DNA of 64,000 nt from a virus. Where the stretch lies: positions 1 to 64,000 of IMG/VR virus record IMGVR_UViG_3300009509_000015. One strand, given 5' to 3'. The notes beneath the pieces were generated by a model. It was not told where the DNA came from. It did not search any database and was given only the letters and a program-made list of their open reading frames with translations. Shown in pieces: positions 1 through 64,000 of the stretch. Position numbers and translations under genes: made by a program. Within the stretch, counting starts at the first letter, position 1; every line of letters starts with the position of its first letter.

Positions 1-1
1 A

Positions 2-142
2 TTGGAAGACTTGGGTTATGATCTAGAAGATATAGATGACCTATCTCTTGATGAACTTTATGGTAAATATGTACCCACATCAGAGGACTTGAAAGATATT
101 GAAGAATGGTTAGATGATGAAGAGGAGGATGAGGATGAGTAG
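2..142 (+). CDS. C-terminal part of an acidic hypothetical protein
   Basis: An open frame enters from the left edge and ends at TAG 140-142. The visible 46 residues are dominated by Asp and Glu, with a run of acidic residues at the very end. The start lies outside the window. Its stop overlaps the probable start of the next gene (ATGAGTAG), which suggests translational coupling. I recognise no domain. Confidence 0.55.
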   Translation: MEDLGYDLEDIDDLSLDELYGKYVPTSEDLKDIEEWLDDEEEDEDE

Positions 143-476
143 AATGGTAAACCCACCATTACATATACTGGCAATAGAGACTAACACTGGTCATACTAAC
201 TTTCATTTATGCGAGTCTGAAAAAGTAGCAGTCAAACAACTGTTTGGCTATGTACGTCGTTGGTGGTTTAAAGAATTAAATCAGCTTCCACCAAAAGAAA
301 TAACTTGGCAATTAGCGTGGTACTATATGGAACGTGCTGGTGAAAGTTTTATAATATCGGCAGAGTACGAGATACTAGACGAAGATGATGAATTAGTACA
401 CCTCTTTGATATGGAAGAAGAAGATGATATTGAAGAGTTTATAGGCTATTCACGTGAAGAAGAACTAGGAGAATAA
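135..476 (+). CDS. small hypothetical protein, acidic C-terminus
   Basis: A 113-residue protein. I chose ATG 135 because GGAGG at 124-128 lies six bases upstream and the start overlaps the previous stop. The N-terminal half is mixed and includes a WWFKEL segment. The last 40 residues are strongly acidic (EEEDDIEEF). No known family is recognised. It belongs to a tightly packed run of small early-region genes with overlapping or one-base-spaced ends, so it is probably co-translated with its neighbours. Confidence 0.6.
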   Translation: MSRMVNPPLHILAIETNTGHTNFHLCESEKVAVKQLFGYVRRWWFKELNQLPPKEITWQLAWYYMERAGESFIISAEYEILDEDDELVHLFDMEEEDDIEEFIGYSREEELGE

Positions 477-477
477 T

Positions 478-888
478 ATGCCAAAGTATTTAGGAGTTGA
501 ATGTATCGGAGCTTGTGAAAGAATTGGGTATAGATGTGAATCACTATATAAACAATTAGCTAAAGAGTTTAATGCTCATGTAACACGAAGGAGGATACAC
601 GAAGAAATTAATGGACGTGTTCACACTTGGTATGAATGGATATTAGATGTACCAGAAGAAAACAGAGAGGCAGTGATAGACTTGTTCGACGCTGCTCATA
701 TGAGGAAAGACCCTGACTTCTGGCTAGGAGAATTTCCATGCCATTCATTTTGTGACTTGACAGTTTGTGGTTGGTGTGGTACTATTCATGAAGAAGACTA
801 TATCCATGAAGACTACTGTGAACTTTTCCAAGATGTATTAGAAGAAGATGAATTATATGGATATGTAGATGAAGACGACTACTACTAA
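478..888 (+). CDS. hypothetical protein with cysteine cluster
   Basis: A 136-residue protein starting one base after the previous stop, with GGAG upstream. Residues near 80-115 contain a Cys-rich stretch (SFCDLTVCGWCGTIH, then a later Cys), which could bind a metal, but the spacing does not match a family I can name. The C-terminus is acidic and aromatic (DEDDYY). Its 3' end overlaps the next start by 20 bases. Confidence 0.6.
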   Translation: MPKYLGVECIGACERIGYRCESLYKQLAKEFNAHVTRRRIHEEINGRVHTWYEWILDVPEENREAVIDLFDAAHMRKDPDFWLGEFPCHSFCDLTVCGWCGTIHEEDYIHEDYCELFQDVLEEDELYGYVDEDDYY

Positions 889-1225
889 AATAAACTTCCA
901 AGAAAAGAATGACTACTATCCTTTAGAAAGAATTATATATGAAGGTATGTTTTGGAAAGAGAAAGCATTGGAGTTTATTCCAGAAGTAAAGGAAAGGATA
1001 GACAAGCTGAAAGGAATGGTTTATCCAGGCTATGGGTTTCACTATGCTTTCTATGATGACATAGCAGAGACAGAAAGACAGATAAGAGGACTAACAGAAG
1101 AAACAGAATGGTGTTATTTTATAATAGCTCATGTTAGGTTAGAAAGTTTAATGAAAGAACTAACAAGAGCAGAAAGTCGAGCACTACCACCAGAAGAGTA
1201 CTGGAGGAAATATGACTTTGGATAA
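869..1225 (+). CDS. hypothetical protein, helical
   Basis: A 118-residue protein overlapping both neighbours (20 bases upstream, 14 downstream). The sequence is rich in charged residues and looks alpha-helical (for example RIDKLKGM and TETEWCYFII). I see no catalytic motif or membrane segment. Function unknown. Confidence 0.55.
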   Translation: MKTTTTKINFQEKNDYYPLERIIYEGMFWKEKALEFIPEVKERIDKLKGMVYPGYGFHYAFYDDIAETERQIRGLTEETEWCYFIIAHVRLESLMKELTRAESRALPPEEYWRKYDFG

Positions 1226-1775
1226 AGACTACTATCATACACTAGATAAGGACACAGTATGGTGTCTCGTTTGTGGTTTATCATATCCTATCAGACTAGT
1301 GGATGATCTACATAGTATATACATGTGCTATAATTGTGGTCATCGAGATGTATTTGATCTCTTCCTTGAAGAGCCTTGGTATGATGTGCTGTACATATAC
1401 GCACCAAGACCAAAGGTAAAACCATATACCACCATAGAGATACCAGATAACTATTTAATCTTCAACGCATATCGACAGCTATTAGGGAGCTATGTTAGAA
1501 ATGAAAATGCACCTTTCCTGCCCTGTTACTTGCGTTGGGAAGGAGAGTTCTTTAACGGAAAATTTTATGCTGCTGTAAGTGTCTTTGACCATGAGTATAT
1601 CGAAAGCAATGTAAAGAATGGTGCTGTATTATTAAAGTACGTCAATGATGAAGATGTAATGGCTTGGGCAAAAGAGTACTACGCTGAGTATGAAGATAAC
1701 ATGGCAGACTACTCACCAAGAGAAATGGCAAGAAAATACATATGCTATATGAATAGGAGAGTTCAACATGGCTAA
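1212..1775 (+). CDS. zinc-ribbon hypothetical protein
   Basis: A 187-residue protein with an N-terminal zinc-ribbon pattern: Cys18-x2-Cys21 and Cys39-x2-Cys42 (WCLVCG and YMCYNCGH). The rest has no recognised motif. The ATG follows AGGAAA. Its 3' end overlaps the start of the ArdC-like gene (ATG 1768) by 8 bases. Such ribbons often bind nucleic acid or partners, but the role here is not known. Confidence 0.6.
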   Translation: MTLDKDYYHTLDKDTVWCLVCGLSYPIRLVDDLHSIYMCYNCGHRDVFDLFLEEPWYDVLYIYAPRPKVKPYTTIEIPDNYLIFNAYRQLLGSYVRNENAPFLPCYLRWEGEFFNGKFYAAVSVFDHEYIESNVKNGAVLLKYVNDEDVMAWAKEYYAEYEDNMADYSPREMARKYICYMNRRVQHG

Positions 1776-2642
1776 GAAAAAAGTAGATGTGTTTGAGGTT
1801 GTAAATACTAGGATACTGGAAGCTTTAGAGAAAGGTGTAGTTCCTTGGAAGAAACCTTGGCACTCATCCCAAGAAGCATGTCCACAAGAAAAACATATCG
1901 AGGAGCTAACATATTTATTCTTGGGATCACTGCCCTGATGGAGGGATATGAATCCCCTTGGTGGGGAACATTCAACCAGATCGGAGAAAAAGGAGGTAAG
2001 GTACTAAAGGGTGAGCACCCAACACCAGTAGTGTTTTGGAAACCAATTCAGGTAGAGCCTAAAGAAGGTGATGAAGAAACTGAACCATATACCATATGGT
2101 TACACAGGTACTACAACGTATGGAATGAGAACCAAACTGAAGGGTTAGAACTTAAACCCCTTGCAGAGGTACGGGAAGAGTTTGATATTATCGAACGAGC
2201 AGAGCAAGTTGTAGACCTGTACCTTAAGAAACAAAAGCTTGCAGTAAAGCGTTATCATAAAGCTGCTTACAGTCCTACCAAAGACGAAATATATATGCCT
2301 GCTAGGGAAACCTTTATTAATGACAACGGGTGGTACTCTACACTTGCCCACGAAGTAGCGCATAGTACAGGACATGAAACACGCTTAAAGAGAAAGATAG
2401 ATAACGTGTTCGGTGACCACAAGTACTCATTCGAAGAATTGGTAGCTGAGTTCACAGCAGCAATGTTCTGTTATGAGGTTGGTATTGAGGAAGAGATAGA
2501 GCAATCTGCTGCGTACATTCAGAGTTGGTTGAAGGCTCTTGAAGGAAACAAGCGTTGGTTGGTTGATGCTGGTGGTAAAGCACAGAAAGCTTTTGAGTTT
2601 ATATTTTCAGAAGAGAAAAAAGGAGCAGAGAATGGCAATTAA
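1768..2642 (+). pseudogene. ArdC-like antirestriction protein, interrupted by a -1 frameshift
   Basis: Reading from ATG 1768 gives the ArdC N-terminal signature (VNTRILEALEKG, VVPWKKPW) but ends at TGA 1936-1938. The family continues in the -1 frame from about 1890 (KTYRGANIF, then a VVFWK segment) to 2642. That part carries the zincin motif HEVAHSTGHE near 2350-2380. The frames join cleanly at five A residues (about 1887-1891). Joined, the protein is 291 residues, about normal for ArdC. ArdC proteins bind single-stranded DNA and protect incoming DNA from restriction. The break may be a homopolymer error, a real mutation or programmed slippage. No classical X-XXY-YYZ heptamer is present. Confidence 0.75.
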
Positions 2643-2928
2643 AGAATTGGTAGAAGAGTTAGTACCTGGGATCATAGAAGGTAATGAGGTAGACATAAAA
2701 TGCCCTGGTTTTCCTGGCACAACCTGCATGTGTGGTGCACAAGTACCTATGGATAAAATTTGGGGAGTGTATCATGGTGTACGAAATGGTACTGACTACC
2801 CAAATTTCCAGGCTGATATGGAAATAGCCATCTTTTACCTATATCCATATCTTGAATGTCCTAACTGTGGTATAGGTATAGACACATTCTTCCTGATGGA
2901 TGAGAACGATCTGATAGTTGGAGGTTAA
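2632..2928 (+). CDS. hypothetical zinc-ribbon-like protein
   Basis: A 98-residue protein. ATG 2632 is preceded by AAAGGAGCAGAG and overlaps the ArdC-like stop. Cys-containing clusters (CPGFPGTTCMCGA and ECPNCG) about 45 residues apart suggest a zinc site. No named family is recognised. Confidence 0.6.
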   Translation: MAIKELVEELVPGIIEGNEVDIKCPGFPGTTCMCGAQVPMDKIWGVYHGVRNGTDYPNFQADMEIAIFYLYPYLECPNCGIGIDTFFLMDENDLIVGG

Positions 2929-2929
2929 T

Positions 2930-3313
2930 ATGGACAACTACGTAAGCAACCATCCATACAATCTTGACGCACCTAGATATGTACTGGCAAGAGAAATAGA
3001 GGCAAAAGCTGCTGAGTACTATGATGACTATGATAGGCGTATAACTTGCCTAGCAGAGCGTGTGTTCAATGCAAAGATACTACCATTCTTAAAGAAACGT
3101 GGCTGGTCATTCTTCAATGGCAATGGTACATGGTTTATGGGCAACGACGAAGGATACTATGAAGAAATCTATGAAGTGTGGTATAATAGGGTAGAAGGTA
3201 TAGACGATCCAGAACTAGAAGATATATTGGCGTTGCTAGAAGTAGAAGTTTTGGATACGGGTAATGGAAGTCTATCTTTATACATGCCAAACTATGAGCA
3301 TGAAGGAGAATAA
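2930..3313 (+). CDS. hypothetical protein
   Basis: A 127-residue protein. ATG 2930 follows GGAGG by a normal distance and lies one base after the previous stop. It is rich in Tyr and acidic residues, with no motif that I recognise. It belongs to the same tightly packed early run. Confidence 0.55.
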   Translation: MDNYVSNHPYNLDAPRYVLAREIEAKAAEYYDDYDRRITCLAERVFNAKILPFLKKRGWSFFNGNGTWFMGNDEGYYEEIYEVWYNRVEGIDDPELEDILALLEVEVLDTGNGSLSLYMPNYEHEGE

Positions 3314-3314
3314 T

Positions 3315-3662
3315 ATGTCAGCAATAGGAGCAATCTTAACAGAAGAGCAAATCAAACAGGCACGTTCTAGGGTAGCATGGGAAGATGGCAACAAGGCTTT
3401 ACTGGTAGATACTTTGTATGTGGTACTAACAAATCATAGAGAGGATCAGGTATCACCATTCGATCCTTTTAGAATGAAGCTACCTGATAATATCCACACG
3501 GCAAATTGCGTTAAGGATATTTTTGAACTGTTACCAGACCATACACGTGTATATGATGGCTATGGTATGGCAGAACTAATCAAAGAAAATCACTACTTGC
3601 GCAGCAAGGTAAAGTTTCTTGAAACTGGTCAGCGTACACGTGAGCCTTGGGAGGTAAAATAA
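3315..3662 (+). CDS. hypothetical protein
   Basis: A 115-residue protein with GAAGGAG upstream of ATG 3315, one base after the previous stop. The C-terminal third (AELIKENHYLRSKVKFLE) could form a short coiled coil. Its stop overlaps the next start as TAATG. Confidence 0.55.
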   Translation: MSAIGAILTEEQIKQARSRVAWEDGNKALLVDTLYVVLTNHREDQVSPFDPFRMKLPDNIHTANCVKDIFELLPDHTRVYDGYGMAELIKENHYLRSKVKFLETGQRTREPWEVK

Positions 3663-3847
3663 TGAAGCCACTATTAGACTTAATAGCAGGGTTAATATAC
3701 TTTTTGTTTGGTGTCTTGGTGAGTATAATAAACATCGCCTCTGCTTTTGTGCTAGCTTTATTCAGTGCCTTTGGCTGTGGCTTAATACTAGCAGTATGTA
3801 TTGCTTGCTTTTTATGTTTCAGTTTCTTTATATTTGCGTTCCTTTAA
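3662..3847 (+). CDS. small two-helix membrane protein
   Basis: A 61-residue, almost wholly hydrophobic protein with two likely membrane segments (residues about 8-30 and 33-60), Cys-rich in the second. GGGAGG lies upstream. It is the last gene before the tRNA locus. Function unknown; small membrane proteins in early phage regions can act in superinfection exclusion or host takeover, but nothing here shows it. Confidence 0.55.
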   Translation: MKPLLDLIAGLIYFLFGVLVSIINIASAFVLALFSAFGCGLILAVCIACFLCFSFFIFAFL

Positions 3848-3851
3848 ACAC

Positions 3852-3880
3852 TTGACAAACTAAAACAATTGTAGTATAAT
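3852..3880 (+). promoter_or_regulatory. sigma70-type promoter for the first tRNA block
   Basis: TTGACA 3852-3857 and TATAAT 3875-3880 are separated by exactly 17 bp, with ATTGTAG just before the -10. It points at the hairpin leader and tRNA-Ala. Confidence 0.9.
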
Positions 3881-3920
3881 ACTCAATGGTTCATTGTTGA
3901 TCTCCTTTCAAAGAGTTTAT

Positions 3921-3945
3921 GGCAGTTTCTCTCCAAAAAACTGCC
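3921..3945 (+). other. leader hairpin before tRNA-Ala
   Basis: GGCAGTTT 3921-3928 pairs with AAACTGCC 3938-3945. The promoter, hairpin, tRNA order recurs at 26971-27139. It may be a transcription pause or a processing element. Confidence 0.55.
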
Positions 3946-3953
3946 TCCTTTCT

Positions 3954-4024
3954 GGGGTGCTAGTTTAACGGGAGAACACTACGTTTGCACCGTAGTAATC
4001 AGGGTTCGATTCCCTGGCGCTCCA
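3954..4024 (+). tRNA. tRNA-Ala (TGC)
   Basis: Cloverleaf with acceptor GGGGTGC/GCGCTCC, anticodon stem CTACG/CGTAG and loop TTTGCAC. It keeps the G3:U70 wobble that identifies alanine tRNA. The discriminator is A, and CCA is not encoded. Confidence 0.93.
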
Positions 4025-4042
4025 CCTCCAATTTATTTTTTT

Positions 4043-4083
4043 TTCGTGCGTGTATGAGGCGTACCATATACATACCACACGAA
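4043..4083 (+). other. inter-tRNA hairpin
   Basis: TTCGTG 4043-4048 pairs with CACGAA 4078-4083 and GTATG with CATAC inside it, after a run of T. It could be a terminator of the opposite sense or a processing hairpin. Function unknown. Confidence 0.4.
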
Positions 4084-4109
4084 GGTAGGCTGCACTTTTA
4101 CAGTACCTT

Positions 4110-4180
4110 AGCCGATTAGTGAAACGGTATCACGTTGCGCTCTGAACGCAAAAGTCTTTGTTCGATTCAAAGATCGGCTG
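4110..4180 (+). tRNA. tRNA-Gln (CTG)
   Basis: Acceptor AGCCGAT/ATCGGCT, anticodon stem TTGCG/CGCAA, loop CTCTGAA. Discriminator G as in glutamine tRNAs. Confidence 0.93.
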
Positions 4181-4186
4181 CTATAT

Positions 4187-4258
4187 AGGGAAGTGGTGTA
4201 ATTGGTAACACGGTAGACTTTGACTCTTCAGTTCTTGGATCGTACCCAGGCTTCCCTG
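4187..4258 (+). tRNA. tRNA-Gln (TTG)
   Basis: Acceptor AGGGAAG/CTTCCCT and loop CTTTGAC. The anticodon stem GTAGA/TCTTC has one T-T mismatch and the T loop is atypical (ATCGTAC). Discriminator G. Confidence 0.8.
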
Positions 4259-4275
4259 CCTTAAAGGAGTGTGAA

Positions 4276-4551
4276 ATGAAGTGGTTTAATAGAGAAGAGA
4301 AGGCTGTAGATAAGTTTGTAATAGATGAAAATGGTACACCTCTTTGGAATTATGCAGCAGTAGCATACCAGCATGTACCTCAAAGAATAAATTCTCACTT
4401 GATGAACGGGCTTGTTAATGCGTGGACAAGAGAGGAAGCTGAAGGAGAGGTGTGGAGAAGACTAATGGTGGACTGCCCTGTAGGTAACGGATACTCAGGA
4501 CACCACATAGTAGTATCACAACTGGTGGCAAAAAATGAAAGTAGTGGCTAA
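4276..4551 (+). CDS. hypothetical protein
   Basis: A 91-residue protein with AAAGGAGTG upstream of ATG 4276, just after tRNA-Gln. It is soluble, with no recognised motif. Its end overlaps the next gene by 17 bases, so the two are probably translated together. Confidence 0.6.
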   Translation: MKWFNREEKAVDKFVIDENGTPLWNYAAVAYQHVPQRINSHLMNGLVNAWTREEAEGEVWRRLMVDCPVGNGYSGHHIVVSQLVAKNESSG

Positions 4552-4834
4552 CATTGTAATTGATGACTTCGGCCCTCCACCAGTAATACAAGTGGAAGCC
4601 ACTAGTCCAGACCAGATAGTACACATGGGAGAGTCAATCAAAGTTTTCTTCCCGAACATCTGGATAAGAGACAAGCTGATGCCAAGACTTTCGTTAGAGA
4701 TCGAGATCAGAAAGCTGGAAGATCAGCAAGCGGTTAGAGAACTGCTGTTCCTAGTACAAAGTAATATAGATTATTACTTAAGGTTTTGGGAACGCAGAAA
4801 ATTAGAGGCAGAAACAGGAGTTTTTCTACCTTGA
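4535..4834 (+). CDS. hypothetical protein
   Basis: A 99-residue protein with a beta-rich N-terminus (VVANIVIDDFG) and a helical C-terminal half (SLEIEIRKLEDQQAVRELL). It has no strong ribosome binding site and overlaps the previous gene, so coupling is likely. Its stop lies inside the next promoter -35 element. Function unknown. Confidence 0.55.
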   Translation: MKVVANIVIDDFGPPPVIQVEATSPDQIVHMGESIKVFFPNIWIRDKLMPRLSLEIEIRKLEDQQAVRELLFLVQSNIDYYLRFWERRKLEAETGVFLP

Positions 4835-4859
4835 CAAACCAATCTATTTATGATATAAT
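4831..4859 (+). promoter_or_regulatory. sigma70-type promoter for the structured RNA locus
   Basis: TTGACA 4831-4836, 17 bp, TATAAT 4854-4859. Expected transcription start is about 4866, shortly before the tRNA-like element and the long structured RNA. Confidence 0.9.
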
Positions 4860-4893
4860 GCTCTTTGCACTTTAACAACTGAAAGGAAAAAAA

Positions 4894-4987
4894 TACAGGG
4901 TAGCTCAATGGGATAGAGCAGCCACCACTATGAAACGGTAACGTGATAAGTAGGTGGTAGACCTAGGTTCGAGTCCTAGCCCTTTAT
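4894..4987 (+). ncRNA. tRNA-like element with an enlarged anticodon arm
   Basis: A D arm (GCTC/GAGC), a T arm (CTAGG TTCGAGT CCTAG) and a weak acceptor (TACAGGG with CCCTTTA, one mismatch) are present. Between them CCACC 4922-4926 pairs with GGTGG 4953-4957 around a 26-nt loop instead of 7. No plausible anticodon can be assigned. It may be a decayed tRNA, a tRNA with a small insertion, or the 5' domain of the structured RNA that follows. Confidence 0.6.
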
Positions 4988-5575
4988 CTTTACCAAACCT
5001 GCTAAGGGTATACGCATACCTAGGCTCAAACGGGATGGCTTTGCCTGAAAGTTGAGCCTAATAGCGGGGGAGGTCGGACTCACTGGAGCCGTTAAGCAAC
5101 CTGAGTAATCGGGCAATATCTGGAACTTGCAAACCAGAGGCGACATTCGCCTATCCAGTACAACTTCGTCGTTACTACCCGAATCGCATGGGTATGGTGG
5201 GGAGCCAATCGGTATCCCACGAACCATGTAGAGGGGGGTAACACTTCCGAATGTGAGGGAGTTGAGTTACTGCTGACGAGGAGTGCTCCTTGTGTCTAGA
5301 GATTAGCAACCTCTACACGAGTGCCTTTGAAGCAGGTGGTATCACGCCTTTAAACAACACAACACGAAGGAGTTTCCTTAGTGGGATCAAAGTCCATGAT
5401 CTTGCGGGGAAGAGGCACACGCTGCTGCGTAACAAGTGGTGGTAAGTGTGAGTAGGTCTGCCCAAAAAGACAATGGGATGACTAAAAATGTATGGAGTGG
5501 TGGATTACCATGCCCGACGAAGGAAGGTAATCTCCCCCCTAGAGACTTCATGCACGCTAAGAGTTTTCTTACTCA
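4988..5575 (+). ncRNA. large structured RNA, part A (candidate giant phage RNA)
   Basis: About 590 nt with no convincing gene but many perfect helices. Examples are GGTAT 5007-5011 with ATACC 5016-5020; the 9-bp helix 5021-5029 with 5052-5060; AGGCG 5138-5142 with CGCCT 5148-5152; GATTACC 5503-5509 with GGTAATC 5526-5532; and CACAC/GTGTG near 5418-5447. It is flanked by tRNAs and driven by the promoter at 4831. Large RNAs next to phage tRNAs are known (GOLLD and ROOL classes), and this could be one or a new class. I cannot confirm class membership by eye. Confidence 0.7.
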
Positions 5576-5648
5576 AAGAATTTAGCTCAATGGCTGAGCG
5601 ACTGTCTTCTGGCACAGTAGGTTGGAGGTTCGAGTCCTTCAATTCTTA
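5576..5648 (+). tRNA. tRNA-Arg-like (TCT) with an 8-nt anticodon loop
   Basis: Perfect acceptor AAGAATT/AATTCTT, D arm GCTC/GAGC and T arm GGAGG/CCTTC. The anticodon stem ACTGT/ACAGT encloses eight bases (CTTCTGGC), one more than normal. TCT is the likely anticodon. Extra-base loops are typical of frameshift-suppressor tRNAs. It sits between the two long structured RNA segments and may be a domain of that RNA. Confidence 0.7.
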
Positions 5649-6055
5649 CCCGAAAAGAAAAAGCAAAGGAAAACGTCTAGGGTGTCGTAGAAGTTAAAAG
5701 AAGTGACTAACGTCTTTCACTGCTCAGGGGCTAACCCAAAGGCAGAGCGAAAGTACCTAGCTGGCTCCAAGCCACTAGGCTGTATCAAAGGAACTGGAGC
5801 AATACCTTCGACGGAAGGTGGCGTGAAGGAACTGGAGGTGCGGAGTAGACCCTACGACAGGATACGCACGCTACGTGCGGGAAACAGGAAGCCGAAGTTT
5901 GGTAAAGCGTAAACTGAATCGGGCAGTAGGTCACTGGTAAGCTACTGTGGGGCAACCCAGACAGTGGGAATCTCAGGACTAGGAATGGAAACTGAACTTA
6001 CTTGAGGAAGGCTTACTTAAATCTCGTAGACTACAGAGATAGGATGATTTCTTAT
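5649..6055 (+). ncRNA. large structured RNA, part B
   Basis: About 400 nt, purine-rich, between two tRNAs. Clear hairpins: CCTAG-TGGC with GCCA-CTAGG (5756-5779, one bulge); ACCTTC 5804-5809 with GAAGGT 5814-5819; CGCACG 5865-5870 with CGTGCG 5874-5879; CAGTAG 5924-5929 with CTACTG 5942-5947. Several GAAA segments could be tetraloops or adenosine-rich joining regions. It probably belongs to the same transcript as part A, with the tRNA at 5576 embedded. Confidence 0.65.
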
Positions 6056-6139
6056 GGTGTTCGTGGCGAAATGGTAGACGCTCTACGCTGTGAACGTAGT
6101 GTCCGAAAGGACGTGTGGGTTCAACTCCCATCGAACACC
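6056..6139 (+). tRNA. tRNA-His (GTG) with a long variable arm
   Basis: Acceptor GTGTTCG/CGAACAC (6057-6063/6132-6138) with an extra G at 6056 (position -1) opposite C73 at 6139, the classic histidine identity pair. Anticodon stem CTACG/CGTAG, loop CTGTGAA. The variable arm (GTCC-GAAA-GGAC) and the 3-bp D stem are those of a class II tRNA such as Leu, which is not normal for His. Confidence 0.85.
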
Positions 6140-6295
6140 CCTTGAGTGCTACTAGGACTAGACGTAGGTATACCGTAAAACAAGATACGTAACTGATCGG
6201 GCAGAACTGGGAAGCTGCCGAAGTGTGTCCGATAGCAAAAACCTAGCTAGCAGGGTGGTGCACACACTTACTAGCGATAGCTGTAGCACTCTCAT
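6140..6295 (+). ncRNA. structured RNA, part C
   Basis: A closed domain: GAGTGCTA 6144-6151 pairs with TAGCACTC 6284-6291 (8 bp), and AAGTGTGT 6221-6228 pairs with ACACACTT 6262-6269 (8 bp). GGCAG 6200-6204 pairs with CTGCC 6215-6219. ATCGG 6196-6200 could form a pseudoknot with CCGAT 6229-6233. It lies between tRNA-His and tRNA-Phe. Function unknown. Confidence 0.6.
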
Positions 6296-6367
6296 GGAAC
6301 GGTAGCTCAGGGGTAGAGCGTCGGTCTGAAGAACCGAGCGTCGGTGGTTCGATTCCACCCTGTTCCA
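6296..6367 (+). tRNA. tRNA-Phe (GAA)
   Basis: Acceptor GGAACGG/CTGTTCC, anticodon stem TCGGT/ACCGA, loop CTGAAGA, discriminator A. Confidence 0.93.
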
Positions 6368-6383
6368 CCTAGGGAGGTGTACC

Positions 6384-6596
6384 ATGACCAAGATACTTGA
6401 CTATAAAATCTTCGGTGACCATTCTAAGGATGGGTTGGAAGAGCAGGTAAGAGAGTTTCTTGAGAAGCAGAACGGCAATGGTTGGGTTCCGCATGGTGGG
6501 ATTACAGTACACGGAACAAGAGATGAGATAAACTGTTTCTGCCAAGTCATGGTGAAGATTAAAAAGTCTTGGTGGCAAAAGCTACTAGGATTGTAG
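6384..6596 (+). CDS. small hypothetical protein
   Basis: A 70-residue protein with GGGAGG upstream of ATG 6384, placed between tRNA-Phe and tRNA-Asp. Its TAG stop ends at 6596, and tRNA-Asp begins at the next base. The last part (MVKIKKSWWQKLLGL) is basic and amphipathic. No family recognised. Confidence 0.55.
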   Translation: MTKILDYKIFGDHSKDGLEEQVREFLEKQNGNGWVPHGGITVHGTRDEINCFCQVMVKIKKSWWQKLLGL

Positions 6597-6670
6597 GGAG
6601 GCATAGCTCAATTGGTCAGAGCACTGGACTGTCGATCCAAAGGTTGCGAGTTCGAGTCTCGTTGTCTCCG
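6597..6670 (+). tRNA. tRNA-Asp (GTC)
   Basis: Acceptor GGAGGCA/TGTCTCC, anticodon stem TGGA/TCCA, loop CTGTCGA, discriminator G. Confidence 0.93.
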
Positions 6671-6811
6671 CTAGTCCGATTCCGTTGCGTGGCAGCGCAC
6701 GTTAGTTCTCTCGTAGTGACTAATGCCAGACCTGCCCTTGCTGGACGGATAGGCTATAAACCAGTTTTTTTCCACCCCGCTTCTGGTGTAAAACAAAAAG
6801 CGGGGCGACTC
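6671..6811 (+). ncRNA. structured spacer RNA with a strong hairpin
   Basis: No gene. CCCCGCTT 6775-6782 pairs with AAGCGGGG 6798-6805, and GTCC near 6674 can pair with GGAC near 6742. It may be a separate small RNA or a processing or termination element between tRNAs. Confidence 0.4.
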
Positions 6812-6883
6812 AGGTCGTTCGGTTAATTGGCAAACCACTTGTCTCCAAAACAAGGACTGTTGGTTCGAATCCAGCACGACCTG
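6812..6883 (+). tRNA. tRNA-Trp (CCA)
   Basis: Acceptor AGGTCGT/ACGACCT, anticodon stem CTTGT/ACAAG, loop CTCCAAA, discriminator G. Confidence 0.93.
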
Positions 6884-6986
6884 CCTTCGGAGGGAGAAAG
6901 GGAAAATGTTTTCCATCTTTGTCATTAGCCCTTTCGTGGAGAGGGAGGTCTGACCCAGGCTAGCCCTCTCCCCCGACGGCCAACAT
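6884..6986 (+). ncRNA. structured spacer with two hairpins
   Basis: GAAAGGG 6896-6902 pairs with CCCTTTC 6929-6935, and GGAGAGGG 6938-6945 pairs with CCCTCTCC 6964-6971. No gene is seen. Function unknown. Confidence 0.4.
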
Positions 6987-7057
6987 TGCGGAGTAGAGTA
7001 ACGGTCACTCAATGGTCTCATACGCCATCTACGTGGGTTCGACTCCCACCTCCGCTA
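6987..7057 (+). tRNA. tRNA-Met-type (CAT), possible initiator or Ile2
   Basis: Acceptor TGCGGAG/CTCCGCT has a T1-T72 mismatch. D arm GAGT/ACTC, anticodon stem ATGGT/GCCAT, loop CTCATAC, discriminator A. An unpaired 1:72 position is an initiator hallmark, but the three G:C pairs typical of initiators are not intact. Confidence 0.8.
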
Positions 7058-7062
7058 CCTAC

Positions 7063-7339
7063 GGGGATGAACGGCTTCGACAGTATGGATGAAGCTAGCA
7101 CTGCAAGCCGATAAGTATCACATCGTTAAAAGATACAAAAAACTAAATGCAAACACATTTAAGAACTTTGTTGGATCATACACTCCAGCACGCCACCTTG
7201 CCACTCCGCAAGTAGTGTAAGAACTGGCGACGAATAACTTGCAAATCCCTCCAAAACGCAAGACCCCCTGAATAATGTAAGCTTGTAGACTGTGCTAGAG
7301 TAAGCATATTGGACATGGGTTCGATTCCCATCATCTCCA
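7063..7339 (+). ncRNA. ssrA: transfer-messenger RNA (tmRNA)
   Basis: The 5' end GGGGATGAACGGCTTCGACA and the 3' tRNA-like end (T arm ATGGG TTCGATT CCCAT, then CATCTCC and A73) fold into the tmRNA acceptor GGGGATG/CATCTCC, with G3:U70 for alanylation. Length is 277 nt. The probable resume codon is GCA at 7149; the frame reads ANTFKNFVGS and, after further residues, ends PQVV before TAA at 7218-7220. tmRNA rescues stalled ribosomes and tags nascent chains. A canonical tag ends in LAA; this one would end in VV. Confidence 0.9.
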
Positions 7340-7344
7340 CCTAT

Positions 7345-7429
7345 GCTGGTGTGACGGAACTGGCAGACGTGTATGGCTTAGACCCATATGCCCTTAACGG
7401 GCGTGCAGGTTCGACTCCTGCCATCAGCA
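7345..7429 (+). tRNA. tRNA-Leu (TAG)
   Basis: Class II tRNA. Acceptor GCTGGTG/CATCAGC, anticodon stem TATGG/CCATA, loop CTTAGAC, long variable arm GCCC/GGGC, discriminator A. Confidence 0.92.
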
Positions 7430-7525
7430 CCTATTCCTGTGAGGCACTATCGTACCTTATACTAGTAGTAGGTATCCACAGGATGACATGTTAGGGAGGG
7501 AGGGTAGCGCCCTCTTCTCCCGCCA
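7430..7525 (+). other. structured inter-tRNA spacer
   Basis: CCTGTG near 7436 pairs with CACAGG near 7482, and GAGGG/CCCTC forms a tight hairpin near 7496-7512 nested in GGAG/CTCC. No gene. Confidence 0.35.
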
Positions 7526-7600
7526 CCTGATGTGAAGGGAATTGGCATACCTGGGGTACTCAAAATACCTCGTTTGGTGGTTCGACTCCACCCATCAGGA
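7526..7600 (+). tRNA. tRNA-Leu (CAA) with a short variable loop
   Basis: Acceptor CCTGATG/CATCAGG, Leu-type D arm (GGAATTGGCA), anticodon stem GGGTA/TACCT, loop CTCAAAA, discriminator A. The variable region is only 5 nt (CGTTT), whereas bacterial Leu tRNAs normally have a long arm. Nearly the same body as the TAA tRNA at 9159. Confidence 0.85.
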
Positions 7601-7612
7601 CTGGAGGATTAA

Positions 7613-7813
7613 ATGAAGAACAGAAATTGGATTATATATTTGTCAAAACTTTTCTATGTCCTGGCTGGCATGAGTTTATTTGCTAGCCTTGATGCTTTTT
7701 TACACGACATTCATTATGCAGAAGGAATAGCAACAGCTATATTATTTATAGTTCTCGTTTACTGTGGACATAAGATTATGTGCGCATGGAGAACCATAAA
7801 CTGCGTTAGTTAA
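7613..7813 (+). CDS. small membrane protein
   Basis: A 66-residue protein with GGAGG upstream. It has two likely membrane helices (residues about 12-28 and 38-55) and short basic ends. No family recognised. It is followed after nine bases by the first sulfotransferase-like gene. Confidence 0.6.
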   Translation: MKNRNWIIYLSKLFYVLAGMSLFASLDAFLHDIHYAEGIATAILFIVLVYCGHKIMCAWRTINCVS

Positions 7814-7822
7814 GGAGCAATT

Positions 7823-8494
7823 ATGGGTGTACTGATATATCAAATGGGAAGAGTAGGATCAGTAGCAATAAACAGGGCACTAAAAAACGTAGGAGTTGAT
7901 ACACTACATGCGCACTACCTAGCTAATGGAGGAGAGCACTATAAAAGACTTCTTGCTGGTGACGATTTAATAAAAGCTGCAACGTATGACATAGTTACTC
8001 TTGTTCGTGATCCCATAGCACGTAATCTATCCGAGTATTTTAGGCGCATGAGTCCTAAAGTTGAGTATGATTACCAGTGGTTATACAAAAAGTTCATGAA
8101 AGACTTTAACCACATATGGCCTTTAGTATGGTTTGACCTAGAGTTTCTACCATTTACTGGTTTAGACCTGCTATACTGGGGCTTTCCTATAGAGCATACA
8201 GATACATTTCAAACAGCAATAGGACGTAACGTACTTGTGCTTCGCACAGATAAGCTAAACCAAAAATCAACCAGTGAAGCACTGTCAGAGTTTACTGGAA
8301 AAGAAATAGCAGAAATTCCAGTGGCTAATAATATATCAGAGAGACCTGGGCTTGATGTAATATACGATGCGTTCCTTTCTCAAGTGTGCTTTCCTGAACC
8401 TTTTGTAGAGTTCTTTTATAATAGTGCATACAGCATAGTATTTTTTACTGCAAAAGAACGAGAGCGCTTTATGAAGAGGTGGACATGCCAATAG
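7823..8494 (+). CDS. sulfotransferase-like protein 1
   Basis: A 223-residue protein. The N-terminus has a P-loop-like segment (YQMGRVGSVAINRAL, residues about 5-19), as in PAPS-binding sulfotransferases. Residues about 58-75 give LVRDPIARNLSEYF, matching the 3'-phosphate-binding RDP...R..S pattern. It resembles the sulfotransferase-fold group annotated as capsular polysaccharide synthesis proteins. The donor would be PAPS; the acceptor is unknown. GGAG precedes the ATG. It overlaps the paralogue downstream by 10 bases. A second and third copy lie at 8485 and 13097. Confidence 0.7.
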   Translation: MGVLIYQMGRVGSVAINRALKNVGVDTLHAHYLANGGEHYKRLLAGDDLIKAATYDIVTLVRDPIARNLSEYFRRMSPKVEYDYQWLYKKFMKDFNHIWPLVWFDLEFLPFTGLDLLYWGFPIEHTDTFQTAIGRNVLVLRTDKLNQKSTSEALSEFTGKEIAEIPVANNISERPGLDVIYDAFLSQVCFPEPFVEFFYNSAYSIVFFTAKERERFMKRWTCQ

Positions 8495-9168
8495 TGGTAT
8501 ACCAACCAGGGAAAGTAGGATCACAGGCAATAGCAAAAACACTAAATGATATGGGCAAAAAAGTATACCATGCCCACTATATTTATAACATAGCAGGTGA
8601 GTACTCCTCTGCTGCAAACTATAAACTAAAGAAAACATTATCAGAACTTAATCAACCATTACAAATTGTTACACCTATACGTGAGCCAATAGCAAGGAAC
8701 TTATCTGCGTACTTCTGGTCATTACCAAAGGATGCAAAGTATACGCCAGATATATACAAGCACCAGTTTATTAATAACTACCAACATGAATGGTTACTTA
8801 ACTGGTTTGACCACGAGTTTAATAATCTGTTTGAGATGGATATTTATGAACTAGCGTTCAACCAGCACAGGGGGTACTCAATCTATGAAGGCATGTGGAA
8901 TAAACAACCCCTCAGTATCTTGATCGTGCAGCAAGAAAAGCTTATGTTTAACTTCAAGGAAATACTGGTAAGGTTCTTTCACACTGATGCCTATCCAGTA
9001 GTACCTAGAGTTAATGAAACTAAGCAGTGGTTTTATAAAGATTTTAAATGCTGGTTGAAGTTACCTGAAGATTTCCTAGAGAAAATATATACATCTAAAT
9101 ATGCCAGACATTTTTATGGTGAGCATGATATAACTCACTTCAAAAATAAATGGCGTGAGCTAGCGTGA
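8485..9168 (+). CDS. sulfotransferase-like protein 2
   Basis: A 227-residue paralogue of the preceding gene: YQPGKVGSQAIAKTL at residues 6-20 and PIREPIARNLSAYF at about 68-81, where the usual Asp is Glu. ATG 8485 follows GAAGAGG. Its TGA stop (9166-9168) is tRNA positions 8-10 of tRNA-Leu(TAA), so the last 10 bases belong to both genes. Probable function: transfer of sulfate to a surface glycan or other acceptor; this is inference. Confidence 0.7.
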   Translation: MPIVVYQPGKVGSQAIAKTLNDMGKKVYHAHYIYNIAGEYSSAANYKLKKTLSELNQPLQIVTPIREPIARNLSAYFWSLPKDAKYTPDIYKHQFINNYQHEWLLNWFDHEFNNLFEMDIYELAFNQHRGYSIYEGMWNKQPLSILIVQQEKLMFNFKEILVRFFHTDAYPVVPRVNETKQWFYKDFKCWLKLPEDFLEKIYTSKYARHFYGEHDITHFKNKWRELA

Positions 9169-9233
9169 AGGGAATTGGCATACCTACTTTACTTAAAATA
9201 AAGTGCTTGGTGGTTCGAATCCACCCGTTAGCA
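9159..9233 (+). tRNA. tRNA-Leu (TAA) with a short variable loop
   Basis: Acceptor GCTAGCG/CGTTAGC, Leu-type D arm, anticodon stem CTTTA/TAAAG, loop CTTAAAA, discriminator A, 5-nt variable loop (TGCTT). Its first 10 nt overlap the end of the sulfotransferase-like gene. Shares a run of about 20 identical bases with the CAA tRNA at 7526. Confidence 0.87.
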
Positions 9234-9274
9234 TAGGGGCAAATTCCCCAAACGTAAATAGGGAACTACTCATA

Positions 9275-9303
9275 TTGACAATTAGCCGATAGTATGTCAT
9301 AAT
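9275..9303 (+). promoter_or_regulatory. sigma70-type promoter upstream of the Ser tRNAs and RNase P RNA
   Basis: TTGACA 9275-9280, 17 bp, CATAAT 9298-9303. It precedes a small gene, two tRNA-Ser genes and the RNase P RNA. Confidence 0.75.
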
Positions 9304-9337
9304 AAATTTATATATTGACATAGGAGGCAATTATCAA

Positions 9338-9439
9338 ATGACACCTATTTTAGTAATAACGTTCTTTGCTATTACCATTTTGGTAAGAGCATTAATAGGA
9401 AGGGTGATCGAATGGCAAGATGCTAGTCTAGAAAACTAA
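9338..9439 (+). CDS. 33-residue membrane microprotein overlapping tRNA-Ser
   Basis: ATG 9338 is preceded by AGGAGG at good spacing. The peptide starts MTPILVITFFAITILVRAL, one membrane helix, and ends in a short polar tail (WQDASLEN). The tail, from 9408 on, is encoded by the first 32 nt of tRNA-Ser(AGA), and the stop lies in its anticodon stem. The good ribosome site and hydrophobic helix favour a real gene. Confidence 0.5.
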   Translation: MTPILVITFFAITILVRALIGRVIEWQDASLEN

Positions 9440-9482
9440 GGCTGCGGTCAACCGCATGGGGGTTCAAATCCCTCCCCTTCCG
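9408..9482 (+). tRNA. tRNA-Ser (AGA)
   Basis: Class II. Acceptor GGAAGGG/CCCTTCC, anticodon stem CTAGT/ACTAA with a terminal mismatch, loop CTAGAAA, long variable arm TGCGG/CCGCA, discriminator G. A34 in a serine tRNA is unusual in bacteria, where GGA is the rule. Confidence 0.85.
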
Positions 9483-9486
9483 CAGA

Positions 9487-9571
9487 GGAAAGTTGGCAGA
9501 GAGGCAATGCGTCGGCTTGCTAAGCCGTAGCCATCCGTAAGGATGCAAAGGTTCGATCCCTTTACTTTCCG
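9487..9571 (+). tRNA. tRNA-Ser (GCT)
   Basis: Class II. Acceptor GGAAAGT/ACTTTCC, anticodon stem CGGC/GCCG, loop TTGCTAA, variable arm CATCC/GGATG, discriminator G. Confidence 0.92.
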
Positions 9572-9575
9572 CTAA

Positions 9576-9917
9576 GTCAAGATGGGTGGCTCTACGCTGG
9601 TCTAAATTTAGACTGGAGGAAGCTCAGGACTACACTGCTTAAGGTAGGAGGATATATGACTCAAGTTACATTAGTTAGCTCAGAAGAACCTGATCCAAAT
9701 TGTAAGCACAAAAGACAAACAACATTTACTTATAGACAAGGCAGAATAAAAGAAGTAGAAACGTATTGCCTCGACTGTTCGAGAACTTTATCCGTTAGCA
9801 CTACCGAGGTAGCAAGTGCAAGCAGCCTAGCGGGTGAGCAGCGCAACGATGGCGGGTAGCACGCATAGATAGATGTAGGGCTTAAATGACAGAATCCTGG
9901 CTATAGCCCATCTTGAC
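9576..9917 (+). ncRNA. rnpB: RNase P RNA
   Basis: The ends form an 11-bp P1 helix: GTCAAGATGGG 9576-9586 with CCCATCTTGAC 9907-9917. P3 is the hairpin GTCTAAATTTAGAC 9600-9613. CR-I reads GGAGGAAGCTCAGGA and CR-V reads ACAGAATCCTGGCTATAG. P4 pairs AGC-(T)-CAGGA 9621-9629 with TCCTGGCT 9895-9902 and keeps the universally conserved bulged U at 9624. An AGATAGATG segment precedes CR-V as in bacterial A-type RNAs. The 342-nt length is normal. RNase P removes tRNA 5' leaders, a fitting partner for a locus of about 30 tRNAs. Confidence 0.88.
9656..9859 (+). CDS. possible zinc-ribbon protein encoded inside the RNase P RNA
   Basis: A 67-codon frame with AGGAGG seven bases before ATG 9656. The first 45 residues contain a Cys-x-His and Cys-x2-Cys pair about 20 residues apart (CKHKRQTTF and YCLDCSRTL), resembling small phage zinc ribbons. 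The last 20 residues look like translated RNA sequence. It lies wholly within the RNase P RNA. It may be a real embedded gene or a chance frame; both readings are open. Confidence 0.35.
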   Translation: MTQVTLVSSEEPDPNCKHKRQTTFTYRQGRIKEVETYCLDCSRTLSVSTTEVASASSLAGEQRNDGG

Positions 9918-9941
9918 AAACTACTTTAATTATGGTATAAT
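9913..9941 (+). promoter_or_regulatory. promoter overlapping the RNase P 3' end
   Basis: TTGACA 9913-9918, 17 bp, TATAAT 9936-9941. The -35 is part of the 3' strand of RNase P helix P1. Expected start of transcription coincides with the ATG of the next gene. Confidence 0.85.
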
Positions 9942-9948
9942 TAATAGT

Positions 9949-10098
9949 ATGTTAGCAGACAAATTATTACACCAGTTCTTTATGTGGATGGCAAGCATTA
10001 CAGGTATGACTAATCAAGAAGTGGCAACATGGACACTCCTTGGTATACTAGCGCTATTCATATTTATAGGAGTGGTTAGAAAAGCAGATATTTATTAA
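9949..10098 (+). CDS. small membrane protein, probably leaderless
   Basis: A 49-residue protein. ATG 9949 lies 8 bp after the TATAAT at 9936-9941 and has no ribosome binding site, so the mRNA probably begins at or next to the start codon. One membrane helix (about WTLLGILALFIFIGVV, residues 28-43) with a polar N-terminal part. The TAA stop is immediately followed by tRNA-Cys. Function unknown. Confidence 0.55.
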   Translation: MLADKLLHQFFMWMASITGMTNQEVATWTLLGILALFIFIGVVRKADIY

Positions 10099-10170
10099 GG
10101 CTCAGTAGCCAAGATGGTAAGGCGGGTGGCTGCAACCCACTGATCGCTGGTTCAAGTCCAGCCTGGGCCT
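10099..10170 (+). tRNA. tRNA-Cys (GCA)
   Basis: Acceptor GGCTCAG/CTGGGCC, anticodon stem GGTGG/CCACT, loop CTGCAAC, discriminator T, the cysteine identity base. Confidence 0.92.
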
Positions 10171-10183
10171 CTATGTACCAATA

Positions 10184-10314
10184 GTTCGTGCTCCTGTGGA
10201 TACTAACCAGAACACATTAGGGGTTGACTTTTGTACTTACTGGTAAGCGGAACGGGGTGGCAGGACTGCGTGTGGGTGGATTCTGGTCTACGAACACGAC
10301 AATCAGGAGCGAGT
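10184..10314 (+). promoter_or_regulatory. structured leader that can hide the ribosome binding site
   Basis: GCTCCTG 10190-10196 is complementary to CAGGAGC 10304-10310, which contains the ribosome site AGGAG of the gene at 10315. GTTCGT 10184-10189 can pair with ACGAAC 10290-10295; the two helices cross, so they form either a pseudoknot or alternatives. CCAGAA and TTCTGG inside also pair. This has the layout of a translational switch; no ligand is known. Confidence 0.5.
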
Positions 10315-10506
10315 ATGAAATTTTATTTGAAATGTAAAAGCTGTGGTAGAGAAGAAGAAGTGTCAGAACTTAGGTTCTGGTGTAGTGGTGGTAGGATTGT
10401 TGGCAGAGGTATAGCAGAGAACCTTGAATTTTGCAATACCTGTATAACAGACAATAGATCAAGACTACCTTGGAGTAATACAGCAAAGGAAAGGAGTGAT
10501 GAATGA
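10315..10506 (+). CDS. small zinc-ribbon protein
   Basis: A 63-residue protein. ATG 10315 with AGGAG five bases upstream. Two Cys pairs (LKCKSCGR at residues 5-12 and FCNTCI near 43-48) suggest a zinc ribbon. The last four bases overlap the next gene (ATGA). It follows the structured leader. Confidence 0.6.
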   Translation: MKFYLKCKSCGREEEVSELRFWCSGGRIVGRGIAENLEFCNTCITDNRSRLPWSNTAKERSDE

Positions 10507-10886
10507 AATACTTTGTGATATGTGCAGTGAGAAAAGCAGATAAGGAGTACAGTGACTACATAGCAGCTTTAGTAAATAAGTATGAAGAAGAAGGACACGA
10601 AGTTTATTGGCCTGCTAGAGACACTGATCAGGATGATCCCATAGGATATAGAATTTGTGTAGATAATAGAGCAGCTATAGAAAACGCAGACGCTATATTA
10701 TTCGCATGGGATGGAGAATCAACAGGATCATTGTTTGACCTTGGCATAGCTTGGATGGCAAGAAAAGAGATAGTTATTATCCCTTACTTTATGCCACCAG
10801 TTGTTGAAGGTAAGAAATCTTATCAAGCAATGGCAGCGTTATGGGAAGATATTGGAGCTAACGGGCAACACCCGCCATTTCCGTAG
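10503..10886 (+). CDS. nucleoside 2-deoxyribosyltransferase-like protein
   Basis: A 127-residue single-domain protein. The pattern of a beta strand (YFVICAVRKA), VYWPARDTDQDDP, then IENADAILFAWDGESTGSLFDLGIAW and KEIVII matches the nucleoside deoxyribosyltransferase-like fold, including the ADA...D and GS..DLG elements. Such enzymes exchange or hydrolyse bases of deoxynucleosides and could feed phage nucleotide metabolism, although relatives also serve in other roles. The TAG stop is directly followed by tRNA-Arg(TCG). Confidence 0.65.
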   Translation: MKYFVICAVRKADKEYSDYIAALVNKYEEEGHEVYWPARDTDQDDPIGYRICVDNRAAIENADAILFAWDGESTGSLFDLGIAWMARKEIVIIPYFMPPVVEGKKSYQAMAALWEDIGANGQHPPFP

Positions 10887-10960
10887 GCACTTGTAGCTCA
10901 ATGGACGAGAGCACTTGGCTTCGAACCAAGGGGTTGGGAGTTCGAATCTCCCCAAGTGCT
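10887..10960 (+). tRNA. tRNA-Arg (TCG)
   Basis: Acceptor GCACTTG/CAAGTGC, anticodon stem CTTGG/CCAAG, loop CTTCGAA. Discriminator T is unusual for Arg. Confidence 0.9.
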
Positions 10961-10974
10961 CCTAGGAGAAATTT

Positions 10975-11397
10975 ATGAGCATAAAAAATTTTGCTATTAT
11001 ATTAATTCTGTTGGTTGTGGCACTGTTAGTAGTAGCCTATATACCAATAGGCGAAAGGGATAGTGGAAGTCCTTACCCACCACCAGAGGCTACAGCAACT
11101 ATAAGGCATGATCCTTATCCACCACCAGAGGCTACAGCTACACCAAAACCAACAAAAGAAAAAGATGATAACGATCCTTATCCCGCACCAACATCAACAC
11201 AATACATACCGACCAGTGCGCCAACAGAAACTATTCCTGAGCCAACAGAGCAGGGAAGTAGCACATGTGAAGATATAAAAATGAGCGACGGAGGCACAGT
11301 TACACTATGCCCTGGAGAAAAACCTAGTTGTGGCACATGTATGACAGTCTATGATAAAATAGATGATCTTTGGGGCTGTTACTGTTCGGAGGAATAA
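10975..11397 (+). CDS. membrane-anchored or secreted protein with PYPPPEATAT repeats
   Basis: A 140-residue protein. One N-terminal hydrophobic helix (residues about 6-23) acts as signal or anchor. A Pro/Thr-rich linker follows with two copies of PYPPPEATAT and further PT-rich sequence, then a C-terminal domain with six Cys (SSTCEDI, TLCPG, SCGTCM, GCYCSEE) that probably forms disulfides outside the cell. The linker style resembles Chloroflexota surface proteins. AGGAG precedes the ATG. Function unknown; a surface role such as blocking other phages is possible. Confidence 0.6.
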   Translation: MSIKNFAIILILLVVALLVVAYIPIGERDSGSPYPPPEATATIRHDPYPPPEATATPKPTKEKDDNDPYPAPTSTQYIPTSAPTETIPEPTEQGSSTCEDIKMSDGGTVTLCPGEKPSCGTCMTVYDKIDDLWGCYCSEE

Positions 11398-11399
11398 TA

Positions 11400-11618
11400 A
11401 TGGCAATAGACTATAAGAAACTAACTGATGAAGAACTAGCTTTTCTTCTATATGCAGCAGAGGAGGAGGAAGAATCTGTAGGATTCTATAGATATACTAC
11501 TACTGAGTACTGCTGTGCTGGTTTGAAGATAAAAAAACAACTAGAAAAAGAGTACGATAGAAGAGGGCTTCATCAGGACTTGTTTCTTTCTCCTGAGTAT
11601 TATGACTCAGAGGAATAA
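11400..11618 (+). CDS. small acidic hypothetical protein
   Basis: A 72-residue protein starting two bases after the previous stop, with GGAGG upstream of ATG 11400. Very acidic (EEEEES, SPEYYDSEE) with a central helical, lysine-rich segment. No family recognised. Confidence 0.55.
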   Translation: MAIDYKKLTDEELAFLLYAAEEEEESVGFYRYTTTEYCCAGLKIKKQLEKEYDRRGLHQDLFLSPEYYDSEE

Positions 11619-11623
11619 TAAAT

Positions 11624-11695
11624 GCCCCTGTAGTTCAAAGGACAGAACAGGGGGTTCCTAACCCCTAGATACCAGTTCGAATCTGGTCGGGGGTT
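11624..11695 (+). tRNA. tRNA-Arg (CCT)
   Basis: Acceptor GCCCCTG/CGGGGGT with wobble ends, anticodon stem GGGGG/CCCCT, loop TTCCTAA. Confidence 0.9.
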
Positions 11696-11699
11696 CTAT

Positions 11700-11771
11700 G
11701 CTCCTGTGATGTAACGGAAAGCATACTTGTCTTCTAAGCAATGAGTCTAGGTTCGAGTCCTAGCAGGAGTA
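11700..11771 (+). tRNA. tRNA-Arg (TCT)
   Basis: Acceptor GCTCCTG/CAGGAGT, loop CTTCTAA, anticodon stem CTTGT/GCAAT with one mismatch, discriminator A. The AGGAG of its acceptor strand also serves as ribosome site for the gene at 11775. Confidence 0.88.
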
Positions 11772-11774
11772 CCT

Positions 11775-11984
11775 ATGAGTGTATTTTGGATGGTAATAGT
11801 TTCTTTAATAATAACAATACACGTAATTGGTATGCTGGTAGTAGGAACAACACTAGCTATTGTTGCACTACAAGATGGGTGGTGGTTTACTTGGGATATA
11901 ATTAAACCCTGGAAGTGGAACTGGTCTGTTGTGTTTCGTGGGTTTCTTGTAATATTTATTTGGGAAATTATTTTGTTCCTGTAG
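11775..11984 (+). CDS. small membrane protein with tRNA-derived start and stop signals
   Basis: A 69-residue protein with two or three hydrophobic stretches (MVIVSLIITIHVIGMLVVG and FRGFLVIFIWEIILF). Its only good Shine-Dalgarno, AGGAG 11765-11769, is the 3' acceptor strand of tRNA-Arg(TCT). Its TAG stop 11982-11984 is positions 8-10 of tRNA-Arg(GCG). It therefore sits exactly between two tRNAs and shares bases with both. Function unknown. Confidence 0.6.
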   Translation: MSVFWMVIVSLIITIHVIGMLVVGTTLAIVALQDGWWFTWDIIKPWKWNWSVVFRGFLVIFIWEIILFL

Positions 11985-12047
11985 TTCAGACGGACAGAAC
12001 GTTACCCTGCGAAGGTAGAAATGGTGGTTCGAATCCACCCAGGAACT
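11975..12047 (+). tRNA. tRNA-Arg (GCG)
   Basis: Acceptor GTTCCTG/CAGGAAC, anticodon stem TTACC/GGTAG, loop CTGCGAA. GCG is unusual: bacteria normally use ACG (inosine) for these codons. Confidence 0.9.
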
Positions 12048-12050
12048 TAG

Positions 12051-12131
12051 GGCGAATCTGCCGAGTGGGATCGGAGCTTGGCTGTAAACCAAGTGTCGTT
12101 TGACTAGGTTGTTCGATTCAATAATTCGCCA
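12051..12131 (+). tRNA. tRNA-Tyr (GTA)
   Basis: Class II. Acceptor GGCGAAT/ATTCGCC, anticodon stem CTTGG/CCAAG, loop CTGTAAA, variable arm present, weak T stem, discriminator A. Confidence 0.88.
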
Positions 12132-12136
12132 CTCAC

Positions 12137-12208
12137 TGCTAGATAGCTTAATGGTAGAGCGTTCGGCTGTTAACCGAGAAGGCGCAGGTTCGACCCCTGC
12201 TCTAGCAG
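12137..12208 (+). tRNA. tRNA-Asn (GTT)
   Basis: Acceptor TGCTAGA/TCTAGCA, anticodon stem TCGG/CCGA, loop CTGTTAA, discriminator G. Confidence 0.93.
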
Positions 12209-12222
12209 CCTAGGAAAATCTT

Positions 12223-12531
12223 ATGAGACTTGAGGAACTTTTTATGTGGCCTAATAGAACATTGTGTGATGCACTGTCTGAAATGCGAAAAGCGTACGAG
12301 ACAAGAAATTTTTCTTATCTACTTGGCTTGATAGAAGAAGTACAAAGTATGGGCAATAAAATGGAGGCTGCACTTGGAGATAAGAAGGATGTTGAAACAT
12401 TCACTAGAGATCGTGCTAAGCTAAAGAAAGAAATCAAAGAATTAGAAGCACAGAAATATACTTTAGAAGAAACAATTGCTGATCTTGAAGAAGAGAAAGA
12501 AAGAAAACTTGGTGAGATAAGAAAGTTATAG
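12223..12531 (+). CDS. coiled-coil protein
   Basis: A 102-residue protein. The second half (residues about 52-102) is a long Lys/Glu-rich coiled coil (KLKKEIKELEAQKYTLEETI). AGGAAA precedes the ATG. It may oligomerise; no function can be assigned. Confidence 0.6.
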   Translation: MRLEELFMWPNRTLCDALSEMRKAYETRNFSYLLGLIEEVQSMGNKMEAALGDKKDVETFTRDRAKLKKEIKELEAQKYTLEETIADLEEEKERKLGEIRKL

Positions 12532-12534
12532 TAA

Positions 12535-12608
12535 CAGAGTGTAGCTCAGTCTGGTAGAGTGACCCGTTTGGATCGGGGGGGTCGGAGGTTCGAATCCTTC
12601 CACTCTGA
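12535..12608 (+). tRNA. tRNA-Pro (TGG)
   Basis: Acceptor CAGAGTG/CACTCTG, anticodon stem CCCG/CGGG, loop TTTGGAT, discriminator A. Confidence 0.92.
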
Positions 12609-12621
12609 CTGGAGGTAAAAT

Positions 12622-13104
12622 ATGTCAACACGAAAGCTAACAACGTGGGAGATGGCAGAGTTTTACCCGATCTTTGGTAGTAATATAAAGTTTGGTGATA
12701 TAGTAGTACACGAAAGCAGCCCAATACCTAACCTAATTGACAGGATCGGTAGCTTTTTTACAGGAAAAGAACCCTATGCTAACAACGCAATTACTATAGG
12801 GAATAATGTTATGTTCCCAATGCCTATAGGCACAGACAAGGTATACTGGTTAATACATGAGGTAACACACGCTTGGCAGTATCAGCACATAGGGTGGAAG
12901 TACCTGTGGGATGCTGTCGTTGCACAATTTAGGGGCAAACCTTACGATTACGGTGGGGAAGATGGCTTGAATAGCCATACTAGTATATACGAATTTAATC
13001 CAGAACAGCAAGCGCAGATCGTACAAGACTATTATATACGAGTAGAGAACGGTGTGAACGCTGATGCCTGGAAACCATACATTGAGGAGATAAAAAATGG
13101 GTAG
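12622..13104 (+). CDS. HExxH metallopeptidase-like protein
   Basis: A 160-residue protein. Residues about 73-87 read WLIHEVTHAWQYQHI, a zincin HExxH with an aromatic-rich flank, as in DUF4157-like peptidase domains. No signal peptide. A downstream Glu that could complete the zinc site occurs in FNPEQQAQ, but the third ligand is not certain. GGAGG precedes the ATG; it overlaps the next gene by 8 bases. Substrate unknown. Confidence 0.6.
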   Translation: MSTRKLTTWEMAEFYPIFGSNIKFGDIVVHESSPIPNLIDRIGSFFTGKEPYANNAITIGNNVMFPMPIGTDKVYWLIHEVTHAWQYQHIGWKYLWDAVVAQFRGKPYDYGGEDGLNSHTSIYEFNPEQQAQIVQDYYIRVENGVNADAWKPYIEEIKNG

Positions 13105-14107
13105 TAGCTTAGTAGATGAGGGATCAGTTATTAGAAAGTTTAAATACTTTCTTGTTGTTGAAGCACCTAATGAGCTTGACGAACATGGAAACCCTAGGAA
13201 AACATGGCAAGTAGTAAGCACTACTAGGGCAATAGTATCTGGAGAAAATGTAACACAAATTCTTAACGACTTTTGTATACGTTATGAGATTACCCCTCCT
13301 ATTTTACCATTAAGCTTAACGTTTATTGGAGAAGAGCTTATAGACTTATCTGAAAAGCAAACTCTCCTGCTTTATCAAATGGGTAAAGTAGGTAGTGTAT
13401 CAATAAGATCGGCTCTTGAAAAGCTGGAATGGTTAGAAACAAGGCATATGCACTACCTAGTTAACGAGGGAGAGTACGGTACACGCTACGATCCTGTATG
13501 GTTACGTAGATTGGAGACAGAAGATACTATATGGAAAGTAATCACGTTGGTTAGAAACCCAATAGATCGCTGCGTATCTGGTTTCTTCTGGAGTATGATA
13601 GGAAAAGAAGAACCATTCCATGAGGGTATGTTGGACATGTTTGTGAATGAGTATAATCACAACTGGACTGTAGACTGGATGGAGAATGAGCTTAATAAAG
13701 CACTCAACACTAACATTTATAATTATCCGTTTAATAAAAATCGTGGCTACTCCCTATACCATAGGACTGCTGACAATGTAAGACCATACTTTCATTTGCT
13801 AGTTATCAGAACAGAGGATATGAGTCAAGTAGCTAGAACTGCTATAGCAGAACTACTACCAGAAGCTGATGTTGGAAATATTAACACGCTAAACTCCTCT
13901 ATAAAAAGAAAGCCGATAGCAAATGCGTACAGCCAATTCAAAGCTCAGGCAGTATTACCAGATGACTATGTTGACTGGATACTTAACACAAGATATGCCA
14001 AGCATTTTTATTCTGATGAGGAGCTTGCGGTTTCTAGGGCTATGTGGACACTACCAGCAGAAGAAAGGCTATCTTTCTTAAAGGATATGATAGAAAAAAA
14101 TAAATAA
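13097..14107 (+). CDS. sulfotransferase-like protein 3 with extra N-terminal domain
   Basis: A 336-residue protein. The first 90 residues are an extra domain of unknown type (contains KTWQVVSTTRAIVSGEN). From about residue 91 it follows the two paralogues at 7823 and 8485: YQMGKVGSVSIRSAL, then LVRNPIDRCVSGFF, where the common Asp is Asn. PAPS-dependent sulfate transfer is inferred. GGAG lies upstream. It is followed by tRNA-Glu. Confidence 0.68.
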   Translation: MGSSLVDEGSVIRKFKYFLVVEAPNELDEHGNPRKTWQVVSTTRAIVSGENVTQILNDFCIRYEITPPILPLSLTFIGEELIDLSEKQTLLLYQMGKVGSVSIRSALEKLEWLETRHMHYLVNEGEYGTRYDPVWLRRLETEDTIWKVITLVRNPIDRCVSGFFWSMIGKEEPFHEGMLDMFVNEYNHNWTVDWMENELNKALNTNIYNYPFNKNRGYSLYHRTADNVRPYFHLLVIRTEDMSQVARTAIAELLPEADVGNINTLNSSIKRKPIANAYSQFKAQAVLPDDYVDWILNTRYAKHFYSDEELAVSRAMWTLPAEERLSFLKDMIEKNK

Positions 14108-14114
14108 GTAATTA

Positions 14115-14187
14115 GGCCCTGTCAGCTAAAGGTTAGGCTAGTGGGTTTTCACCCCACCAATGTACGGTTCAAGTCCGACCAGGGTCA
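14115..14187 (+). tRNA. tRNA-Glu (TTC)
   Basis: Acceptor GGCCCTG/CAGGGTC, anticodon stem GTGGG/CCCAC, loop TTTTCAC. The T stem has two outer mismatches. Discriminator A. Confidence 0.85.
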
Positions 14188-14202
14188 CTACGGGAGGTGT
14201 CC

Positions 14203-14439
14203 ATGATACAAGATGCTTATAATAATATAGCTGGCTTCTTGGATAAGACTAGGAAGCCGATTGTAGAGAGCACATTCAAAACAAAACTGTTTAAAGCTTA
14301 CGGTATATCTGATCACCCTAAAGCAGAAGAGGCATACAGAATTTCAGTAGAGCTTGCAGGAAAAGAAAATTACTATGACATACTTAATGTGCTACATATA
14401 ATCTATCCACTATTATGTGAAAGGAATGGTAATGGCTAA
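14203..14439 (+). CDS. hypothetical protein
   Basis: A 78-residue, probably helical protein. ATG 14203 follows GGGAGG. No motif recognised. It overlaps the next gene. Confidence 0.55.
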   Translation: MIQDAYNNIAGFLDKTRKPIVESTFKTKLFKAYGISDHPKAEEAYRISVELAGKENYYDILNVLHIIYPLLCERNGNG

Positions 14440-14704
14440 ACAACAAAACGCTTATGTAAGACCAGTAAGACAAGAAAAGTTTCAACTACCTGAGTATATA
14501 AAACCCATTAATTCTATTATTAAAGAAGCCAAAGTAGGAAGTGAAGTTAACCTAACTGTAAGAATTATGAGAGATGATAATAAAGGCTGGACAACTACAG
14601 AAGTTAGTGGTATAATTAGTGAAGTTGCACCAAACGCATTAATGCTACATGGAAAGTCAGTAGGAGTACCCTACTATACAGTACACGACTGGGAGATTCT
14701 ATGA
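14432..14704 (+). CDS. hypothetical protein
   Basis: A 90-residue protein, basic at the N-terminus and beta-rich afterwards (GSEVNLTVRIMRDD). ATG 14432 follows AAGGA. Its stop overlaps the dUTPase start by four bases (ATGA). Function unknown. Confidence 0.55.
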   Translation: MAKQQNAYVRPVRQEKFQLPEYIKPINSIIKEAKVGSEVNLTVRIMRDDNKGWTTTEVSGIISEVAPNALMLHGKSVGVPYYTVHDWEIL

Positions 14705-15141
14705 TAATTTTTACTATACTAGATAAGGATGCTACTGCACCCACCAGAAAATTTTCTGATGACGCTGGTATTGACATTTATTCTTTATATGACATTAGGT
14801 TGTTAGCTAGATCATATCACATAGCACATACTGGGATAGGTATAAAAGTTCCGAAAGGTTATGTTGGTCTGATGAAACCCAAAAGCAGGGATAGGTGGTT
14901 GGTAGGATCAGGTGTAATAGATACCTCCTACGTTGGTGAGCTTCTTATCGAGTTAGTTAATCCTTATGATCGTGTGTTTACTATACCAAAAGAGTACCCA
15001 ATAGCACAGATGCTTATACTATCAGGACTAATGGAGCCTTTACAAGAAATATCAATAGTGGAATGGGAAAAAATTAAAACGGACAGAGGTGCTACTGGAG
15101 GAATTGTAGGTAATAGTAAGGCTGTGTCAGCTAACGGTTAG
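14701..15141 (+). CDS. dut: dUTP diphosphatase (trimeric type)
   Basis: A 146-residue protein with the trimeric dUTPase motifs in order: DDAGIDIYS (about 20-28), PKSRDR (about 60), GVIDTSYVGEL (about 71-81), a KEYPIAQMLI segment (about 99) and DRGATGGIVGNS near the C-terminus. Motif 2 and the last motif diverge from the usual RSS and GFGSTG forms. It converts dUTP to dUMP, keeping uracil out of phage DNA. Its last 22 bases lie inside tRNA-Glu(CTC), which encodes the terminal residues. Confidence 0.88.
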   Translation: MIIFTILDKDATAPTRKFSDDAGIDIYSLYDIRLLARSYHIAHTGIGIKVPKGYVGLMKPKSRDRWLVGSGVIDTSYVGELLIELVNPYDRVFTIPKEYPIAQMLILSGLMEPLQEISIVEWEKIKTDRGATGGIVGNSKAVSANG

Positions 15142-15191
15142 GCTATATCCCTCTCAAGGATACAATGGGGGTTCGATTCCCCCCACAGTCA
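15120..15191 (+). tRNA. tRNA-Glu (CTC)
   Basis: Acceptor GGCTGTG/CACAGTC, anticodon stem TATCC/GGATA, loop CTCTCAA, discriminator A. Its first 22 nt overlap the dUTPase gene. Confidence 0.9.
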
Positions 15192-15194
15192 TAG

Positions 15195-15266
15195 GCGTTC
15201 ATAGTTTAATAGGTAAAACTTTAGTTTGCCATACTAACATTACGAGTTCGAGTCTCGTTGAACGCT
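15195..15266 (+). tRNA. tRNA-Gly (GCC)
   Basis: Acceptor GCGTTCA/TGAACGC, anticodon stem TTAGT/ACTAA, loop TTGCCAT, discriminator T as usual for Gly. Confidence 0.9.
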
Positions 15267-15277
15267 CAGGAGATAAG

Positions 15278-15565
15278 ATGGAAAAAATTCTTTCAGTAGA
15301 TACTAGAGCACTTGACATAATTCTTAATCAGGCTCACTGGCCTTACAGTGTACTGGAAACTAGACGACCATATTTAGTGTATGTTACTAATATAGGCTAT
15401 CAACCAGATACTAAGATGTTATTCAAAGCTGTCAAGGAAGATGGTGGTGTAAGCTATATAGAAGATCAAGAATTAAATACAGCACCAGTGCTAGGTATCA
15501 TGGAATCGGAAGATGAAGTACCAGCTACCATTTCGTGGCTAGCATTATTTCAACGGGAAGGATGA
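15278..15565 (+). CDS. hypothetical protein
   Basis: A 95-residue protein with AGGAG before the ATG. Probably an alpha/beta fold; no motif recognised. Its TGA stop is positions 8-10 of tRNA-Ser(TGA), overlapping that tRNA by 10 nt. Confidence 0.6.
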   Translation: MEKILSVDTRALDIILNQAHWPYSVLETRRPYLVYVTNIGYQPDTKMLFKAVKEDGGVSYIEDQELNTAPVLGIMESEDEVPATISWLALFQREG

Positions 15566-15642
15566 CCGAATGGTAAGGTAACTGTCTTGAAAACAGATGT
15601 TATCCTTAACAGGATATGGGGGTTCGACTCCCTCTCCTTCCG
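15556..15642 (+). tRNA. tRNA-Ser (TGA)
   Basis: Class II. Acceptor GGAAGGA/TCCTTCC, anticodon stem CTGT/ACAG, loop CTTGAAA, long variable arm TATCCT/AGGATA, discriminator G. Confidence 0.92.
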
Positions 15643-15647
15643 CTAAT

Positions 15648-15719
15648 CGTGGGGAAGTTTAACGGTAGAACACCTAGCTGATAACTAGGAGGAACAGGGT
15701 TCGACTCCCTGACCCACGA
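15648..15719 (+). tRNA. tRNA-Ile (GAT)
   Basis: Acceptor CGTGGGG/ACCCACG with a mismatch at 7:66, anticodon stem CCTAG/CTAGG, loop CTGATAA, discriminator A. Confidence 0.87.
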
Positions 15720-15735
15720 CCTTTAGGAGGTAGAT

Positions 15736-16245
15736 ATGGCACATACACCAGATATATTAAACTCTTTAGCAGGCACACACCCACCTAAACCAGTAGCTAA
15801 AAAACTAGACCTGACAGTTAATGGTAGTGGTACACCAGTTAATGTTGCTGTGTCAGTAGATGACTTTACATACATTGTTAGATTGATTTGGAAATTTGAA
15901 TTTGCTGATCTATCAGTTGAGTGGACTAACTTTGGTGCTGGAAACGCATTAGCAAACGGTATAAATATATACTATCATGATGCAAATATTTTTCCAGCAG
16001 CCATTAAATCAAACTCAGACTTCTTTGATTATGGTTATGATGTTAATCTACAATCAGATGGAGCAGCAACACCTGGGAATGTGCTGTCATCACGTTGGTC
16101 ATTTAATAAATGGGTTCCTAACGGTCTTGGTATGTGGAACGCAGAGGCATTTGCAGTACGGGTTAGTGATGACCTACGAACAGCGACACGCACAGATATT
16201 ACCAGCCTGTTCTGTATAGTAGAAGGTTGGAAAGCACATGAGTAA
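15736..16245 (+). CDS. hypothetical protein, possibly virion-associated
   Basis: A 169-residue soluble, beta-rich protein with AGGAGG before the ATG. The composition (Asn, Ser, aromatic, many hydrophobic strands) is like small phage structural proteins, and fibre genes follow after two tRNAs. No named domain. The TAA stop is immediately followed by tRNA-Lys. Confidence 0.5.
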   Translation: MAHTPDILNSLAGTHPPKPVAKKLDLTVNGSGTPVNVAVSVDDFTYIVRLIWKFEFADLSVEWTNFGAGNALANGINIYYHDANIFPAAIKSNSDFFDYGYDVNLQSDGAATPGNVLSSRWSFNKWVPNGLGMWNAEAFAVRVSDDLRTATRTDITSLFCIVEGWKAHE

Positions 16246-16316
16246 GCCCTCTAAGCATTAAGGTGATGCAGTGGTCTTTTAAACCACAGAAGGAGGTTCG
16301 ATACCTCCAGGGGGTA
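16246..16316 (+). tRNA. tRNA-Lys (TTT)
   Basis: Acceptor GCCCTCT/AGGGGGT, D arm GCAT/ATGC, anticodon stem GTGGT/ACCAC, loop CTTTTAA, discriminator A. Confidence 0.9.
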
Positions 16317-16319
16317 CTA

Positions 16320-16391
16320 GGACACGTGGCTCTAAGGCAGAGCAGCAAGCTCATAACTTGCAGGGAGTTGGTTCGATTCCAACCGTGTCCA
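16320..16391 (+). tRNA. tRNA-Met (CAT), elongator type
   Basis: Acceptor GGACACG/CGTGTCC fully paired, anticodon stem GCAAG/CTTGC, loop CTCATAA, discriminator A. Confidence 0.9.
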
Positions 16392-16419
16392 CTGTGCGAT
16401 AAACACCGAGCTTTGTCCA

Positions 16420-16460
16420 GTAAAATCCCTCCAGAAATGGGGGGATTTTACATTTATTTT
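16420..16460 (+). terminator. Rho-independent terminator ending the main tRNA locus
   Basis: A 13-bp hairpin (16420-16432 with 16439-16451, loop AGAAAT) followed by ATTTATTTT. Confidence 0.85.
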
Positions 16461-16515
16461 AGTCTTTCGATTGTAGAACTTAGATTACTAGTAATTTACT
16501 ATCGGAGGATTTACT

Positions 16516-16890
16516 ATGAGTATCTCAAACTTTCTTGAAAACGAACTGCTAGACACTGCTTTAGCAACAGGCGCATACAGCACAGCAAACGTGTATGTAT
16601 CTGTCCACACTGCTGACCCTGGAGAAACAGGAGCTAGTGAGGTAACTGGTGGTGGCTATGGTCGTCAAGGCCCTACTACCTTCTCTGCTGCTGCTTCTGG
16701 CACAACTTCCAACACAGCACAGATCGACTTCACAAACATGCCTGCTGTAACTGCCACACACATTGGTTTGTGGGATGCTGCAACTGCTGGTAACTTCTTG
16801 TGGGGTGGTGCTCTAACTTCTAGCAAGACGCTAAATGGTGGAGACACTTTCCGCATTGCTGCTACAGATTTGGACGTTTCTCTAGACTAA
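16516..16890 (+). CDS. phage structural protein (tail or fibre associated)
   Basis: A 124-residue protein with a pattern common in phage tail regions: SISNFLENELLDTAL at the N-terminus, YVSVHTADPGETGASEV, Gly-rich GGGYGRQG, and the THIGLWDAATAGNFLWGG segment. This family is usually annotated as a tail or virion protein of unknown position. GGAGG precedes the ATG. It heads the fibre gene block after the terminator at 16420. Confidence 0.7.
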   Translation: MSISNFLENELLDTALATGAYSTANVYVSVHTADPGETGASEVTGGGYGRQGPTTFSAAASGTTSNTAQIDFTNMPAVTATHIGLWDAATAGNFLWGGALTSSKTLNGGDTFRIAATDLDVSLD

Positions 16891-16919
16891 TAAAATATTG
16901 GAAAAATATCTATGCACTT

Positions 16920-16953
16920 ATAAGCAGCATATGTGTTCTACTATGCTGCTTAT
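16920..16953 (+). other. 12-bp perfect hairpin between structural genes
   Basis: ATAAGCAGCATA pairs with TATGCTGCTTAT around a 10-nt loop. No T tract follows, so it is more likely an mRNA-stabilising or attenuating hairpin than a full terminator. Confidence 0.6.
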
Positions 16954-16979
16954 TGTGGTTAGATTAGCGGTGGTGAGAA

Positions 16980-19673
16980 ATGACCTTAGCGCAACCCTAT
17001 TGGCGGTTTAGAAATGATAATTATGGCTTAAACGTAGATAACGGGTGGTTAGCAGCCATAAATACTGCCCCAAGTTCACTAGATATGGGGCAGCAATTTC
17101 GTTTGCGAATAGAAGTTGCAGAAACTGCTGGTACTTCTACCACAGATGGCTTTAAACTACAAGTAAAAGTAAATGCAGGCTCGTGGAATGACTGTGGTAC
17201 ACAGTCTAATGGTAGTAATACTGCTGTAATTGTTACTAACTCATATCAATACGCTGATCAAGATGCAACAACTAACTTATTATCTGGTTCTTCAGAAACA
17301 TTTGAAGCTGGTGAAGGTTTATACGACGATAACCTTACAGCCTCACACACCCTACAAAACGAGCATACTGAATTTGAGTGGGCGCTATTAACCCTAAAGA
17401 ACTATTATGACTTCGCTGTTTTAGCAGACGGAGACACAATATATTTAAGAGTTGTTAGGGATGATGGTACTGCTCTTGATAGCTACCAAGATATTTCATA
17501 TACAGTTAATGAGCCTGCTGGTTTTATTGGTGGTACATTTGTAGAAAGCGCACATTCATTAGGCCCAATTCAAGACAGCAACGGAAACCTATACTTTTTT
17601 GGTGAGCACAACTCACAGAACAACCCAACAAATAACAACGAACCATGTATGTGGAAGTCTACTGATGATGGTGTAACTTGGGATGAAGTAGACGGTACTA
17701 ACAGACCTGTAGGTTCTGACTTTGAATCTGCTGACATGCAAGTTATCAACGATATTATTTATATAGCACAGCATAGAGGTAGTGCTGGTATCAGGCTACA
17801 TGTTTTCAACATGAGTGCTGCTTCTAGTAACCAAGATACATGGACAACAACAGACGAAGTAGTAGATAGTTCAACTCCAGAAGCAGACCAAGCAGTAGCA
17901 TTAGCCGTTCTTTCTGATGGAGATATGTGGTGCTTTTACAGAACTACAGTAAGCAGTTACGAAAGCATAGTTTATAAACGTCGCACATCTGGATCATGGG
18001 GATCGAGAAACACACTAGACACACAGGCAACTACGAACTTTACCTGGGTAGCTTGTGTTGTTGGCGAGAGCAACCTTACACACGTTTTCTACCAAGAAAT
18101 CACTAACGGTACTGGTAATATCTGGCATAGATCATTGTCAAGTGGTGGCACATTATCTGGTAGGGAAAGCATTTCTACTGCATCTGGCACAAACAACAAC
18201 AACTCAAAAGGTATTGCCAAACCTTTATATTGGGATGACGCTGGTGATGAAATTATTTTTGTTGTTTACCGTGAAAGTGATAACGATGCGTGGTCACGTA
18301 CCATTACAAACGACGGTACTCCAAGCTCAGCTACAGGCCCAATAAACACCTATTCTATGGATCGTTCTTTAGGTGGTAGCGCCCAAGCAGCCATGCAATT
18401 AGTAGGTGATGGTACTGGAAATGCTTGGTTAATTTATCTAGACAATGTTAACCAACACCCGTACTTACTTGAGTATGTTTATGGTACTGGTTGGGGAAGT
18501 GAGATAACACTAAGCAGTACATTAACAGCAAACTTTCAACAAATTGGTCATTACACTATTTCAAATGGAGATGAGGTCGTTGGTTATGTACTAGAAACTC
18601 ACCCATATTGGGATACAGCAGGTGCTTATGGTGACGATGGCTTGATGTGGTACTACAGCTATGTCTTAGTGCCTGGAGGAATAGCTTCGTTATCTGGTAC
18701 AGGATCATTAAGTGCAATTGGATCAGTTATTGCTGGTTTTGCTACAGTTACTGGAGCAGCAGCCTTAACAGGTACAGGTACATTAAGCGCAACAGGACTG
18801 CAAATACAGCCTAGACAACCAGTATTACTAGATACAGTTACTAGTGAGGCTAATGGAGTCTCACTAACAAGTGCCACAATAACACCACAACCAAACTCTT
18901 TATTAATAGTAGTAGTTACTAATGCACATGGAAGCTCTCCAATAGGGTGGTCTACGTGTTCCGACACTCTTACAGGAACAGGCTCGTGGACTAGAAATGC
19001 TGATATAGATGATAATCAGTCAAACAACTATGGTATAGCTGTTTGGACAGCGCAATGTGGAGCAACCCCAGGTAGTGGAACAGTAACACCAACATGGACT
19101 AATAGCACATCCAACAGAAAAGTAATGTTTGTATTTGAAGTACCTTTTGGTTTTGATACAACTACACCAATAAGACAAACAAAAACTGGATCAAATGCTA
19201 CAGCAACACCATCATTAACATTTGATAATACCCCTCTTGCTTCTTCAACGGTTTTTGGTGCTATAGGTTCTAAAAGTGATCCTGACTCAGTTATTACGCC
19301 AGGAACTGGCTTTACTGAAGTAGCTGAAGACGTTAGTGGTGTGTCTAGTCCGACAAATACAGGACAAGCAGAGTATGACTTAACACCTGTAGATGGGGTA
19401 GTAGATTGGTCTGGTGCTGGAACTCTTAATAATGTATTTTTAGCTATTGAAATACAAGAAGCTGCTGATGAAGTTGGGGCAGCAGCTTTAACTGGAACAG
19501 GTACATTGTCAGGAGCAGGAATTGGCATAGCACCAAGCGCCGTAGCTATGACAGGTACAGGTACGCTAAACGCAATTGGTAAACAACTATTATGGCCTTT
19601 CTCTGATGACTTCACAGGATCAAATGATGATCCTTGGGCAGCAGGAAAGTGGACAACGGGCGCAAGCCCATAA
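16980..19673 (+). CDS. tail fibre/spike-like protein with sialidase-like propeller repeats
   Basis: An 897-residue protein. Residues about 180-550 contain repeated BNR/Asp-box-like segments (MWKSTDDGVTWDEVDG and similar), suggesting a beta-propeller. SGTGSLSAIG-type repeats and another beta domain follow. The protein ends with a WPFSDDFTGS...W..GKWTTG segment that looks like the start of a concanavalin/LamG-like domain, the rest of which seems to lie in the next gene. Probably binds or trims surface glycans on the host; this is inference. Confidence 0.65.
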   Translation: MTLAQPYWRFRNDNYGLNVDNGWLAAINTAPSSLDMGQQFRLRIEVAETAGTSTTDGFKLQVKVNAGSWNDCGTQSNGSNTAVIVTNSYQYADQDATTNLLSGSSETFEAGEGLYDDNLTASHTLQNEHTEFEWALLTLKNYYDFAVLADGDTIYLRVVRDDGTALDSYQDISYTVNEPAGFIGGTFVESAHSLGPIQDSNGNLYFFGEHNSQNNPTNNNEPCMWKSTDDGVTWDEVDGTNRPVGSDFESADMQVINDIIYIAQHRGSAGIRLHVFNMSAASSNQDTWTTTDEVVDSSTPEADQAVALAVLSDGDMWCFYRTTVSSYESIVYKRRTSGSWGSRNTLDTQATTNFTWVACVVGESNLTHVFYQEITNGTGNIWHRSLSSGGTLSGRESISTASGTNNNNSKGIAKPLYWDDAGDEIIFVVYRESDNDAWSRTITNDGTPSSATGPINTYSMDRSLGGSAQAAMQLVGDGTGNAWLIYLDNVNQHPYLLEYVYGTGWGSEITLSSTLTANFQQIGHYTISNGDEVVGYVLETHPYWDTAGAYGDDGLMWYYSYVLVPGGIASLSGTGSLSAIGSVIAGFATVTGAAALTGTGTLSATGLQIQPRQPVLLDTVTSEANGVSLTSATITPQPNSLLIVVVTNAHGSSPIGWSTCSDTLTGTGSWTRNADIDDNQSNNYGIAVWTAQCGATPGSGTVTPTWTNSTSNRKVMFVFEVPFGFDTTTPIRQTKTGSNATATPSLTFDNTPLASSTVFGAIGSKSDPDSVITPGTGFTEVAEDVSGVSSPTNTGQAEYDLTPVDGVVDWSGAGTLNNVFLAIEIQEAADEVGAAALTGTGTLSGAGIGIAPSAVAMTGTGTLNAIGKQLLWPFSDDFTGSNDDPWAAGKWTTGASP

Positions 19674-22600
19674 GGTGATATATGACTTGGGCAGTAGATA
19701 CCTCAACTCAGGGTACATATGGAACTAGTAACCCTAATACACTAAGCCACACATGTTCAGCATCTACTAAGTTGCTGGTGCTGGCTATATTTGTCAATGG
19801 TACAACTGCCAGGACAGGAGGAGCACCAACCTACAATGGTACTCCTATGACTGATAGTGGTCAAGGTTTCGTTTTCTTATCTGGTGGTGAGGCTGGTGTT
19901 GAAGTATGGTATTTAATAGAACCTGATACTGGAAGTAGCTATACTGTTAGTGTTCCTAATACGGGGGCAGTAAACTGTGACTTATCTGTAACATCATTTG
20001 AAGCTACTAATAATGCTGCTTTTGATAACTCAAATAGTGCGTCTGCTGATTCAGGAACTTGGAGTGTATCAGTAACTGTTTCCAACAACAACTGTTTAAT
20101 GTTCGGTGCGGTTGGATCAGGCGAACGTGACACGCCTACTGCTGGAACAAACTATACTCTCATCCATACTTATGACGCAGGAAACCAAGTTTGGGGATCA
20201 GAGTATGACCTTGATGCGGGTAGTTCAGGGAGTATTACAGTAGATTTCACCCCTGCTCGTGCTGATGACTGGGGCTTAATCGGTATAGGCTTCTATGAAA
20301 CAACAACAGCTACTGTAACAGGTGCTGCTGCACTAACTGGTACTGGTTCTTTATCTGCTATTGGAAAAGGTATAGCAAGTTCTGCTGCTGCTCTATCAGG
20401 AACAGGAACAATTACTAATGTTCCAGCTTATGCTATTACTAGTTCTGCTGGAGCTTTATCTGGAACTGGTACGCTATCAGCAATAGGGTTCAGGTTAATT
20501 ACTGGTGTAGCTGCACTATCTGGTACAGGCACGCTATCAGCAATAGGTGCTAGAGTAGCATTGGGAGTAGCTGCATTATCTGGCACAGGTACATTATCTG
20601 CTGCTGGCTATATAGTATTTCCATCAGAAGTAACAATACAAAATAACCAAGGTAGACTATCATTTGCTGATAGTGCTCAAGCATATGCTAGAGCTATATC
20701 TACTATGGCAGATCAATCTAATGCAGAACTTACAGCTAAGTTTACTTTTGGTGATCTTGTTTCTGAAGGTTTACTAAGATTTCATCTACGTGGTTCAGGA
20801 GACTGGGCAGACTGGCAAACACCTACAACAGCCTACGAAGTAGAGATTGCCAACACTGGTGACTGGAAAGTTTATAGGATTCAAAGTGGTAGCCGTACAC
20901 AAATAGGCACTACACAAACTTGGACTTCCACAACAGAACAACACTCTATTAAATTTCAAGTAGTAGGAACAGATATACGTGCTAAAGTATGGCGCACAAT
21001 TGACTCAGAACCTGGGTGGCAGAAAGATATTGACGACTCTACCAGTGGATTTACTACAGCAGGTACATTACAGCTAGGCTATTTCCGTGTAGCTGGATCA
21101 CATTATGTTGATCTTGATGATGTTTCTGTGCAATCTCCAGAATCTGTAGAATTTGGTGTTGCTGCCCTAACGGGTACAGGTACTTTGTCTACATCTGGAC
21201 TAGGCATAGCTTATGGTACAGCAGCAATATCTGGAACAGGTACGCTAACAGCTAAGTATGCTCATATACCACTTACAGACTTAATATATTGGCTAGACTT
21301 TTCTGATCAGACTGCTATATGGAAAACTTCTACAGAACGTATAGGTGCAGATAATGACACAATCTATGAAATAAAAGACAAGTCTGGCAATAACTATGGT
21401 GCAACACAAGCAACAGAAGGACTAAGACCTACTTGGAAAACTAATATACAAAATGGCCTTGCAATGTCTTTGTGGAATCCAGCTACTACTACAAACATGC
21501 GTGGGCCTTATGGAGACATGAGTAGTGTTTTACCAACAAATACAGGTACAGCTTTTGTTGTACTCATCCAAGATGGAACAAATGCAAATAACACTGTTAT
21601 AAACACTACTATAGCCTCTGTTGCTGGTGATAACCAGATAACAATACACGCAACATACTCAAATAACCTGTACTTTGATATGGGTGATTATGCTGGTGGT
21701 GGACGAATTTACGGAGCACAACCATCTGGTTGGGATGACGTTGCACATATCTATTCTGCATATAGATCAGGGTCTAGTGGAGAAATATCTGTTGATGGTG
21801 CTCCTATAGTTTTAACAGTGGACACTTATACAGATGACTTTGAGCCTGGAAGAGATGTTGGATATTTGTATACGATAGGAGCAAACTTCCCAGGAAACCA
21901 AATCAACTTTAAAGGATATATTGGCGAAATAATCTTTTATAAAACAAAACTTTCTGCTGCTGAAATACTACAAGTACAGAGATACCTAACAGATAAGTGG
22001 AGTGTAACATTAATACAAACTAGCGCAGCTTCTTTATCAGGCACAGGAACTCTATCAGCAACAGGATCAGCTATAGTATCTGGTGCTGCAAGTTTGACAG
22101 GAACTGGAACATTAACAAGCTCAGGTACAGGAATTGCTTCCAGCGCAGCTACATTAACAGGTACTGGTACACTAACAGGCATACCACTTGTAATATCATT
22201 TGGTGTAACTTCATTAACAGGTACTGGTACGTTATCAGCAATTGGAACATTCTTTAGTGTACAGCAAACTTCTGCTGCTTTAACGGGTACTGGTACACTA
22301 AGCGCAATAGGTTATGCAATTGCATCAAGCGCTGGTACTATGTCTGGTACTGGAACACTAACAGGCGTACCATTTGTATTATCATTCGGTGTGTCTGCTC
22401 TAACAGGTACTGGAACATTATCAGCAATAGGTAGTGCTGCTGGTATAGAACAAAGTGCTGCTACACTTTCAGGAACAGGCACATTATCAGCAATTGGTGA
22501 AGCTACTGCTTTTGGTGTGACCGCATTATCTGGCACTGGCACGTTATCGTCAGCATCATATGCTATAACATCAAGTGCTGGAGCACTTTCAGGAACAGGC

Positions 22601-25600
22601 ACATTATCAGCAATTGCTACAACACTTGGACTTAAGACTGGCGTTGTATCAATGAGTGGTACTGGTACATTATCCGCTATACCACAAGTCTTCGCAATAG
22701 CTACCGCTTCGCTAACAGGTACTGGTACGTTAACTACAGCAGCCTATCAGATAAGCATAAACAATACAGCAAGCTTGTCTGGCACTGGCACAATGTCTGT
22801 TATTGGCTCAGTAGGTGGTATAATTCAAGGTGTTGCTACACTAGATGGTACTGGTACATTATCAGCTATACCATTCGTTGTTAGCTACGCTGTAGCCACA
22901 ATGTCTGGAACGGGTACGTTAGTTAGCTCTAGCCTAATTATCGTGCCTGTAAGTGTGACAATGAGTGGTACAGGTACATTAAGTGCTACAGGATATGCAC
23001 TAGCCCTTGGCGTAGTTGCCATGACAGGAACTGGCACACTAAGCGCAATTGGCTCAGGTATAGGAATTGAGACTGGCGTAGCCTCATTAACAGGTGTAGG
23101 TACGCTAACAGCAGATTACAGATTATGGCCTTTCACAGACGATTTCACATTCAGTGATGATTCTGTTTGGGATGTAAGCAAGTGGGAAGTAACAGAGGTA
23201 TAATATGTCTTGGACTTTAGATACTTCAACTCAAGGAACTTATGGAGCAAGCGATCCTAGTACACTAACGCATACGTGTTCTAGTGCTACTCGCTTGCTA
23301 GTCCTTGTTATCTTTGTTAATGGTACTACTGCTCGTACTGGTGGTGCTCCTACTTACAACGGCTCTTCTCTAACAGATAGCGGTCAAGGATTTGTGTTTG
23401 ATACTGGCGGTGAAGCTGGTGTAGAAATATGGTACTTAATAGAACCAGATACAGGCAGTGGATATACTTTAAGCGTTCCTAATACAGGAGCAGCAAATAT
23501 TGACCTATCTGCTATGTCATTTGAGCCTACATCAGGCAACACAGCAGCATTTGATGGAGCAAATAGTGCAAGTGGTACAACACAGAACCCATCAGTATCT
23601 GTTACAATCTCAAATAACAATGCCCTAATGGTCGGTGGCTTGGGATCAGGAGATCGTGATGCCCCTACTGCTGGAACAAACTATACGCTGGTTCATACGC
23701 AGGATGCTGGAAACCAAACATGGGGAAGTGAGTACGATCTAGACGCTGGAAGTTCTGGTTCTATAACTGTATCTTTTAGCACAGCACGAGCAGACGACTG
23801 GGGCTTGATTGGTATAGGTTTCTATGAAACCGCAGGAACAACTGTTGTTACTGGAGCAGCAGCCCTAACTGGTACTGGATCGCTGTCAGCTATAGGCTCA
23901 TTCTTTTCAATAGAAACTGGTGTTGCACCACTAAGCGGAACAGGAACATTATCCGCAGCCTCTTACGCTATCGCTAGTTCTGCTGGCGCTATGTCTGGAA
24001 CTGGCACATTAAGTGCCATTGGTACACTAATTACTATATACGGGGCTGCTGCACTAACAGGTACTGGATCACTAACTGGTATAGGTTATGCAATTTCCTT
24101 TGCAGTTGCAACAATTAGTGGCACAGGTACGCTTTCTGCAATTGCAAAGGGTATAGTACAGGGGGTTGCAAATCTAACAGGCACAGGTACGCTTTCTGCA
24201 ATCGGAACTTTCTTTACACCAGCACAAACTATCACAGGAGTAGCAGCACTTTCTGGTACTGGAACATTATCTAGTAGTGGTATTGCAATTTCTATTGCAA
24301 CAGCTAGCCTATCTGGTACAGGAAGTCTAGTTGCTATTGGTGCTCCTGTAGGCGCAGATACTATAGTAGATGTTCAAACTAACCAAGGTAGAATTTACTT
24401 ACCTGATAGTGCTGGCGTATATGGGCGTGCTATAGCCAAGAGAATGTTAAAGAAAACAAACTCTGAAGTATTACTATACTTTAAGTTTGACGATACAAAC
24501 GCAGAGGGTGTGTTCCGAGTATTTATGCGTGCCTCTGGTGATTGGAACACAGCAGACAAACCTACAGATGGTTATGAAGTAGCTATCTCAAACTCTTCTG
24601 GTGGTTTAACACTTAATAAAATACAAAGTGGTACACGGTCTAATATAACAAGCGGTAGCTGGACAGCAACGACTGCTGCTCAGTGGTTGAGATTCCAAAC
24701 AAACGGTAACGCACTTAAAGTAAGAGTGTGGGCAGATGGTTCTGGTGAGCCTGGAACATGGGATATTGATACAACTAATGCAGACATTTCTACTGCTGGC
24801 GTGCTACAGGTAGGTTTCTGGAGGGTATCTGGAACACATACAATGTACATCGACAGCATCAATGTCCATGATGTTGTAGGTTTCCAGTACGGAGCAGCAG
24901 CCTTAACAGGAACTGGAACACTATCTGCTATTGGATCAGCAATTGTCTACGGAGCAGCAGCCCTTTCTGGAACGGGCACGTTAAGTTCTGCATCAACAGC
25001 AATAACATCTAGCGCTGCTAGCTTAACAGGTACAGGCACACTAACAGCTATTGGTGAAAAGGTAACAGCTATTGTTACTGGTGTTGCAAGCTTATCAGGT
25101 ACAGGTAGCCTAGCTGCTACTGGATATGCTATAGTCTCTAGCGCAGCTACATTATCTGGAACGGGCACGCTAACAGCTATTGCTACTTACTTCTCTGTTG
25201 GAGCAGCCTCACTAACTGGAACTGGTACGCTATCTGCTACTGGTTATGCTATTGTCTCTGGTGTAGCCTCACTAACTGGAACTGGTACGCTAACTGCAAT
25301 AGGCAATCCTGCTGGAGTAATCCAGGGCAATGCCAACCTAACAGGCACAGGCACACTATCTTCAAGTGCTACAGTAGTTGTCTATGCTACAGCAGCATTA
25401 AGCGGAACAGGAACATTAACTTCAGCAAGCCTAGCCATAACAAGTAGTGCTGCAAGCCTAAGCGGTAATGGTACTTTATCAGCAATTGGTACTAGGATAC
25501 AGCTTGGAGTAGTACAATTGTCAGGTACTGGTACGCTAGCTGCTGTACCATTTGTAATAGTACCTTCAGCAGCTACACTAAGCGGAACTGGCACACTAAC

Positions 25601-26460
25601 AAGTGCTGCTTATGCTATAACAACTGGAGCAGCATCATTAACTGGTGTGGGATCACTAATTGCTAGACCAGAGATCGAGAACTTAATCACTGGAAGGGCA
25701 GCCCTAACTGGAACTGGTACGTTATCTGCTATTGGATACGGTATAGCTTCAAGCACAGTTTCAATGAGTGGTACTGGAGTTCTAACAGGTGTAGGCTACG
25801 CAATAGCAAGCACTACAGCAAGCTTAAGTGGCAATGGAACATTAACTGCTACACCATTTGTATTATCATACGCTACAGCAGCCCTATCAGGACAAGGAAC
25901 ATTAACAGCCACTAGCTATGCTATAGCTTCTGGAGCAGCTAGCTTAACTGGACTTGGCACATTAGTTGCTAGACCAGAAGTTGAGGGATTATTAACTGGC
26001 GTTGTATCTATGACAGGTACTGGTACAATGTCTGCTATACCATTTGTACTATCTTATGGTAATGTGTCTATGTCTGGACTAGGCACACTAACTGCAAAAG
26101 CATCAGGAGAAATTACTGGAGCAGCTACCTTATCTGGTACTGGCGTACTAACCGCAAGCAGCCTAGCAATAACTTCAAGTGCTGTAACAATGAGTGGTAC
26201 TGGTGCTATGAACGTAGTTGGTATAGGTGTGTCAGAAAGCGCTGTATCAATGTCTGGCGCTGGTACATTAGCAGCCATACCACAAGTGTTTGCACTAGGT
26301 ACTGTATCAATGTCTGGTACAGGAGTTCTATCTGGATCAGGTTATGGTATATCAATAGCAAATGCTTCGCTATCTGGACTAGGCACACTAACATCAACAG
26401 GTATTGCAATTGCTTACGCTGGCGCAAGTCTAACAGGACAAGGTACATTACTCGTAGTTA
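18685..26460 (+). repeat. coding repeats of the SGTGTLSAIG type in three fibre genes
   Basis: Dozens of copies of a unit of about 22-25 residues centred on (A/S)(L/M)(S/T)GTGTLSA(I/T)G. At DNA level, GGTACTGGTACATTATCAGC-like blocks recur with many synonymous changes. The repeats are separated by short variable hydrophobic stretches. Confidence 0.9.
19682..23203 (+). CDS. large repeat fibre protein A
   Basis: A 1173-residue protein. Residues 1-205 form a beta domain (TWAVDTSTQGTYG...) shared with the next gene. Then come SGTGTLSAIG repeats, a LamG-like domain (about 320-485, starting VTIQNNQGRLSF), two repeats, a second concanavalin-like domain (about 530-770, IYWLDFSDQTAIW...), and a long run of repeats to the end. 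The C-terminus is again a WPFTDDFT...W..SKW fragment. Likely a virion fibre with carbohydrate-binding domains joined by repeat rods. Nine bases separate it from the gene upstream. Confidence 0.65.
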   Translation: MTWAVDTSTQGTYGTSNPNTLSHTCSASTKLLVLAIFVNGTTARTGGAPTYNGTPMTDSGQGFVFLSGGEAGVEVWYLIEPDTGSSYTVSVPNTGAVNCDLSVTSFEATNNAAFDNSNSASADSGTWSVSVTVSNNNCLMFGAVGSGERDTPTAGTNYTLIHTYDAGNQVWGSEYDLDAGSSGSITVDFTPARADDWGLIGIGFYETTTATVTGAAALTGTGSLSAIGKGIASSAAALSGTGTITNVPAYAITSSAGALSGTGTLSAIGFRLITGVAALSGTGTLSAIGARVALGVAALSGTGTLSAAGYIVFPSEVTIQNNQGRLSFADSAQAYARAISTMADQSNAELTAKFTFGDLVSEGLLRFHLRGSGDWADWQTPTTAYEVEIANTGDWKVYRIQSGSRTQIGTTQTWTSTTEQHSIKFQVVGTDIRAKVWRTIDSEPGWQKDIDDSTSGFTTAGTLQLGYFRVAGSHYVDLDDVSVQSPESVEFGVAALTGTGTLSTSGLGIAYGTAAISGTGTLTAKYAHIPLTDLIYWLDFSDQTAIWKTSTERIGADNDTIYEIKDKSGNNYGATQATEGLRPTWKTNIQNGLAMSLWNPATTTNMRGPYGDMSSVLPTNTGTAFVVLIQDGTNANNTVINTTIASVAGDNQITIHATYSNNLYFDMGDYAGGGRIYGAQPSGWDDVAHIYSAYRSGSSGEISVDGAPIVLTVDTYTDDFEPGRDVGYLYTIGANFPGNQINFKGYIGEIIFYKTKLSAAEILQVQRYLTDKWSVTLIQTSAASLSGTGTLSATGSAIVSGAASLTGTGTLTSSGTGIASSAATLTGTGTLTGIPLVISFGVTSLTGTGTLSAIGTFFSVQQTSAALTGTGTLSAIGYAIASSAGTMSGTGTLTGVPFVLSFGVSALTGTGTLSAIGSAAGIEQSAATLSGTGTLSAIGEATAFGVTALSGTGTLSSASYAITSSAGALSGTGTLSAIATTLGLKTGVVSMSGTGTLSAIPQVFAIATASLTGTGTLTTAAYQISINNTASLSGTGTMSVIGSVGGIIQGVATLDGTGTLSAIPFVVSYAVATMSGTGTLVSSSLIIVPVSVTMSGTGTLSATGYALALGVVAMTGTGTLSAIGSGIGIETGVASLTGVGTLTADYRLWPFTDDFTFSDDSVWDVSKWEVTEV

Positions 26461-26600
26461 TAAGAGCTATACCAGCTACTTGGTTCTTAGAGGGATCGTT
26501 CATATTAACCATAGAGCTAGATGGTACGATTGTAGATACTGTAGAGTTAGATGCCCAGTTTGAGACTATTGAACTAGAGGGTAATACTTTCGAGGATTAA
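23205..26600 (+). CDS. large repeat fibre protein B
   Basis: A 1131-residue paralogue of the preceding gene. Residues 1-215 repeat the same N-terminal beta domain, then repeats, a LamG-like domain (about 385-560, VDVQTNQGRIYL...), then a long rod of SGTGTLSAIG units and an acidic C-terminal tail (TIELDGTIVDTVELD). It starts one base after the previous stop. Probably part of the same fibre or surface decoration. Confidence 0.65.
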   Translation: MSWTLDTSTQGTYGASDPSTLTHTCSSATRLLVLVIFVNGTTARTGGAPTYNGSSLTDSGQGFVFDTGGEAGVEIWYLIEPDTGSGYTLSVPNTGAANIDLSAMSFEPTSGNTAAFDGANSASGTTQNPSVSVTISNNNALMVGGLGSGDRDAPTAGTNYTLVHTQDAGNQTWGSEYDLDAGSSGSITVSFSTARADDWGLIGIGFYETAGTTVVTGAAALTGTGSLSAIGSFFSIETGVAPLSGTGTLSAASYAIASSAGAMSGTGTLSAIGTLITIYGAAALTGTGSLTGIGYAISFAVATISGTGTLSAIAKGIVQGVANLTGTGTLSAIGTFFTPAQTITGVAALSGTGTLSSSGIAISIATASLSGTGSLVAIGAPVGADTIVDVQTNQGRIYLPDSAGVYGRAIAKRMLKKTNSEVLLYFKFDDTNAEGVFRVFMRASGDWNTADKPTDGYEVAISNSSGGLTLNKIQSGTRSNITSGSWTATTAAQWLRFQTNGNALKVRVWADGSGEPGTWDIDTTNADISTAGVLQVGFWRVSGTHTMYIDSINVHDVVGFQYGAAALTGTGTLSAIGSAIVYGAAALSGTGTLSSASTAITSSAASLTGTGTLTAIGEKVTAIVTGVASLSGTGSLAATGYAIVSSAATLSGTGTLTAIATYFSVGAASLTGTGTLSATGYAIVSGVASLTGTGTLTAIGNPAGVIQGNANLTGTGTLSSSATVVVYATAALSGTGTLTSASLAITSSAASLSGNGTLSAIGTRIQLGVVQLSGTGTLAAVPFVIVPSAATLSGTGTLTSAAYAITTGAASLTGVGSLIARPEIENLITGRAALTGTGTLSAIGYGIASSTVSMSGTGVLTGVGYAIASTTASLSGNGTLTATPFVLSYATAALSGQGTLTATSYAIASGAASLTGLGTLVARPEVEGLLTGVVSMTGTGTMSAIPFVLSYGNVSMSGLGTLTAKASGEITGAATLSGTGVLTASSLAITSSAVTMSGTGAMNVVGIGVSESAVSMSGAGTLAAIPQVFALGTVSMSGTGVLSGSGYGISIANASLSGLGTLTSTGIAIAYAGASLTGQGTLLVVIRAIPATWFLEGSFILTIELDGTIVDTVELDAQFETIELEGNTFED

Positions 26601-26601
26601 T

Positions 26602-26967
26602 ATGACTAAACGAAAACAAGACTTTGTAACTTGGACAGGCAACGACGAAAAGATAGAGTTCACTGTTTATCAAGATGACGGTGTTACTCCTTTAAACATT
26701 TCTGCTGGCACACTTTCTTGGATAATGAAAGAATCAAGAACAGCAACAGCAGCATTAATTGAAAAGGAAACTGGTGGTCAAGGTATTTCCATTACTGATG
26801 GTGCTAATGGAAAGTGTCAAGTAGACCTTGATCCAGCAGACACTAATGGTTTAGAGGGCGCAAAATACTTTCATGAACTGAAACTAACTCTTTCTAATGA
26901 AACCAAAACAGTATCAGAGGGTACGGTCACGATCCATAGAAGTGGTTTCTCTGATCTTACCCCTTAA
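26602..26967 (+). CDS. baseplate/fibre N-terminal-like beta-sandwich protein
   Basis: A 121-residue protein with TWTGNDEKIEFTVYQDDGVTPLNIS near the N-terminus, a pattern seen in BppU-like and other phage tail accessory domains. It starts one base after the large fibre gene and ends that block. Likely a small virion component; exact place unknown. Confidence 0.6.
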   Translation: MTKRKQDFVTWTGNDEKIEFTVYQDDGVTPLNISAGTLSWIMKESRTATAALIEKETGGQGISITDGANGKCQVDLDPADTNGLEGAKYFHELKLTLSNETKTVSEGTVTIHRSGFSDLTP

Positions 26968-26970
26968 CCC

Positions 26971-26999
26971 TTGACAAATATTTTCAATTGTAGTATAAT
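26971..26999 (+). promoter_or_regulatory. sigma70-type promoter for the second tRNA block
   Basis: TTGACA 26971-26976, 17 bp, TATAAT 26994-26999, with the same CAATTGTAG before the -10 as the promoter at 3852. Confidence 0.9.
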
Positions 27000-27038
27000 G
27001 CTAATCGAGAGAACAGAATGTCAATGGTTAGGAGTTTC

Positions 27039-27067
27039 GGGAGGTCTCCACAAAACCTCCCACTTTT
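27039..27067 (+). terminator. attenuator-like hairpin before tRNA-Gly
   Basis: GGGAGGT 27039-27045 pairs with ACCTCCC 27055-27061, then ACTTTTT. It lies between the promoter and the tRNA, so it may attenuate rather than end transcription. Confidence 0.55.
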
Positions 27068-27068
27068 T

Positions 27069-27139
27069 GCCTTCATCGGTTAATGGTAAACCGTGTGGCT
27101 TCCAACCACTGACTGCGAGTTCGAGTCTCGCTGAAGGCT
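27069..27139 (+). tRNA. tRNA-Gly (TCC)
   Basis: Acceptor GCCTTCA/TGAAGGC, anticodon stem GTGG/CCAC, loop CTTCCAA, discriminator T. Confidence 0.92.
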
Positions 27140-27163
27140 CAGTAAAATTTTGAGGAGGCAACT

Positions 27164-27379
27164 ATGCCATTATATGAGTACAAGTGTGGTAATCCTAGCT
27201 GTAATAACATTCACGAAGAGGGTAGACCCTCTGCATATAGGGATGTTTCAGCAGAGTGCCCCATATGTGGGAGTGAGGCAGAAAGAATTTATTCAACAGG
27301 GCAAACGTTTGTTATCCCACATGACAAACCAGCAGTTTATAAAAACGCTGCTGGTGAGACAGTACGCAGGGTAACTTAA
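27164..27379 (+). CDS. FmdB-like zinc-ribbon protein
   Basis: A 71-residue protein opening MPLYEYKCGNPSCN, with a second pair CPICGS near residue 34: the FmdB/CxxC-CxxC regulatory zinc-ribbon pattern. FmdB-like proteins are small and of uncertain function. GAGGAGG precedes the ATG. It sits between tRNA-Gly and tRNA-Val. Confidence 0.75.
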   Translation: MPLYEYKCGNPSCNNIHEEGRPSAYRDVSAECPICGSEAERIYSTGQTFVIPHDKPAVYKNAAGETVRRVT

Positions 27380-27386
27380 CAACTTC

Positions 27387-27463
27387 GGGGGTGTAGCTCA
27401 GTATATGGTTAGAGCAACATTCTTACAAAATGGAGGTCGCTGGTTCGAGTCCAGCCATCCCCA
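27387..27463 (+). tRNA. tRNA-Val (TAC)
   Basis: Acceptor GGGGGTG/CATCCCC, anticodon stem CATT/AATG, loop CTTACAA, discriminator A. Confidence 0.92.
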
Positions 27464-27496
27464 CTAGCCTTATCTACCATGTGTAGAAAAAGATCA

Positions 27497-27515
27497 GAGC
27501 ACCTTAAGGGTGCTC
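27497..27515 (+). other. inter-tRNA hairpin
   Basis: GAGCACC 27497-27503 pairs with GGTGCTC 27509-27515. No T tract follows. Confidence 0.45.
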
Positions 27516-27520
27516 AGCTA

Positions 27521-27592
27521 GCCTTCAAAGCATTAATGGTGATGCAGTCGGCTCTTAACCGATAGATTCAGGTTCAAGTCCTGATGAGGGCA
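27521..27592 (+). tRNA. tRNA-Lys (CTT)
   Basis: Acceptor GCCTTCA/TGAGGGC, D arm GCAT/ATGC, anticodon stem TCGG/CCGA, loop CTCTTAA, discriminator A. Its acceptor strand GAGGG probably serves as ribosome site for the next gene. Confidence 0.9.
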
Positions 27593-27594
27593 CT

Positions 27595-28128
27595 ATGCTA
27601 GTACGTGATAAGCTTACTAAAGAAGTTTTAGAAGATTATAAACGCCAGGGTTTATCAACCCATCAAATAGCAAGACTTATAGGTTGTAGCCAACCCTATG
27701 TCTCTAAAGTTGCTATACAAAGAGGCATACATTTTACTAGAGAAAAAGGAACTTGTATCGTTTGTGGTAATACATTAAATAGAGGTAAAAAATATTGCTC
27801 TCACCAGTGTCAAAAGAATGAACAACACCAAAAACTTATAAGCCAATGGTTGTCTGGTGAATGGAACGGGCTTAGAGGAAAAAAAGTTACTGCCCTTTCT
27901 AAAACAATAAGAGATTATTTGTTAAAGCAAGCAGACTACAAGTGTTCTAAATGTGGTTGGGCAGAAGTAAATGAATCTTCTGGTATGATACCGTTAGAAA
28001 TAAATCATATTGATGGTAATCACAAAAATAATAGACCAGAAAATTTAGAAGTTGTATGTCCTAACTGCCATGCACTAACACCAAACTTTAGAGGACTAAA
28101 TAAAAACAGTACTCGCACGCACCGATAG
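27595..28128 (+). CDS. HNH endonuclease between two tRNAs
   Basis: A 177-residue protein. An N-terminal helix-turn-helix (STHQIARLIGCSQPYVSKV, about 20-40), a zinc finger (CIVCGN...YCSHQC, about 57-80), and a C-terminal HNH domain (YKCSKCG, then EINHIDGNHKNNRPENL and VCPNC, about 118-160). Such enzymes are often mobile homing-type nucleases. ATG 27595 starts 3 nt after tRNA-Lys, with GAGGG of the tRNA as the only ribosome site. The TAG stop is positions 8-10 of tRNA-Thr. Confidence 0.85.
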   Translation: MLVRDKLTKEVLEDYKRQGLSTHQIARLIGCSQPYVSKVAIQRGIHFTREKGTCIVCGNTLNRGKKYCSHQCQKNEQHQKLISQWLSGEWNGLRGKKVTALSKTIRDYLLKQADYKCSKCGWAEVNESSGMIPLEINHIDGNHKNNRPENLEVVCPNCHALTPNFRGLNKNSTRTHR

Positions 28129-28192
28129 TTCTAAGTAGGCAAAACGCATGTCTTGTAAACATGATTTGTGGGATCGTGGCCCACTCGGTGCT
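28119..28192 (+). tRNA. tRNA-Thr (TGT)
   Basis: Acceptor GCACCGA/TCGGTGC, anticodon stem CATGT/ACATG, loop CTTGTAA, T arm GTGGG/CCCAC with atypical loop ATCGTGG. Its first 10 nt are shared with the HNH gene. Confidence 0.88.
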
Positions 28193-28202
28193 CCTTAAAT
28201 TA

Positions 28203-28230
28203 AAAACCCCCTTGCAAAATAGGGGGTTTT
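28203..28230 (+). terminator. terminator overlapping a promoter
   Basis: AAAACCCCCT 28203-28212 pairs with AGGGGGTTTT 28221-28230. The T run is short and the loop carries the -35 of the next promoter. Confidence 0.75.
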
Positions 28231-28240
28231 GTGGTATAAT
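28212..28240 (+). promoter_or_regulatory. promoter with its -35 in the terminator loop
   Basis: TTGCAA 28212-28217, 17 bp, TATAAT 28235-28240 with TGTGG before the -10. The next ATG is 8 bp after the -10. Confidence 0.75.
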
Positions 28241-28248
28241 CAGTTATT

Positions 28249-28560
28249 ATGGCACACGAAATAAATACAACCAGTAGGAAAAACTTATACGAAGGCCCTT
28301 TTTATACAGAGGGTACTGCCTTTCAGGTTAATATAAGGTACAAAAGGACTGATGAGCTTGTAGCTTCCAGAGGTTTTGTGCCTGATCCTTTATACCCACA
28401 CTTTGTTTGTCTAGACTTTAGGGGAATAACTGTACAAACTGCCCTCACTGTAGAAGATGCAGACTACATTATTTCTAATATGATCAATGACTGGCTACGT
28501 AATGGCGGTGGTATAAAACAACAGGAGGAAGAGTTGGATGCCGATAGGGAGGGTGCATAA
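28249..28560 (+). CDS. hypothetical protein, probably leaderless
   Basis: A 103-residue protein. ATG 28249 begins where transcription from the promoter at 28212 should start, with no ribosome binding site. Soluble, no recognised motif; the C-terminus is acidic and overlaps the next gene by 23 bases. Confidence 0.6.
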   Translation: MAHEINTTSRKNLYEGPFYTEGTAFQVNIRYKRTDELVASRGFVPDPLYPHFVCLDFRGITVQTALTVEDADYIISNMINDWLRNGGGIKQQEEELDADREGA

Positions 28561-29029
28561 AAAAATATGGAAGAGGTATATTGTTATAGCAGTTCCACTA
28601 GCATTAAGTATACAGTACTACACGATTACAAGACTCCCACTAGGATGGTGGCAGTCTGTTGGCGTGGCTACTATATTGGGATACTTATTGGGGTATTATC
28701 TTGACCCCGATTATGACCAGAATAAATTTACAGATGCAAGACGGAGGGTAATAAATGACTTATGGATAATTGGTTGGCTACTAGTTGTGTGGTTTATCCC
28801 CTACGAGAAGATGTTCAAGCACAGGAGCAAGTATACACATTTCCCTATATTATCAACGGTTTTAAGGTTTGGGTGGTTATTACTCTTTCCTCCAGTTCTA
28901 TTACTACTGTGGTACACTACTCCCTACCTGATCCCTGATTATTATCCTATACTGGTAGGGATTTTTATTGGGCTGTCAATAGCCGATACAGTACACATAT
29001 TAGCAGACTACGGAGTTTTAAATGAATAA
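28538..29029 (+). CDS. multi-pass membrane protein, DUF2227/YdjM-like
   Basis: A 163-residue protein with four likely membrane helices. It contains YYLDPDYDQ (about 54-62) and HRSKYTHFPILS (about 95-106), His/Asp motifs like those in DUF2227 and YdjM-type putative metal-binding membrane proteins. GAGGAAGAG lies upstream. Function in the phage unknown. Confidence 0.55.
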   Translation: MPIGRVHKKIWKRYIVIAVPLALSIQYYTITRLPLGWWQSVGVATILGYLLGYYLDPDYDQNKFTDARRRVINDLWIIGWLLVVWFIPYEKMFKHRSKYTHFPILSTVLRFGWLLLFPPVLLLLWYTTPYLIPDYYPILVGIFIGLSIADTVHILADYGVLNE

Positions 29030-29444
29030 TACTAGACAGCAGGTAGTACTAAACGAATTAAAGATGAAACAAAAAATTGTAGAAATGAGGCGACTTCTTC
29101 CCCTGGCATGGTGTAAAGAAACGGCAACCAATGAAGACTGGGATGAAAACAATCCTGCGTTAAATCAATGTGCGGTTACAGCGCTGTTAGTACAAGATGA
29201 GCTTGGTGGTGACTTGCTTCGATGTAGCATGACTAATGGTGATAGTCACTATTGGAACAGGGTAGGCAATTATGAAATAGACTTAACAGCAGAACAGTTT
29301 GATCACATAGAACCACAACCACTAAAAGATACTGCTGTTGTAAGGAATCGGTCATATGTGTTAGACCCAGAAAGATTTCAAAACACCATTAATAGGTACG
29401 AGCTTTTAAGAAAACGATATGATGTATTGAGGATACTAGAATAA
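29022..29444 (+). CDS. YunG-like protein
   Basis: A 140-residue protein. The segment NPALNQCAVTALLVQDELGGDLLR (in the middle) followed by SHYWNRVGNYEIDLTAEQF resembles the YunG family. The conserved Cys, His and Asp suggest a papain-like fold, but an activity is not established. It overlaps both neighbours. Confidence 0.6.
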   Translation: MNNTRQQVVLNELKMKQKIVEMRRLLPLAWCKETATNEDWDENNPALNQCAVTALLVQDELGGDLLRCSMTNGDSHYWNRVGNYEIDLTAEQFDHIEPQPLKDTAVVRNRSYVLDPERFQNTINRYELLRKRYDVLRILE

Positions 29445-29695
29445 TGCTAACTTATTATACACTTTCATTTGATAATACTATGATAAAAGATGGGGATAAG
29501 GTAACAGTTTATAAACTTGTTCCAATATCCCCTAATCAGATAGATGATAGTACAGCTTCTTGGCCTAGCCACCCAGAACTTAAGCCTGGGGATAAACATT
29601 TACTTAGAGTAAATGGACAGTTCGAAATTGTTATGGCGCTAACCAACAATAAAGTTCGTACACTATCAAGAAGAGAACTGGATGCTAATAAGTAA
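29444..29695 (+). CDS. hypothetical protein
   Basis: An 83-residue beta-rich protein whose ATG overlaps the previous stop by one base. The stretch LKPGDKHLLRVNGQFEIVMAL is SH3-like in look, but I cannot assign it. Overlaps the next gene by 14 bases. Confidence 0.55.
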   Translation: MLTYYTLSFDNTMIKDGDKVTVYKLVPISPNQIDDSTASWPSHPELKPGDKHLLRVNGQFEIVMALTNNKVRTLSRRELDANK

Positions 29696-30053
29696 AGAAG
29701 TTTACTACGTTGTTTTAGAGCTACCGTTTGATACTCTCTTGGTACACTATTACGGGTTTGCCAATTTGTCAGACGCAGAAGACTTGCAAGCAGACAAACT
29801 TCCTTGGTTTTCTATTTGGGATCAGAGTCAACTTGATGGGTGGGTTGGAGAAAAAATACTTATCCCATTAAAGACAGCCAAGAATGTTGACAATAGATAT
29901 ACCTTTAATGTTACCTATGATACAATACTGTCAGCAGAAAGTTCTAACACAGCACACAAACAACTGCGTAGGGCTATAGCAAAAGCTGGATTAGCTGTAA
30001 ATAATCTAAAGACTAAGATAACAAGAAAAGAAGTAAACTTAAGGAGCCAATAA
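29682..30053 (+). CDS. hypothetical protein
   Basis: A 123-residue protein; no motif recognised. The C-terminal 30 residues are basic. Overlaps both neighbours, so probably part of one translation unit with the genes at 28538-30361. Confidence 0.55.
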   Translation: MLISKEVYYVVLELPFDTLLVHYYGFANLSDAEDLQADKLPWFSIWDQSQLDGWVGEKILIPLKTAKNVDNRYTFNVTYDTILSAESSNTAHKQLRRAIAKAGLAVNNLKTKITRKEVNLRSQ

Positions 30054-30361
30054 TGACCAAGTTTTTTCTATGGGGAATAAATGAAGATACATCTGAAAAG
30101 TTCTTATATGCTATAAGAGAGGCTATGCAACGTGCAACAGAACGTTTCTCATATGACGCATACTTACACAAACAGCCTTTAGGGGAAGAAATAGCAGAAC
30201 TGTATGAAGTAATAGAACCTACTAAGCTACACTACGCACCAAATTTATCTGAACATATAGGTTCTGTAAGAGAAGAACTATCGGTTAATTTTTCTAGTCT
30301 AAATATAGACACAGAGCCTGATGAACAACTTACTCCATATCATATAGCGTTCTCCCTATAA
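30053..30361 (+). CDS. hypothetical protein
   Basis: A 102-residue, mainly helical acidic protein. AAGGAG precedes the ATG, which overlaps the previous stop by one base. Last gene before the hairpin/promoter at 30389-30427. Confidence 0.55.
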   Translation: MTKFFLWGINEDTSEKFLYAIREAMQRATERFSYDAYLHKQPLGEEIAELYEVIEPTKLHYAPNLSEHIGSVREELSVNFSSLNIDTEPDEQLTPYHIAFSL

Positions 30362-30388
30362 ACAAACCTTAAAAAATTCACGAGTTTT

Positions 30389-30421
30389 CCACATACCCTT
30401 GCTAAGTAAAAGGGTATGTGG
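30389..30421 (+). terminator. 12-bp hairpin overlapping a promoter
   Basis: CCACATACCCTT 30389-30400 pairs with AAGGGTATGTGG 30410-30421. The -35 of the next promoter lies across its loop. No T tract follows, so termination is uncertain. Confidence 0.55.
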
Positions 30422-30427
30422 TATAAT
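30399..30427 (+). promoter_or_regulatory. promoter for the replication genes
   Basis: TTGCTA 30399-30404, 17 bp, TATAAT 30422-30427 with TGTGG before the -10, the same hairpin-promoter layout as at 28203-28240. Confidence 0.7.
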
Positions 30428-30445
30428 TGGGTATTGGAGGTTGAT

Positions 30446-30919
30446 ATGCCAATTTGTCCATACTGTAACAAAGAATCTAAAACACTACATAGTAAGTTCT
30501 GCCCTAAATGTGATAGGTTATTATATGAGTACGAGGGTAACTGGTACACATCTAACCCAATTCTAGCAATGATGGATAAGTACTCAGAAAGAATGAGCAT
30601 ACTTATGAGCGCAAGTAAACCTTTTGATGTTAAGTTCAGGTTTAAAACAAAAAGCCTCATGTACAAAACAGAAATTGCTAGGACTAAACAGCTATTCAAA
30701 GAGGCAGAACTTGATATTGATGTAGCACTAGAGGCTATTGATCTAGCGTTCTATGAATTTTCATGGAGAATGAACGGGAACATGGCAGACTTAGTTCCTG
30801 TGTTTCCTGCTTGCGTAGCTAGAGCTAAGGCAAAGGTTGAGTATGAAAGAGAGCAGTTAGAAAAACAAAAAATCTACGAACAAATGTTACGAGATAGGGA
30901 GAGTGCACTAAATGGCTAA
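30446..30919 (+). CDS. zinc-ribbon protein upstream of DNA polymerase
   Basis: A 157-residue protein. The N-terminal ribbon CPYCNK...FCPKCDR (residues 4-30) is followed by a long helical region and a charged C-terminal helix (EYEREQLEKQKIYEQ). GGAGG precedes ATG 30446. It overlaps the polymerase start by 8 bases, so a replication role is plausible but not shown. Confidence 0.6.
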   Translation: MPICPYCNKESKTLHSKFCPKCDRLLYEYEGNWYTSNPILAMMDKYSERMSILMSASKPFDVKFRFKTKSLMYKTEIARTKQLFKEAELDIDVALEAIDLAFYEFSWRMNGNMADLVPVFPACVARAKAKVEYEREQLEKQKIYEQMLRDRESALNG

Positions 30920-32780
30920 AGAAGTTCATATGGACTTTACTTTACCAAAGCTTGCACACACTATCATTACTGATGGGAGTGACCTACCAAAGTTTTATGA
31001 AGAGATAGGAAATTGGCCTATGCTATCATTCGACTTTGAGACTACTGGGCTGGATTATTATAATGACAACCCAGTAGGAGTAGCCATAGCTAATGGTAGG
31101 CACGCTTGGTATATACATGGCAGCGCCTTTATGGAGGTAACTCCTTGGCTAAAAGATAAGATGGGTAGAACAGATATAGAATGGGCAGGGCATAACCTAA
31201 AGTTCGACTTCCACCATCTTATGAACGCTGTAACAGACGAGCTACCAACTAAATATTTTGACACACAAATAGCACAATGGATGATAGATGAAAATGATTC
31301 TCTTGGGCTAAAACATTTAGGTAAAGTGCGACTTGACGCACAAGATGACATACCATCTTTCAGCGATTTGCTGATGTACACTAAAAAATTACGTGGAATT
31401 GCACGAAAAGACCTAGTAACTATCTGGGATATACCTGTAGAAGTACTTGGAACGTACGCAGCATACGATGCACGGCTAACCTATGATCTAGTTGATCTAT
31501 TAAAGAAAGATTTAGGTGACGAGGGCTTAGATAAGATATACTACGAACAAGAAATGCCATTCCTTGCTATGCTATTACGTATGGAACGTGCTGGAATTAC
31601 AGTTGACCAAGAGAAAGCTGCTATCTTAAAGGATAAATATGATATTATTATCAAAGATGTTCTATATAAGTTTGATAAGCGGGTAGCAGATATAAAATCT
31701 AAACTAGGAAAGCCAACAGAGGTTAATCCAAACTCTCCTCAACAACTAGCAGAGCTATTGTTCGAGGATATGGGTTTGAAATCTACTAAGAAAACAGCAT
31801 CAGGTGCTTTGTCTACCGCAGCCCTAGTATTACAAAGAATAAAGCGACAAGATAAGACTGGAATTGTTGAGCTTTTGATGGAGTATAAGAAGTATGAAAA
31901 GGTTGTCAACACATATCTTGTAAACATGCTTAGCAAGACAGATGCAGATGGTAGAATAAGAACCAACTTTAATCAAACTGGTACTGTTACTGGTAGGTTA
32001 AGCTCTAGTGGTAATCTAAACCTACAAAATATCCCTGCTCGTGGTGATACTGGTGCAGATGTACGTGATCTTTTTATTGCAAAGGCGGGGCATTTATTAA
32101 TAGGAATCGACTACTCACAGATCGAGCTACGTATTTTGGCTCATTACAGTAGAGATGAAAATTTAGTAAGAGCCTTTTATTGGGGTTCTGATCCACACCA
32201 GCTTACTGCTGATAGAATGGGTGTGCCTAGATATGTTGGCAAGTCAGTAAACTTTGGTACAATCTATGGGCAGGGTGCGCCAACACTAGCAGATCAAATA
32301 GAAAAAGCTGGAAAGCCAAGACCAAAAGAATCTCAAGCTGCCCAGTGGCTAAGAGCATATGATAAGCTATACCCATCTATTCCTAGGTGGAAAAAGATGG
32401 TACTAATAGAGGGTAGAAAGTACGGTTTTATTGAAACCCTTGGTGGTCGCCATAGGCACGCAGAGGGCTTAGATCATTATGATAATTATATAAGAGCAAG
32501 AGCAGAACGACAGCTTATTAATAGCAAAATTCAAGGTAGCGCTGGTGACGTAATCAATAGTGCTATGTTAAAAGTAGATAGGGATCAACATAATTTTGGA
32601 GCTACTACCTTATTACAAGTGCACGACGAGCTAACCCTAGAAGTACCAGAAGAGTATGCAGATGAGGCAGCAGTCTCAGTGCAGCGTAGAATGGAGGGTG
32701 AGCGAGAAGTATTTGGTATTTCAGTTCCTGTAATAGCAGAGCCATCAGTAGGACGTAGTTGGGCAGAGGTGAAAGGATGA
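30912..32780 (+). CDS. polA: DNA polymerase, family A, with 3'-5' exonuclease domain
   Basis: A 622-residue protein. Exonuclease motifs: FDFETTGLD (about 40), GHNLKFDFHHL (about 93), YAAYDARLTYD (about 178). Polymerase motif A DYSQIELR (about 400), motif B RYVGKSVNFGTIYG (about 438-451), motif C QVHDEL (about 570). All catalytic Asp/Glu are present. The Phe in NFG corresponds to the Phe form of position 762. No 5' nuclease domain, as is usual for phage enzymes. Phage replicative polymerase. Confidence 0.95.
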   Translation: MAKEVHMDFTLPKLAHTIITDGSDLPKFYEEIGNWPMLSFDFETTGLDYYNDNPVGVAIANGRHAWYIHGSAFMEVTPWLKDKMGRTDIEWAGHNLKFDFHHLMNAVTDELPTKYFDTQIAQWMIDENDSLGLKHLGKVRLDAQDDIPSFSDLLMYTKKLRGIARKDLVTIWDIPVEVLGTYAAYDARLTYDLVDLLKKDLGDEGLDKIYYEQEMPFLAMLLRMERAGITVDQEKAAILKDKYDIIIKDVLYKFDKRVADIKSKLGKPTEVNPNSPQQLAELLFEDMGLKSTKKTASGALSTAALVLQRIKRQDKTGIVELLMEYKKYEKVVNTYLVNMLSKTDADGRIRTNFNQTGTVTGRLSSSGNLNLQNIPARGDTGADVRDLFIAKAGHLLIGIDYSQIELRILAHYSRDENLVRAFYWGSDPHQLTADRMGVPRYVGKSVNFGTIYGQGAPTLADQIEKAGKPRPKESQAAQWLRAYDKLYPSIPRWKKMVLIEGRKYGFIETLGGRHRHAEGLDHYDNYIRARAERQLINSKIQGSAGDVINSAMLKVDRDQHNFGATTLLQVHDELTLEVPEEYADEAAVSVQRRMEGEREVFGISVPVIAEPSVGRSWAEVKG

Positions 32781-33793
32781 CAAAAGAGTATAATAAGTAC
32801 CCTGGATATGATCCTAGCATCGGTAGATTTGCTAGAGAGGCTAAGGATAGGTGGGGTAATCCAGAAGAAAATAGAATGTCCATTGTTAAATATGGCGTAC
32901 CATTTCTTGATAACCAATTGTATGGTATAGATATAGTTTCTGGTGAGCTAGTCCTAATTATTGGTGAGGAAAAGAACAGAAAGACAACCCTTACTGTTAA
33001 TATGTGGGTTAATATAATGACTGCCGAACTACCAGCAGAAAAACCACGTATTGTAATAGATACTTTGGAAAGTGGCTTACCACCAGAAGTATACCAAGAT
33101 CAAATTATTTCTAACCTAGCATCCAGATACTTAATGCAAAATGGGCATGTACCACCAACACATAGTATGGTATGTCCAGCCTGCAATAATGGCAAACCGT
33201 GCAAAGAATTAATAATTAGCCCTAAGTTTCTACGGTTTATGAACCGCACACCACAGCAGTCTGCTGTAATAGATAGGGCACTTGATGAAGTACAAAACTG
33301 GCCTATAGATATTTGGGGTGCTAATCTCAGTGAGGGAGATACACGTAATTTACATGCTACCATCAGCAAGATGGATCAAACCTCACGGTGGGTATGGGCA
33401 ACAGAGGAGTTGGGAGCTAAGATATTTGCAACAGATCACGTACAACAATACAGGTCTGAAGAGGCTTTCCTAAACGACTATGAGAAATTAATACGTGCTG
33501 TACTTGCAGTAGGTAACTTTGTTGCTGCTTATAGAACTGTAGTATTTATGGTATCTCAAATCTCGATGGGCACATTAAGAGAGGCTAAATCTGGCGGGAA
33601 AGTAAAATCTGCTGGAGGTAAAAAACCACACGAAGAAAGTAACGCAATCATTAAGACAAGCTATGAGCAACTGTCTGGGCAGCTAGGCATACATCTTGAG
33701 GACAGTAGATCAAGCGCCTCTGCAAGCTCAGCATTTATTCCAATAGACGATGTATCAGGAGCATTTTCACCAAATGAGTATCAAGACTACTAA
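32777..33793 (+). CDS. RecA/DnaB-like ATPase (probable replicative helicase)
   Basis: A 338-residue protein. Residues about 55-72 read GELVLIIGEEKNRKTTLTVN, a Walker A loop in which the usual last Gly is Arg (RKTT). A later strand VVFMVSQIS (about 260) matches the DnaB/RecA sensor strand. A Cys cluster (CPACNNGKPC, about 132) may bind zinc. ATG 32777 overlaps the polymerase stop (ATGA). Role as helicase or loader is inferred from fold and neighbours. Confidence 0.65.
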   Translation: MTKEYNKYPGYDPSIGRFAREAKDRWGNPEENRMSIVKYGVPFLDNQLYGIDIVSGELVLIIGEEKNRKTTLTVNMWVNIMTAELPAEKPRIVIDTLESGLPPEVYQDQIISNLASRYLMQNGHVPPTHSMVCPACNNGKPCKELIISPKFLRFMNRTPQQSAVIDRALDEVQNWPIDIWGANLSEGDTRNLHATISKMDQTSRWVWATEELGAKIFATDHVQQYRSEEAFLNDYEKLIRAVLAVGNFVAAYRTVVFMVSQISMGTLREAKSGGKVKSAGGKKPHEESNAIIKTSYEQLSGQLGIHLEDSRSSASASSAFIPIDDVSGAFSPNEYQDY

Positions 33794-34190
33794 TCCAACA
33801 GAAGAGGAAATACAACAGTTACTTGAGTATGAGGCAGATGATCTACAAGCCTCAATACATCAGCGCTATGGTGTTCCAATAGAAGAATGGGCAGTACCTC
33901 ACTTCTATGGGTATATGCGTAGAATGAAAAAACAGGGGGTTAGCGCCCGTAAAAGCTGGAATAGGTATTTGGAGTCATGTGACAGACAGTTTGGAGAGCC
34001 TTGTGGATGTTCTGTTGAGCCTGCACATTATTCTATTGACTTTGTGTATGACAATAAGAGAGTTGCCAATCTTTGTCCATATCATTGGTGGGTTAAAATG
34101 GTAACATTAAATCACGACGAGGGATCAGCAAGCAAGTTTGTTGAGGGTACACCAATCGGGAAATTTATGGAGGTTTATAAAATAAAATGA
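33774..34190 (+). CDS. hypothetical protein, primase/helicase neighbour
   Basis: A 138-residue protein. ATG 33774 overlaps the end of the ATPase gene. It has Cys and His residues (CDRQFGEPCGCSVEPAHY, then CPYHWW), which suggest a zinc site. No family recognised. Placed between the ATPase and another unknown gene in the replication block. Confidence 0.6.
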   Translation: MSIKTTNPTEEEIQQLLEYEADDLQASIHQRYGVPIEEWAVPHFYGYMRRMKKQGVSARKSWNRYLESCDRQFGEPCGCSVEPAHYSIDFVYDNKRVANLCPYHWWVKMVTLNHDEGSASKFVEGTPIGKFMEVYKIK

Positions 34191-35239
34191 TAAGTGAAAT
34201 GTCAATTACTTTTACAGATAATGCAGAGCAGGAACTTAAACAGCTTGCTGACGAATTACAATTAGTACCTATTGTTAAGTACATGAGCAACAACAAAGAA
34301 ATTCCAGAAGAGTTTCAAAAACTGGTTGTTGGCATGGTTGATACACTGTCCGATATGTTTGGTAGTGGGATACCAGTTGTTAGTAGTGACCCAATACATA
34401 CTCTTCGTGTAGCTAGCAGGGATATTAATCTATCTAAAGTACTAAGAGAACGTGGTATTGTTCGTCTGTACATGATGGCTAAAAGTTACACGGATGTTGA
34501 AATACCTAGTCTAGACGGTGGCACAGAAACAGTCCAAGTTAAAACCTACCAAACACTAATCAATCCAGATAGTGAACGTGGTGAAAACTTTGGTACTCAA
34601 GAAGATTTCTTGGGGTGGTTCTGTAGATCAGCACACGTATCACGAGCACTAGTCTTTATGCGCTTTGCTGCATATGATAGACTAATGAAACTAGAGTACT
34701 CACTTGAAGAGGCATTTAAAATATTAATAACTAAACCTTCGGTGATAACAAGAACAATTGAAAAGCTTGCTAGCTATAATAAAGATGGTAGTATCAAAGA
34801 GATCGACCCAGAAGTAGCTAGGTCTATGGCTAAGAAAGTTTTAACGGGGGAAGAGCAAGACTACCTACTTGAATTAGCTGAGCGTGTTATAGAAGAGGGA
34901 AATCCAGAGGATATACTGGATATGTATGATGCCTCGATCCCTGCTATTAGGAAAATCTTAGAAGAAGTTGCCATGCACGATAGCGCTAGAGATGCTGGAG
35001 AGATGGTTGAAGTTGATATTTTAAATGCTCCAGAAATATCTTATGGTTGGGATCATGATATAGGAGGCTTAGCTATACAGATGATAAAGAAAGGATATGA
35101 TGAAAATGATGACCAGTATATCTCATCAATCTATAACACCATCTTGCTGCCAGATACAATGGACGAATTACCTAAAGAGATATTAGACGATCTGGTTCGA
35201 CGTATCCCCATCAGATCATTCTCAGGTATTGACGACTAA
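34187..35239 (+). CDS. hypothetical protein of the replication block
   Basis: A 350-residue soluble, mostly helical protein with many acidic residues. It overlaps the gene upstream by four bases (ATGA). I see no Walker, nuclease or zinc motif. Its length and place suggest a replication or recombination accessory factor, but this rests on context only. Confidence 0.6.
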   Translation: MISEMSITFTDNAEQELKQLADELQLVPIVKYMSNNKEIPEEFQKLVVGMVDTLSDMFGSGIPVVSSDPIHTLRVASRDINLSKVLRERGIVRLYMMAKSYTDVEIPSLDGGTETVQVKTYQTLINPDSERGENFGTQEDFLGWFCRSAHVSRALVFMRFAAYDRLMKLEYSLEEAFKILITKPSVITRTIEKLASYNKDGSIKEIDPEVARSMAKKVLTGEEQDYLLELAERVIEEGNPEDILDMYDASIPAIRKILEEVAMHDSARDAGEMVEVDILNAPEISYGWDHDIGGLAIQMIKKGYDENDDQYISSIYNTILLPDTMDELPKEILDDLVRRIPIRSFSGIDD

Positions 35240-35257
35240 GTAAAAGTATGGTAAAAT
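35229..35257 (+). promoter_or_regulatory. promoter for the ERF gene
   Basis: TTGACG 35229-35234, 17 bp, TAAAAT 35252-35257. The -35 overlaps the end of the preceding gene. Confidence 0.7.
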
Positions 35258-35280
35258 ATTAATTACTACAGGAGGCTTAA

Positions 35281-36075
35281 ATGAAGAACATATATAAAGC
35301 AATAGGTAACGTAATGCAAGCACTAGGATCGGTAGAAAAAACTGGTCAAATGAAAGGTAAGGTGCAGTATGCTTACTATTCAGAGAATGATCTACTTAAC
35401 GCATTACGTCCATTATTTAAGACTAATGGGCTAGTAATTTTTCCTAGTGGTGTTAAGGAACGTGTTGTAGAAACTTACGAAACCAGCAGGGGTAACACAC
35501 AAAACCACATTGTTGCTACCTATCAGTTTACAATAGGGCATATTGACTCTGGTGAATCAGTCACTGTTGAAGTACAGGGTGAGGGTGCAGACTCTGGTGA
35601 CAAAAGTGTTAATAAAGCTGCAACAGGGGCTATGAAATACGCTCTACGACAAACTTTCATGGTTGCTACTGGTGATGACCCTGATGCTACCGACTCTGAT
35701 GCGCAAGCTCGTTCTACTAAGAGTGATCCAGCAGATGATAAAAAGAAACCTGATGCTAAGCAAACGCAAAAACAACAAGCTCCTAAGCAAGAACCAGAAA
35801 AGGTAAATCCAGAATGGATGGAAAAAGCGCTTAGCTACAAAATTCCTGAAGACGCACTATTTCCTGGGAAAGAACTGCGCTATTTACTAAAAGATAAGAC
35901 CGCAGGCCCAATGGTCATAGAGTACTTATGTGGTCATGATCCTAACGGCGACGGTAATATGTTTGAAGTTAAAACAGAGGAGGACGAAAGCTTACAAAAC
36001 GCTGCTCTATATGTCCACAAGTTCAATGAAGACTACAAGAAAATGTTGGAGGAGTATAAGGCAACTGTTAATTAG
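35281..36075 (+). CDS. erf: ERF-family single-strand annealing protein
   Basis: A 264-residue protein. The first 140 residues match the ERF pattern: YYSENDLLNALRPLFKTNGL, then GEGADSGDKSVNKAATGAMKYALRQTF. A Lys/Gln/Pro-rich linker (about 150-180) and a C-terminal helical region follow. ERF proteins bind single-stranded DNA and promote annealing in phage recombination. AGGAGG precedes the ATG. Confidence 0.9.
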   Translation: MKNIYKAIGNVMQALGSVEKTGQMKGKVQYAYYSENDLLNALRPLFKTNGLVIFPSGVKERVVETYETSRGNTQNHIVATYQFTIGHIDSGESVTVEVQGEGADSGDKSVNKAATGAMKYALRQTFMVATGDDPDATDSDAQARSTKSDPADDKKKPDAKQTQKQQAPKQEPEKVNPEWMEKALSYKIPEDALFPGKELRYLLKDKTAGPMVIEYLCGHDPNGDGNMFEVKTEEDESLQNAALYVHKFNEDYKKMLEEYKATVN

Positions 36076-36093
36076 TTTGATCGGCGGTGAAAC

Positions 36094-36126
36094 AAAAAGC
36101 CCCTGGTTTTTAGCCAGGGGTTTTTG
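36094..36126. terminator. bidirectional terminator between convergent arms
   Basis: CCCCTGG 36100-36106 pairs with CCAGGGG 36114-36120, flanked by AAAAAG on the left and TTTTTG on the right, so it can work on both strands. Confidence 0.9.
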
Positions 36127-36143
36127 CTTTATCTATTTATGAT

Positions 36144-37604
36144 TTAGTATCTATACTTTTTTCCTCTGCTCTTTGCGTGCTCACGCAACATTTCTAAGTA
36201 TAGTTCCTCATTAGATGAATTATAAACAGTACCATTAACTAATGCTTGTCCTTCATTAATAGGTATGTGAATAATATTGGTATCAGCCTCCGTATAGTGC
36301 ACCAAAGCGAGTCCTTGACTCCATTGCTGATCTTTCTTTCTCCCAGGTACTGTACCATCTACTTTACAAGCAGCCCCTGGAGTGTAGGCAACAACAACAT
36401 AGTAACCATATCTACCATAAATTGTTTTGCTTGCCATTTCACCACGATGAATGTGACCAAAAATAACATTACAGTCTTTATCTTTTAGCATCTTAATTGC
36501 TGTAGTGCCTGGAGCGCCAGCAATATCACCATGTACTGCAACAGTGGTATCGTTGATCCATACCTGTCCATTAGGATAGTCACCAACCCACTCAATACCC
36601 ATACTCTGTAAACCTAACAGGCTAGGTATACTCCACGCCTCTGGTTCGTCTATAGCCTGGGCAGACTGTAGTGTATATGCTGCTGGAATTTGTTTGATAA
36701 TAGCATTGTCAAGTCTAACATCATGATTACCTTGGAGAACGTACATTTCGGTCTTCTTACCAGCAGCACTACGCATCATCCCCAACCACCACGCAGCCTC
36801 AAATATAGCAGGTTGTGTAGTATGTGTTAATTCTGGAGATCGTAGAAACTTATCACTAAAATCTGGTAAGTCAAGCATGTCTCCAAGGAAAATAATTTTA
36901 TCAAGCTTGTAAGATGCTACAATATCTAAAGCAATACTTAATACCTTTCTGTCGTGAAAAGGTGTTAGCTCACCAGAAAATAAGTCTCTATAAAAACCAA
37001 AGTGCGTATCAGGTACAATAAGGGCAGTCTCCAAACCTTTAGGAGCACTAAATTCTTTTTGTGTATGCGGATAAGATACGTGCATTTCCACTGGAGTAAT
37101 TACTGGAAACACAGGAACTGGTTTCTTACGAATTAGCCAAGCTTTAACTTGGAGTAGCTGCTGTACATACATACCACCAGAGTCGTATACATAGCTCCCA
37201 TCACCAATTGTTCCAGAGCCATCCCAGTGTATATCTTTTTTAACATCTTTACGGGGAGTTTCCCATTTATTTACTACATGCCTCTCTACTTCCCAAACAT
37301 CTAAGTCAACTTGGCAAAAAGCAAGCAACTCTTCAAGCGTGGTAATTCTTGGATCAGATGAAGTTAATGATGCGTGATTAGCGTCAGTCGAGGATTCTTT
37401 AACATTAAACATGCCCTCGTCCTGTTCTGGTTCATAACCAGTTTCTTTTATCCATGCTCTAAGATAGCGTCTCAAGGTACTATCTGCTATCCCCTCAACC
37501 TCAATTGCTAAGCCATTCTTGTAGCGCCATGCTAGTTCTCTCTTTTGTTTTTCTGTTAGTAAATTCCAAAGAGAGGTGTGTGGATTGTGCCTTCGTTTTG
37601 TCAC
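36144..37604 (-). CDS. metallophosphoesterase with N-terminal helix-turn-helix
   Basis: A 486-residue protein. Residues about 1-55 look like a DNA-binding helix-turn-helix (IADSTLRRYLRAWIKE). The C-terminal half has the calcineurin-like phosphoesterase motifs: PDTHFG, GDMLDLPD, GNHDVRLD, VHGD and GHIHRG. The metal-binding residues are all present. Substrate unknown; possible roles are DNA repair or phosphate removal. It is the last gene of the leftward arm. Confidence 0.85.
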   Translation of the reverse strand: MTKRRHNPHTSLWNLLTEKQKRELAWRYKNGLAIEVEGIADSTLRRYLRAWIKETGYEPEQDEGMFNVKESSTDANHASLTSSDPRITTLEELLAFCQVDLDVWEVERHVVNKWETPRKDVKKDIHWDGSGTIGDGSYVYDSGGMYVQQLLQVKAWLIRKKPVPVFPVITPVEMHVSYPHTQKEFSAPKGLETALIVPDTHFGFYRDLFSGELTPFHDRKVLSIALDIVASYKLDKIIFLGDMLDLPDFSDKFLRSPELTHTTQPAIFEAAWWLGMMRSAAGKKTEMYVLQGNHDVRLDNAIIKQIPAAYTLQSAQAIDEPEAWSIPSLLGLQSMGIEWVGDYPNGQVWINDTTVAVHGDIAGAPGTTAIKMLKDKDCNVIFGHIHRGEMASKTIYGRYGYYVVVAYTPGAACKVDGTVPGRKKDQQWSQGLALVHYTEADTNIIHIPINEGQALVNGTVYNSSNEELYLEMLREHAKSRGKKYRY

Positions 37605-37612
37605 ATAGCCTC

Positions 37613-37966
37613 CTAGTTGTTTTCCCTATTTTTTATAGCGTGATACAAGGCAATGAAATCCCCCACAGTTATCTTGTTTTCATTGAAGTTTAACGCCACA
37701 GCTTTCCTAGGATAGTCTTCCTCATAGGTATTAGCATAAGCTTTACCTACAGGAATGAAAGGGTCTAGTGCTCTATCAAACTCATCACGACATAGTTCTT
37801 TTACTTTAAGAACGTCTTCTTTTCTCAAGCCTGGACAAGGATAAAGCTCTTTGTATGTGGCTTCAACTACACTTTGTCTAGTTGGAAAGCCAAAGTCTAC
37901 AAGAGCTTGTGCCGTGTCTTCAGGTAGTACGTCAAATAGATCGCTAGGCTTGTCAGTATTTACCAT
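37613..37966 (-). CDS. hypothetical protein, possible helix-hairpin-helix
   Basis: A 117-residue protein. The N-terminal part (VDFGFPTRQSVVEA...LYPCPGLRKEDVLKV) recalls the helix-hairpin-helix of RNA polymerase alpha C-terminal domains, but the match is loose. First gene after the promoter at 37988. Confidence 0.5.
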   Translation of the reverse strand: MVNTDKPSDLFDVLPEDTAQALVDFGFPTRQSVVEATYKELYPCPGLRKEDVLKVKELCRDEFDRALDPFIPVGKAYANTYEEDYPRKAVALNFNENKITVGDFIALYHAIKNRENN

Positions 37967-37987
37967 AATCTATACCTCCAGAACAGT

Positions 37988-38016
37988 ATTATACCACAAA
38001 AGTTCTGGAAAAGCAA
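37988..38016 (-). promoter_or_regulatory. minus-strand promoter with flanking inverted repeat
   Basis: On the minus strand, TTGCTT (38016-38011), 17 bp, TATAAT (37993-37988). CCAGAAC 37978-37984 and GTTCTGG 38002-38008 flank the -10 and could form an operator. Confidence 0.75.
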
Positions 38017-38019
38017 GGG

Positions 38020-38379
38020 TTAAGGTACACGTAAAACAGCAAGCGTTACTGATGTAACCTGATCGTAAGTTAATTTAACAGCACGTTCGATGCTGTTATC
38101 TGCATCATTGCCTTCATAAGAACCAGTAAATGGGCCTATAAAGCGCTCTTCACCTGCTGTACAAACAACTGTTCTATCTGCAACAGCTAGGTCAGAGTCA
38201 ACAACCTGTGGTGTGTGAATCGTAATTGTGCAATCAGAACCACCACCATTAACAATATGTACGAATGTGTTCTTCTGAGAGTTGTCAAAAACATTTCCGT
38301 CACCAGAAGCTGCTGCTGAATAAGTAGCCTCAAGTCCTGTTCTTACAATATCCTGTACGGTGATTTGAGTAGTAGCCAT
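38020..38379 (-). CDS. small virion-protein-like beta protein
   Basis: A 119-residue protein rich in Thr, Val and Gly, with a pattern (TYSAAASGDGNVFDNSQKN, then IVNGGGSDCTITI) common in small phage structural proteins. Overlaps the next gene upstream by one base. Exact role unknown. Confidence 0.55.
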   Translation of the reverse strand: MATTQITVQDIVRTGLEATYSAAASGDGNVFDNSQKNTFVHIVNGGGSDCTITIHTPQVVDSDLAVADRTVVCTAGEERFIGPFTGSYEGNDADNSIERAVKLTYDQVTSVTLAVLRVP

Positions 38380-38681
38380 TAGTTATCCTCCAATATTTTT
38401 TTAGCTTTACCATTTGCTAGCTCAGCTAACTCTTTTATAATATTATCTTTGTCCTTAGCTTGTTTTCTAAGTTCTCTGTTTTCTGATCTAAGGTCTGAAA
38501 TCTCCTCTTTTAGATAAGAGATAGTTTCTTGAGCAGCGCCAGCAATCTCATCAATAGAAGTTAAAGATGTTGAAAGAGTATCAATCTGATTCTTTCTGCT
38601 AGCCATAAATAGATCAAAGATTTTGGTTAATATCAGCGTGATTAAACTAGCAATGATTGGAAATAATACTTCGTTAGTCAT
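38379..38681 (-). CDS. membrane-anchored coiled-coil protein
   Basis: A 100-residue protein. One N-terminal membrane helix (about 5-24) followed by a long coiled coil (ISDLRSENRELRKQAKDKDN). This layout fits an i-spanin or another lysis accessory, but hosts without an outer membrane do not need one. It lies near the lysis genes. Confidence 0.55.
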   Translation of the reverse strand: MTNEVLFPIIASLITLILTKIFDLFMASRKNQIDTLSTSLTSIDEIAGAAQETISYLKEEISDLRSENRELRKQAKDKDNIIKELAELANGKAKKILEDN

Positions 38682-39108
38682 ACCTTAACCTCCAATAAGC
38701 CCATCCTCCGAGAATGGAGACGATTGCGTATGTACCGCCAGGAAAGCTTATTGTGTTAAGAGTAATTAATAACGCCGACATAAAAGACCAGACTCCAACG
38801 GATACTAGTACAATAATTCTTTCAACGTTAAGCCACCCCGCAAACCTAGACGATACTAGTGCTATGCCAAGAAACAAAAAAACTCCAGCCCAAAACTCAA
38901 CACCACCATGTATGTTAAGGATGCGCTCGAATCCTGTTCCTGTGACATAAGTCCTTCCTAATATTAAAACAAATGCCCACCACAAAGCAAGCAAAGACAA
39001 TAGTGCCTCAACAGGTGATGGATCGGCTATTAGTAGGGGTGCTATGAAACGATCAAAGAACCTTCTAGACCATTTATCTTTAACAGGAGTCTTCTCTTCT
39101 ATTTTCAT
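38674..39108 (-). CDS. multi-pass membrane protein
   Basis: A 144-residue protein with about four membrane helices. No signature that I recognise. It lies in the lysis region and could be a holin or antiholin partner. Confidence 0.55.
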   Translation of the reverse strand: MKIEEKTPVKDKWSRRFFDRFIAPLLIADPSPVEALLSLLALWWAFVLILGRTYVTGTGFERILNIHGGVEFWAGVFLFLGIALVSSRFAGWLNVERIIVLVSVGVWSFMSALLITLNTISFPGGTYAIVSILGGWAYWRLRYD

Positions 39109-39133
39109 TTATACCTCTTAATACTACAATTGC

Positions 39134-39538
39134 TTAGTCAGCAGGCATGTCAATTAAGAAGGCAATAGTCATGTAGTCACCAACGTTTAGTGGGTCATGT
39201 TCTTCTGGAATTGCTTCTACTACCTCTATAGGTATAGGGCTAGTTTGAATAACTACTTCTTCGTCAAGCAATACTGACATGGCTTCTTGAAACTCCTTGT
39301 TCTTTTCTTCTCCAGCATCCTCTACAGACGCAGACCAATTACCGTCATCTAACTGCACACCATAATCTTGCAATAAAGCATTACGCCTTTTAGTAAATAT
39401 GTCTAGCTCTAGATTAATTTTGTCTAAAACAATTCCAGCTTTAATCTTAGCTTTCGCTGGCATTTTTGTTACAGTTGCAAGTTTATCTAGTGCTGGTTTT
39501 GCTGTCAGAATTTCTTTAAATGTTGCTTTTATTGTCAT
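39134..39538 (-). CDS. DUF1617-like phage protein
   Basis: A 134-residue protein. The order LTAKPALDKLATV, INLELDIFTKRRNALLQDYG, then an EVVIQTSPI segment matches the small phage DUF1617-type family found near tail and lysis genes. Function unknown. Confidence 0.6.
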   Translation of the reverse strand: MTIKATFKEILTAKPALDKLATVTKMPAKAKIKAGIVLDKINLELDIFTKRRNALLQDYGVQLDDGNWSASVEDAGEEKNKEFQEAMSVLLDEEVVIQTSPIPIEVVEAIPEEHDPLNVGDYMTIAFLIDMPAD

Positions 39539-39557
39539 CTCTCACTCCATAGAAATA

Positions 39558-39586
39558 CTGGCAGGGCAGATTGTCTACCCTGCCAG
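39558..39586 (-). other. 9-bp hairpin between lysis genes
   Basis: CTGGCAGGG 39558-39566 pairs with CCCTGCCAG 39578-39586. No T tract in either direction; it may pause transcription or protect mRNA. Confidence 0.5.
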
Positions 39587-39612
39587 CGTAGATGTATCTA
39601 AATTTAGACTTT

Positions 39613-39918
39613 TTATCCTGATCCATACCTACCAAAAAGGCTAACAGCAGAACCCTTCAACAGCTTGTAATATAGTGTTGCTGCTGTAAAGATCAAGCCG
39701 ATTAAAGCAGGCAGTGTTTCCCATGTTAGATCGCCAAAACCAAATGCACCAGATAGGAAAATCTGAAGAGCACCTAACACAGCAGCGATAACACCAGTTA
39801 GTACAACTGCTGCCTTCTCATCCCAACCAAGCTTGTTCTTGAAATACTCAGTCAGTCCTGATCCCAATACACCGATGATAAGCGTGATCAGTATAGTAAA
39901 AATTTCTTGCCATTCCAT
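39613..39918 (-). CDS. holin candidate
   Basis: A 101-residue protein with an N-terminal membrane helix (about 5-22), a charged loop and two more helices (about 36-56 and 68-86). It lies immediately downstream of the endolysin, the usual holin position. GGAG precedes the ATG. Holin function is inferred from size, topology and context. Confidence 0.6.
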   Translation of the reverse strand: MEWQEIFTILITLIIGVLGSGLTEYFKNKLGWDEKAAVVLTGVIAAVLGALQIFLSGAFGFGDLTWETLPALIGLIFTAATLYYKLLKGSAVSLFGRYGSG

Positions 39919-39940
39919 AATATTTTCTCCTTATAAAAAA

Positions 39941-40990
39941 TTATTCTACAGGCTCAGCCAATCTCTGCGCCCTATAGCTTACAGCAATAAAGTTGCCTGC
40001 AAACTCACCTTCTTTTATTTCGCCCCAACCCTCATAACCATGAATGTTTTCAGTTAGGACAACTTTAGTACTCCTCTTTAACTTCCCTACAATACTACCG
40101 TAGGTACTTGGTTTACTACGCACATTCAAAGTATCCGTAGTAACTACAAACTCCATACATTTATCAGATGGTACAGGTGGATCAGGTGGATCAGGTGGAT
40201 CAGGTGGATCAGGCTCATCCTTAAGAAGTGGATTCTCAACCTTCTGCGGAACAGCCCCATTAAACATCTTATAGAAAGCTGCGTTATCGCCAACAAATCT
40301 TAATAGGTCAATGCTAGCAGATGCTACACCAAACACGTCGCCTAAACCATTACCATCGGCAGAGTGTTGCCATACGTGCCACCTAGTTCCGTACACTGGA
40401 TTGTTAACATCTTTCCAATCAGCAGGCAATCCAATAACACTATCGTATGGTACGGGTATACCGTCGTGATAACGAGCGATCATCAGCTTTGTTTTCTTTG
40501 GGTAATCGGTCTTGTAACCACGAAGTACATAATCCCAAAATGTAGTTCTAGTGTACGTTGTAATATGCTCTTCTCCCCATTCTTGGAAACACCAGTTGTA
40601 ATATTTGGCAAGCACATCACCAAAGACAGTCTTAGAAAGATTATCTGGATTTTCCTCAATATCCAAAACCAAACCAAGTGCTGGCATACCGTACTGATCC
40701 ACTAACCACTGTAGCTTCTCGAATTGTGTCTTCATCCGTGTGCTTGAACCACGTACCTTTAAGTACTGATAGTACCCCACAGGTAGCATAGGATAGTTCT
40801 TTAGATTATTGTAGTAGTCCTCGAAATCATAATCTAAATACTTTGTGTATAATCCTCGAAGAAAAAGAAATGCAACCCTACTTGACAATAAATCCCAATC
40901 AATCCTTTCGCCCTCTGATTGCTGCCATGTAGATATGTCTGCTCCTTCAATCTCATACAGGTAGTCGTATGTAAAATAATTATATGACAT
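39941..40990 (-). CDS. GH25-type endolysin with SH3 domain
   Basis: A 349-residue protein; GGAGG precedes ATG 40990. Residues about 10-230 have GH25 lysozyme features: EGADISTWQ at the start, the catalytic pair in LVLDIEENP, then LMIARYHDG and WHVWQHSADGNG. A (PDP)n linker and a C-terminal SH3b domain (TTDTLNVRSKPSTYG) follow. GH25 enzymes cleave the beta-1,4 bonds of peptidoglycan; SH3b binds the wall. The linker is encoded by 9-bp repeats near 40175-40212. Confidence 0.88.
   Translation of the reverse strand: MSYNYFTYDYLYEIEGADISTWQQSEGERIDWDLLSSRVAFLFLRGLYTKYLDYDFEDYYNNLKNYPMLPVGYYQYLKVRGSSTRMKTQFEKLQWLVDQYGMPALGLVLDIEENPDNLSKTVFGDVLAKYYNWCFQEWGEEHITTYTRTTFWDYVLRGYKTDYPKKTKLMIARYHDGIPVPYDSVIGLPADWKDVNNPVYGTRWHVWQHSADGNGLGDVFGVASASIDLLRFVGDNAAFYKMFNGAVPQKVENPLLKDEPDPPDPPDPPDPPVPSDKCMEFVVTTDTLNVRSKPSTYGSIVGKLKRSTKVVLTENIHGYEGWGEIKEGEFAGNFIAVSYRAQRLAEPVE
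40175..40212. repeat. 9-bp tandem repeat in the endolysin linker
   Basis: GGATCAGGT-type units repeated about four times encode a Pro-Asp-Pro linker. Such repeats can change in length. Confidence 0.85.
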
Positions 40991-41019
40991 TCTAACCTCC
41001 AGTAAACATAGTAATATTA

Positions 41020-41048
41020 ATTGTACCACAAAAATCTAAAATTGTCAA
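41020..41048 (-). promoter_or_regulatory. minus-strand promoter for lysis genes
   Basis: On the minus strand, TTGACA (41048-41043), 17 bp, TACAAT (41025-41020) with TTTTTGTGG before the -10. Confidence 0.75.
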
Positions 41049-41051
41049 GAC

Positions 41052-41354
41052 TTATGGAGCCAGTATAGATGCCTCAACACTATCACGAAAATTTTGTATA
41101 AACGTTTGTATAGTCTGTAGTTGCTGTGTCGTCATAAGACCAAGAGATATTAATCTTTGGTAGTCAGCCTCATGTTGAGCCATGATATTTCCATCTTGAT
41201 CCTCAACAACAGCGTAAGCAATAAGATTTTCAGTTTCTACTTCAGTGAAATCACCAAGATCATCGTAAACTTTTTCAATTACAGACTCAACATTAATTCT
41301 AATTTCCCTAACTTTTGTAGGTACTTGATTTCCATAAGGCTTAAACCCTTCCAT
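41052..41354 (-). CDS. hypothetical protein
   Basis: A 100-residue protein; AGAGAGA precedes ATG 41354. Helical C-terminal half (TTQQLQTIQTFIQNFRDSV). It lies between the endolysin and the large tail fibre gene and may be a tail chaperone or fibre accessory. Confidence 0.5.
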   Translation of the reverse strand: MEGFKPYGNQVPTKVREIRINVESVIEKVYDDLGDFTEVETENLIAYAVVEDQDGNIMAQHEADYQRLISLGLMTTQQLQTIQTFIQNFRDSVEASILAP

Positions 41355-41365
41355 ATCTCTCTCTC

Positions 41366-44300
41366 CTATACAACACGAGCACACCAGAACTCTGGTGAAT
41401 AATATAAAGCCCTGTTGATACTAACAGTTGTTCCAGCATTACAATATGCTTGTAATTCAACATAGTCAGTTGATCCGTTTAAGTAGATCATACCAGTAAC
41501 TGCCTCATCGTGAACTAGTCCGTTATTAGCAGTGTGTAATGATCTAGCAAAAACAGTACTTCCATTTTGTCTAAGTGCTACTCCTCTAAACCCTGTTGAA
41601 TTAGATGCAAATTGAACCTGTCCACCAAAAATATATAAACCAGCACCAAGAGTTGGTGTTATTCTAGTTGGGTTTGTACTATTGCTATGCCAGTTATAAG
41701 TATCCTGCCATTCTACGTCAAAACTTATTACCTCCCACCCACCACCAGCATGAGAATGTGCTGTAGATTTATTTACTTTACAAGCAGCAGACTGACTAAT
41801 GTTAATTGTATTTGATACACTGATATAACCAGAGACAGGATTAGACCCTGCACTACCAATATATAGTCCACCACCAGCAGCAATATCAGCAGTTACTCTT
41901 AAATCATTTGCAGTAGCACCAGTAGAAGTTCCAACATAAATACCATAGCTACTTGGTATGTATAAGTGTTTATTAAGTAAGAAAGCGTTTCTATCAGTAT
42001 AAATATGCCCGTATGAAGTACTTTGTGCTCCTATATCAATATACCCACTGTTTGTTTCTAAACGTATGGCATTATTAGAGCCTTCTGTAATTTTTGTATT
42101 ACCATCTACTAGATAAATAGGCCCAATAAATTGATTATAGCCTGCTGTATAAAGTATACGGTTAGTGCTGGTTGACGTACCACCATAAATAACTAATGAT
42201 GCAGTAGAAACAGTTCCTTGTGCTAGAAGATAAACAGCAGGAGTTCCTGTAGCTGGAGCATTAGCCCACAATGTTACAGAACCATTAAGAACACCAGACA
42301 TAGAGGTTTGAGTTGCGTCTGCTTGAAGCTGTATATCTACTCCATATCCAGAAGAAATCCTACCCAGTAGATAAGCTACTTCATCGTTGTTGCTGTCATA
42401 CCAACTAATCTTTCTATTTGCTACCCAGTCAGCAGCTAATTTAAACCTAATCCCTGAAACGCCTATATCTAGTCCACCAGCACTAGTATAAAAACGCAAG
42501 CCATTAGTAGGATCAAAGGTTAAGTACTCATCAGAAGCGTAATCTCCTATACCTACACCGTATGTATCAGTTGCGTAACCATATAAACCATCTAGATTAC
42601 CTATTGCCCAACGTGATGATAGGTCACTATACCATTCAGTATCTCTAACCCACCCCACTATAGTAGGCCCAGTTTGTGAAGACCCTAGAATAGAATCATA
42701 TGAATAAAGATCAATAAACCCATAACCGACATTACCAGTATTAAATATGGCATCTCCAGCATACCAGCTATTATATCCAGTACCATCAAGATTTCTTTGT
42801 ACAAAATATATACCTGATCCTCCTAGGTCATCATCAACAACATAGAAAAATTCAACACTACCACTACCCTCTGAGTATAATATATCTCCAACAGAAAAAG
42901 CATTAGCGTGCTCTACATAAATAAGTCTGCCTTTCATTACTAAAACATCATCAAAGTAAGCTATGTCTGCACTTGTATCAGGACAATAAAAAAATATACG
43001 CAAACTAGAGCAGCCCACTGGAACAGTTACAACATATTTATTAAAGAACCAATCGGTAGAAGTATTATCATAACTTTCTATTGTTGTTAATGCTATAACT
43101 TCACTAGTATTTGTAACATCATACACCCTAAATCTTGGAGGTGACGTATTTGCACCAGAACCCCTTGCCCAAAACGAAAATACTAAAGTATCTTCTGCTG
43201 TTACTGAAAGAGTCTGATATACATTTGTAACACGAGTTGCTCCAGCAGTAAGTGCTGCACTATATGTACCAGCATACTTAGTAGTACTTCGAACAATACT
43301 ACCATCACCAGCATTTTCAGTCCAGTTTGCAAATACATCAGCACCACCACCTCCAGCAGTTTCAAACCCAGGATTTGATACATACTGTTCTACTAAGTTT
43401 GTTGAGCTTGCTGGTAAGTCTTGTGAAAATGTAGTTGTTGGCCCTACTAATACTCTGCCACCAATAGTAGCAATAGTATCTTGTGCAACTAGCGTTTCTA
43501 CTCGTAATTCCGCAGCATATAAAGTTAAATACTTTTTGTTTACAGAACCAAGATTTATATCATAGTTGTTATTAGGAAGAACGTCGTCGCCTGTAAGATT
43601 AAAAATAAAGTCACCTGCTGCTGAGACCGTAAAGCTACCTGTAGGGCTGTATAATGTTAGATCACCTCCAGAATTTATATAAAAATCCCAGTAGTTTGAA
43701 TCGTCATATTGTAGTCTTAATGGTGCTGTAGTATGTTGAACCCTAAGAGGTTGTGAGGATGACGGTGACATGTTTAAACCCAACCCTATTAGCTGTAAAA
43801 GTCCACTACTGTTAGTTGCTAGTATAGCTGCTGTAGTAGATGGGTTAGAGCTTGTACTGATAGCGTGTGTATGATCACTCCTAGAAAAACTAGTAGCTGA
43901 TCCTTCTGCTGACGAACTAGTAACATCAAGTCCAGAAGCGCTTGCTGCAACAATGGAATGAACGTGATCAACACGAGCAGCATATGATGACGAACCTCCA
44001 GCAGCAACATCATCTGGCTCTATAGTAGTAGGTGTTCCAGAAAAAGCTAATTCAATATTGTCTCCATTAAAACCAAGACCAGTTCCTAGAGATACTGTTA
44101 AAGTAATGGATGAACCAGTAGTTAGAAGACCACCACCAGTTAAACCAAGACCAGCGATAACTTCCTTATTAACATGGTCTGCTAGCAAACCTGTAACAAC
44201 TTGCCCTTGAGCATTAGCTCCCAAAGTAAATGGTGCGGTTGTTGTGCCTGGAGAGAATGAGTGTTGTGCAGTAATAGTTCTAGCAGTAGATATATGAACA

Positions 44301-44536
44301 TACTGGGTATGATCATCTTGATCAAGACCAGCAAGACCGCTATGTGATCCAGTAGGAGTTCCTGATAATGAGTCTGCCACCACAGCACTAGCATAGATAG
44401 TATCCCATCTTTGTGCTGGTCTACCAAGATCATAGGTATCAGTAGTCTTTGGGGTAATTTCTCCCTGTGCAATATTGTCACCCCTCGTTGTAATAAAATA
44501 TGATTTTAGTCTCTCTATATCATTTCTTGAAATCAT
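41366..44536 (-). CDS. large tail fibre protein with C1q-like tip
   Basis: A 1056-residue protein. Near residue 65 it has the phage fibre segment GLAGLDQDDHTQYVHISTAR, repeated fibre-like beta segments follow, and the last 135 residues (SFDVEWQDTYNW, TLGAGLYIFGGQVQFA, DYVELQAYC) resemble a C1q/TNF-like trimeric domain. It probably carries the receptor-binding tip. It shares its start base with the previous stop (TAATG). Confidence 0.78.
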   Translation of the reverse strand: MISRNDIERLKSYFITTRGDNIAQGEITPKTTDTYDLGRPAQRWDTIYASAVVADSLSGTPTGSHSGLAGLDQDDHTQYVHISTARTITAQHSFSPGTTTAPFTLGANAQGQVVTGLLADHVNKEVIAGLGLTGGGLLTTGSSITLTVSLGTGLGFNGDNIELAFSGTPTTIEPDDVAAGGSSSYAARVDHVHSIVAASASGLDVTSSSAEGSATSFSRSDHTHAISTSSNPSTTAAILATNSSGLLQLIGLGLNMSPSSSQPLRVQHTTAPLRLQYDDSNYWDFYINSGGDLTLYSPTGSFTVSAAGDFIFNLTGDDVLPNNNYDINLGSVNKKYLTLYAAELRVETLVAQDTIATIGGRVLVGPTTTFSQDLPASSTNLVEQYVSNPGFETAGGGGADVFANWTENAGDGSIVRSTTKYAGTYSAALTAGATRVTNVYQTLSVTAEDTLVFSFWARGSGANTSPPRFRVYDVTNTSEVIALTTIESYDNTSTDWFFNKYVVTVPVGCSSLRIFFYCPDTSADIAYFDDVLVMKGRLIYVEHANAFSVGDILYSEGSGSVEFFYVVDDDLGGSGIYFVQRNLDGTGYNSWYAGDAIFNTGNVGYGFIDLYSYDSILGSSQTGPTIVGWVRDTEWYSDLSSRWAIGNLDGLYGYATDTYGVGIGDYASDEYLTFDPTNGLRFYTSAGGLDIGVSGIRFKLAADWVANRKISWYDSNNDEVAYLLGRISSGYGVDIQLQADATQTSMSGVLNGSVTLWANAPATGTPAVYLLAQGTVSTASLVIYGGTSTSTNRILYTAGYNQFIGPIYLVDGNTKITEGSNNAIRLETNSGYIDIGAQSTSYGHIYTDRNAFLLNKHLYIPSSYGIYVGTSTGATANDLRVTADIAAGGGLYIGSAGSNPVSGYISVSNTINISQSAACKVNKSTAHSHAGGGWEVISFDVEWQDTYNWHSNSTNPTRITPTLGAGLYIFGGQVQFASNSTGFRGVALRQNGSTVFARSLHTANNGLVHDEAVTGMIYLNGSTDYVELQAYCNAGTTVSINRALYYSPEFWCARVV

Positions 44537-45687
44537 TAGTTAACTGATCCTCCACTAAAACCTAGCTGAGCTAATAACAAATCAAATGACTGTGTTTTTG
44601 ATCCAGGGGTTAAGGTCATTGTTCTAGAGCTTATATTATAACTTGTCTTTGCTACAATAGCCTTTGTTGTACCTGAACCAGCAGGAGGTACTGATAGCCC
44701 AGTAATACCAAAACGGCTAGAATCATCTATAGATATAATATCACCAGCCCTTATAAGATATACAGGCTTATGACCAAGAACAACACTGTCATTTGTTGCA
44801 TCTATAGTTAAACCTCTTGTTTGTTCTGGTCTACTATGAGCAGCTAGTGCGATTTCTGCCACTAATATTGCAACAGCCTCACTTACTTGACCAGCATTAA
44901 TAGTTCCCTCTCTTACACCCCAGTTTTCTTGACTTTGTGCGTCCTCTTCAAATGGGTCTGTAAATGTTTGACCAGCATCCTCATCATCATATATAGCCTG
45001 TATTTTGTTGTATACCTGTTCTATACTAAGTGTACTACTATATCTAGCCCTATCCTTTCCAACTTTTACTATAAATTTTGGAAGTTCTTCGCTAAGGTCT
45101 GGCGGTTCTGCGACTAGGTTACATAGCCCATCTTCCCATACCTGAAAGTGTAGAGCATCTGGAGGTGTGCTATCATCACCAAACTTTACAACTTCTTTAA
45201 TAGCCTGGTTTACTTTAACGTCTCCAAAAAAATCTAGAGGAGTAATGTCTGTAGTAGTAATTTCTATTTCTCCTTTCTTCCACACGCTTATTAACGATAT
45301 AGCATCAATAATAATATCACTAGCAGATGTTGGAACACTCGTCGGATAAATAAGACCCATCAACGTATCGTTGCCTATAATATAGTTTCCCAAAGAAGAT
45401 AGTGTTAGTTGATCTTCTGATAACTGTGACCTTTCTATTCTTCCTTCGTGAACAATACTACCGTCAACAGCGTACAATCTACAACGTTTTCCAAGAGCTT
45501 TTGTATATAAATAGTTAGACATTTCTGCACGTATATCCAATGTTACAGAGCACTTTCCAAAGCCACCATCTAAGTGTGTTTCAAAAGTACCACTAGTTAC
45601 AGATGATACAAAAGCAACATCTTGTATTGTTAGGTCAAAATCATTGTATAATGCTAACGTGAAAGGATCACCTTGTAGTACGCCCAT
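44536..45687 (-). CDS. tail tip/hub-like protein
   Basis: A 383-residue protein. The opening (LALYNDFDLTIQDV, then FGKCSVTLD and IVHEGRIERSQL) and overall length match siphophage tail tip proteins with a gp27/gpJ-like hub fold. It lies between the fibre and a large minor tail protein. Confidence 0.6.
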   Translation of the reverse strand: MGVLQGDPFTLALYNDFDLTIQDVAFVSSVTSGTFETHLDGGFGKCSVTLDIRAEMSNYLYTKALGKRCRLYAVDGSIVHEGRIERSQLSEDQLTLSSLGNYIIGNDTLMGLIYPTSVPTSASDIIIDAISLISVWKKGEIEITTTDITPLDFFGDVKVNQAIKEVVKFGDDSTPPDALHFQVWEDGLCNLVAEPPDLSEELPKFIVKVGKDRARYSSTLSIEQVYNKIQAIYDDEDAGQTFTDPFEEDAQSQENWGVREGTINAGQVSEAVAILVAEIALAAHSRPEQTRGLTIDATNDSVVLGHKPVYLIRAGDIISIDDSSRFGITGLSVPPAGSGTTKAIVAKTSYNISSRTMTLTPGSKTQSFDLLLAQLGFSGGSVN

Positions 45688-45699
45688 AGTAGCTCCTTG

Positions 45700-47241
45700 T
45701 TAATATACTGAGTGCTTGTAGGAAGGTAAATAATATACCGTCACAGTCGCTCCCATATCCCTAGGAGCCATTCTATCGGCAGGCCCAAAACCATAATCTT
45801 CAAATAAGAAAAATATCTTGCAGTTTAGCCTGTTTGGTTCTAAAAATATAGGAGAAAAGAAAGCATCTACATTATCCTGATAGTAATGGCTAGCTGAGTC
45901 ATCTTCCATATATGCAAAACCTCGCCATCCGTCATCAATAATTTGATCCTGTATAGTATAGTACCCCAAAGGAGTTGAGTGCAAGTCTAAAACTCTGAAC
46001 CCTTTATCTATTGGCATAAAGAATAGTCTATCCAGAGACACTTGCTGTGTTGATCCAGAAGTAGAGGAACCGTGAAGAGTAGCAAGCCATTTACTTTGTT
46101 CTCCTGCCCCCATAATATCTGGCAATCCTTGTAGTGTTGGAGGTAGTATAAACATACCAAGATCAACTATATAAGATGTGTCTGTTCTTGAGTGATAACC
46201 AATAGGAACAACACGCTCACCATAAATAGTTTTACCAACCAAGTTTGAAGTACCTGTTTGAACTTGTGAAAGCCTTAATTGCCAAGCTGTTGACTCTGGA
46301 AATGTAGTACTTCCTGATATTAAGAAGGCTCTAAATATGCCTTCTTTAATAGTTCCTTGTGTTTGATAACATAGTGGTTGAACAGTCTCATTTGCAGGAA
46401 GTGTAACTAATTCTGCTTCACCATCAGAATAGTGTGAGTTTGTCTGACCACTGTGCGTTATGCTACCAAAGTAATTTGTATAAGCATTTGTATCTTCTAA
46501 TTCCCAAATATAGTCAGGAGCACTTATGTATTGTTTTATAGTAGACCCAATAAATACTTTGCCTACTGAACCATATGCACTACCATTATATTTAATCTTT
46601 ATTATTGTAGGTAAAGGCATGTCTCCCTGTAAGTTGCCAAACGAAACATAATGACAATAACTGCTATCCCATGTATTATCTACTTGTATACCAGTAGTAA
46701 TATTATTACCGTGACAATTGCTTAAAGAAACAGACGCTGGAGTACCATCAACAGGAGAGTACTTTGTAATTCTTGGTTTGCATAAAAGTTCTATAGTTAT
46801 GTTCTTTATTTTGTAATAACCATCTACAGCATCCTGCAACACCTGATTAACAGACATAATATCTTTAGGTAGTTTAATTTTTCCATAAAGAACCTCAAAG
46901 TAACTAGGAGTACCTTGGTCAAAAGCAAACTTAAATTCTGTTCTATCTGCTGCTCTACCACCAGCTAAATAATAATCTGTAGCTCGTCTAAGCAAATCTT
47001 CTATGACGGAAATCCTAGTCCATACATTATATCTAGTAGTATCAAGAACAGAAATTATAATTTCTACTTTCCTACCTTCTTGATATACATTTGCTGGAAC
47101 ATCTCCATCAGGCGAAGAAGTCCAGTTTATCTTTTCATCCACTGGATGTATAATAACACCAGCATCTTCAAGATGGTAATAGTTACTACCAATAAAATCT
47201 ATGGTTGTGTTTAATGTACTAATCTCAGCTATATATGCCAT
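45700..47241 (-). CDS. distal/minor tail protein
   Basis: A 513-residue protein directly downstream of the tape measure gene, where Dit-type proteins lie. The N-terminal 180 residues are beta-rich with VEIIISVLDTTRYNVWTRISVIEDLL, and the remainder looks like a galectin or carbohydrate-binding module. Role from context. Confidence 0.6.
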   Translation of the reverse strand: MAYIAEISTLNTTIDFIGSNYYHLEDAGVIIHPVDEKINWTSSPDGDVPANVYQEGRKVEIIISVLDTTRYNVWTRISVIEDLLRRATDYYLAGGRAADRTEFKFAFDQGTPSYFEVLYGKIKLPKDIMSVNQVLQDAVDGYYKIKNITIELLCKPRITKYSPVDGTPASVSLSNCHGNNITTGIQVDNTWDSSYCHYVSFGNLQGDMPLPTIIKIKYNGSAYGSVGKVFIGSTIKQYISAPDYIWELEDTNAYTNYFGSITHSGQTNSHYSDGEAELVTLPANETVQPLCYQTQGTIKEGIFRAFLISGSTTFPESTAWQLRLSQVQTGTSNLVGKTIYGERVVPIGYHSRTDTSYIVDLGMFILPPTLQGLPDIMGAGEQSKWLATLHGSSTSGSTQQVSLDRLFFMPIDKGFRVLDLHSTPLGYYTIQDQIIDDGWRGFAYMEDDSASHYYQDNVDAFFSPIFLEPNRLNCKIFFLFEDYGFGPADRMAPRDMGATVTVYYLPSYKHSVY

Positions 47242-47242
47242 G

Positions 47243-50200
47243 TTATGCTCCTAAATATCGGTATCCTAATGAGGTGTCTTCCTCAATTGCTTTCTTAACT
47301 TCTTCAACTATGGTATTAATATCATCATCATCTCTTACTACAGGGTCATTAATATTTATATTAATAGTCTTTACAGCACTCTCTGGTGCAGCAAAAGGAA
47401 CACCACCATAAGTAACGGCAGGATAATTTTGACGTGCTAAGGCATCAAGTAAAGCTAGTCTATTAGTTCCACCAACAAATGAAATATCATCCATACCAGC
47501 TTTGATACCCATTGCTAAACTTAAAGAAACGTTTTCTCCCATCTCAATAAATATCTTAGATGGAGAATGAAAGTCTAAAGCATCTTTAAGCTTCTTAATA
47601 ATTTTTTTTGCAAGATCAGAAACATAGTCCATAATTCTATTAGCCATAGACTTGATACCGTCTAGCAAGGATTCCATTACACTAGCACCAGCAGCTTTTA
47701 GTTGTCCACCAATACCTTTGACTTTTGCTACCACATTCTGCATTGAAGATTGAACTGTACTTACTATAGCATTTAGTACTGATGTAAATATTACTTTTAT
47801 TGCTGACCAAATCATATTAAAGTACGCTTTGACTTGATTCCATGTTCCAGTTATATTTGATTTAATAGCATTAAACTTAGCTACTAAGAATGAAGCTATA
47901 GCAGTAGCTATACCCATGATAGTAGACTTTATTAAATTCCACACACCAACTACTATAACTTTAGCTGCGTTCCACACAACAGTAAATATAGTTTTAATCC
48001 TATTTAATGCTGATAGAATTGCATTACTAATACCAGATAATGCAGTAGAAATAACTCCTAATATTGCTGACCATACAGCGCCTGCTGCTGCTTGAAGTGC
48101 TCCCCATATAGCAGCCCAAGCTCCAATAAGCATTTGTATCCAACCCATAACCCAAGTTAATATCTGTGTTAGCATAGTTGTAAACCACGACAACATAGCA
48201 TTAAGCATATCTGGAATAATACTACCACCAACAAGAGCTTGGAATAAGTTTATAAAGTACTGTATGATTGTTTCAACAAAGTGAATTACCCAACCAATTA
48301 TAGCTTGGAACATAAAGGTGAAAATGGCAACTATCTTTTCTTTAAGTGAGGTACTAGAGTTTCCTAATACCTCTACCATGACTGTCCACTGTTCGGCTAG
48401 CCACATAATTGTTTCAATAAATGATGTAACTAAACCAACAACTACGTTAATAATACCAATAAGTAATGCAAAACCAGCAGTTAGACTAACTTTAGCCCAT
48501 ACTTTTACAATCTCTCCTATACCAGTAGCGATAAACCCAAAATATTGCCCCAATGTTTCTAGTATTGGTTGTAGTGCACCACCTTCACCACTTATTCTAG
48601 CCCAGGCTTCACTAAGAGAATCAAACGCTGGTTGCAGTGTACCAGTAATTGCCTCTTTTATAGCCTCAAAGTTTTTACCAAAAATTTCTCCCATTGATTG
48701 TATTAATGGTTGAAACTCTTCCCAAGTTGATTTAACACCTTCCCATACACTGCCTAAGAAAGCCCATGCTTCAGCTACACCAGCAGGAACTTCTATTCCT
48801 TCAGTTGAAAATCCAGTAAGTGTGTTTACAGCAGAATCCCATATACCTTTAATGGTTTCCCATGTTCCTTTAACGGTAGTAAAGGCACTATTTATTTGTA
48901 ATCCCCAGTCATATGCTTTAGCAAGTAGTGCTACGTCTTCATCGGCAACACCAAACAATTCTTGGAGATCACCACCTATTTTTTCTCCCCTTATTCCAGC
49001 TAAGAAGGCATCCCATATACCTTCCTTTGATTTTATCTTAGCTTCAAACTCAATAATAGGAGTACCCAATTCATCAAGCATTTCTTGAACATCAGGAAGA
49101 TCACCGAACATTCCTCCAGCCTCAATTTCAGGAAAGCCTCCACCTATATCTCCAATAGCTCCAGCCAGAGCTTTAATAGAATCTATTAGTCTAGCTTGAA
49201 TGTCATCCTGTTCTTGCATAGCCTCGATCATAGCTCTTTGAAGTTCTAGCTGTTCTTCAATTTGGTTCTTTTGTTTCTCTAGTTCTTTTTCTTCGTCAGC
49301 AATTTTCTTTAGTTCTTTATCACGTTCTTTAGCTGCCTGCCTTATTGCTTTAACTCTTTCTGCTGGACTTCCACCACCAGAAGCTATATCATCTATAGTA
49401 TCAGCAAAGTTTTCTTGTGTTTGTGCACGTCTTTCTTCTAATTTAGCTAATTCCTCATTAATCTTCATGTACTCAAGTTCTAACTTAATTAATGTCTTTA
49501 CTTCATCTGCTGCTTCTCCTAAATTTTTAACAACGTCATTAAGTACGTCCTCAGCAATCTTACCCGTATCCCTAAATATAGAAAGAAGTTTAGCTAAATC
49601 TTGGCGTGCCTGTAGCAAATTCTTAAACTGAGCTTTCTCTCCCATCAACTTACTAAGGGATAGGTTCTTAAATATATTTTGAATAACATTTGATACACGC
49701 TTTAATATATCAAAATCTGCCTTCATCATTCCGCTAAAGAAAGTATCAATTAAGGTTTTACCCCACTCATCAATATGAGATAGGGGGCCTACTTTAGGTG
49801 GTGAGTGCCCTTCAAAGAAACTTGCAATTAAGTTGGCAACCCACTGTATAGCAGCAACAATATATCTTATTGCTCCAGCAACAAAACCATTAGCTATGTT
49901 TGCAGCTAGGTTTTCTCCCCAAGCCTTTGCTTTGTTCCCCAACTGCCTAAAATAATCTGCAATATCTACTCCAGCACTTGATATTACTTTAAGCAATAAA
50001 ATAAATCCACCAACAACAGCAGCAACAAGTAGTATAACCCACCCATTAGCAGCAGCTAGTGCACTACCAAGTAAACTTAAACCTTTTATAGTCCAGAAAA
50101 TACCTTGAGCAGCTTTCATAATACCTAGCAAGAACATAGAGAAACCAAAAGTTACCTGTGATACCATAAACAAAACAGGGCCTAATGCGACAGCAAAGGC

Positions 50201-51538
50201 TAACGCAGCAACAATTATAAGTTTAGTTCTATCATCTAGTTGCTTGAAATAGTCAGACAGTTTTCTTATTCCTGGGATCAATAGTTGAATAGCATTGTTA
50301 ACTGCGGGTAATAAACTATTAGCAAATGATAAACCTACATCATTTACATTGTTCTTTAAAATCTGCATTTGAGAACTTGCAGATTCAAGCTGCCTATTGT
50401 ACTCTTCAATTAATGATCCAGCTTCTTCCCACTCCATTCTGGCTTCTTTAATAGCGTCTTTAAGAGTGCTTTCACCACTTGCTAAAGCACCTAGAGCACG
50501 ACCACCACGTATACCAACCAATTCAAATGATTCAGCAAGAGCCTTTGCTCTGTTATCTTCTGCCTCCATCATTGTTATTAAATCACCAAGAACCGATACA
50601 GCATCCTCATTAATAGCATTTAACACATCCTGTTCTGTGGCATACTGTTCTGTATTTGATGCAAGTACAGCAAATTTGTCTGCGTTCTGTGTCATCTTAA
50701 TGTACATAGTACCAAGACGAGTACCAGCAGAGTCAGCAGATACACCAAGAGAGATTAGTGCAGCAGATAAAGCAGCAGCATCAGCAGCGTGTATACCTAA
50801 CTGGTTAGCAACTGGAGCAAATCTAAATAAAGCATCAGCAATTTCACCAGCAGTAGCAGCCGTTCGGTTTTCTAGAATGTTCATTACGTTAGCTAATCTA
50901 GCTACTTGATCTACACTTTCGTTAATGTTCCAACCAAATGCAGCAGAAATCTTACCCATTGTATTAACGACTTCATCACCAGAAATGTTGGTAGATGTTG
51001 CCATTATTTCCATCCAACGAATAAATTCAATAATTCCCTTTGGGTCTCTAACGCCTAACTGTCCTGCTTGTTCAGCCATAGCAAGTAAGTCTGCTGTAGC
51101 GGTAGGCGCACTAAGAGAAATGTCTCTAATTGCTTGCCCAAGGTCGTCAAGTTGTTTACCTGATATTTCGGTAGTCTTTCCTACCCTGATCAAGCCATCC
51201 TGAAAGCCCATAACATTTGTGCTGGCTTGTCTTAAAAATCCTAGTAATGGAATAGTTACAAAGAATGTCATTGCCCTACCAGCACTCATCATACCTTGAG
51301 TCATTAAACGGAAACCGTCAACAAGACCTCGTACACCCATCCCAAGGGTTTTAATAACATTCATAAAACCAGACCAACTACTAGCTGAGCTAGTAGCAGC
51401 AGTTTTATTTGCTTTTCCCATACCCTTTACGGTTGTATTAAGTTTGTTGACGGTATCATTAAGACTATTTACTGCGCTAAGCGCTTTAGAGGCATCTCCA
51501 CCAAATATTAATACCGCATTTAATTGTTTATTTGCCAC
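47243..51538 (-). CDS. tape measure protein
   Basis: A 1431-residue protein. The N-terminal 350 residues match the TP901-type tail tape measure domain (PTATADLLAMAEQAGQLGV, NISGDEVVNTMGKISAAFG, GEIADALFRFAPVANQLGI). Several hydrophobic stretches, a charged coiled coil (about 620-770) and a Trp-rich helical region follow. It sets tail length. By the usual ratio, the tail would be about 210 nm, an inference. Confidence 0.93.
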   Translation of the reverse strand: MANKQLNAVLIFGGDASKALSAVNSLNDTVNKLNTTVKGMGKANKTAATSSASSWSGFMNVIKTLGMGVRGLVDGFRLMTQGMMSAGRAMTFFVTIPLLGFLRQASTNVMGFQDGLIRVGKTTEISGKQLDDLGQAIRDISLSAPTATADLLAMAEQAGQLGVRDPKGIIEFIRWMEIMATSTNISGDEVVNTMGKISAAFGWNINESVDQVARLANVMNILENRTAATAGEIADALFRFAPVANQLGIHAADAAALSAALISLGVSADSAGTRLGTMYIKMTQNADKFAVLASNTEQYATEQDVLNAINEDAVSVLGDLITMMEAEDNRAKALAESFELVGIRGGRALGALASGESTLKDAIKEARMEWEEAGSLIEEYNRQLESASSQMQILKNNVNDVGLSFANSLLPAVNNAIQLLIPGIRKLSDYFKQLDDRTKLIIVAALAFAVALGPVLFMVSQVTFGFSMFLLGIMKAAQGIFWTIKGLSLLGSALAAANGWVILLVAAVVGGFILLLKVISSAGVDIADYFRQLGNKAKAWGENLAANIANGFVAGAIRYIVAAIQWVANLIASFFEGHSPPKVGPLSHIDEWGKTLIDTFFSGMMKADFDILKRVSNVIQNIFKNLSLSKLMGEKAQFKNLLQARQDLAKLLSIFRDTGKIAEDVLNDVVKNLGEAADEVKTLIKLELEYMKINEELAKLEERRAQTQENFADTIDDIASGGGSPAERVKAIRQAAKERDKELKKIADEEKELEKQKNQIEEQLELQRAMIEAMQEQDDIQARLIDSIKALAGAIGDIGGGFPEIEAGGMFGDLPDVQEMLDELGTPIIEFEAKIKSKEGIWDAFLAGIRGEKIGGDLQELFGVADEDVALLAKAYDWGLQINSAFTTVKGTWETIKGIWDSAVNTLTGFSTEGIEVPAGVAEAWAFLGSVWEGVKSTWEEFQPLIQSMGEIFGKNFEAIKEAITGTLQPAFDSLSEAWARISGEGGALQPILETLGQYFGFIATGIGEIVKVWAKVSLTAGFALLIGIINVVVGLVTSFIETIMWLAEQWTVMVEVLGNSSTSLKEKIVAIFTFMFQAIIGWVIHFVETIIQYFINLFQALVGGSIIPDMLNAMLSWFTTMLTQILTWVMGWIQMLIGAWAAIWGALQAAAGAVWSAILGVISTALSGISNAILSALNRIKTIFTVVWNAAKVIVVGVWNLIKSTIMGIATAIASFLVAKFNAIKSNITGTWNQVKAYFNMIWSAIKVIFTSVLNAIVSTVQSSMQNVVAKVKGIGGQLKAAGASVMESLLDGIKSMANRIMDYVSDLAKKIIKKLKDALDFHSPSKIFIEMGENVSLSLAMGIKAGMDDISFVGGTNRLALLDALARQNYPAVTYGGVPFAAPESAVKTINININDPVVRDDDDINTIVEEVKKAIEEDTSLGYRYLGA

Positions 51539-51549
51539 AGTTAACTCCG

Positions 51550-52316
51550 TTATCCTTTACCAGCTATTTTAGCACCCTTAAACAAAGGATTTAGTGCACT
51601 GTCTCCAGAGTCTATTTGAACAACAACCTCTCCAGGCTTTAACCCACGAGCTTTTGCTGCTTCTATTCTAGACTGCATAGTACTCTTCCAAGGAGTTAGA
51701 CTGTCCAACGCTTTATGAACACTCTCTGAATAACGCTTTAAGGAGTCAGCTTCTTTCTTTGACATAGGACTCCTATGTAACGGGGCTAACATAGCTAGTG
51801 TTTTATACTCCCGTTGTTCACCTTCCATAACAAACTTGTAGGTTTCCAACAACCACTCAGCACCCCATAATTCAACTTGGTCTAGTATTTGTTCGTCAGT
51901 CCATCCGTATGCTCTACGAATTTCGTGCAGAATAGCACCGTGCTTTTCTCTTAGTTTTGAGTGGAGAAAAAACGGTTTACTAAGTTCCTTAGTCCAGGCT
52001 GTTCTTCCCAAATAATTAAAATGGAATCAACCAGTATACCAATGTCGAACTCTTGTTCTGCAACTCTTTTTGAACAGCCTATTACTAAAACAAAAAGTTG
52101 TATTAAGGCATCAGTAGAAAGATTATTTAAGACTGCCTTAAACAACTCAGTATTAGTTGTATCGTCATCCCCACCAGATAGTTCTTCAAAGATAGGAAGA
52201 CCGTAAGTTGCTAACCACTTTGATAAGTTAGTTACTTGCTCAGCTTGTGCTAAACCTTTCTTAATAAGCTCATACTCTTTATCACCAACAACTACAATAT
52301 GCTTTTGTTCAGACAT
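51550..52316 (-). CDS. tail assembly chaperone, -1 frameshift fusion (GT type)
   Basis: The second frame (51550 to about 52011) is read by -1 slippage on TTTTTTC (plus-strand 51966-51972) from the gene starting at 52316. The fusion is 255 residues. This G/GT arrangement directly upstream of the tape measure gene is conserved in long-tailed phages, where the ratio of short to long product matters for tail assembly. Confidence 0.83.
51951..52316 (-). CDS. tail assembly chaperone, short form (G type)
   Basis: A 121-residue protein with AGGAG upstream of ATG 52316. It ends just after the slippery heptamer. It carries a hydrophobic helix (ALIQLFVLVIGCS) typical of this family. Product of normal decoding. 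Confidence 0.8.
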   Translation of the reverse strand: MSEQKHIVVVGDKEYELIKKGLAQAEQVTNLSKWLATYGLPIFEELSGGDDDTTNTELFKAVLNNLSTDALIQLFVLVIGCSKRVAEQEFDIGILVDSILIIWEEQPGLRNLVNRFFSTQN

Positions 52317-52344
52317 TTTTCTCACTCCTAAAGTATATAAATAT

Positions 52345-52373
52345 GCCAAGACAGCCTAGTGGACAGTCTTGGC
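52345..52373 (-). terminator. hairpin between tail tube and chaperone genes
   Basis: GCCAAGAC 52345-52352 pairs with GTCTTGGC 52366-52373. On the minus strand an AT-rich tract follows. Probably partial termination that favours the abundant tail tube mRNA. Confidence 0.55.
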
Positions 52374-52408
52374 TTTTAGTATTATTTATCTGTATTAATC
52401 AAGCACTA

Positions 52409-52828
52409 TTATGGAGCAGTTCTTGATAGAGCACCGTTGCCTTCGAAGTCAACAGATAGTGTTGCGAAGTCGTCGGTAGTAGTGCCATGATCAACAGATG
52501 TTAAAACTGCTTGACCTTCCCAATAACGAGTCAAATCATTTCGTGTGTCATAGAAGCGAAGCAAAAGAATTTCACCTGCAACAACTGAATCAAAGATATA
52601 GTCATTGGCTGTGTCAAGGTAGCCTGATAATGATCCAGACCAACTCATCCATGTTCTTGCCTTCTCTACCCAAGCATCTGAAATGCTGGCTACGAAAGGC
52701 TTATGCTCTGCAACATCAACACTAACATTGATCGAAAACTCGTTACGTTCCGTGAACGCTGTCCATGAAGGTGTTAGCAAATCCGTAGAATAATCTACTC
52801 GTGCGTCAATTCCAACTATTGCACTCAT
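52409..52828 (-). CDS. major tail (tube) protein
   Basis: A 139-residue beta-rich protein. Size, position upstream of the tail chaperones, and the pattern of strands with Asp/Thr-rich ends (TTTDDFATLSVDFEGNG at the C-terminus) fit a tail tube protein. AGGAGG precedes the ATG. Confidence 0.75.
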   Translation of the reverse strand: MSAIVGIDARVDYSTDLLTPSWTAFTERNEFSINVSVDVAEHKPFVASISDAWVEKARTWMSWSGSLSGYLDTANDYIFDSVVAGEILLLRFYDTRNDLTRYWEGQAVLTSVDHGTTTDDFATLSVDFEGNGALSRTAP

Positions 52829-52940
52829 TTTAAGTTCCTCCTAAATATGTATATGCACCTCCTGTATCTCACACTCGTAGGAGAAGTCTCATCTTTTCTA
52901 AATCTCTCTTAATTCTACAATTGACTTGTACAATGTTTTG

Positions 52941-53402
52941 CTAAATTTTCTCCCAAAACTCCATAGTAGCAGTGAAAGACATGAAAGGAAAATCATTTAT
53001 TAGCACCTCTTCTGGAGGCCCATCAATGTTTTGTATTTCTGCAAACACTACCGTATCACCAAGTCTTGGATCATCATCCAGCAAACCTTTAACAACATCG
53101 GCAAACTCTCTAATATCTGTTTCTATTTGAACAGAGTCTCCCAGGTACTTTACAAAAAATATAAAACCTAAACGCCATTTCCAAATTCTTCCTTTACCGC
53201 CAGCACTTCCGAACGGCTCTTCTGGAGGCCTAGCACCACCACCAAATACATAGAGAACCCCATTCTTCTCACCATCTGGAGGCCCTATTACCCTTATTAA
53301 ACTATCTATGTCATTAGTGCAAGCTTCCTCTTTAAATTCAAGAGCAGTGTTTGCAACAAACTTCTCAGTTATTTTAGCCTCAACGTCTTCATATAAACTC
53401 AT
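52941..53402 (-). CDS. tail terminator-like protein
   Basis: A 153-residue protein between the connector-type genes and the tail tube, where the tail terminator lies. Alternating strands (KWRLGFIFFVKYLG, then PFMSFTATMEFW) fit that fold. Assigned mainly by gene order. Confidence 0.6.
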   Translation of the reverse strand: MSLYEDVEAKITEKFVANTALEFKEEACTNDIDSLIRVIGPPDGEKNGVLYVFGGGARPPEEPFGSAGGKGRIWKWRLGFIFFVKYLGDSVQIETDIREFADVVKGLLDDDPRLGDTVVFAEIQNIDGPPEEVLINDFPFMSFTATMEFWEKI

Positions 53403-53411
53403 TAATAACTC

Positions 53412-54140
53412 CTAGAATGTTCTGTTTGCTTTACCCATAACTGTACTTGCAACAACTTTACTACCCTTACCATGTTTACCAGTACGTAAGTAAGCAACAA
53501 ATGAGGGCCATCTTGTTAACCCTAGATCATATGTTACTTCTTTGGCAGCTTCCTTTAACATACCACGCTGCTGTACCATATACGCAACATAATCAAATCT
53601 TTTCTGCCCCTTTGGATACAGTCTCTTGTGATCCACAGATGTACCTTTTCTAGCTATTCCTCCAGAAATTCTCCAAGCAAGTTCTTCAACAGGATTAGCT
53701 GCACGGTTCATACTAGTTCCTGTTTGCACTATAGTTTGTATAGCGTTACCAAATCTCGATAAGCCTTTTTGATAAATCCATGCTTTAATAGTTTGTACTG
53801 GTGGTCTTTTCTGTTTCTTTCCACCAAGCCTCATAATAGCATTGGCATTAGTTACATCGCCTTCATATATAGCATATGAAGCATCTGACAGTGAACCAAC
53901 ACCTTTAACTTTTGCAACAAATAAGTTTCTTGATGATTTTCCAGAAGCAGCTACTTGCGACCAGCCCGACCAGCTAAGTTCCTCAGTCAACTTCCTATGT
54001 GAATAAGCAGCCATAAGAGCAACAGCAGGAGATACCAGCGTGTTGTTCATTGCCTCCGAGAAATCCCACTGACCTACCATAGTCTTCATTCCAGAAACAT
54101 CCAACTTTACATCTAACTCTACATTTGAAAAACTTGGCAT
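53412..54140 (-). CDS. head-tail joining/minor capsid-like protein
   Basis: A 242-residue basic protein. It lies between a gp6-like connector and the tail terminator, where HK97 gp10-like neck proteins occur. The sequence does not show a clear signature. Overlaps the upstream gene by one base. Confidence 0.5.
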   Translation of the reverse strand: MPSFSNVELDVKLDVSGMKTMVGQWDFSEAMNNTLVSPAVALMAAYSHRKLTEELSWSGWSQVAASGKSSRNLFVAKVKGVGSLSDASYAIYEGDVTNANAIMRLGGKKQKRPPVQTIKAWIYQKGLSRFGNAIQTIVQTGTSMNRAANPVEELAWRISGGIARKGTSVDHKRLYPKGQKRFDYVAYMVQQRGMLKEAAKEVTYDLGLTRWPSFVAYLRTGKHGKGSKVVASTVMGKANRTF

Positions 54141-54715
54141 TATAATCTAACCCTTACTTTTTCTCTGCGTAGGAAACCCTTCATAATAGCTCTAAGGTGC
54201 GTAACAAGACCAACGTTTATATTAGGGCTTACCTGCCCCTCTTCTGGAACTGCACTAGCAAACTTTACAGATGAGTCTGATCCCAACCTACCACGATAGT
54301 TAATTATGGCTATGATCATAGCGATAGCAGCAAACCTAACATTAGGATCATCGCTAGTTCCTGGCGTACCAGAAACATAAGTAATCTTTACGTTAGCTCT
54401 ACCCTCTTTAATTGTACGTGATATAAGCTGGATTGAATGAGTGTAAACAATGTAGTCTGCTGAAGTTAGTAGAGCACCATCAACAGTAACACTAGTTACT
54501 GAACTGATAGGGGGTTTCTTAACTGTAATAATATCTGTTCCTTCCACGCCATTGTGATACTCATCTGTTACAGTTGTTGCAATTCCTAGATAAGGAGTGC
54601 CTTTATATGTTCTGATAAGCCCCTCAACAAGTTCACTCCATGTATCATCAAGATTAGCTTCATCTATCGGATACAGTGACGTTACATCTTCTTTTGTACA
54701 TAGTGTCCAAGCCAT
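54140..54715 (-). CDS. head-tail connector (gp6-like)
   Basis: A 191-residue protein: an N-terminal helical part (CTKEDVTSLYPIDEANLDD) followed by strands (TDIITVKKPPISSVTSVTV), a pattern typical of gp6-like head-tail connector adaptors. It lies just downstream of the major capsid gene. Confidence 0.7.
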   Translation of the reverse strand: MAWTLCTKEDVTSLYPIDEANLDDTWSELVEGLIRTYKGTPYLGIATTVTDEYHNGVEGTDIITVKKPPISSVTSVTVDGALLTSADYIVYTHSIQLISRTIKEGRANVKITYVSGTPGTSDDPNVRFAAIAMIIAIINYRGRLGSDSSVKFASAVPEEGQVSPNINVGLVTHLRAIMKGFLRREKVRVRL

Positions 54716-54780
54716 AGTACACTCCGTTTTGTCTAAGTTTATACTACTAACTACAATCGCATACTATGTTAAAAGATAAA

Positions 54781-54812
54781 GAAGCCCCATCCCAAAGAGA
54801 CAGGGCTTCCAT
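54781..54812 (-). terminator. terminator after the major capsid gene
   Basis: GAAGCCC 54781-54787 pairs with GGGCTTC 54803-54809. On the minus strand TTTATCTTTT follows. Confidence 0.8.
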
Positions 54813-54841
54813 TCTATTCTTATGCGGGTTCAAATTTACGC

Positions 54842-56179
54842 TTATGCTAACTTAGCGTGGCGAACAAGAGCAAACAAGTTAGGATGTACGAAACGTGATG
54901 CAAGGTAACCTTTCATCATATAGTCGTAAGTATCCTTCACACGAGCAAGTTCGACAAAGCGGAACAATTGATCCTGTGGTCGCCCCATATCGTCAACCAA
55001 GCCAAGGATAGCTGCACCCCTGGTGCTGTTGCGGTTTACTAAGAAAATGTTCTGCTCACCAGTGCTCAAAGGCTTAATGGCAACAGGAGTTCTTGCGCCA
55101 GTATCCTTATAAGTTGCTACAGTACCATTTACAGTACCTTCAGCATTGTAGGTTAAAGCAGGAATAATGTCTAGTAACTGCAAGTTAGCATTACCAGTTG
55201 CTAGTCCTCTCCAGATCATGTAGAGAACGGCATTAGCGTCAGCAGTCCAAGAAAGATCAATAGCATCAGAACCACCAGTTACGGCTACGTTAGCTTCTGT
55301 TCCAGCGATTTCCTCGCCATATACAGACACAGAAGAAATGTTGTAGTAGTACGTATCGGCAGCTAGAGCACCATTACCACTATCTTCAACAGCAGCCAAG
55401 TCAGCAGGACTTGTGCCTACACCAGAAGGTGCAACATAGTCAGACTCCAACATAGGAATGTCGTCATATGCGTTCATGCGAATCTTACCATCAGCAAGAT
55501 CAATGCTAGTGATAGGAATTTGGACAGCAGACTGCAAGCCATCAACAACTTGGCGCATACGTGTGCTCATAACCCACATCTTTGGGTCGTTGCGAACGCC
55601 ACGAAATGCAGCAGCTTTAGCAATAGCTTCGTCTAGATCACCAAGAGCAATCTTGTTTCCACCAGCGTCAATAACATTACCAACAGCGTTGTTCAACAGA
55701 GTTGGGAACAAACCACTGTATTGGTATGCGTCGCCTGTGAATCCCTGATCTGTAGCAGCGCCCCATAGGAAGCCGTACTCAAGGATATTAGCCATACCCT
55801 CAACAGAGCCTTCTAGTTCGGTAGCAAACGCATCAATGAAAGCAGCGTCAACAGCCTGTGCAAATCCAGTTACAGAACCCCAAATCCTTTGGATTTTGGT
55901 CTGTACGGTCTTGCGTGCGTACACGCTGTTCTTAGCGTTAGCAGGAGTTGTTTCACCTTCGAACCAAGCCTGTGGGTGGCTAGAACGTACATTATACTCG
56001 TGGGTCTTTCCACCAGCAGGCTTAATATCAATAAGCTCTGCAAGCGGTTGCAGCTTCAAAAGTTCCTCGTGTAGCATAGGGTCTAGATCATAAGGATTAA
56101 GAGCAGCCCCATCGCCAGCAGAGGTTAAGGCCTTCTGAAGTTGTGTTTCAACGTTTTTCTTAACGTTAATTTCGGCCAT
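54842..56179 (-). CDS. major capsid protein (HK97 fold) with an inserted beta domain
   Basis: A 445-residue protein. HK97-type features are the N-terminal helical arm, LDPMLHEELLKLQPLAEL, then AWFEGETTPANAKN and a C-terminal FVHPNLFALV. Between about 265 and 355 lies an inserted fibronectin/Ig-like segment (DTYYYNISSVSVYGE, DLSWTADANAVLYMIW) that probably projects from the capsid surface. An own terminator follows. Confidence 0.85.
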   Translation of the reverse strand: MAEINVKKNVETQLQKALTSAGDGAALNPYDLDPMLHEELLKLQPLAELIDIKPAGGKTHEYNVRSSHPQAWFEGETTPANAKNSVYARKTVQTKIQRIWGSVTGFAQAVDAAFIDAFATELEGSVEGMANILEYGFLWGAATDQGFTGDAYQYSGLFPTLLNNAVGNVIDAGGNKIALGDLDEAIAKAAAFRGVRNDPKMWVMSTRMRQVVDGLQSAVQIPITSIDLADGKIRMNAYDDIPMLESDYVAPSGVGTSPADLAAVEDSGNGALAADTYYYNISSVSVYGEEIAGTEANVAVTGGSDAIDLSWTADANAVLYMIWRGLATGNANLQLLDIIPALTYNAEGTVNGTVATYKDTGARTPVAIKPLSTGEQNIFLVNRNSTRGAAILGLVDDMGRPQDQLFRFVELARVKDTYDYMMKGYLASRFVHPNLFALVRHAKLA

Positions 56180-56216
56180 AATAACACCTCGTTATTTAAA
56201 TTTTTAGTTTAGTTTA

Positions 56217-57596
56217 TTAGCGAGTCTTCATGAAACGCTCAGCAGCCTCACGTAATGACTTAGGCTCCTCAACAACTTCCACTTCTTCCTCACTATCTAC
56301 TACTTCCTCTTCTACCTCTAAGGGTTTAACGGCAGACTTTCGGTTTGCAGGCTTTTTAAGTTCTGCAAGCTCAGTAGTAAGAGCCTCAACTTTTTCAGAC
56401 AGCGCTTCGATAGTACCTTTCAATTCGTCAACTTCAGAAACATCAGTCTCGTCAACTTCGTCAACCGTCTGTTCCTCGGCCTGGGGAACCTCTGCGGTAA
56501 CCTCTAGTGACTTCTTAATGTCCTCTAAAGCTGTAACAATTGCGTTGGCAAAATCTGCAAAAGCGCCAGCTTCAACAAATTCAGGAGCAGGTTCGTCTTC
56601 GTCTTCAACGATAGCTTCGGCTTCGATTTCCTCTTCAGCCTCTTCGTCAATAGACATTTCCACATCGGCTTCAACCTCTGCGGTTTCATCGACTTCTGCT
56701 TCAGCTTCTACCTCAGCCTCAAGGTCTTTATCTTCTTCTTCGATAACCTCTTCAGCTTCAGCAACAGGCTCCTCAACTTCTAAGTCTTTCTCCTCTTGTG
56801 TAACCTCTTCGGTTACCTCTTCTTCTAAGATATTTTCTTGAGTGTCAGGCATAGCATCCTCCTTGATAATAGACTTACTTTTCTCCGAGCAAGGCTCTTC
56901 GCACATACTGTGCGCTATGGCGATTGCTTGATCCTGTGACATTTCTGGATCATCATTCATGATCTCAGGAATCTTTCTGGATACACAATCATCAACGGAT
57001 TCGCCTTCTTGCCTGCACTCTGGAGACTTTTCTATGTCTTGTGTTTGAGTTTTTGGCAGACCAAATTTCTTAATAGCAGATACCATACCCATCTCACGTG
57101 CTGCCATACGAAAATCATCAGTCATGAGATTATAATCAAGTTTAGCATCATAGTTAGCTGGATGGTCTACTAATGAAATTTCTGCCAATGAATAATCATT
57201 AATGATCCAGCCACCGTTCTCAGTCATTTCAATGTCGTCTAGTGCAATAGCAATGCCGACACTCAATGCACTAAGTAAACCATTTTCTACTTCAAACGCT
57301 GCTTGTGGATCAATAACTTTAATTTCTACTTCGTTCCAATCTAATCCGTCACCTTTACCAATAGCTGAAACCTTTCCTACTGGTCGAGGCTGGTGCATAT
57401 ACCTGATGTTGCCCCACTGTTTATACTTTGGTATAGCCCTTTCAGTAGCTTCCCTTGTAATAACGTCACCAACTTCGTCTATGTTGTCGGAGGTAAATTT
57501 CCCTCTAACAATTAAAGGTTCGCCAGGATCACTACTCTTGTAGTGTTTTGTTAGCGGAACGCCAATAACCTTGTTTCTTACTGTTCTATCTGACAT
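56217..57596 (-). CDS. prohead protease fused to an acidic scaffold-like domain
   Basis: A 459-residue protein. The first 155 residues match HK97-type prohead proteases (IRYMHQPRPVG with the catalytic His, LSALSVGIAI with the Ser, SLAEISLVDHPAN). Residues about 240-450 are extremely rich in Glu and Val and end in a coiled coil and KSLREAAERF, like a scaffold. Protease-scaffold fusions are known in phages. It lies between portal and major capsid. Confidence 0.82.
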   Translation of the reverse strand: MSDRTVRNKVIGVPLTKHYKSSDPGEPLIVRGKFTSDNIDEVGDVITREATERAIPKYKQWGNIRYMHQPRPVGKVSAIGKGDGLDWNEVEIKVIDPQAAFEVENGLLSALSVGIAIALDDIEMTENGGWIINDYSLAEISLVDHPANYDAKLDYNLMTDDFRMAAREMGMVSAIKKFGLPKTQTQDIEKSPECRQEGESVDDCVSRKIPEIMNDDPEMSQDQAIAIAHSMCEEPCSEKSKSIIKEDAMPDTQENILEEEVTEEVTQEEKDLEVEEPVAEAEEVIEEEDKDLEAEVEAEAEVDETAEVEADVEMSIDEEAEEEIEAEAIVEDEDEPAPEFVEAGAFADFANAIVTALEDIKKSLEVTAEVPQAEEQTVDEVDETDVSEVDELKGTIEALSEKVEALTTELAELKKPANRKSAVKPLEVEEEVVDSEEEVEVVEEPKSLREAAERFMKTR

Positions 57597-57873
57597 GTGT
57601 TTTATTTTCCTCTGCTACTGCAAGTAACTTTTTAGCAAAGTGAGGGCCATAAACCTTGGACAGTTTTCCATAACCGACTTCTATAATGTCTTTGCACATA
57701 AGCGTTTCTGTTCCACCCCTATGTGAGGTTCGTTCAGGCCAATCATCTTGCCATCTATCGTGTAACTTTGCTGTATCTTCTTCAGATAAAAATCTATCAA
57801 TAATGGTTCCAGTTCTCGTACCTAAACCACTTACTACATTTAGTCTCTGCCCACTTTTACTGGTTGTATACAT
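57586..57873 (-). CDS. hypothetical protein
   Basis: A 95-residue basic, soluble protein; AGGTG precedes ATG 57873. It overlaps the protease gene by 11 bases. No motif recognised. Confidence 0.55.
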   Translation of the reverse strand: MYTTSKSGQRLNVVSGLGTRTGTIIDRFLSEEDTAKLHDRWQDDWPERTSHRGGTETLMCKDIIEVGYGKLSKVYGPHFAKKLLAVAEENKTHVR

Positions 57874-57930
57874 ATAACACCTCAATAAACTACAATTACA
57901 TTAATGTGCAAGTTGTCAAATTTACTTGCT

Positions 57931-58212
57931 CTAATGCGATTTTTCACCGATTTCCTTCATCATCCTTGCTGCCATTATACTTACAGTGGCATCAACAAGC
58001 TGATAAATTGATCGGACAATAGGATCAGAAGTGTACCAAACCTTTTGTGTTCCACATGACCCACACTTAACTACAAGATTAGGGCCTCTTGTTTGAACTG
58101 ATTCAACTGTGCTATCTTTACTTACTACTAGTTCCGATCCGAGCACTGTACCAAGTACTGCACCACAAGAATGATTAATGCAATACCAATCTATTACTTT
58201 TTTCTCTGGCAT
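57931..58212 (-). CDS. small zinc-ribbon protein
   Basis: A 93-residue protein with Cys-x4-Cys (YCINHSCGA, about 10-17) and Cys-x2-Cys (KCGSCGT, about 49-54), a zinc ribbon reminiscent of small Com-like phage proteins. Overlaps the portal gene by 38 bases. Confidence 0.6.
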   Translation of the reverse strand: MPEKKVIDWYCINHSCGAVLGTVLGSELVVSKDSTVESVQTRGPNLVVKCGSCGTQKVWYTSDPIVRSIYQLVDATVSIMAARMMKEIGEKSH

Positions 58213-59809
58213 AACTCATCTCTCCTATGAGATAATCAAACAGGCTTTTTACAGTTTCTACATCTGCCTCTCGCTGATTAATCTCTTCTGTCATAGCCCT
58301 CACCATATAATCTGGTATAATATCGGACTCGAACACTCTAAGTGCCTTGCCCTTACTAACCCTATTTATAGCGAATGACTTGAATTTTTTAAGTTCTGAT
58401 ACTAACGCACGCTCTTCATCATCATGGTTATCCCCCCTTGGTGGGTCTTGATCGTCGTTAGTAGGTTCTCCAGTTTCTGATGGATCATCTGGTTCTGGTT
58501 CACGACCTTCTGGTGGTGATCCAGTATCAGGATTTTCCAATGGTGTATTAGATTGTGGAGACACTTCTTCAACTTGATCAACGTACAAATCACCGTTCTC
58601 ATCATCTCTTGGCTCTTCGCCAAGTTGGTTTCTAATCTCGTTAGGATTGTAAACACCCAATGAGTGGTAGCGCATATGTACTGTTGCTTGTTCGACAGCA
58701 GTTAAGAAATCTGGTTTATTAAACTTAAATTCCCAACCTATAATACCAAACTCTCTAACATGAATTTGTTCATAAAGAGCGTTCTCGATAAGCTTAAAGA
58801 TCGGAACCATAGTTGTTTCATGGAACTCACGCCTTAATTCACGTAGTCCACCAGAACTTATGCTGTCATCAATTCCTAGCTTTGCGCCAGGAGTACCAGT
58901 TACCGCTAACGTTTCCGTACGGGTATCATTACGAGCTTCTTGGTAAGGTAAATCTTCTGGAAGCCTGGAAACATTCTCGATCTGTAATTCACCTTGAACA
59001 ACGACAGGATTCTTTCCAACATTTGAAGCACCTCCATATTTAGATTCAAGAGCATCAACAAAATCATCAAACGCTTCATCACTAATATCTGGAGATAAAA
59101 TGTAAAAAGCTTCTGGAGTACTTCTATTACGTACATACTCCCTTGCTGCTGTCTGCAAATAAATATCCAATGGTAAAGCGAAGTCTGTTACAGATTCTAG
59201 ATCAGTACCACCAGTTGGATAGCCTTCCCAATCTGGGTTTACGATGTACACAATATCATGTATATCAGTGTACTCAACATAATCCTCTGTATCTCTGCTC
59301 ATGTACTGCATAAAAGCTACTTCTTTGAAGTAGCCTTCTTCATCAACATTAGGCACAACGAATCCGTGCATAAAGTCTAATCCTATTGGATTTCCTGTAC
59401 CATCTCGTACAATGTGAAAAGCTGCTTGACCAAAATACTTCAGGTACATAGCAGCAATCATTAGCTTATATGCTAAGCTGTAAAAATCCTTGATGTTAGT
59501 CCAGTCTCTGTTTGAGAAATTATAAAAGTTTAGTAGCTTCTTTCTGTGTAATTCCCTAGCCTGAGATTTAAATTCTAGATTCTTCTTTAACTTCCACCAA
59601 GTTCCTACAGTAGTTCTACCTAGTGTACTAATAGATGCACGTACATAACCGTGAATCTTTATAGTATCCATCAAATCCCAAAAAAGCGTGAACTTCTCGT
59701 TCACGACATATCCTTCTGTTTCTAATTCTTTTATTGGCGCTTGGTTACTAGGTTCAATTATTTTAACTTTCGTAGTTTTAGGAACAGTTCCTAACATAAC
59801 TGCCTGCAT
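58175..59809 (-). CDS. portal protein
   Basis: A 544-residue protein. Features of siphophage portals: the early helical region, FHIVRDGTGNPIGLDFMHG, YTDIHDIVYIVNPDWEG, and GTPGAKLGIDDSISSGGLRE near 290. An acidic, Pro-rich C-terminal stretch is followed by a helical tail. It lies between the terminase side and the protease as expected. Confidence 0.82.
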   Translation of the reverse strand: MQAVMLGTVPKTTKVKIIEPSNQAPIKELETEGYVVNEKFTLFWDLMDTIKIHGYVRASISTLGRTTVGTWWKLKKNLEFKSQARELHRKKLLNFYNFSNRDWTNIKDFYSLAYKLMIAAMYLKYFGQAAFHIVRDGTGNPIGLDFMHGFVVPNVDEEGYFKEVAFMQYMSRDTEDYVEYTDIHDIVYIVNPDWEGYPTGGTDLESVTDFALPLDIYLQTAAREYVRNRSTPEAFYILSPDISDEAFDDFVDALESKYGGASNVGKNPVVVQGELQIENVSRLPEDLPYQEARNDTRTETLAVTGTPGAKLGIDDSISSGGLRELRREFHETTMVPIFKLIENALYEQIHVREFGIIGWEFKFNKPDFLTAVEQATVHMRYHSLGVYNPNEIRNQLGEEPRDDENGDLYVDQVEEVSPQSNTPLENPDTGSPPEGREPEPDDPSETGEPTNDDQDPPRGDNHDDEERALVSELKKFKSFAINRVSKGKALRVFESDIIPDYMVRAMTEEINQREADVETVKSLFDYLIGEMSYAREKSNRLVLH

Positions 59810-59869
59810 GTGTGCCTCCGCATAAGATACATCTACACTGTACTACAATCATAATGTATATAAAAATGC

Positions 59870-59898
59870 AAAAAGGCAAGCTAAAAAGCCTGCCTTTT
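59870..59898 (-). terminator. terminator upstream of the portal gene
   Basis: AAAAAGGCA 59870-59878 pairs with TGCCTTTT 59891-59898. On the minus strand it is followed by a T-rich tract (TTTTTGCATTTTT), ending the exonuclease transcript. Confidence 0.75.
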
Positions 59899-59922
59899 CA
59901 AAAAATGTTCGTGTAAGTTACA

Positions 59923-60777
59923 CTAAACGGTAGTTAACTTGATCAAAATTGGTGGTGACCCTGCTGCATAAGACCACCTAATTCCATCTGGATCGACAAA
60001 TTGATGAGCATCAACAGCAACTTGCGTCCACCCAAGCTTTTTTGTAGCAGCCTCTACCCATTCTTTGAATGTATTACACTGGACTGGTAAAAGAATTGCG
60101 TTACCATTAACCCCTTCTATAGCATCCTTTCTGTACGCATCAATTACTTCAGCAACCTTAGCATGGATACCATTGAAGTTCCTGTACACAACTCTTGCAC
60201 CACCTATAGCCGTATGTACTACATCCTCTTCCTCAACACCAATAGCTCTTGATATTGAGTGACCCTTATTATCTGGAGAATTAATAGTAGGATCAATTTT
60301 CTTTAAAGCCTTGAACAAGTCAATATTATCAAGAACATCATTCCAAGGAAAACCAACAAAGTCAAGCTCAGGCTTCATAAAGTACTTAAAAAACTTTAGG
60401 TCGAACTTTGGATTTTGTCCTACCAAAAAAGTATCAGTACCATTTCCTACCCTACCACGTAGCCAAGAAATAATTTTCATCTTAGCCTCGTCTAATGGAA
60501 CACCCTCTTTTTCTAGGTACTCCCAAGTGATCCCGTTAACTTTAAGAGCACCAGGGCTAGCGTTCTTCCACTGTTCTTCTGTTGGTAGGATAACAACCTC
60601 AAGTTCTTCTAATGTTGATTCATCAGAGTTTGGCTCATGCTTCTCATGTATAAAAGCAATGGAAAAAATACAAGCCCCTTCTGTTGGTTCAAAACCAGAA
60701 GTCTCAATATCTAAATAAAGTTTGTCTCGTAGCTTCATAAACACACTTTCTACCTTTACGGGGTCTGGTTTAAACAT
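59923..60777 (-). CDS. DnaQ-like 3'-5' exonuclease with altered last motif
   Basis: A 284-residue protein. Exo I LYLDIETSGFEP (about 20-31) and Exo II VGQNPKFDLKFF (about 118-129) are intact. The Exo III motif reads HTAIGGARVVY (about 187), where DEDDh enzymes have Asp in place of the second Gly. The catalytic set may thus be incomplete. A C-terminal extension of about 80 residues is unassigned. Role: proofreading or DNA processing. Confidence 0.7.
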   Translation of the reverse strand: MFKPDPVKVESVFMKLRDKLYLDIETSGFEPTEGACIFSIAFIHEKHEPNSDESTLEELEVVILPTEEQWKNASPGALKVNGITWEYLEKEGVPLDEAKMKIISWLRGRVGNGTDTFLVGQNPKFDLKFFKYFMKPELDFVGFPWNDVLDNIDLFKALKKIDPTINSPDNKGHSISRAIGVEEEDVVHTAIGGARVVYRNFNGIHAKVAEVIDAYRKDAIEGVNGNAILLPVQCNTFKEWVEAATKKLGWTQVAVDAHQFVDPDGIRWSYAAGSPPILIKLTTV

Positions 60778-60976
60778 ACTGCCTCTCTTCCTTCAGTTCT
60801 TCCAATTCCATTGCCCAGCCTTCTCTGTTCTTCTTAGCATACTTGGACATGAACTCTACAAATTCGTAATACTCATCAGGCTCAAGTAGCTCAGAAAAGG
60901 ATGATGGAAAAGAACTAAATATCTCGTAAAACCATTCAATGAATTTTACGGCTTGATTAAACTTTACACTAGCCAT
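60770..60976 (-). CDS. small hypothetical protein
   Basis: A 68-residue helical, acidic protein; GAGGAG precedes ATG 60976. Overlaps both neighbours. No family recognised. Confidence 0.55.
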   Translation of the reverse strand: MASVKFNQAVKFIEWFYEIFSSFPSSFSELLEPDEYYEFVEFMSKYAKKNREGWAMELEELKEERQYV

Positions 60977-61247
60977 TATACTCCTCTGACTCCATAGCAG
61001 CACAGGCTAATAGGTCAATTGCCACTTCATCCCAACTCCATTCATCAGTATTTTTATACTTAGCAAAAGCAAAAAGAACCCGTTCAACAAAAACATCTTT
61101 CATATCATAAGGGTCTACCTCTGGATTTCTATCTGATCTGTCTAAAGCAAAGGTCATTATTACTTCATCCAAGTGAGGATTCATCATTAATAAAGATATT
61201 TCTAAACCATCGTATAAATTATTCACATCTTGTTCAAATGACGACAT
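60969..61247 (-). CDS. small hypothetical protein
   Basis: A 92-residue acidic helical protein. Its ATG overlaps the previous stop by one base. No motif recognised. Confidence 0.55.
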   Translation of the reverse strand: MSSFEQDVNNLYDGLEISLLMMNPHLDEVIMTFALDRSDRNPEVDPYDMKDVFVERVLFAFAKYKNTDEWSWDEVAIDLLACAAMESEEYNG

Positions 61248-61477
61248 TAGCTTATCTCCATGATTTTAATATTGTCACCAACCAAAAAAGCCATCCTTAC
61301 ATTAGTCTTCTCAAGCTCTAATGTTCGCAGGGCTTGCTCTACGGAATCGGCTAGATTTTCATTTTCTACTGGAAGTATGAGAATGTACCTGTTTTCTGGC
61401 TTTAACTCTACAATGGACTCTTTGATAGCTTTTACCAAATCTTGATATAGCTCTTCTCTTCTATTAAAAATTGACAT
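61247..61477 (-). CDS. small hypothetical protein
   Basis: A 76-residue protein with an amphipathic N-terminus and a beta strand (RYILILPVE). AGGAGAAGG precedes the ATG. First gene downstream of the structured RNA at 61586-61942. Confidence 0.55.
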   Translation of the reverse strand: MSIFNRREELYQDLVKAIKESIVELKPENRYILILPVENENLADSVEQALRTLELEKTNVRMAFLVGDNIKIMEIS

Positions 61478-61585
61478 ACCTTCTCCTTCTATACTACGTC
61501 GTACTTCTTAAGTACTATGAGTAGTACATTAGTACTTATAAGTTCTAATATACTATTTTGTTATAGTTGATCACTTGGATACACT

Positions 61586-61942
61586 CCCCCCATCTAGCAT
61601 GAGTACACATTTAGATAAATGCCACGAGTACTCACGAAAGATGGGGGGAAGATGATCTACATGTTTGATCTTACAGTGCGGTAAGATAGGGAGGTTAAAG
61701 GTCTAGGAAGACCACATGATCCCTCTAACACGTCGCATCTACTAAGTGCTATGAACCGAAGTTCAACTGTCCAGGCGATCCGTTACCAGTTGGTATTAGC
61801 ACTCATCCCCTTGCCCGTAGGCAGATCGGCGGTGACCCATCAAGGTTTCTGGAAGTCCGTGTATGTCTGTCGGTGACGGAGTGGGTGTTACCCACCAAAT
61901 GATTTTTTATCTATCACAACTTACCGACGTTAGTTGTGAATT
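61586..61942 (-). ncRNA. strongly structured RNA of unknown class
   Basis: No gene, but many helices: CCCCCCATCT 61586-61595 with AGATGGGGGG 61639-61648, nested with 61599-61606/61628-61635 and 61608-61613/61616-61621; ATCTTAC 61668-61674 with GTAAGAT 61681-61687; GGTCT/AGACC 61700-61713; TGAAC/GTTCA 61752-61765; AGTGCTA 61745-61751 with TAGCACT 61797-61803; GTGGGT/ACCCAC 61881-61895; CACAAC 61915-61920 with GTTGTG 61933-61938. The promoter at 61949-61977 drives it on the minus strand. The long C/G hairpin at its far end may act as terminator. Confidence 0.75.
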
Positions 61943-61948
61943 TTTTAC

Positions 61949-61977
61949 ATTATACCACATGTGTTTATTTACGTCAA
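61949..61977 (-). promoter_or_regulatory. promoter for the structured RNA
   Basis: On the minus strand, TTGACG (61977-61972), 17 bp, TATAAT (61954-61949) with ATGTGG before the -10. The -35 overlaps the end of terL. Confidence 0.85.
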
Positions 61978-63837
61978 GGTTGCTCGTTGCCAAATTATAT
62001 ATTTTGCTACTTCTTTAATCTGATCTTCAGAGTAGTCATCGTGCATAGCAAGTTTAACTTTATGGGATAGGGGAAATGGCATCTCACCTGTACTATTTTC
62101 TACGTACCATATAAGTTGTTTTGTTGGAACTTCTGCTAACAGCCTGGATATACCAAGTGTTACAGTATTTGGTAGCTCATTTATTATTCTTACATCTTCT
62201 CCACTAACATTTTCTTTACTACCAACAACAGCAGTTCTAAAGGCTTTTCCACGATCTATTTCAATAGCAGTTTTTAAATATAACCAAGCGTGTGCAAAGT
62301 GAGAAGCTCGTAGTTCACGGTATACTGCTACATCCTTTTCTCCAGATGGGGTCTTTCTTTTTTCAACATCACGCTTTATAGCAGTGATATGGTCAATGAT
62401 TGTTTCTGTATCAATAGGTAAGTTAGGAAGCTCTCCAGGCAATGTCCATTCACTGTCTTTAATACTTGCTATCAAACGATCAAACCCCTCAGACCTTCCG
62501 ATAACTACGTTTGTCTTTACACCACGATCATCTGTTTTAGTTGACCAATCAACAGTAGTGGCAGAATAGTCAGCAAGTAAAATTTTGCCAAGGAAATCTT
62601 TTTGTAAGTCTCTTGCTGCGTGTCTGTTAGGATCAGCGTCAATAACCATCCTTTTAATTCTGAATAGCTTCATAAGCTGCCCCAACCTATCAAACCCTTT
62701 ATCGAATGGTATTGACTCAAGATGTACAATCTTTGGGTTGCCACCACCTCTTGGAACTTTACCAATAAGCAACTGTAGTTCATTACCTTGGTCAACGCCC
62801 ATGTAATAAGTTGACTTACCATCGGTGAAGTCCTCGTATTGTGCCTCTTCGTTGAAGCAGTTAATAAGCATATCTTCACGTTCAAGTGAGCCAATACCAA
62901 GCTCCCTAGGTTTACCCAGGTTCTTTCTATAGAACTCAGTTATATCTGTAAGCGGATCAAGAAAGATTGAATAAAGGTGCTCTGGTGTGTGTGTCATCAT
63001 TTGAGATACATGAAAGCCAATATGGTCTTTAGATTTTTCAGGATACTCAGGAACCCAAAATCCTTCCTGTATCTGCTCAAGCGTCAATGGTGTATCACAC
63101 TTTAGGCATCCAAAGAAAACTTCCTTTGGTCGTTGAAGAGGGCCTATTACACGTAGATTTTTATCCCAGTCAAGTTCTTGTAGGTGTCCACATTTAGGAC
63201 ACTTAACAAACCATTCACGTTTATCACTGTTATTAAAAGTTGCATTTACACCATAGTTAGGAACAGTGGGTGTTGAAAAGAAATATGTCAATCTCCAAGA
63301 CGAGTCATCCATACGGTTCTGTGCGGTAGCAACATTTTTCATTTCAGATAAATCGAACTCATCAATAAACACTGCATCTGCTGGCATCATACGAGGTTCT
63401 ACAGTGGACTCCATAAAGAATAAGTATGAACCACCAAATCTTTTTGAGCGTGTTGAATCTGGAAAACCCAGTAGAGTTGACAATCTTTCAGAGTTTCTAA
63501 TCATTGGATCAACACGAGTTGTAACAAAGTCAATATAGTCTTGCTGTCGTGGAAGCATATAGATAATACGAACAGGCCAAAAATCTGCAAAATGAAACAT
63601 ACGCACTGCTGCCATTGTAGACATACCACACTGCGTAGACTTTTGTATTGACATTGTTCTGGCTATACCAGCAGGGTTTTGTTCTATGTTATATGGATTA
63701 GAGACAGCATAGATTTCTTTCATCCATTTTCTGCTGCCAACTTTCCATTCTTTGTTTTCTAACAAATCAACATAGGAAATTCCGTAAGCTAAAATATCCT
63801 TAGTCGCTAAGCTCTCTATCCTCTTCTGACTTATCAT
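61969..63837 (-). CDS. terL: terminase large subunit
   Basis: A 622-residue protein. ATPase part: SIQKSTQCGMST (about 63-74, Walker A-like) and ADAVFIDEFD (about 152-161, Walker B with Glu). Then FSTPTVP, a zinc-ribbon (VKCPKCGH and FGCLKCDT, about 210-250) and a nuclease part starting YYMGVDQGNE with VIDADPNRHAA further on. This domain order matches GpA-like large terminases. It packages DNA into the prohead. Confidence 0.9.
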   Translation of the reverse strand: MISQKRIESLATKDILAYGISYVDLLENKEWKVGSRKWMKEIYAVSNPYNIEQNPAGIARTMSIQKSTQCGMSTMAAVRMFHFADFWPVRIIYMLPRQQDYIDFVTTRVDPMIRNSERLSTLLGFPDSTRSKRFGGSYLFFMESTVEPRMMPADAVFIDEFDLSEMKNVATAQNRMDDSSWRLTYFFSTPTVPNYGVNATFNNSDKREWFVKCPKCGHLQELDWDKNLRVIGPLQRPKEVFFGCLKCDTPLTLEQIQEGFWVPEYPEKSKDHIGFHVSQMMTHTPEHLYSIFLDPLTDITEFYRKNLGKPRELGIGSLEREDMLINCFNEEAQYEDFTDGKSTYYMGVDQGNELQLLIGKVPRGGGNPKIVHLESIPFDKGFDRLGQLMKLFRIKRMVIDADPNRHAARDLQKDFLGKILLADYSATTVDWSTKTDDRGVKTNVVIGRSEGFDRLIASIKDSEWTLPGELPNLPIDTETIIDHITAIKRDVEKRKTPSGEKDVAVYRELRASHFAHAWLYLKTAIEIDRGKAFRTAVVGSKENVSGEDVRIINELPNTVTLGISRLLAEVPTKQLIWYVENSTGEMPFPLSHKVKLAMHDDYSEDQIKEVAKYIIWQRATLT

Positions 63838-64000
63838 CTTCCCTCATCGCATCTCTTATTGTTCCAGCGTCAAGCATAAACATTACTTCGTACATATCCG
63901 CAGATACACCCTCTTTCACACGAAGATGAATGTCAAGTCTCTTAAACCTTTGACCACATATATGACATAACATGCCATCATCAGTGCTATCAAGAATCCC
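63800..64000 (-). CDS. C-terminal part of a zinc-finger (Ros/MucR-like) protein
   Basis: A frame enters from the right edge and stops at 63800, overlapping the start of terL. The visible 66 residues include LCHICGQRFKRLDIHL followed by GVSADMYEVMFML, the pattern of phage and Ros/MucR-type C2H2 fingers. Position before terL would suit a terminase small subunit or a regulator. Confidence 0.65.
   Translation of the reverse strand, partial: GILDSTDDGMLCHICGQRFKRLDIHLRVKEGVSADMYEVMFMLDAGTIRDAMREDDKSEEDRELSD

Follow-up and report, generated by a model that had tools for sequence, protein, structure and literature searches.

The locus and the RNA within it

The window analysed here is a 64,000-nucleotide stretch (positions 1 to 64,000) of the 75,360-bp virus record IMGVR_UViG_3300009509_000015 from IMG/VR. 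The record encodes a terminase, a portal, a head protease and a major head protein and is therefore that of a tailed phage; a search with the terminase matched only fragments of the same phage. ARAGORN lists 31 tRNAs and one tmRNA in the record. The tRNA genes in the window (3954-28194) carry no encoded CCA, most of them ending in the discriminator followed by CC, AC, TC or GC, and for one of the ARAGORN-listed set (5576-5650) the program gives an anticodon of four bases, tctg. Inside the tRNA array are also three NKWYS (PF10364) polysaccharide-synthesis-like proteins (7823-8494, 8479-9168 and 13097-14107), one of which has in addition a weak sulfotransferase match, and at 1845-2642 the window encodes an ArdC-like anti-restriction protein made up of an ArdcN and a zincin-like MPTase-PolyVal domain.

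Within this array, 4 nt after the mature end of a tRNA-Ser(gct), begins the P1 helix of the RNA that is the subject of this report (Table 1). The initial annotation, made by reading the letters alone, had proposed a phage-encoded RNase P RNA here, in a phage tRNA array directly after two tRNA-Ser genes, with an 11-bp P1, a P3 hairpin, CR-I, CR-V and a P4 with a bulged uridine. Each of these elements lies at the place proposed, to the nucleotide, as do the tRNA-Ser(aga) and tRNA-Ser(gct) directly upstream, and the identification is borne out by an end-to-end match to RF00010, by the relatives described below and by the tailed-phage nature of the record. That account is incomplete: the specificity (S) domain is missing from the RNA, an open reading frame lies inside it and RNAs of its family are widespread in phages.

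The match to RF00010 covers model positions 1-367 on the + strand and scores 66.2 bits (E 6.3e-20 for the 621 nt searched; E 1.8e-21 in a record-wide search). It is significant, though it lies under the curated gathering score of 100 bits, and for this reason a default Rfam scan was silent at 9576-9917, returning tRNAs and the tmRNA only. A DNA similarity search against GenBank phages found the tRNA-Ser alone. Single-sequence energy folding did not recover the fold and the energy of the RNA is not unusual (z -0.27), so that the case for an RNase P RNA rests on the covariance model and on the relatives. An out-of-sample model, R1, made from 16 phage RNAs other than that of the window, finds the window RNA at 57.5 bits (E 1.7e-10 in 279 kb); its 5' arm is aligned inside the open reading frame because the large insert displaces it.

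Table 1. Coordinates of the features of the locus, and of the RnpA of another phage (last row), with pairing partners and the basis of the assignments.
Feature	Position	Strand	Pairing or remark	Basis
Sigma-70-like promoter, 11/12	9275..9303	+	upstream of the Ser-Ser-RNase P RNA unit	consensus match only
tRNA-Ser(aga) and tRNA-Ser(gct), mature parts	9398..9571	+	no encoded CCA	
Phage RNase P RNA, catalytic domain only, ORF-bearing insert	9576..9917	+		RF00010, R1
P1 5' strand GUCAAGAUGGG	9576..9586	+	pairs with CCCAUCUUGAC (9907-9917), 11 bp	sequence
P3 hairpin GUCUAAAUUUAGAC	9600..9613	+	conserved in L037	sequence
CR-I (GAGGAA) and P4 5' strand	9616..9629	+	P4 is AGC-u-CAGGA (9621-9629, bulged U9624) with UCCUGGCU (9895-9902), 8 bp	sequence, covariation
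P5 5' strand CUAC	9630..9633	+	pairs with GUAG 9809-9812	covariation
P6 pseudoknot 5' strand CUGCUUA	9635..9641	+	pairs with UGAGCAG 9835-9841 in L17	covariation
P7 5' strand GGUAG	9643..9647	+	pairs with CUACC 9801-9805	100% paired, 39 double-change cells
Shine-Dalgarno AGGAGG, perfect	9646..9651	+	overlaps P7 and the 5' strand of the cap hairpin; same in L037	
P7 cap replacing the specificity domain	9648..9800	+	GA, hairpin GGAUA (9650-9654)/UAUCC (9789-9793), GUUAGCA	
67-aa ORF inside the RNA	9656..9859	+	CxH...CxxC; stop codon in the GGU/CGGGUAG motif	
P15, P16, P17	9816..9862	+	P15 is GUGC 9816-9819/GCAC 9859-9862	covariation
CGGGUAG motif (L15)	9853..9859	+	includes CCA-binding GGU 9855-9857	
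AGAU-AGAUG element, CR-V ACAGAA, P4 3' strand	9867..9902	+		CR-V read from sequence
Sigma-70-like promoter, 12/12, TTGACA-17-TATAAT	9913..9941	+	towards tRNA-Cys	consensus match only
RnpA of LR745206.1 (PF00825)	76444-76752 (L082:609-956)		DRNRIKRLMRE motif	

The window RNA has in common with class A RNase P RNA (RF00010; E. coli M1 RNA) P1-P3, CR-I, P4 with its bulged U, P5, the P6 pseudoknot, P7, P15-P17, CR-IV, CR-V and the CCA-binding GGU in L15. It differs in that the S domain (P8-P14, with CR-II and CR-III) is gone, P7 being closed by a cap hairpin instead, in that no P18 hairpin was found in it, and in being encoded by a phage and having an open reading frame inside. It thus lacks two features of class A proper, a score at the curated level and an S domain; its catalytic core places it in the RNase P RNA superfamily (Rfam clan CL00002). 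The cap measures 153 nt, against about 20 nt in many relatives, because of the insert. A first guess, in which CUGCUU paired with AAGCAG, was dropped, since those bases form P6 with L17.

Two observations concern the promoter-like sequences. The -35 box of the one at 9913-9941 overlaps the 3' strand of P1, and by eye a TTGACT-17-TATAAT can be seen at the 3' end of the related RNA in contig L037 (about 3417-3445).

A family of phage RNAs and the conservation of its fold

IMG/VR was scanned with two patterns, one for the CR-IV/CR-V half of the RNA and one for the CR-I/P7 half. An RNase P RNA is carried by more than 60 IMG/VR virus contigs, which range in length from 6 to 527 kb and include some near-duplicates. 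Most of these RNAs have the capped reduced form and they are often found beside tRNAs; the S domain is kept, whole or in part, in about ten (L007, L009, L010, L011, L016, L017, L019, L036, L040 and L043). In many relatives the cap takes up about 19-22 nt and consists of GA, a small hairpin and a seven-base joint, followed by the P7 3' strand, as in L004 (GUGG-GA-GAC UUAAUC GUC-GUUAAUA-CCAC) and L015 (GGUGG-GA-GGC UCAC GCC-GACUGCA-CCACC). Throughout the family L15 retains its CCA-binding GGU. Transfer RNA genes are present at 31 of the 43 loci tested; the nearest one is on the same strand wherever this was measured and lies within 150 nt in 22 loci. Unannotated RNase P RNAs were also found in two huge phages in GenBank, LR745206.1 (634,780 bp) and LR756511.1 (595,163 bp).

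Scores of the relatives against RF00010 range from no match up to 168 bits. The search of whole records with this model missed L004, which a lax scan finds, and absences in whole-record searches consequently mean little. After an initial dismissal L006 proved a true member (R1, 118.8 bits), and L005 gave no match to R1. Five pattern matches (L026, L028, L031, L071 and L073) arose by chance and are not members, and L072 has an S domain and is an rnpB of the ordinary Parcubacteria type.

RNase P RNA is as a rule a chromosomal gene, and the record is derived from a metagenome, as would be expected if a host rnpB had been brought in by mis-assembly or contamination. This explanation is scarcely credible, and is already refuted by synteny with a second phage: in the 101,694-bp contig L037 the order is, as in the window, tRNA-Ser(gct), RNase P RNA, tRNA-Cys, tRNA-Arg. 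The many virus contigs with such an RNA, a large number of them with tRNA arrays, also speak against it, as does the near absence of the reduced form from cellular genomes, where the CR-I/P7 pattern for this form, which finds 29 phage contigs, hits four places in 257 Gb. Two of the four are chance matches, one is an ordinary CPR rnpB and one is a reduced RNA (L074). The contig that bears this last RNA (WJJK01000240.1) is binned as an Altiarchaeales archaeon; its reduced RNase P RNA has an open reading frame and its proteins match phage families, and it is probably a mis-binned phage.

The relatives allow the fold to be assessed by covariation. Among the 16 RNAs, that of the window left out, 95.8% of cells are paired in the named structure against 74.6% when shuffled, and 129 cells show double changes against 35; neither value was reached in any of 500 shuffles. 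When the partner strand was slid by 1-3 columns in these RNAs, every register collapsed, pairing falling to 28-45%. With 42 RNAs including that of the window, P4 is 99.1% paired and has 64 double-change cells against a shuffle maximum of 29; the corresponding counts, with shuffle maxima in brackets, are 40 (16) for P5, 33 (14) for P6, 39 (19) for P7, 46 (22) for P16 and 49 (22) for P17. P1 has a mean length of 10.4 bp in 44 phage RNAs, compared to 7.5 bp in swapped flanks. Loss of the P4/CR-I/CR-V pairing in related phages, which would have told against the initial annotation, was looked for, and the pairing is kept, with compensatory changes. In P4-P7 and P15-P17 these alignments show decisive covariation, which indicates that the RNase P RNA fold is under selection in phages.

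The same data bear on whether the window RNA could be a degenerate host rnpB, captured, interrupted by a gene and now serving only as an mRNA leader. Such a remnant would be expected to score below the gathering threshold, to have lost the S domain and to have an open reading frame running through its core, all of which is seen. It would not be expected to show the strong signal of compensatory change seen in dozens of phages, nor, in the window itself, standard pairs at every position of P4, P5, P6, P7 and P17, an intact P1 and a core preserved to either side of the insert, and this origin appears very improbable.

The reading frame in the cap

The open reading frame in the window RNA has 67 codons and starts four bases past the Shine-Dalgarno sequence. 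Its path leads from the cap loop through P7, P5, P15, P16/P17 and the partner strand of P6. The same frame is found at the same place in L037, with 44% identity and with the CxH, FTY and CLDC motifs kept; the cap is 153 nt long in the window RNA and 117 nt in L037, and the difference of 36 nt is divisible by three. The CxH...CxxC arrangement is a possible zinc site. At the same place L013, L074 and L032 have unrelated open reading frames, and all five caps longer than 105 nt have a frame that leads from near a Shine-Dalgarno sequence into the core, always in the one frame. In dinucleotide shuffles of the window insert a Shine-Dalgarno-started frame through the core occurs in 0.3%; the frequencies for the other four long inserts are 2.1%, 6.7%, 2.4% and 8.5%.

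From these features the frame is probably translated. Alternatively, it could be a chance frame in an insert that is simply a longer RNA loop, which would leave a predicted ribozyme standing. The dN/dS of the frame (0.66/0.96 over 32 codons) is compatible with this, sequence conservation alone being weak and not decisive, and loops of 50-100 nt without such a frame do exist (L041, L042, L064 and L048). The rarity of the frame in the shuffles (0.003), its recurrence in the five longest inserts and the motifs and cap lengths of L037 make a chance origin unlikely. Searches of Pfam and PHROG with the 67-aa protein gave no family at a meaningful score and protein searches found nothing beyond L037; weak matches in two other records cover only the C-terminal part, where the frame runs through the RNA core, and were set aside.

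Predicted activity and comparison with known RNase P RNAs

Taken together, 9576-9917 is most likely a phage-encoded, catalytic-domain-only RNase P RNA with a nested gene and a predicted activity; in full, we would put at about 0.78 the probability that it is a functional enzyme which uses host RnpA on phage tRNAs and which doubles as an mRNA. The homology, the covariation, the domain loss and the open reading frame with its conservation in a second phage come from the sequences themselves. Catalysis, the RnpA partner, translation and the exclusivity of the two functions are what we infer from them.

The RNA would probably be co-transcribed with the pair of tRNA-Ser upstream of it and be freed by tRNA 3' processing. 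Phage RNA and host RnpA would then assemble and cut the 5' leaders of phage pre-tRNAs, the substrate being read via its acceptor stem and CCA end, for which the GGU is kept, and not via the T loop. Given that the tRNA genes of the window have no encoded CCA, this would have to be added, presumably by the host, either before or after cleavage. RnpA (PF00825) is absent from the window record and from 45 others, that is, from 46 of 47 phage records, many of which are fragments. Since the window record has no rnpA, host RnpA must fit its RNA, and phages of this kind would use the host protein. The exception is the 635-kb phage LR745206.1, which encodes both an RNase P RNA and an RnpA (49 bits).

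In bacterial RNase P the catalytic part, the one retained in the phage RNAs, is also the protein-binding part. It could be, then, that the RNA is a decoy: with the fold of its catalytic domain it would bind host RnpA, thereby holding back tRNA maturation in the host or diverting the protein. The loss of the substrate-specificity domain with retention of the protein-binding part would suit a decoy, as would the scarcity of rnpA in the phage records. Divergent phages have all retained CR-I, CR-IV, CR-V, the bulged U, P6 and the CCA-binding GGU, none of which a decoy would need; furthermore one phage brings its own RnpA and the genes are located in tRNA arrays. A decoy function is therefore considered improbable, and an active enzyme remains the favoured reading.

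An active enzyme is also suggested by what is known of truncated RNAs. A construct of E. coli RNase P RNA from which the S domain has been removed, leaving the catalytic domain (CP RPR), cleaves both with and without C5 protein; disruption of its P6-like pairing lowers the rate 8 to 28 fold, and P18 is of little weight once the S domain is removed (PMC5839562). The phage RNAs resemble this form in their strong P6, P15-P17, GGU, missing S domain and small or absent P18, and activity is predicted from that likeness. The E. coli form is a laboratory deletion, whereas the phage RNA is a natural one. The 153-nt insert of the window RNA could impair folding.

The loop of the cap hairpin would carry a small protein gene, so that the transcript doubles as mRNA. 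With the Shine-Dalgarno sequence in P7 and the cap hairpin, and with translation expected to unfold P7, P5, P6 and P15-P17, the anatomy suggests that translation and catalysis should be mutually exclusive on one molecule. More tentatively, the dual-function ribozyme and mRNA, its ribosome-binding site buried in P7, might encode a zinc-binding product whose target is this very RNase P, where it would serve as a switch or as a subunit taking the place of the S domain, translation and catalysis again excluding each other; this elaboration is rather doubtful.

To our knowledge, catalytic-domain-only RNase P RNAs were previously limited to laboratory deletions and one archaeal family. The type T RNA of Pyrobaculum and other Thermoproteaceae has a degenerate S domain and no P18, and a P6 has been proposed for it (PMC5839562). 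The window RNA is similarly degenerate in the S domain (cap only) and lacks P18; the type T RNA differs in being archaeal and cellular, in belonging to a multi-protein enzyme and in having no open reading frame, whereas the phage reduction has taken place in bacterial-type RNAs. The bacterial-type RnpA of the related phage LR745206.1 argues against an archaeal host or archaeal RNase P proteins. RNase P RNAs of CPR bacteria have also diverged, are missed at curated Rfam cut-offs and have lost helices (PMC8172020). They differ from the phage RNAs in being cellular and single copy, in having lost the S domain only partly (P12-P14) and in that most lack the CCA-binding motif which the phage RNAs keep (PMC8172020).

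A literature search found no report of a phage RNase P RNA or, as far as could be found, of a protein gene nested in an RNase P ribozyme; the search covered few subscription papers and preprints, and an earlier report of the phage RNA is possible. An Rfam check of megaphages listed tRNAs and a tmRNA only, and one workflow used RNase P RNA as a check of completeness (PMC8172020); in a survey of huge phages tRNAs and tmRNAs were annotated and RNase P was unmentioned (PMC7162821). Phage tRNA arrays and tmRNAs occur in the same cluster and are likewise translation RNAs, but they are substrates or adaptors whereas RNase P RNA is a processing enzyme. An RNA treated as a cellular gene is now found to be phage-borne, extending the phage toolkit from the substrates, tRNAs, to the processing ribozyme, and natural bacterial-type RNase P RNAs of the catalytic domain alone offer a way to test what the specificity domain does.

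Some of the phage contigs with an RNase P RNA have further RNA elements. Matches to permuted tmRNA (RF04321) occur in two of them, at L018:6318-6605 (-) and L008:9125-9189, the latter cut by the end of the locus. In L035 the loop of the P7 cap contains a tRNA-like element (876-947, -; RF00005, 25.7 bits; fold z -2.5) that has an acceptor stem and a T arm but lacks a normal anticodon arm, possibly a substrate inside the enzyme.
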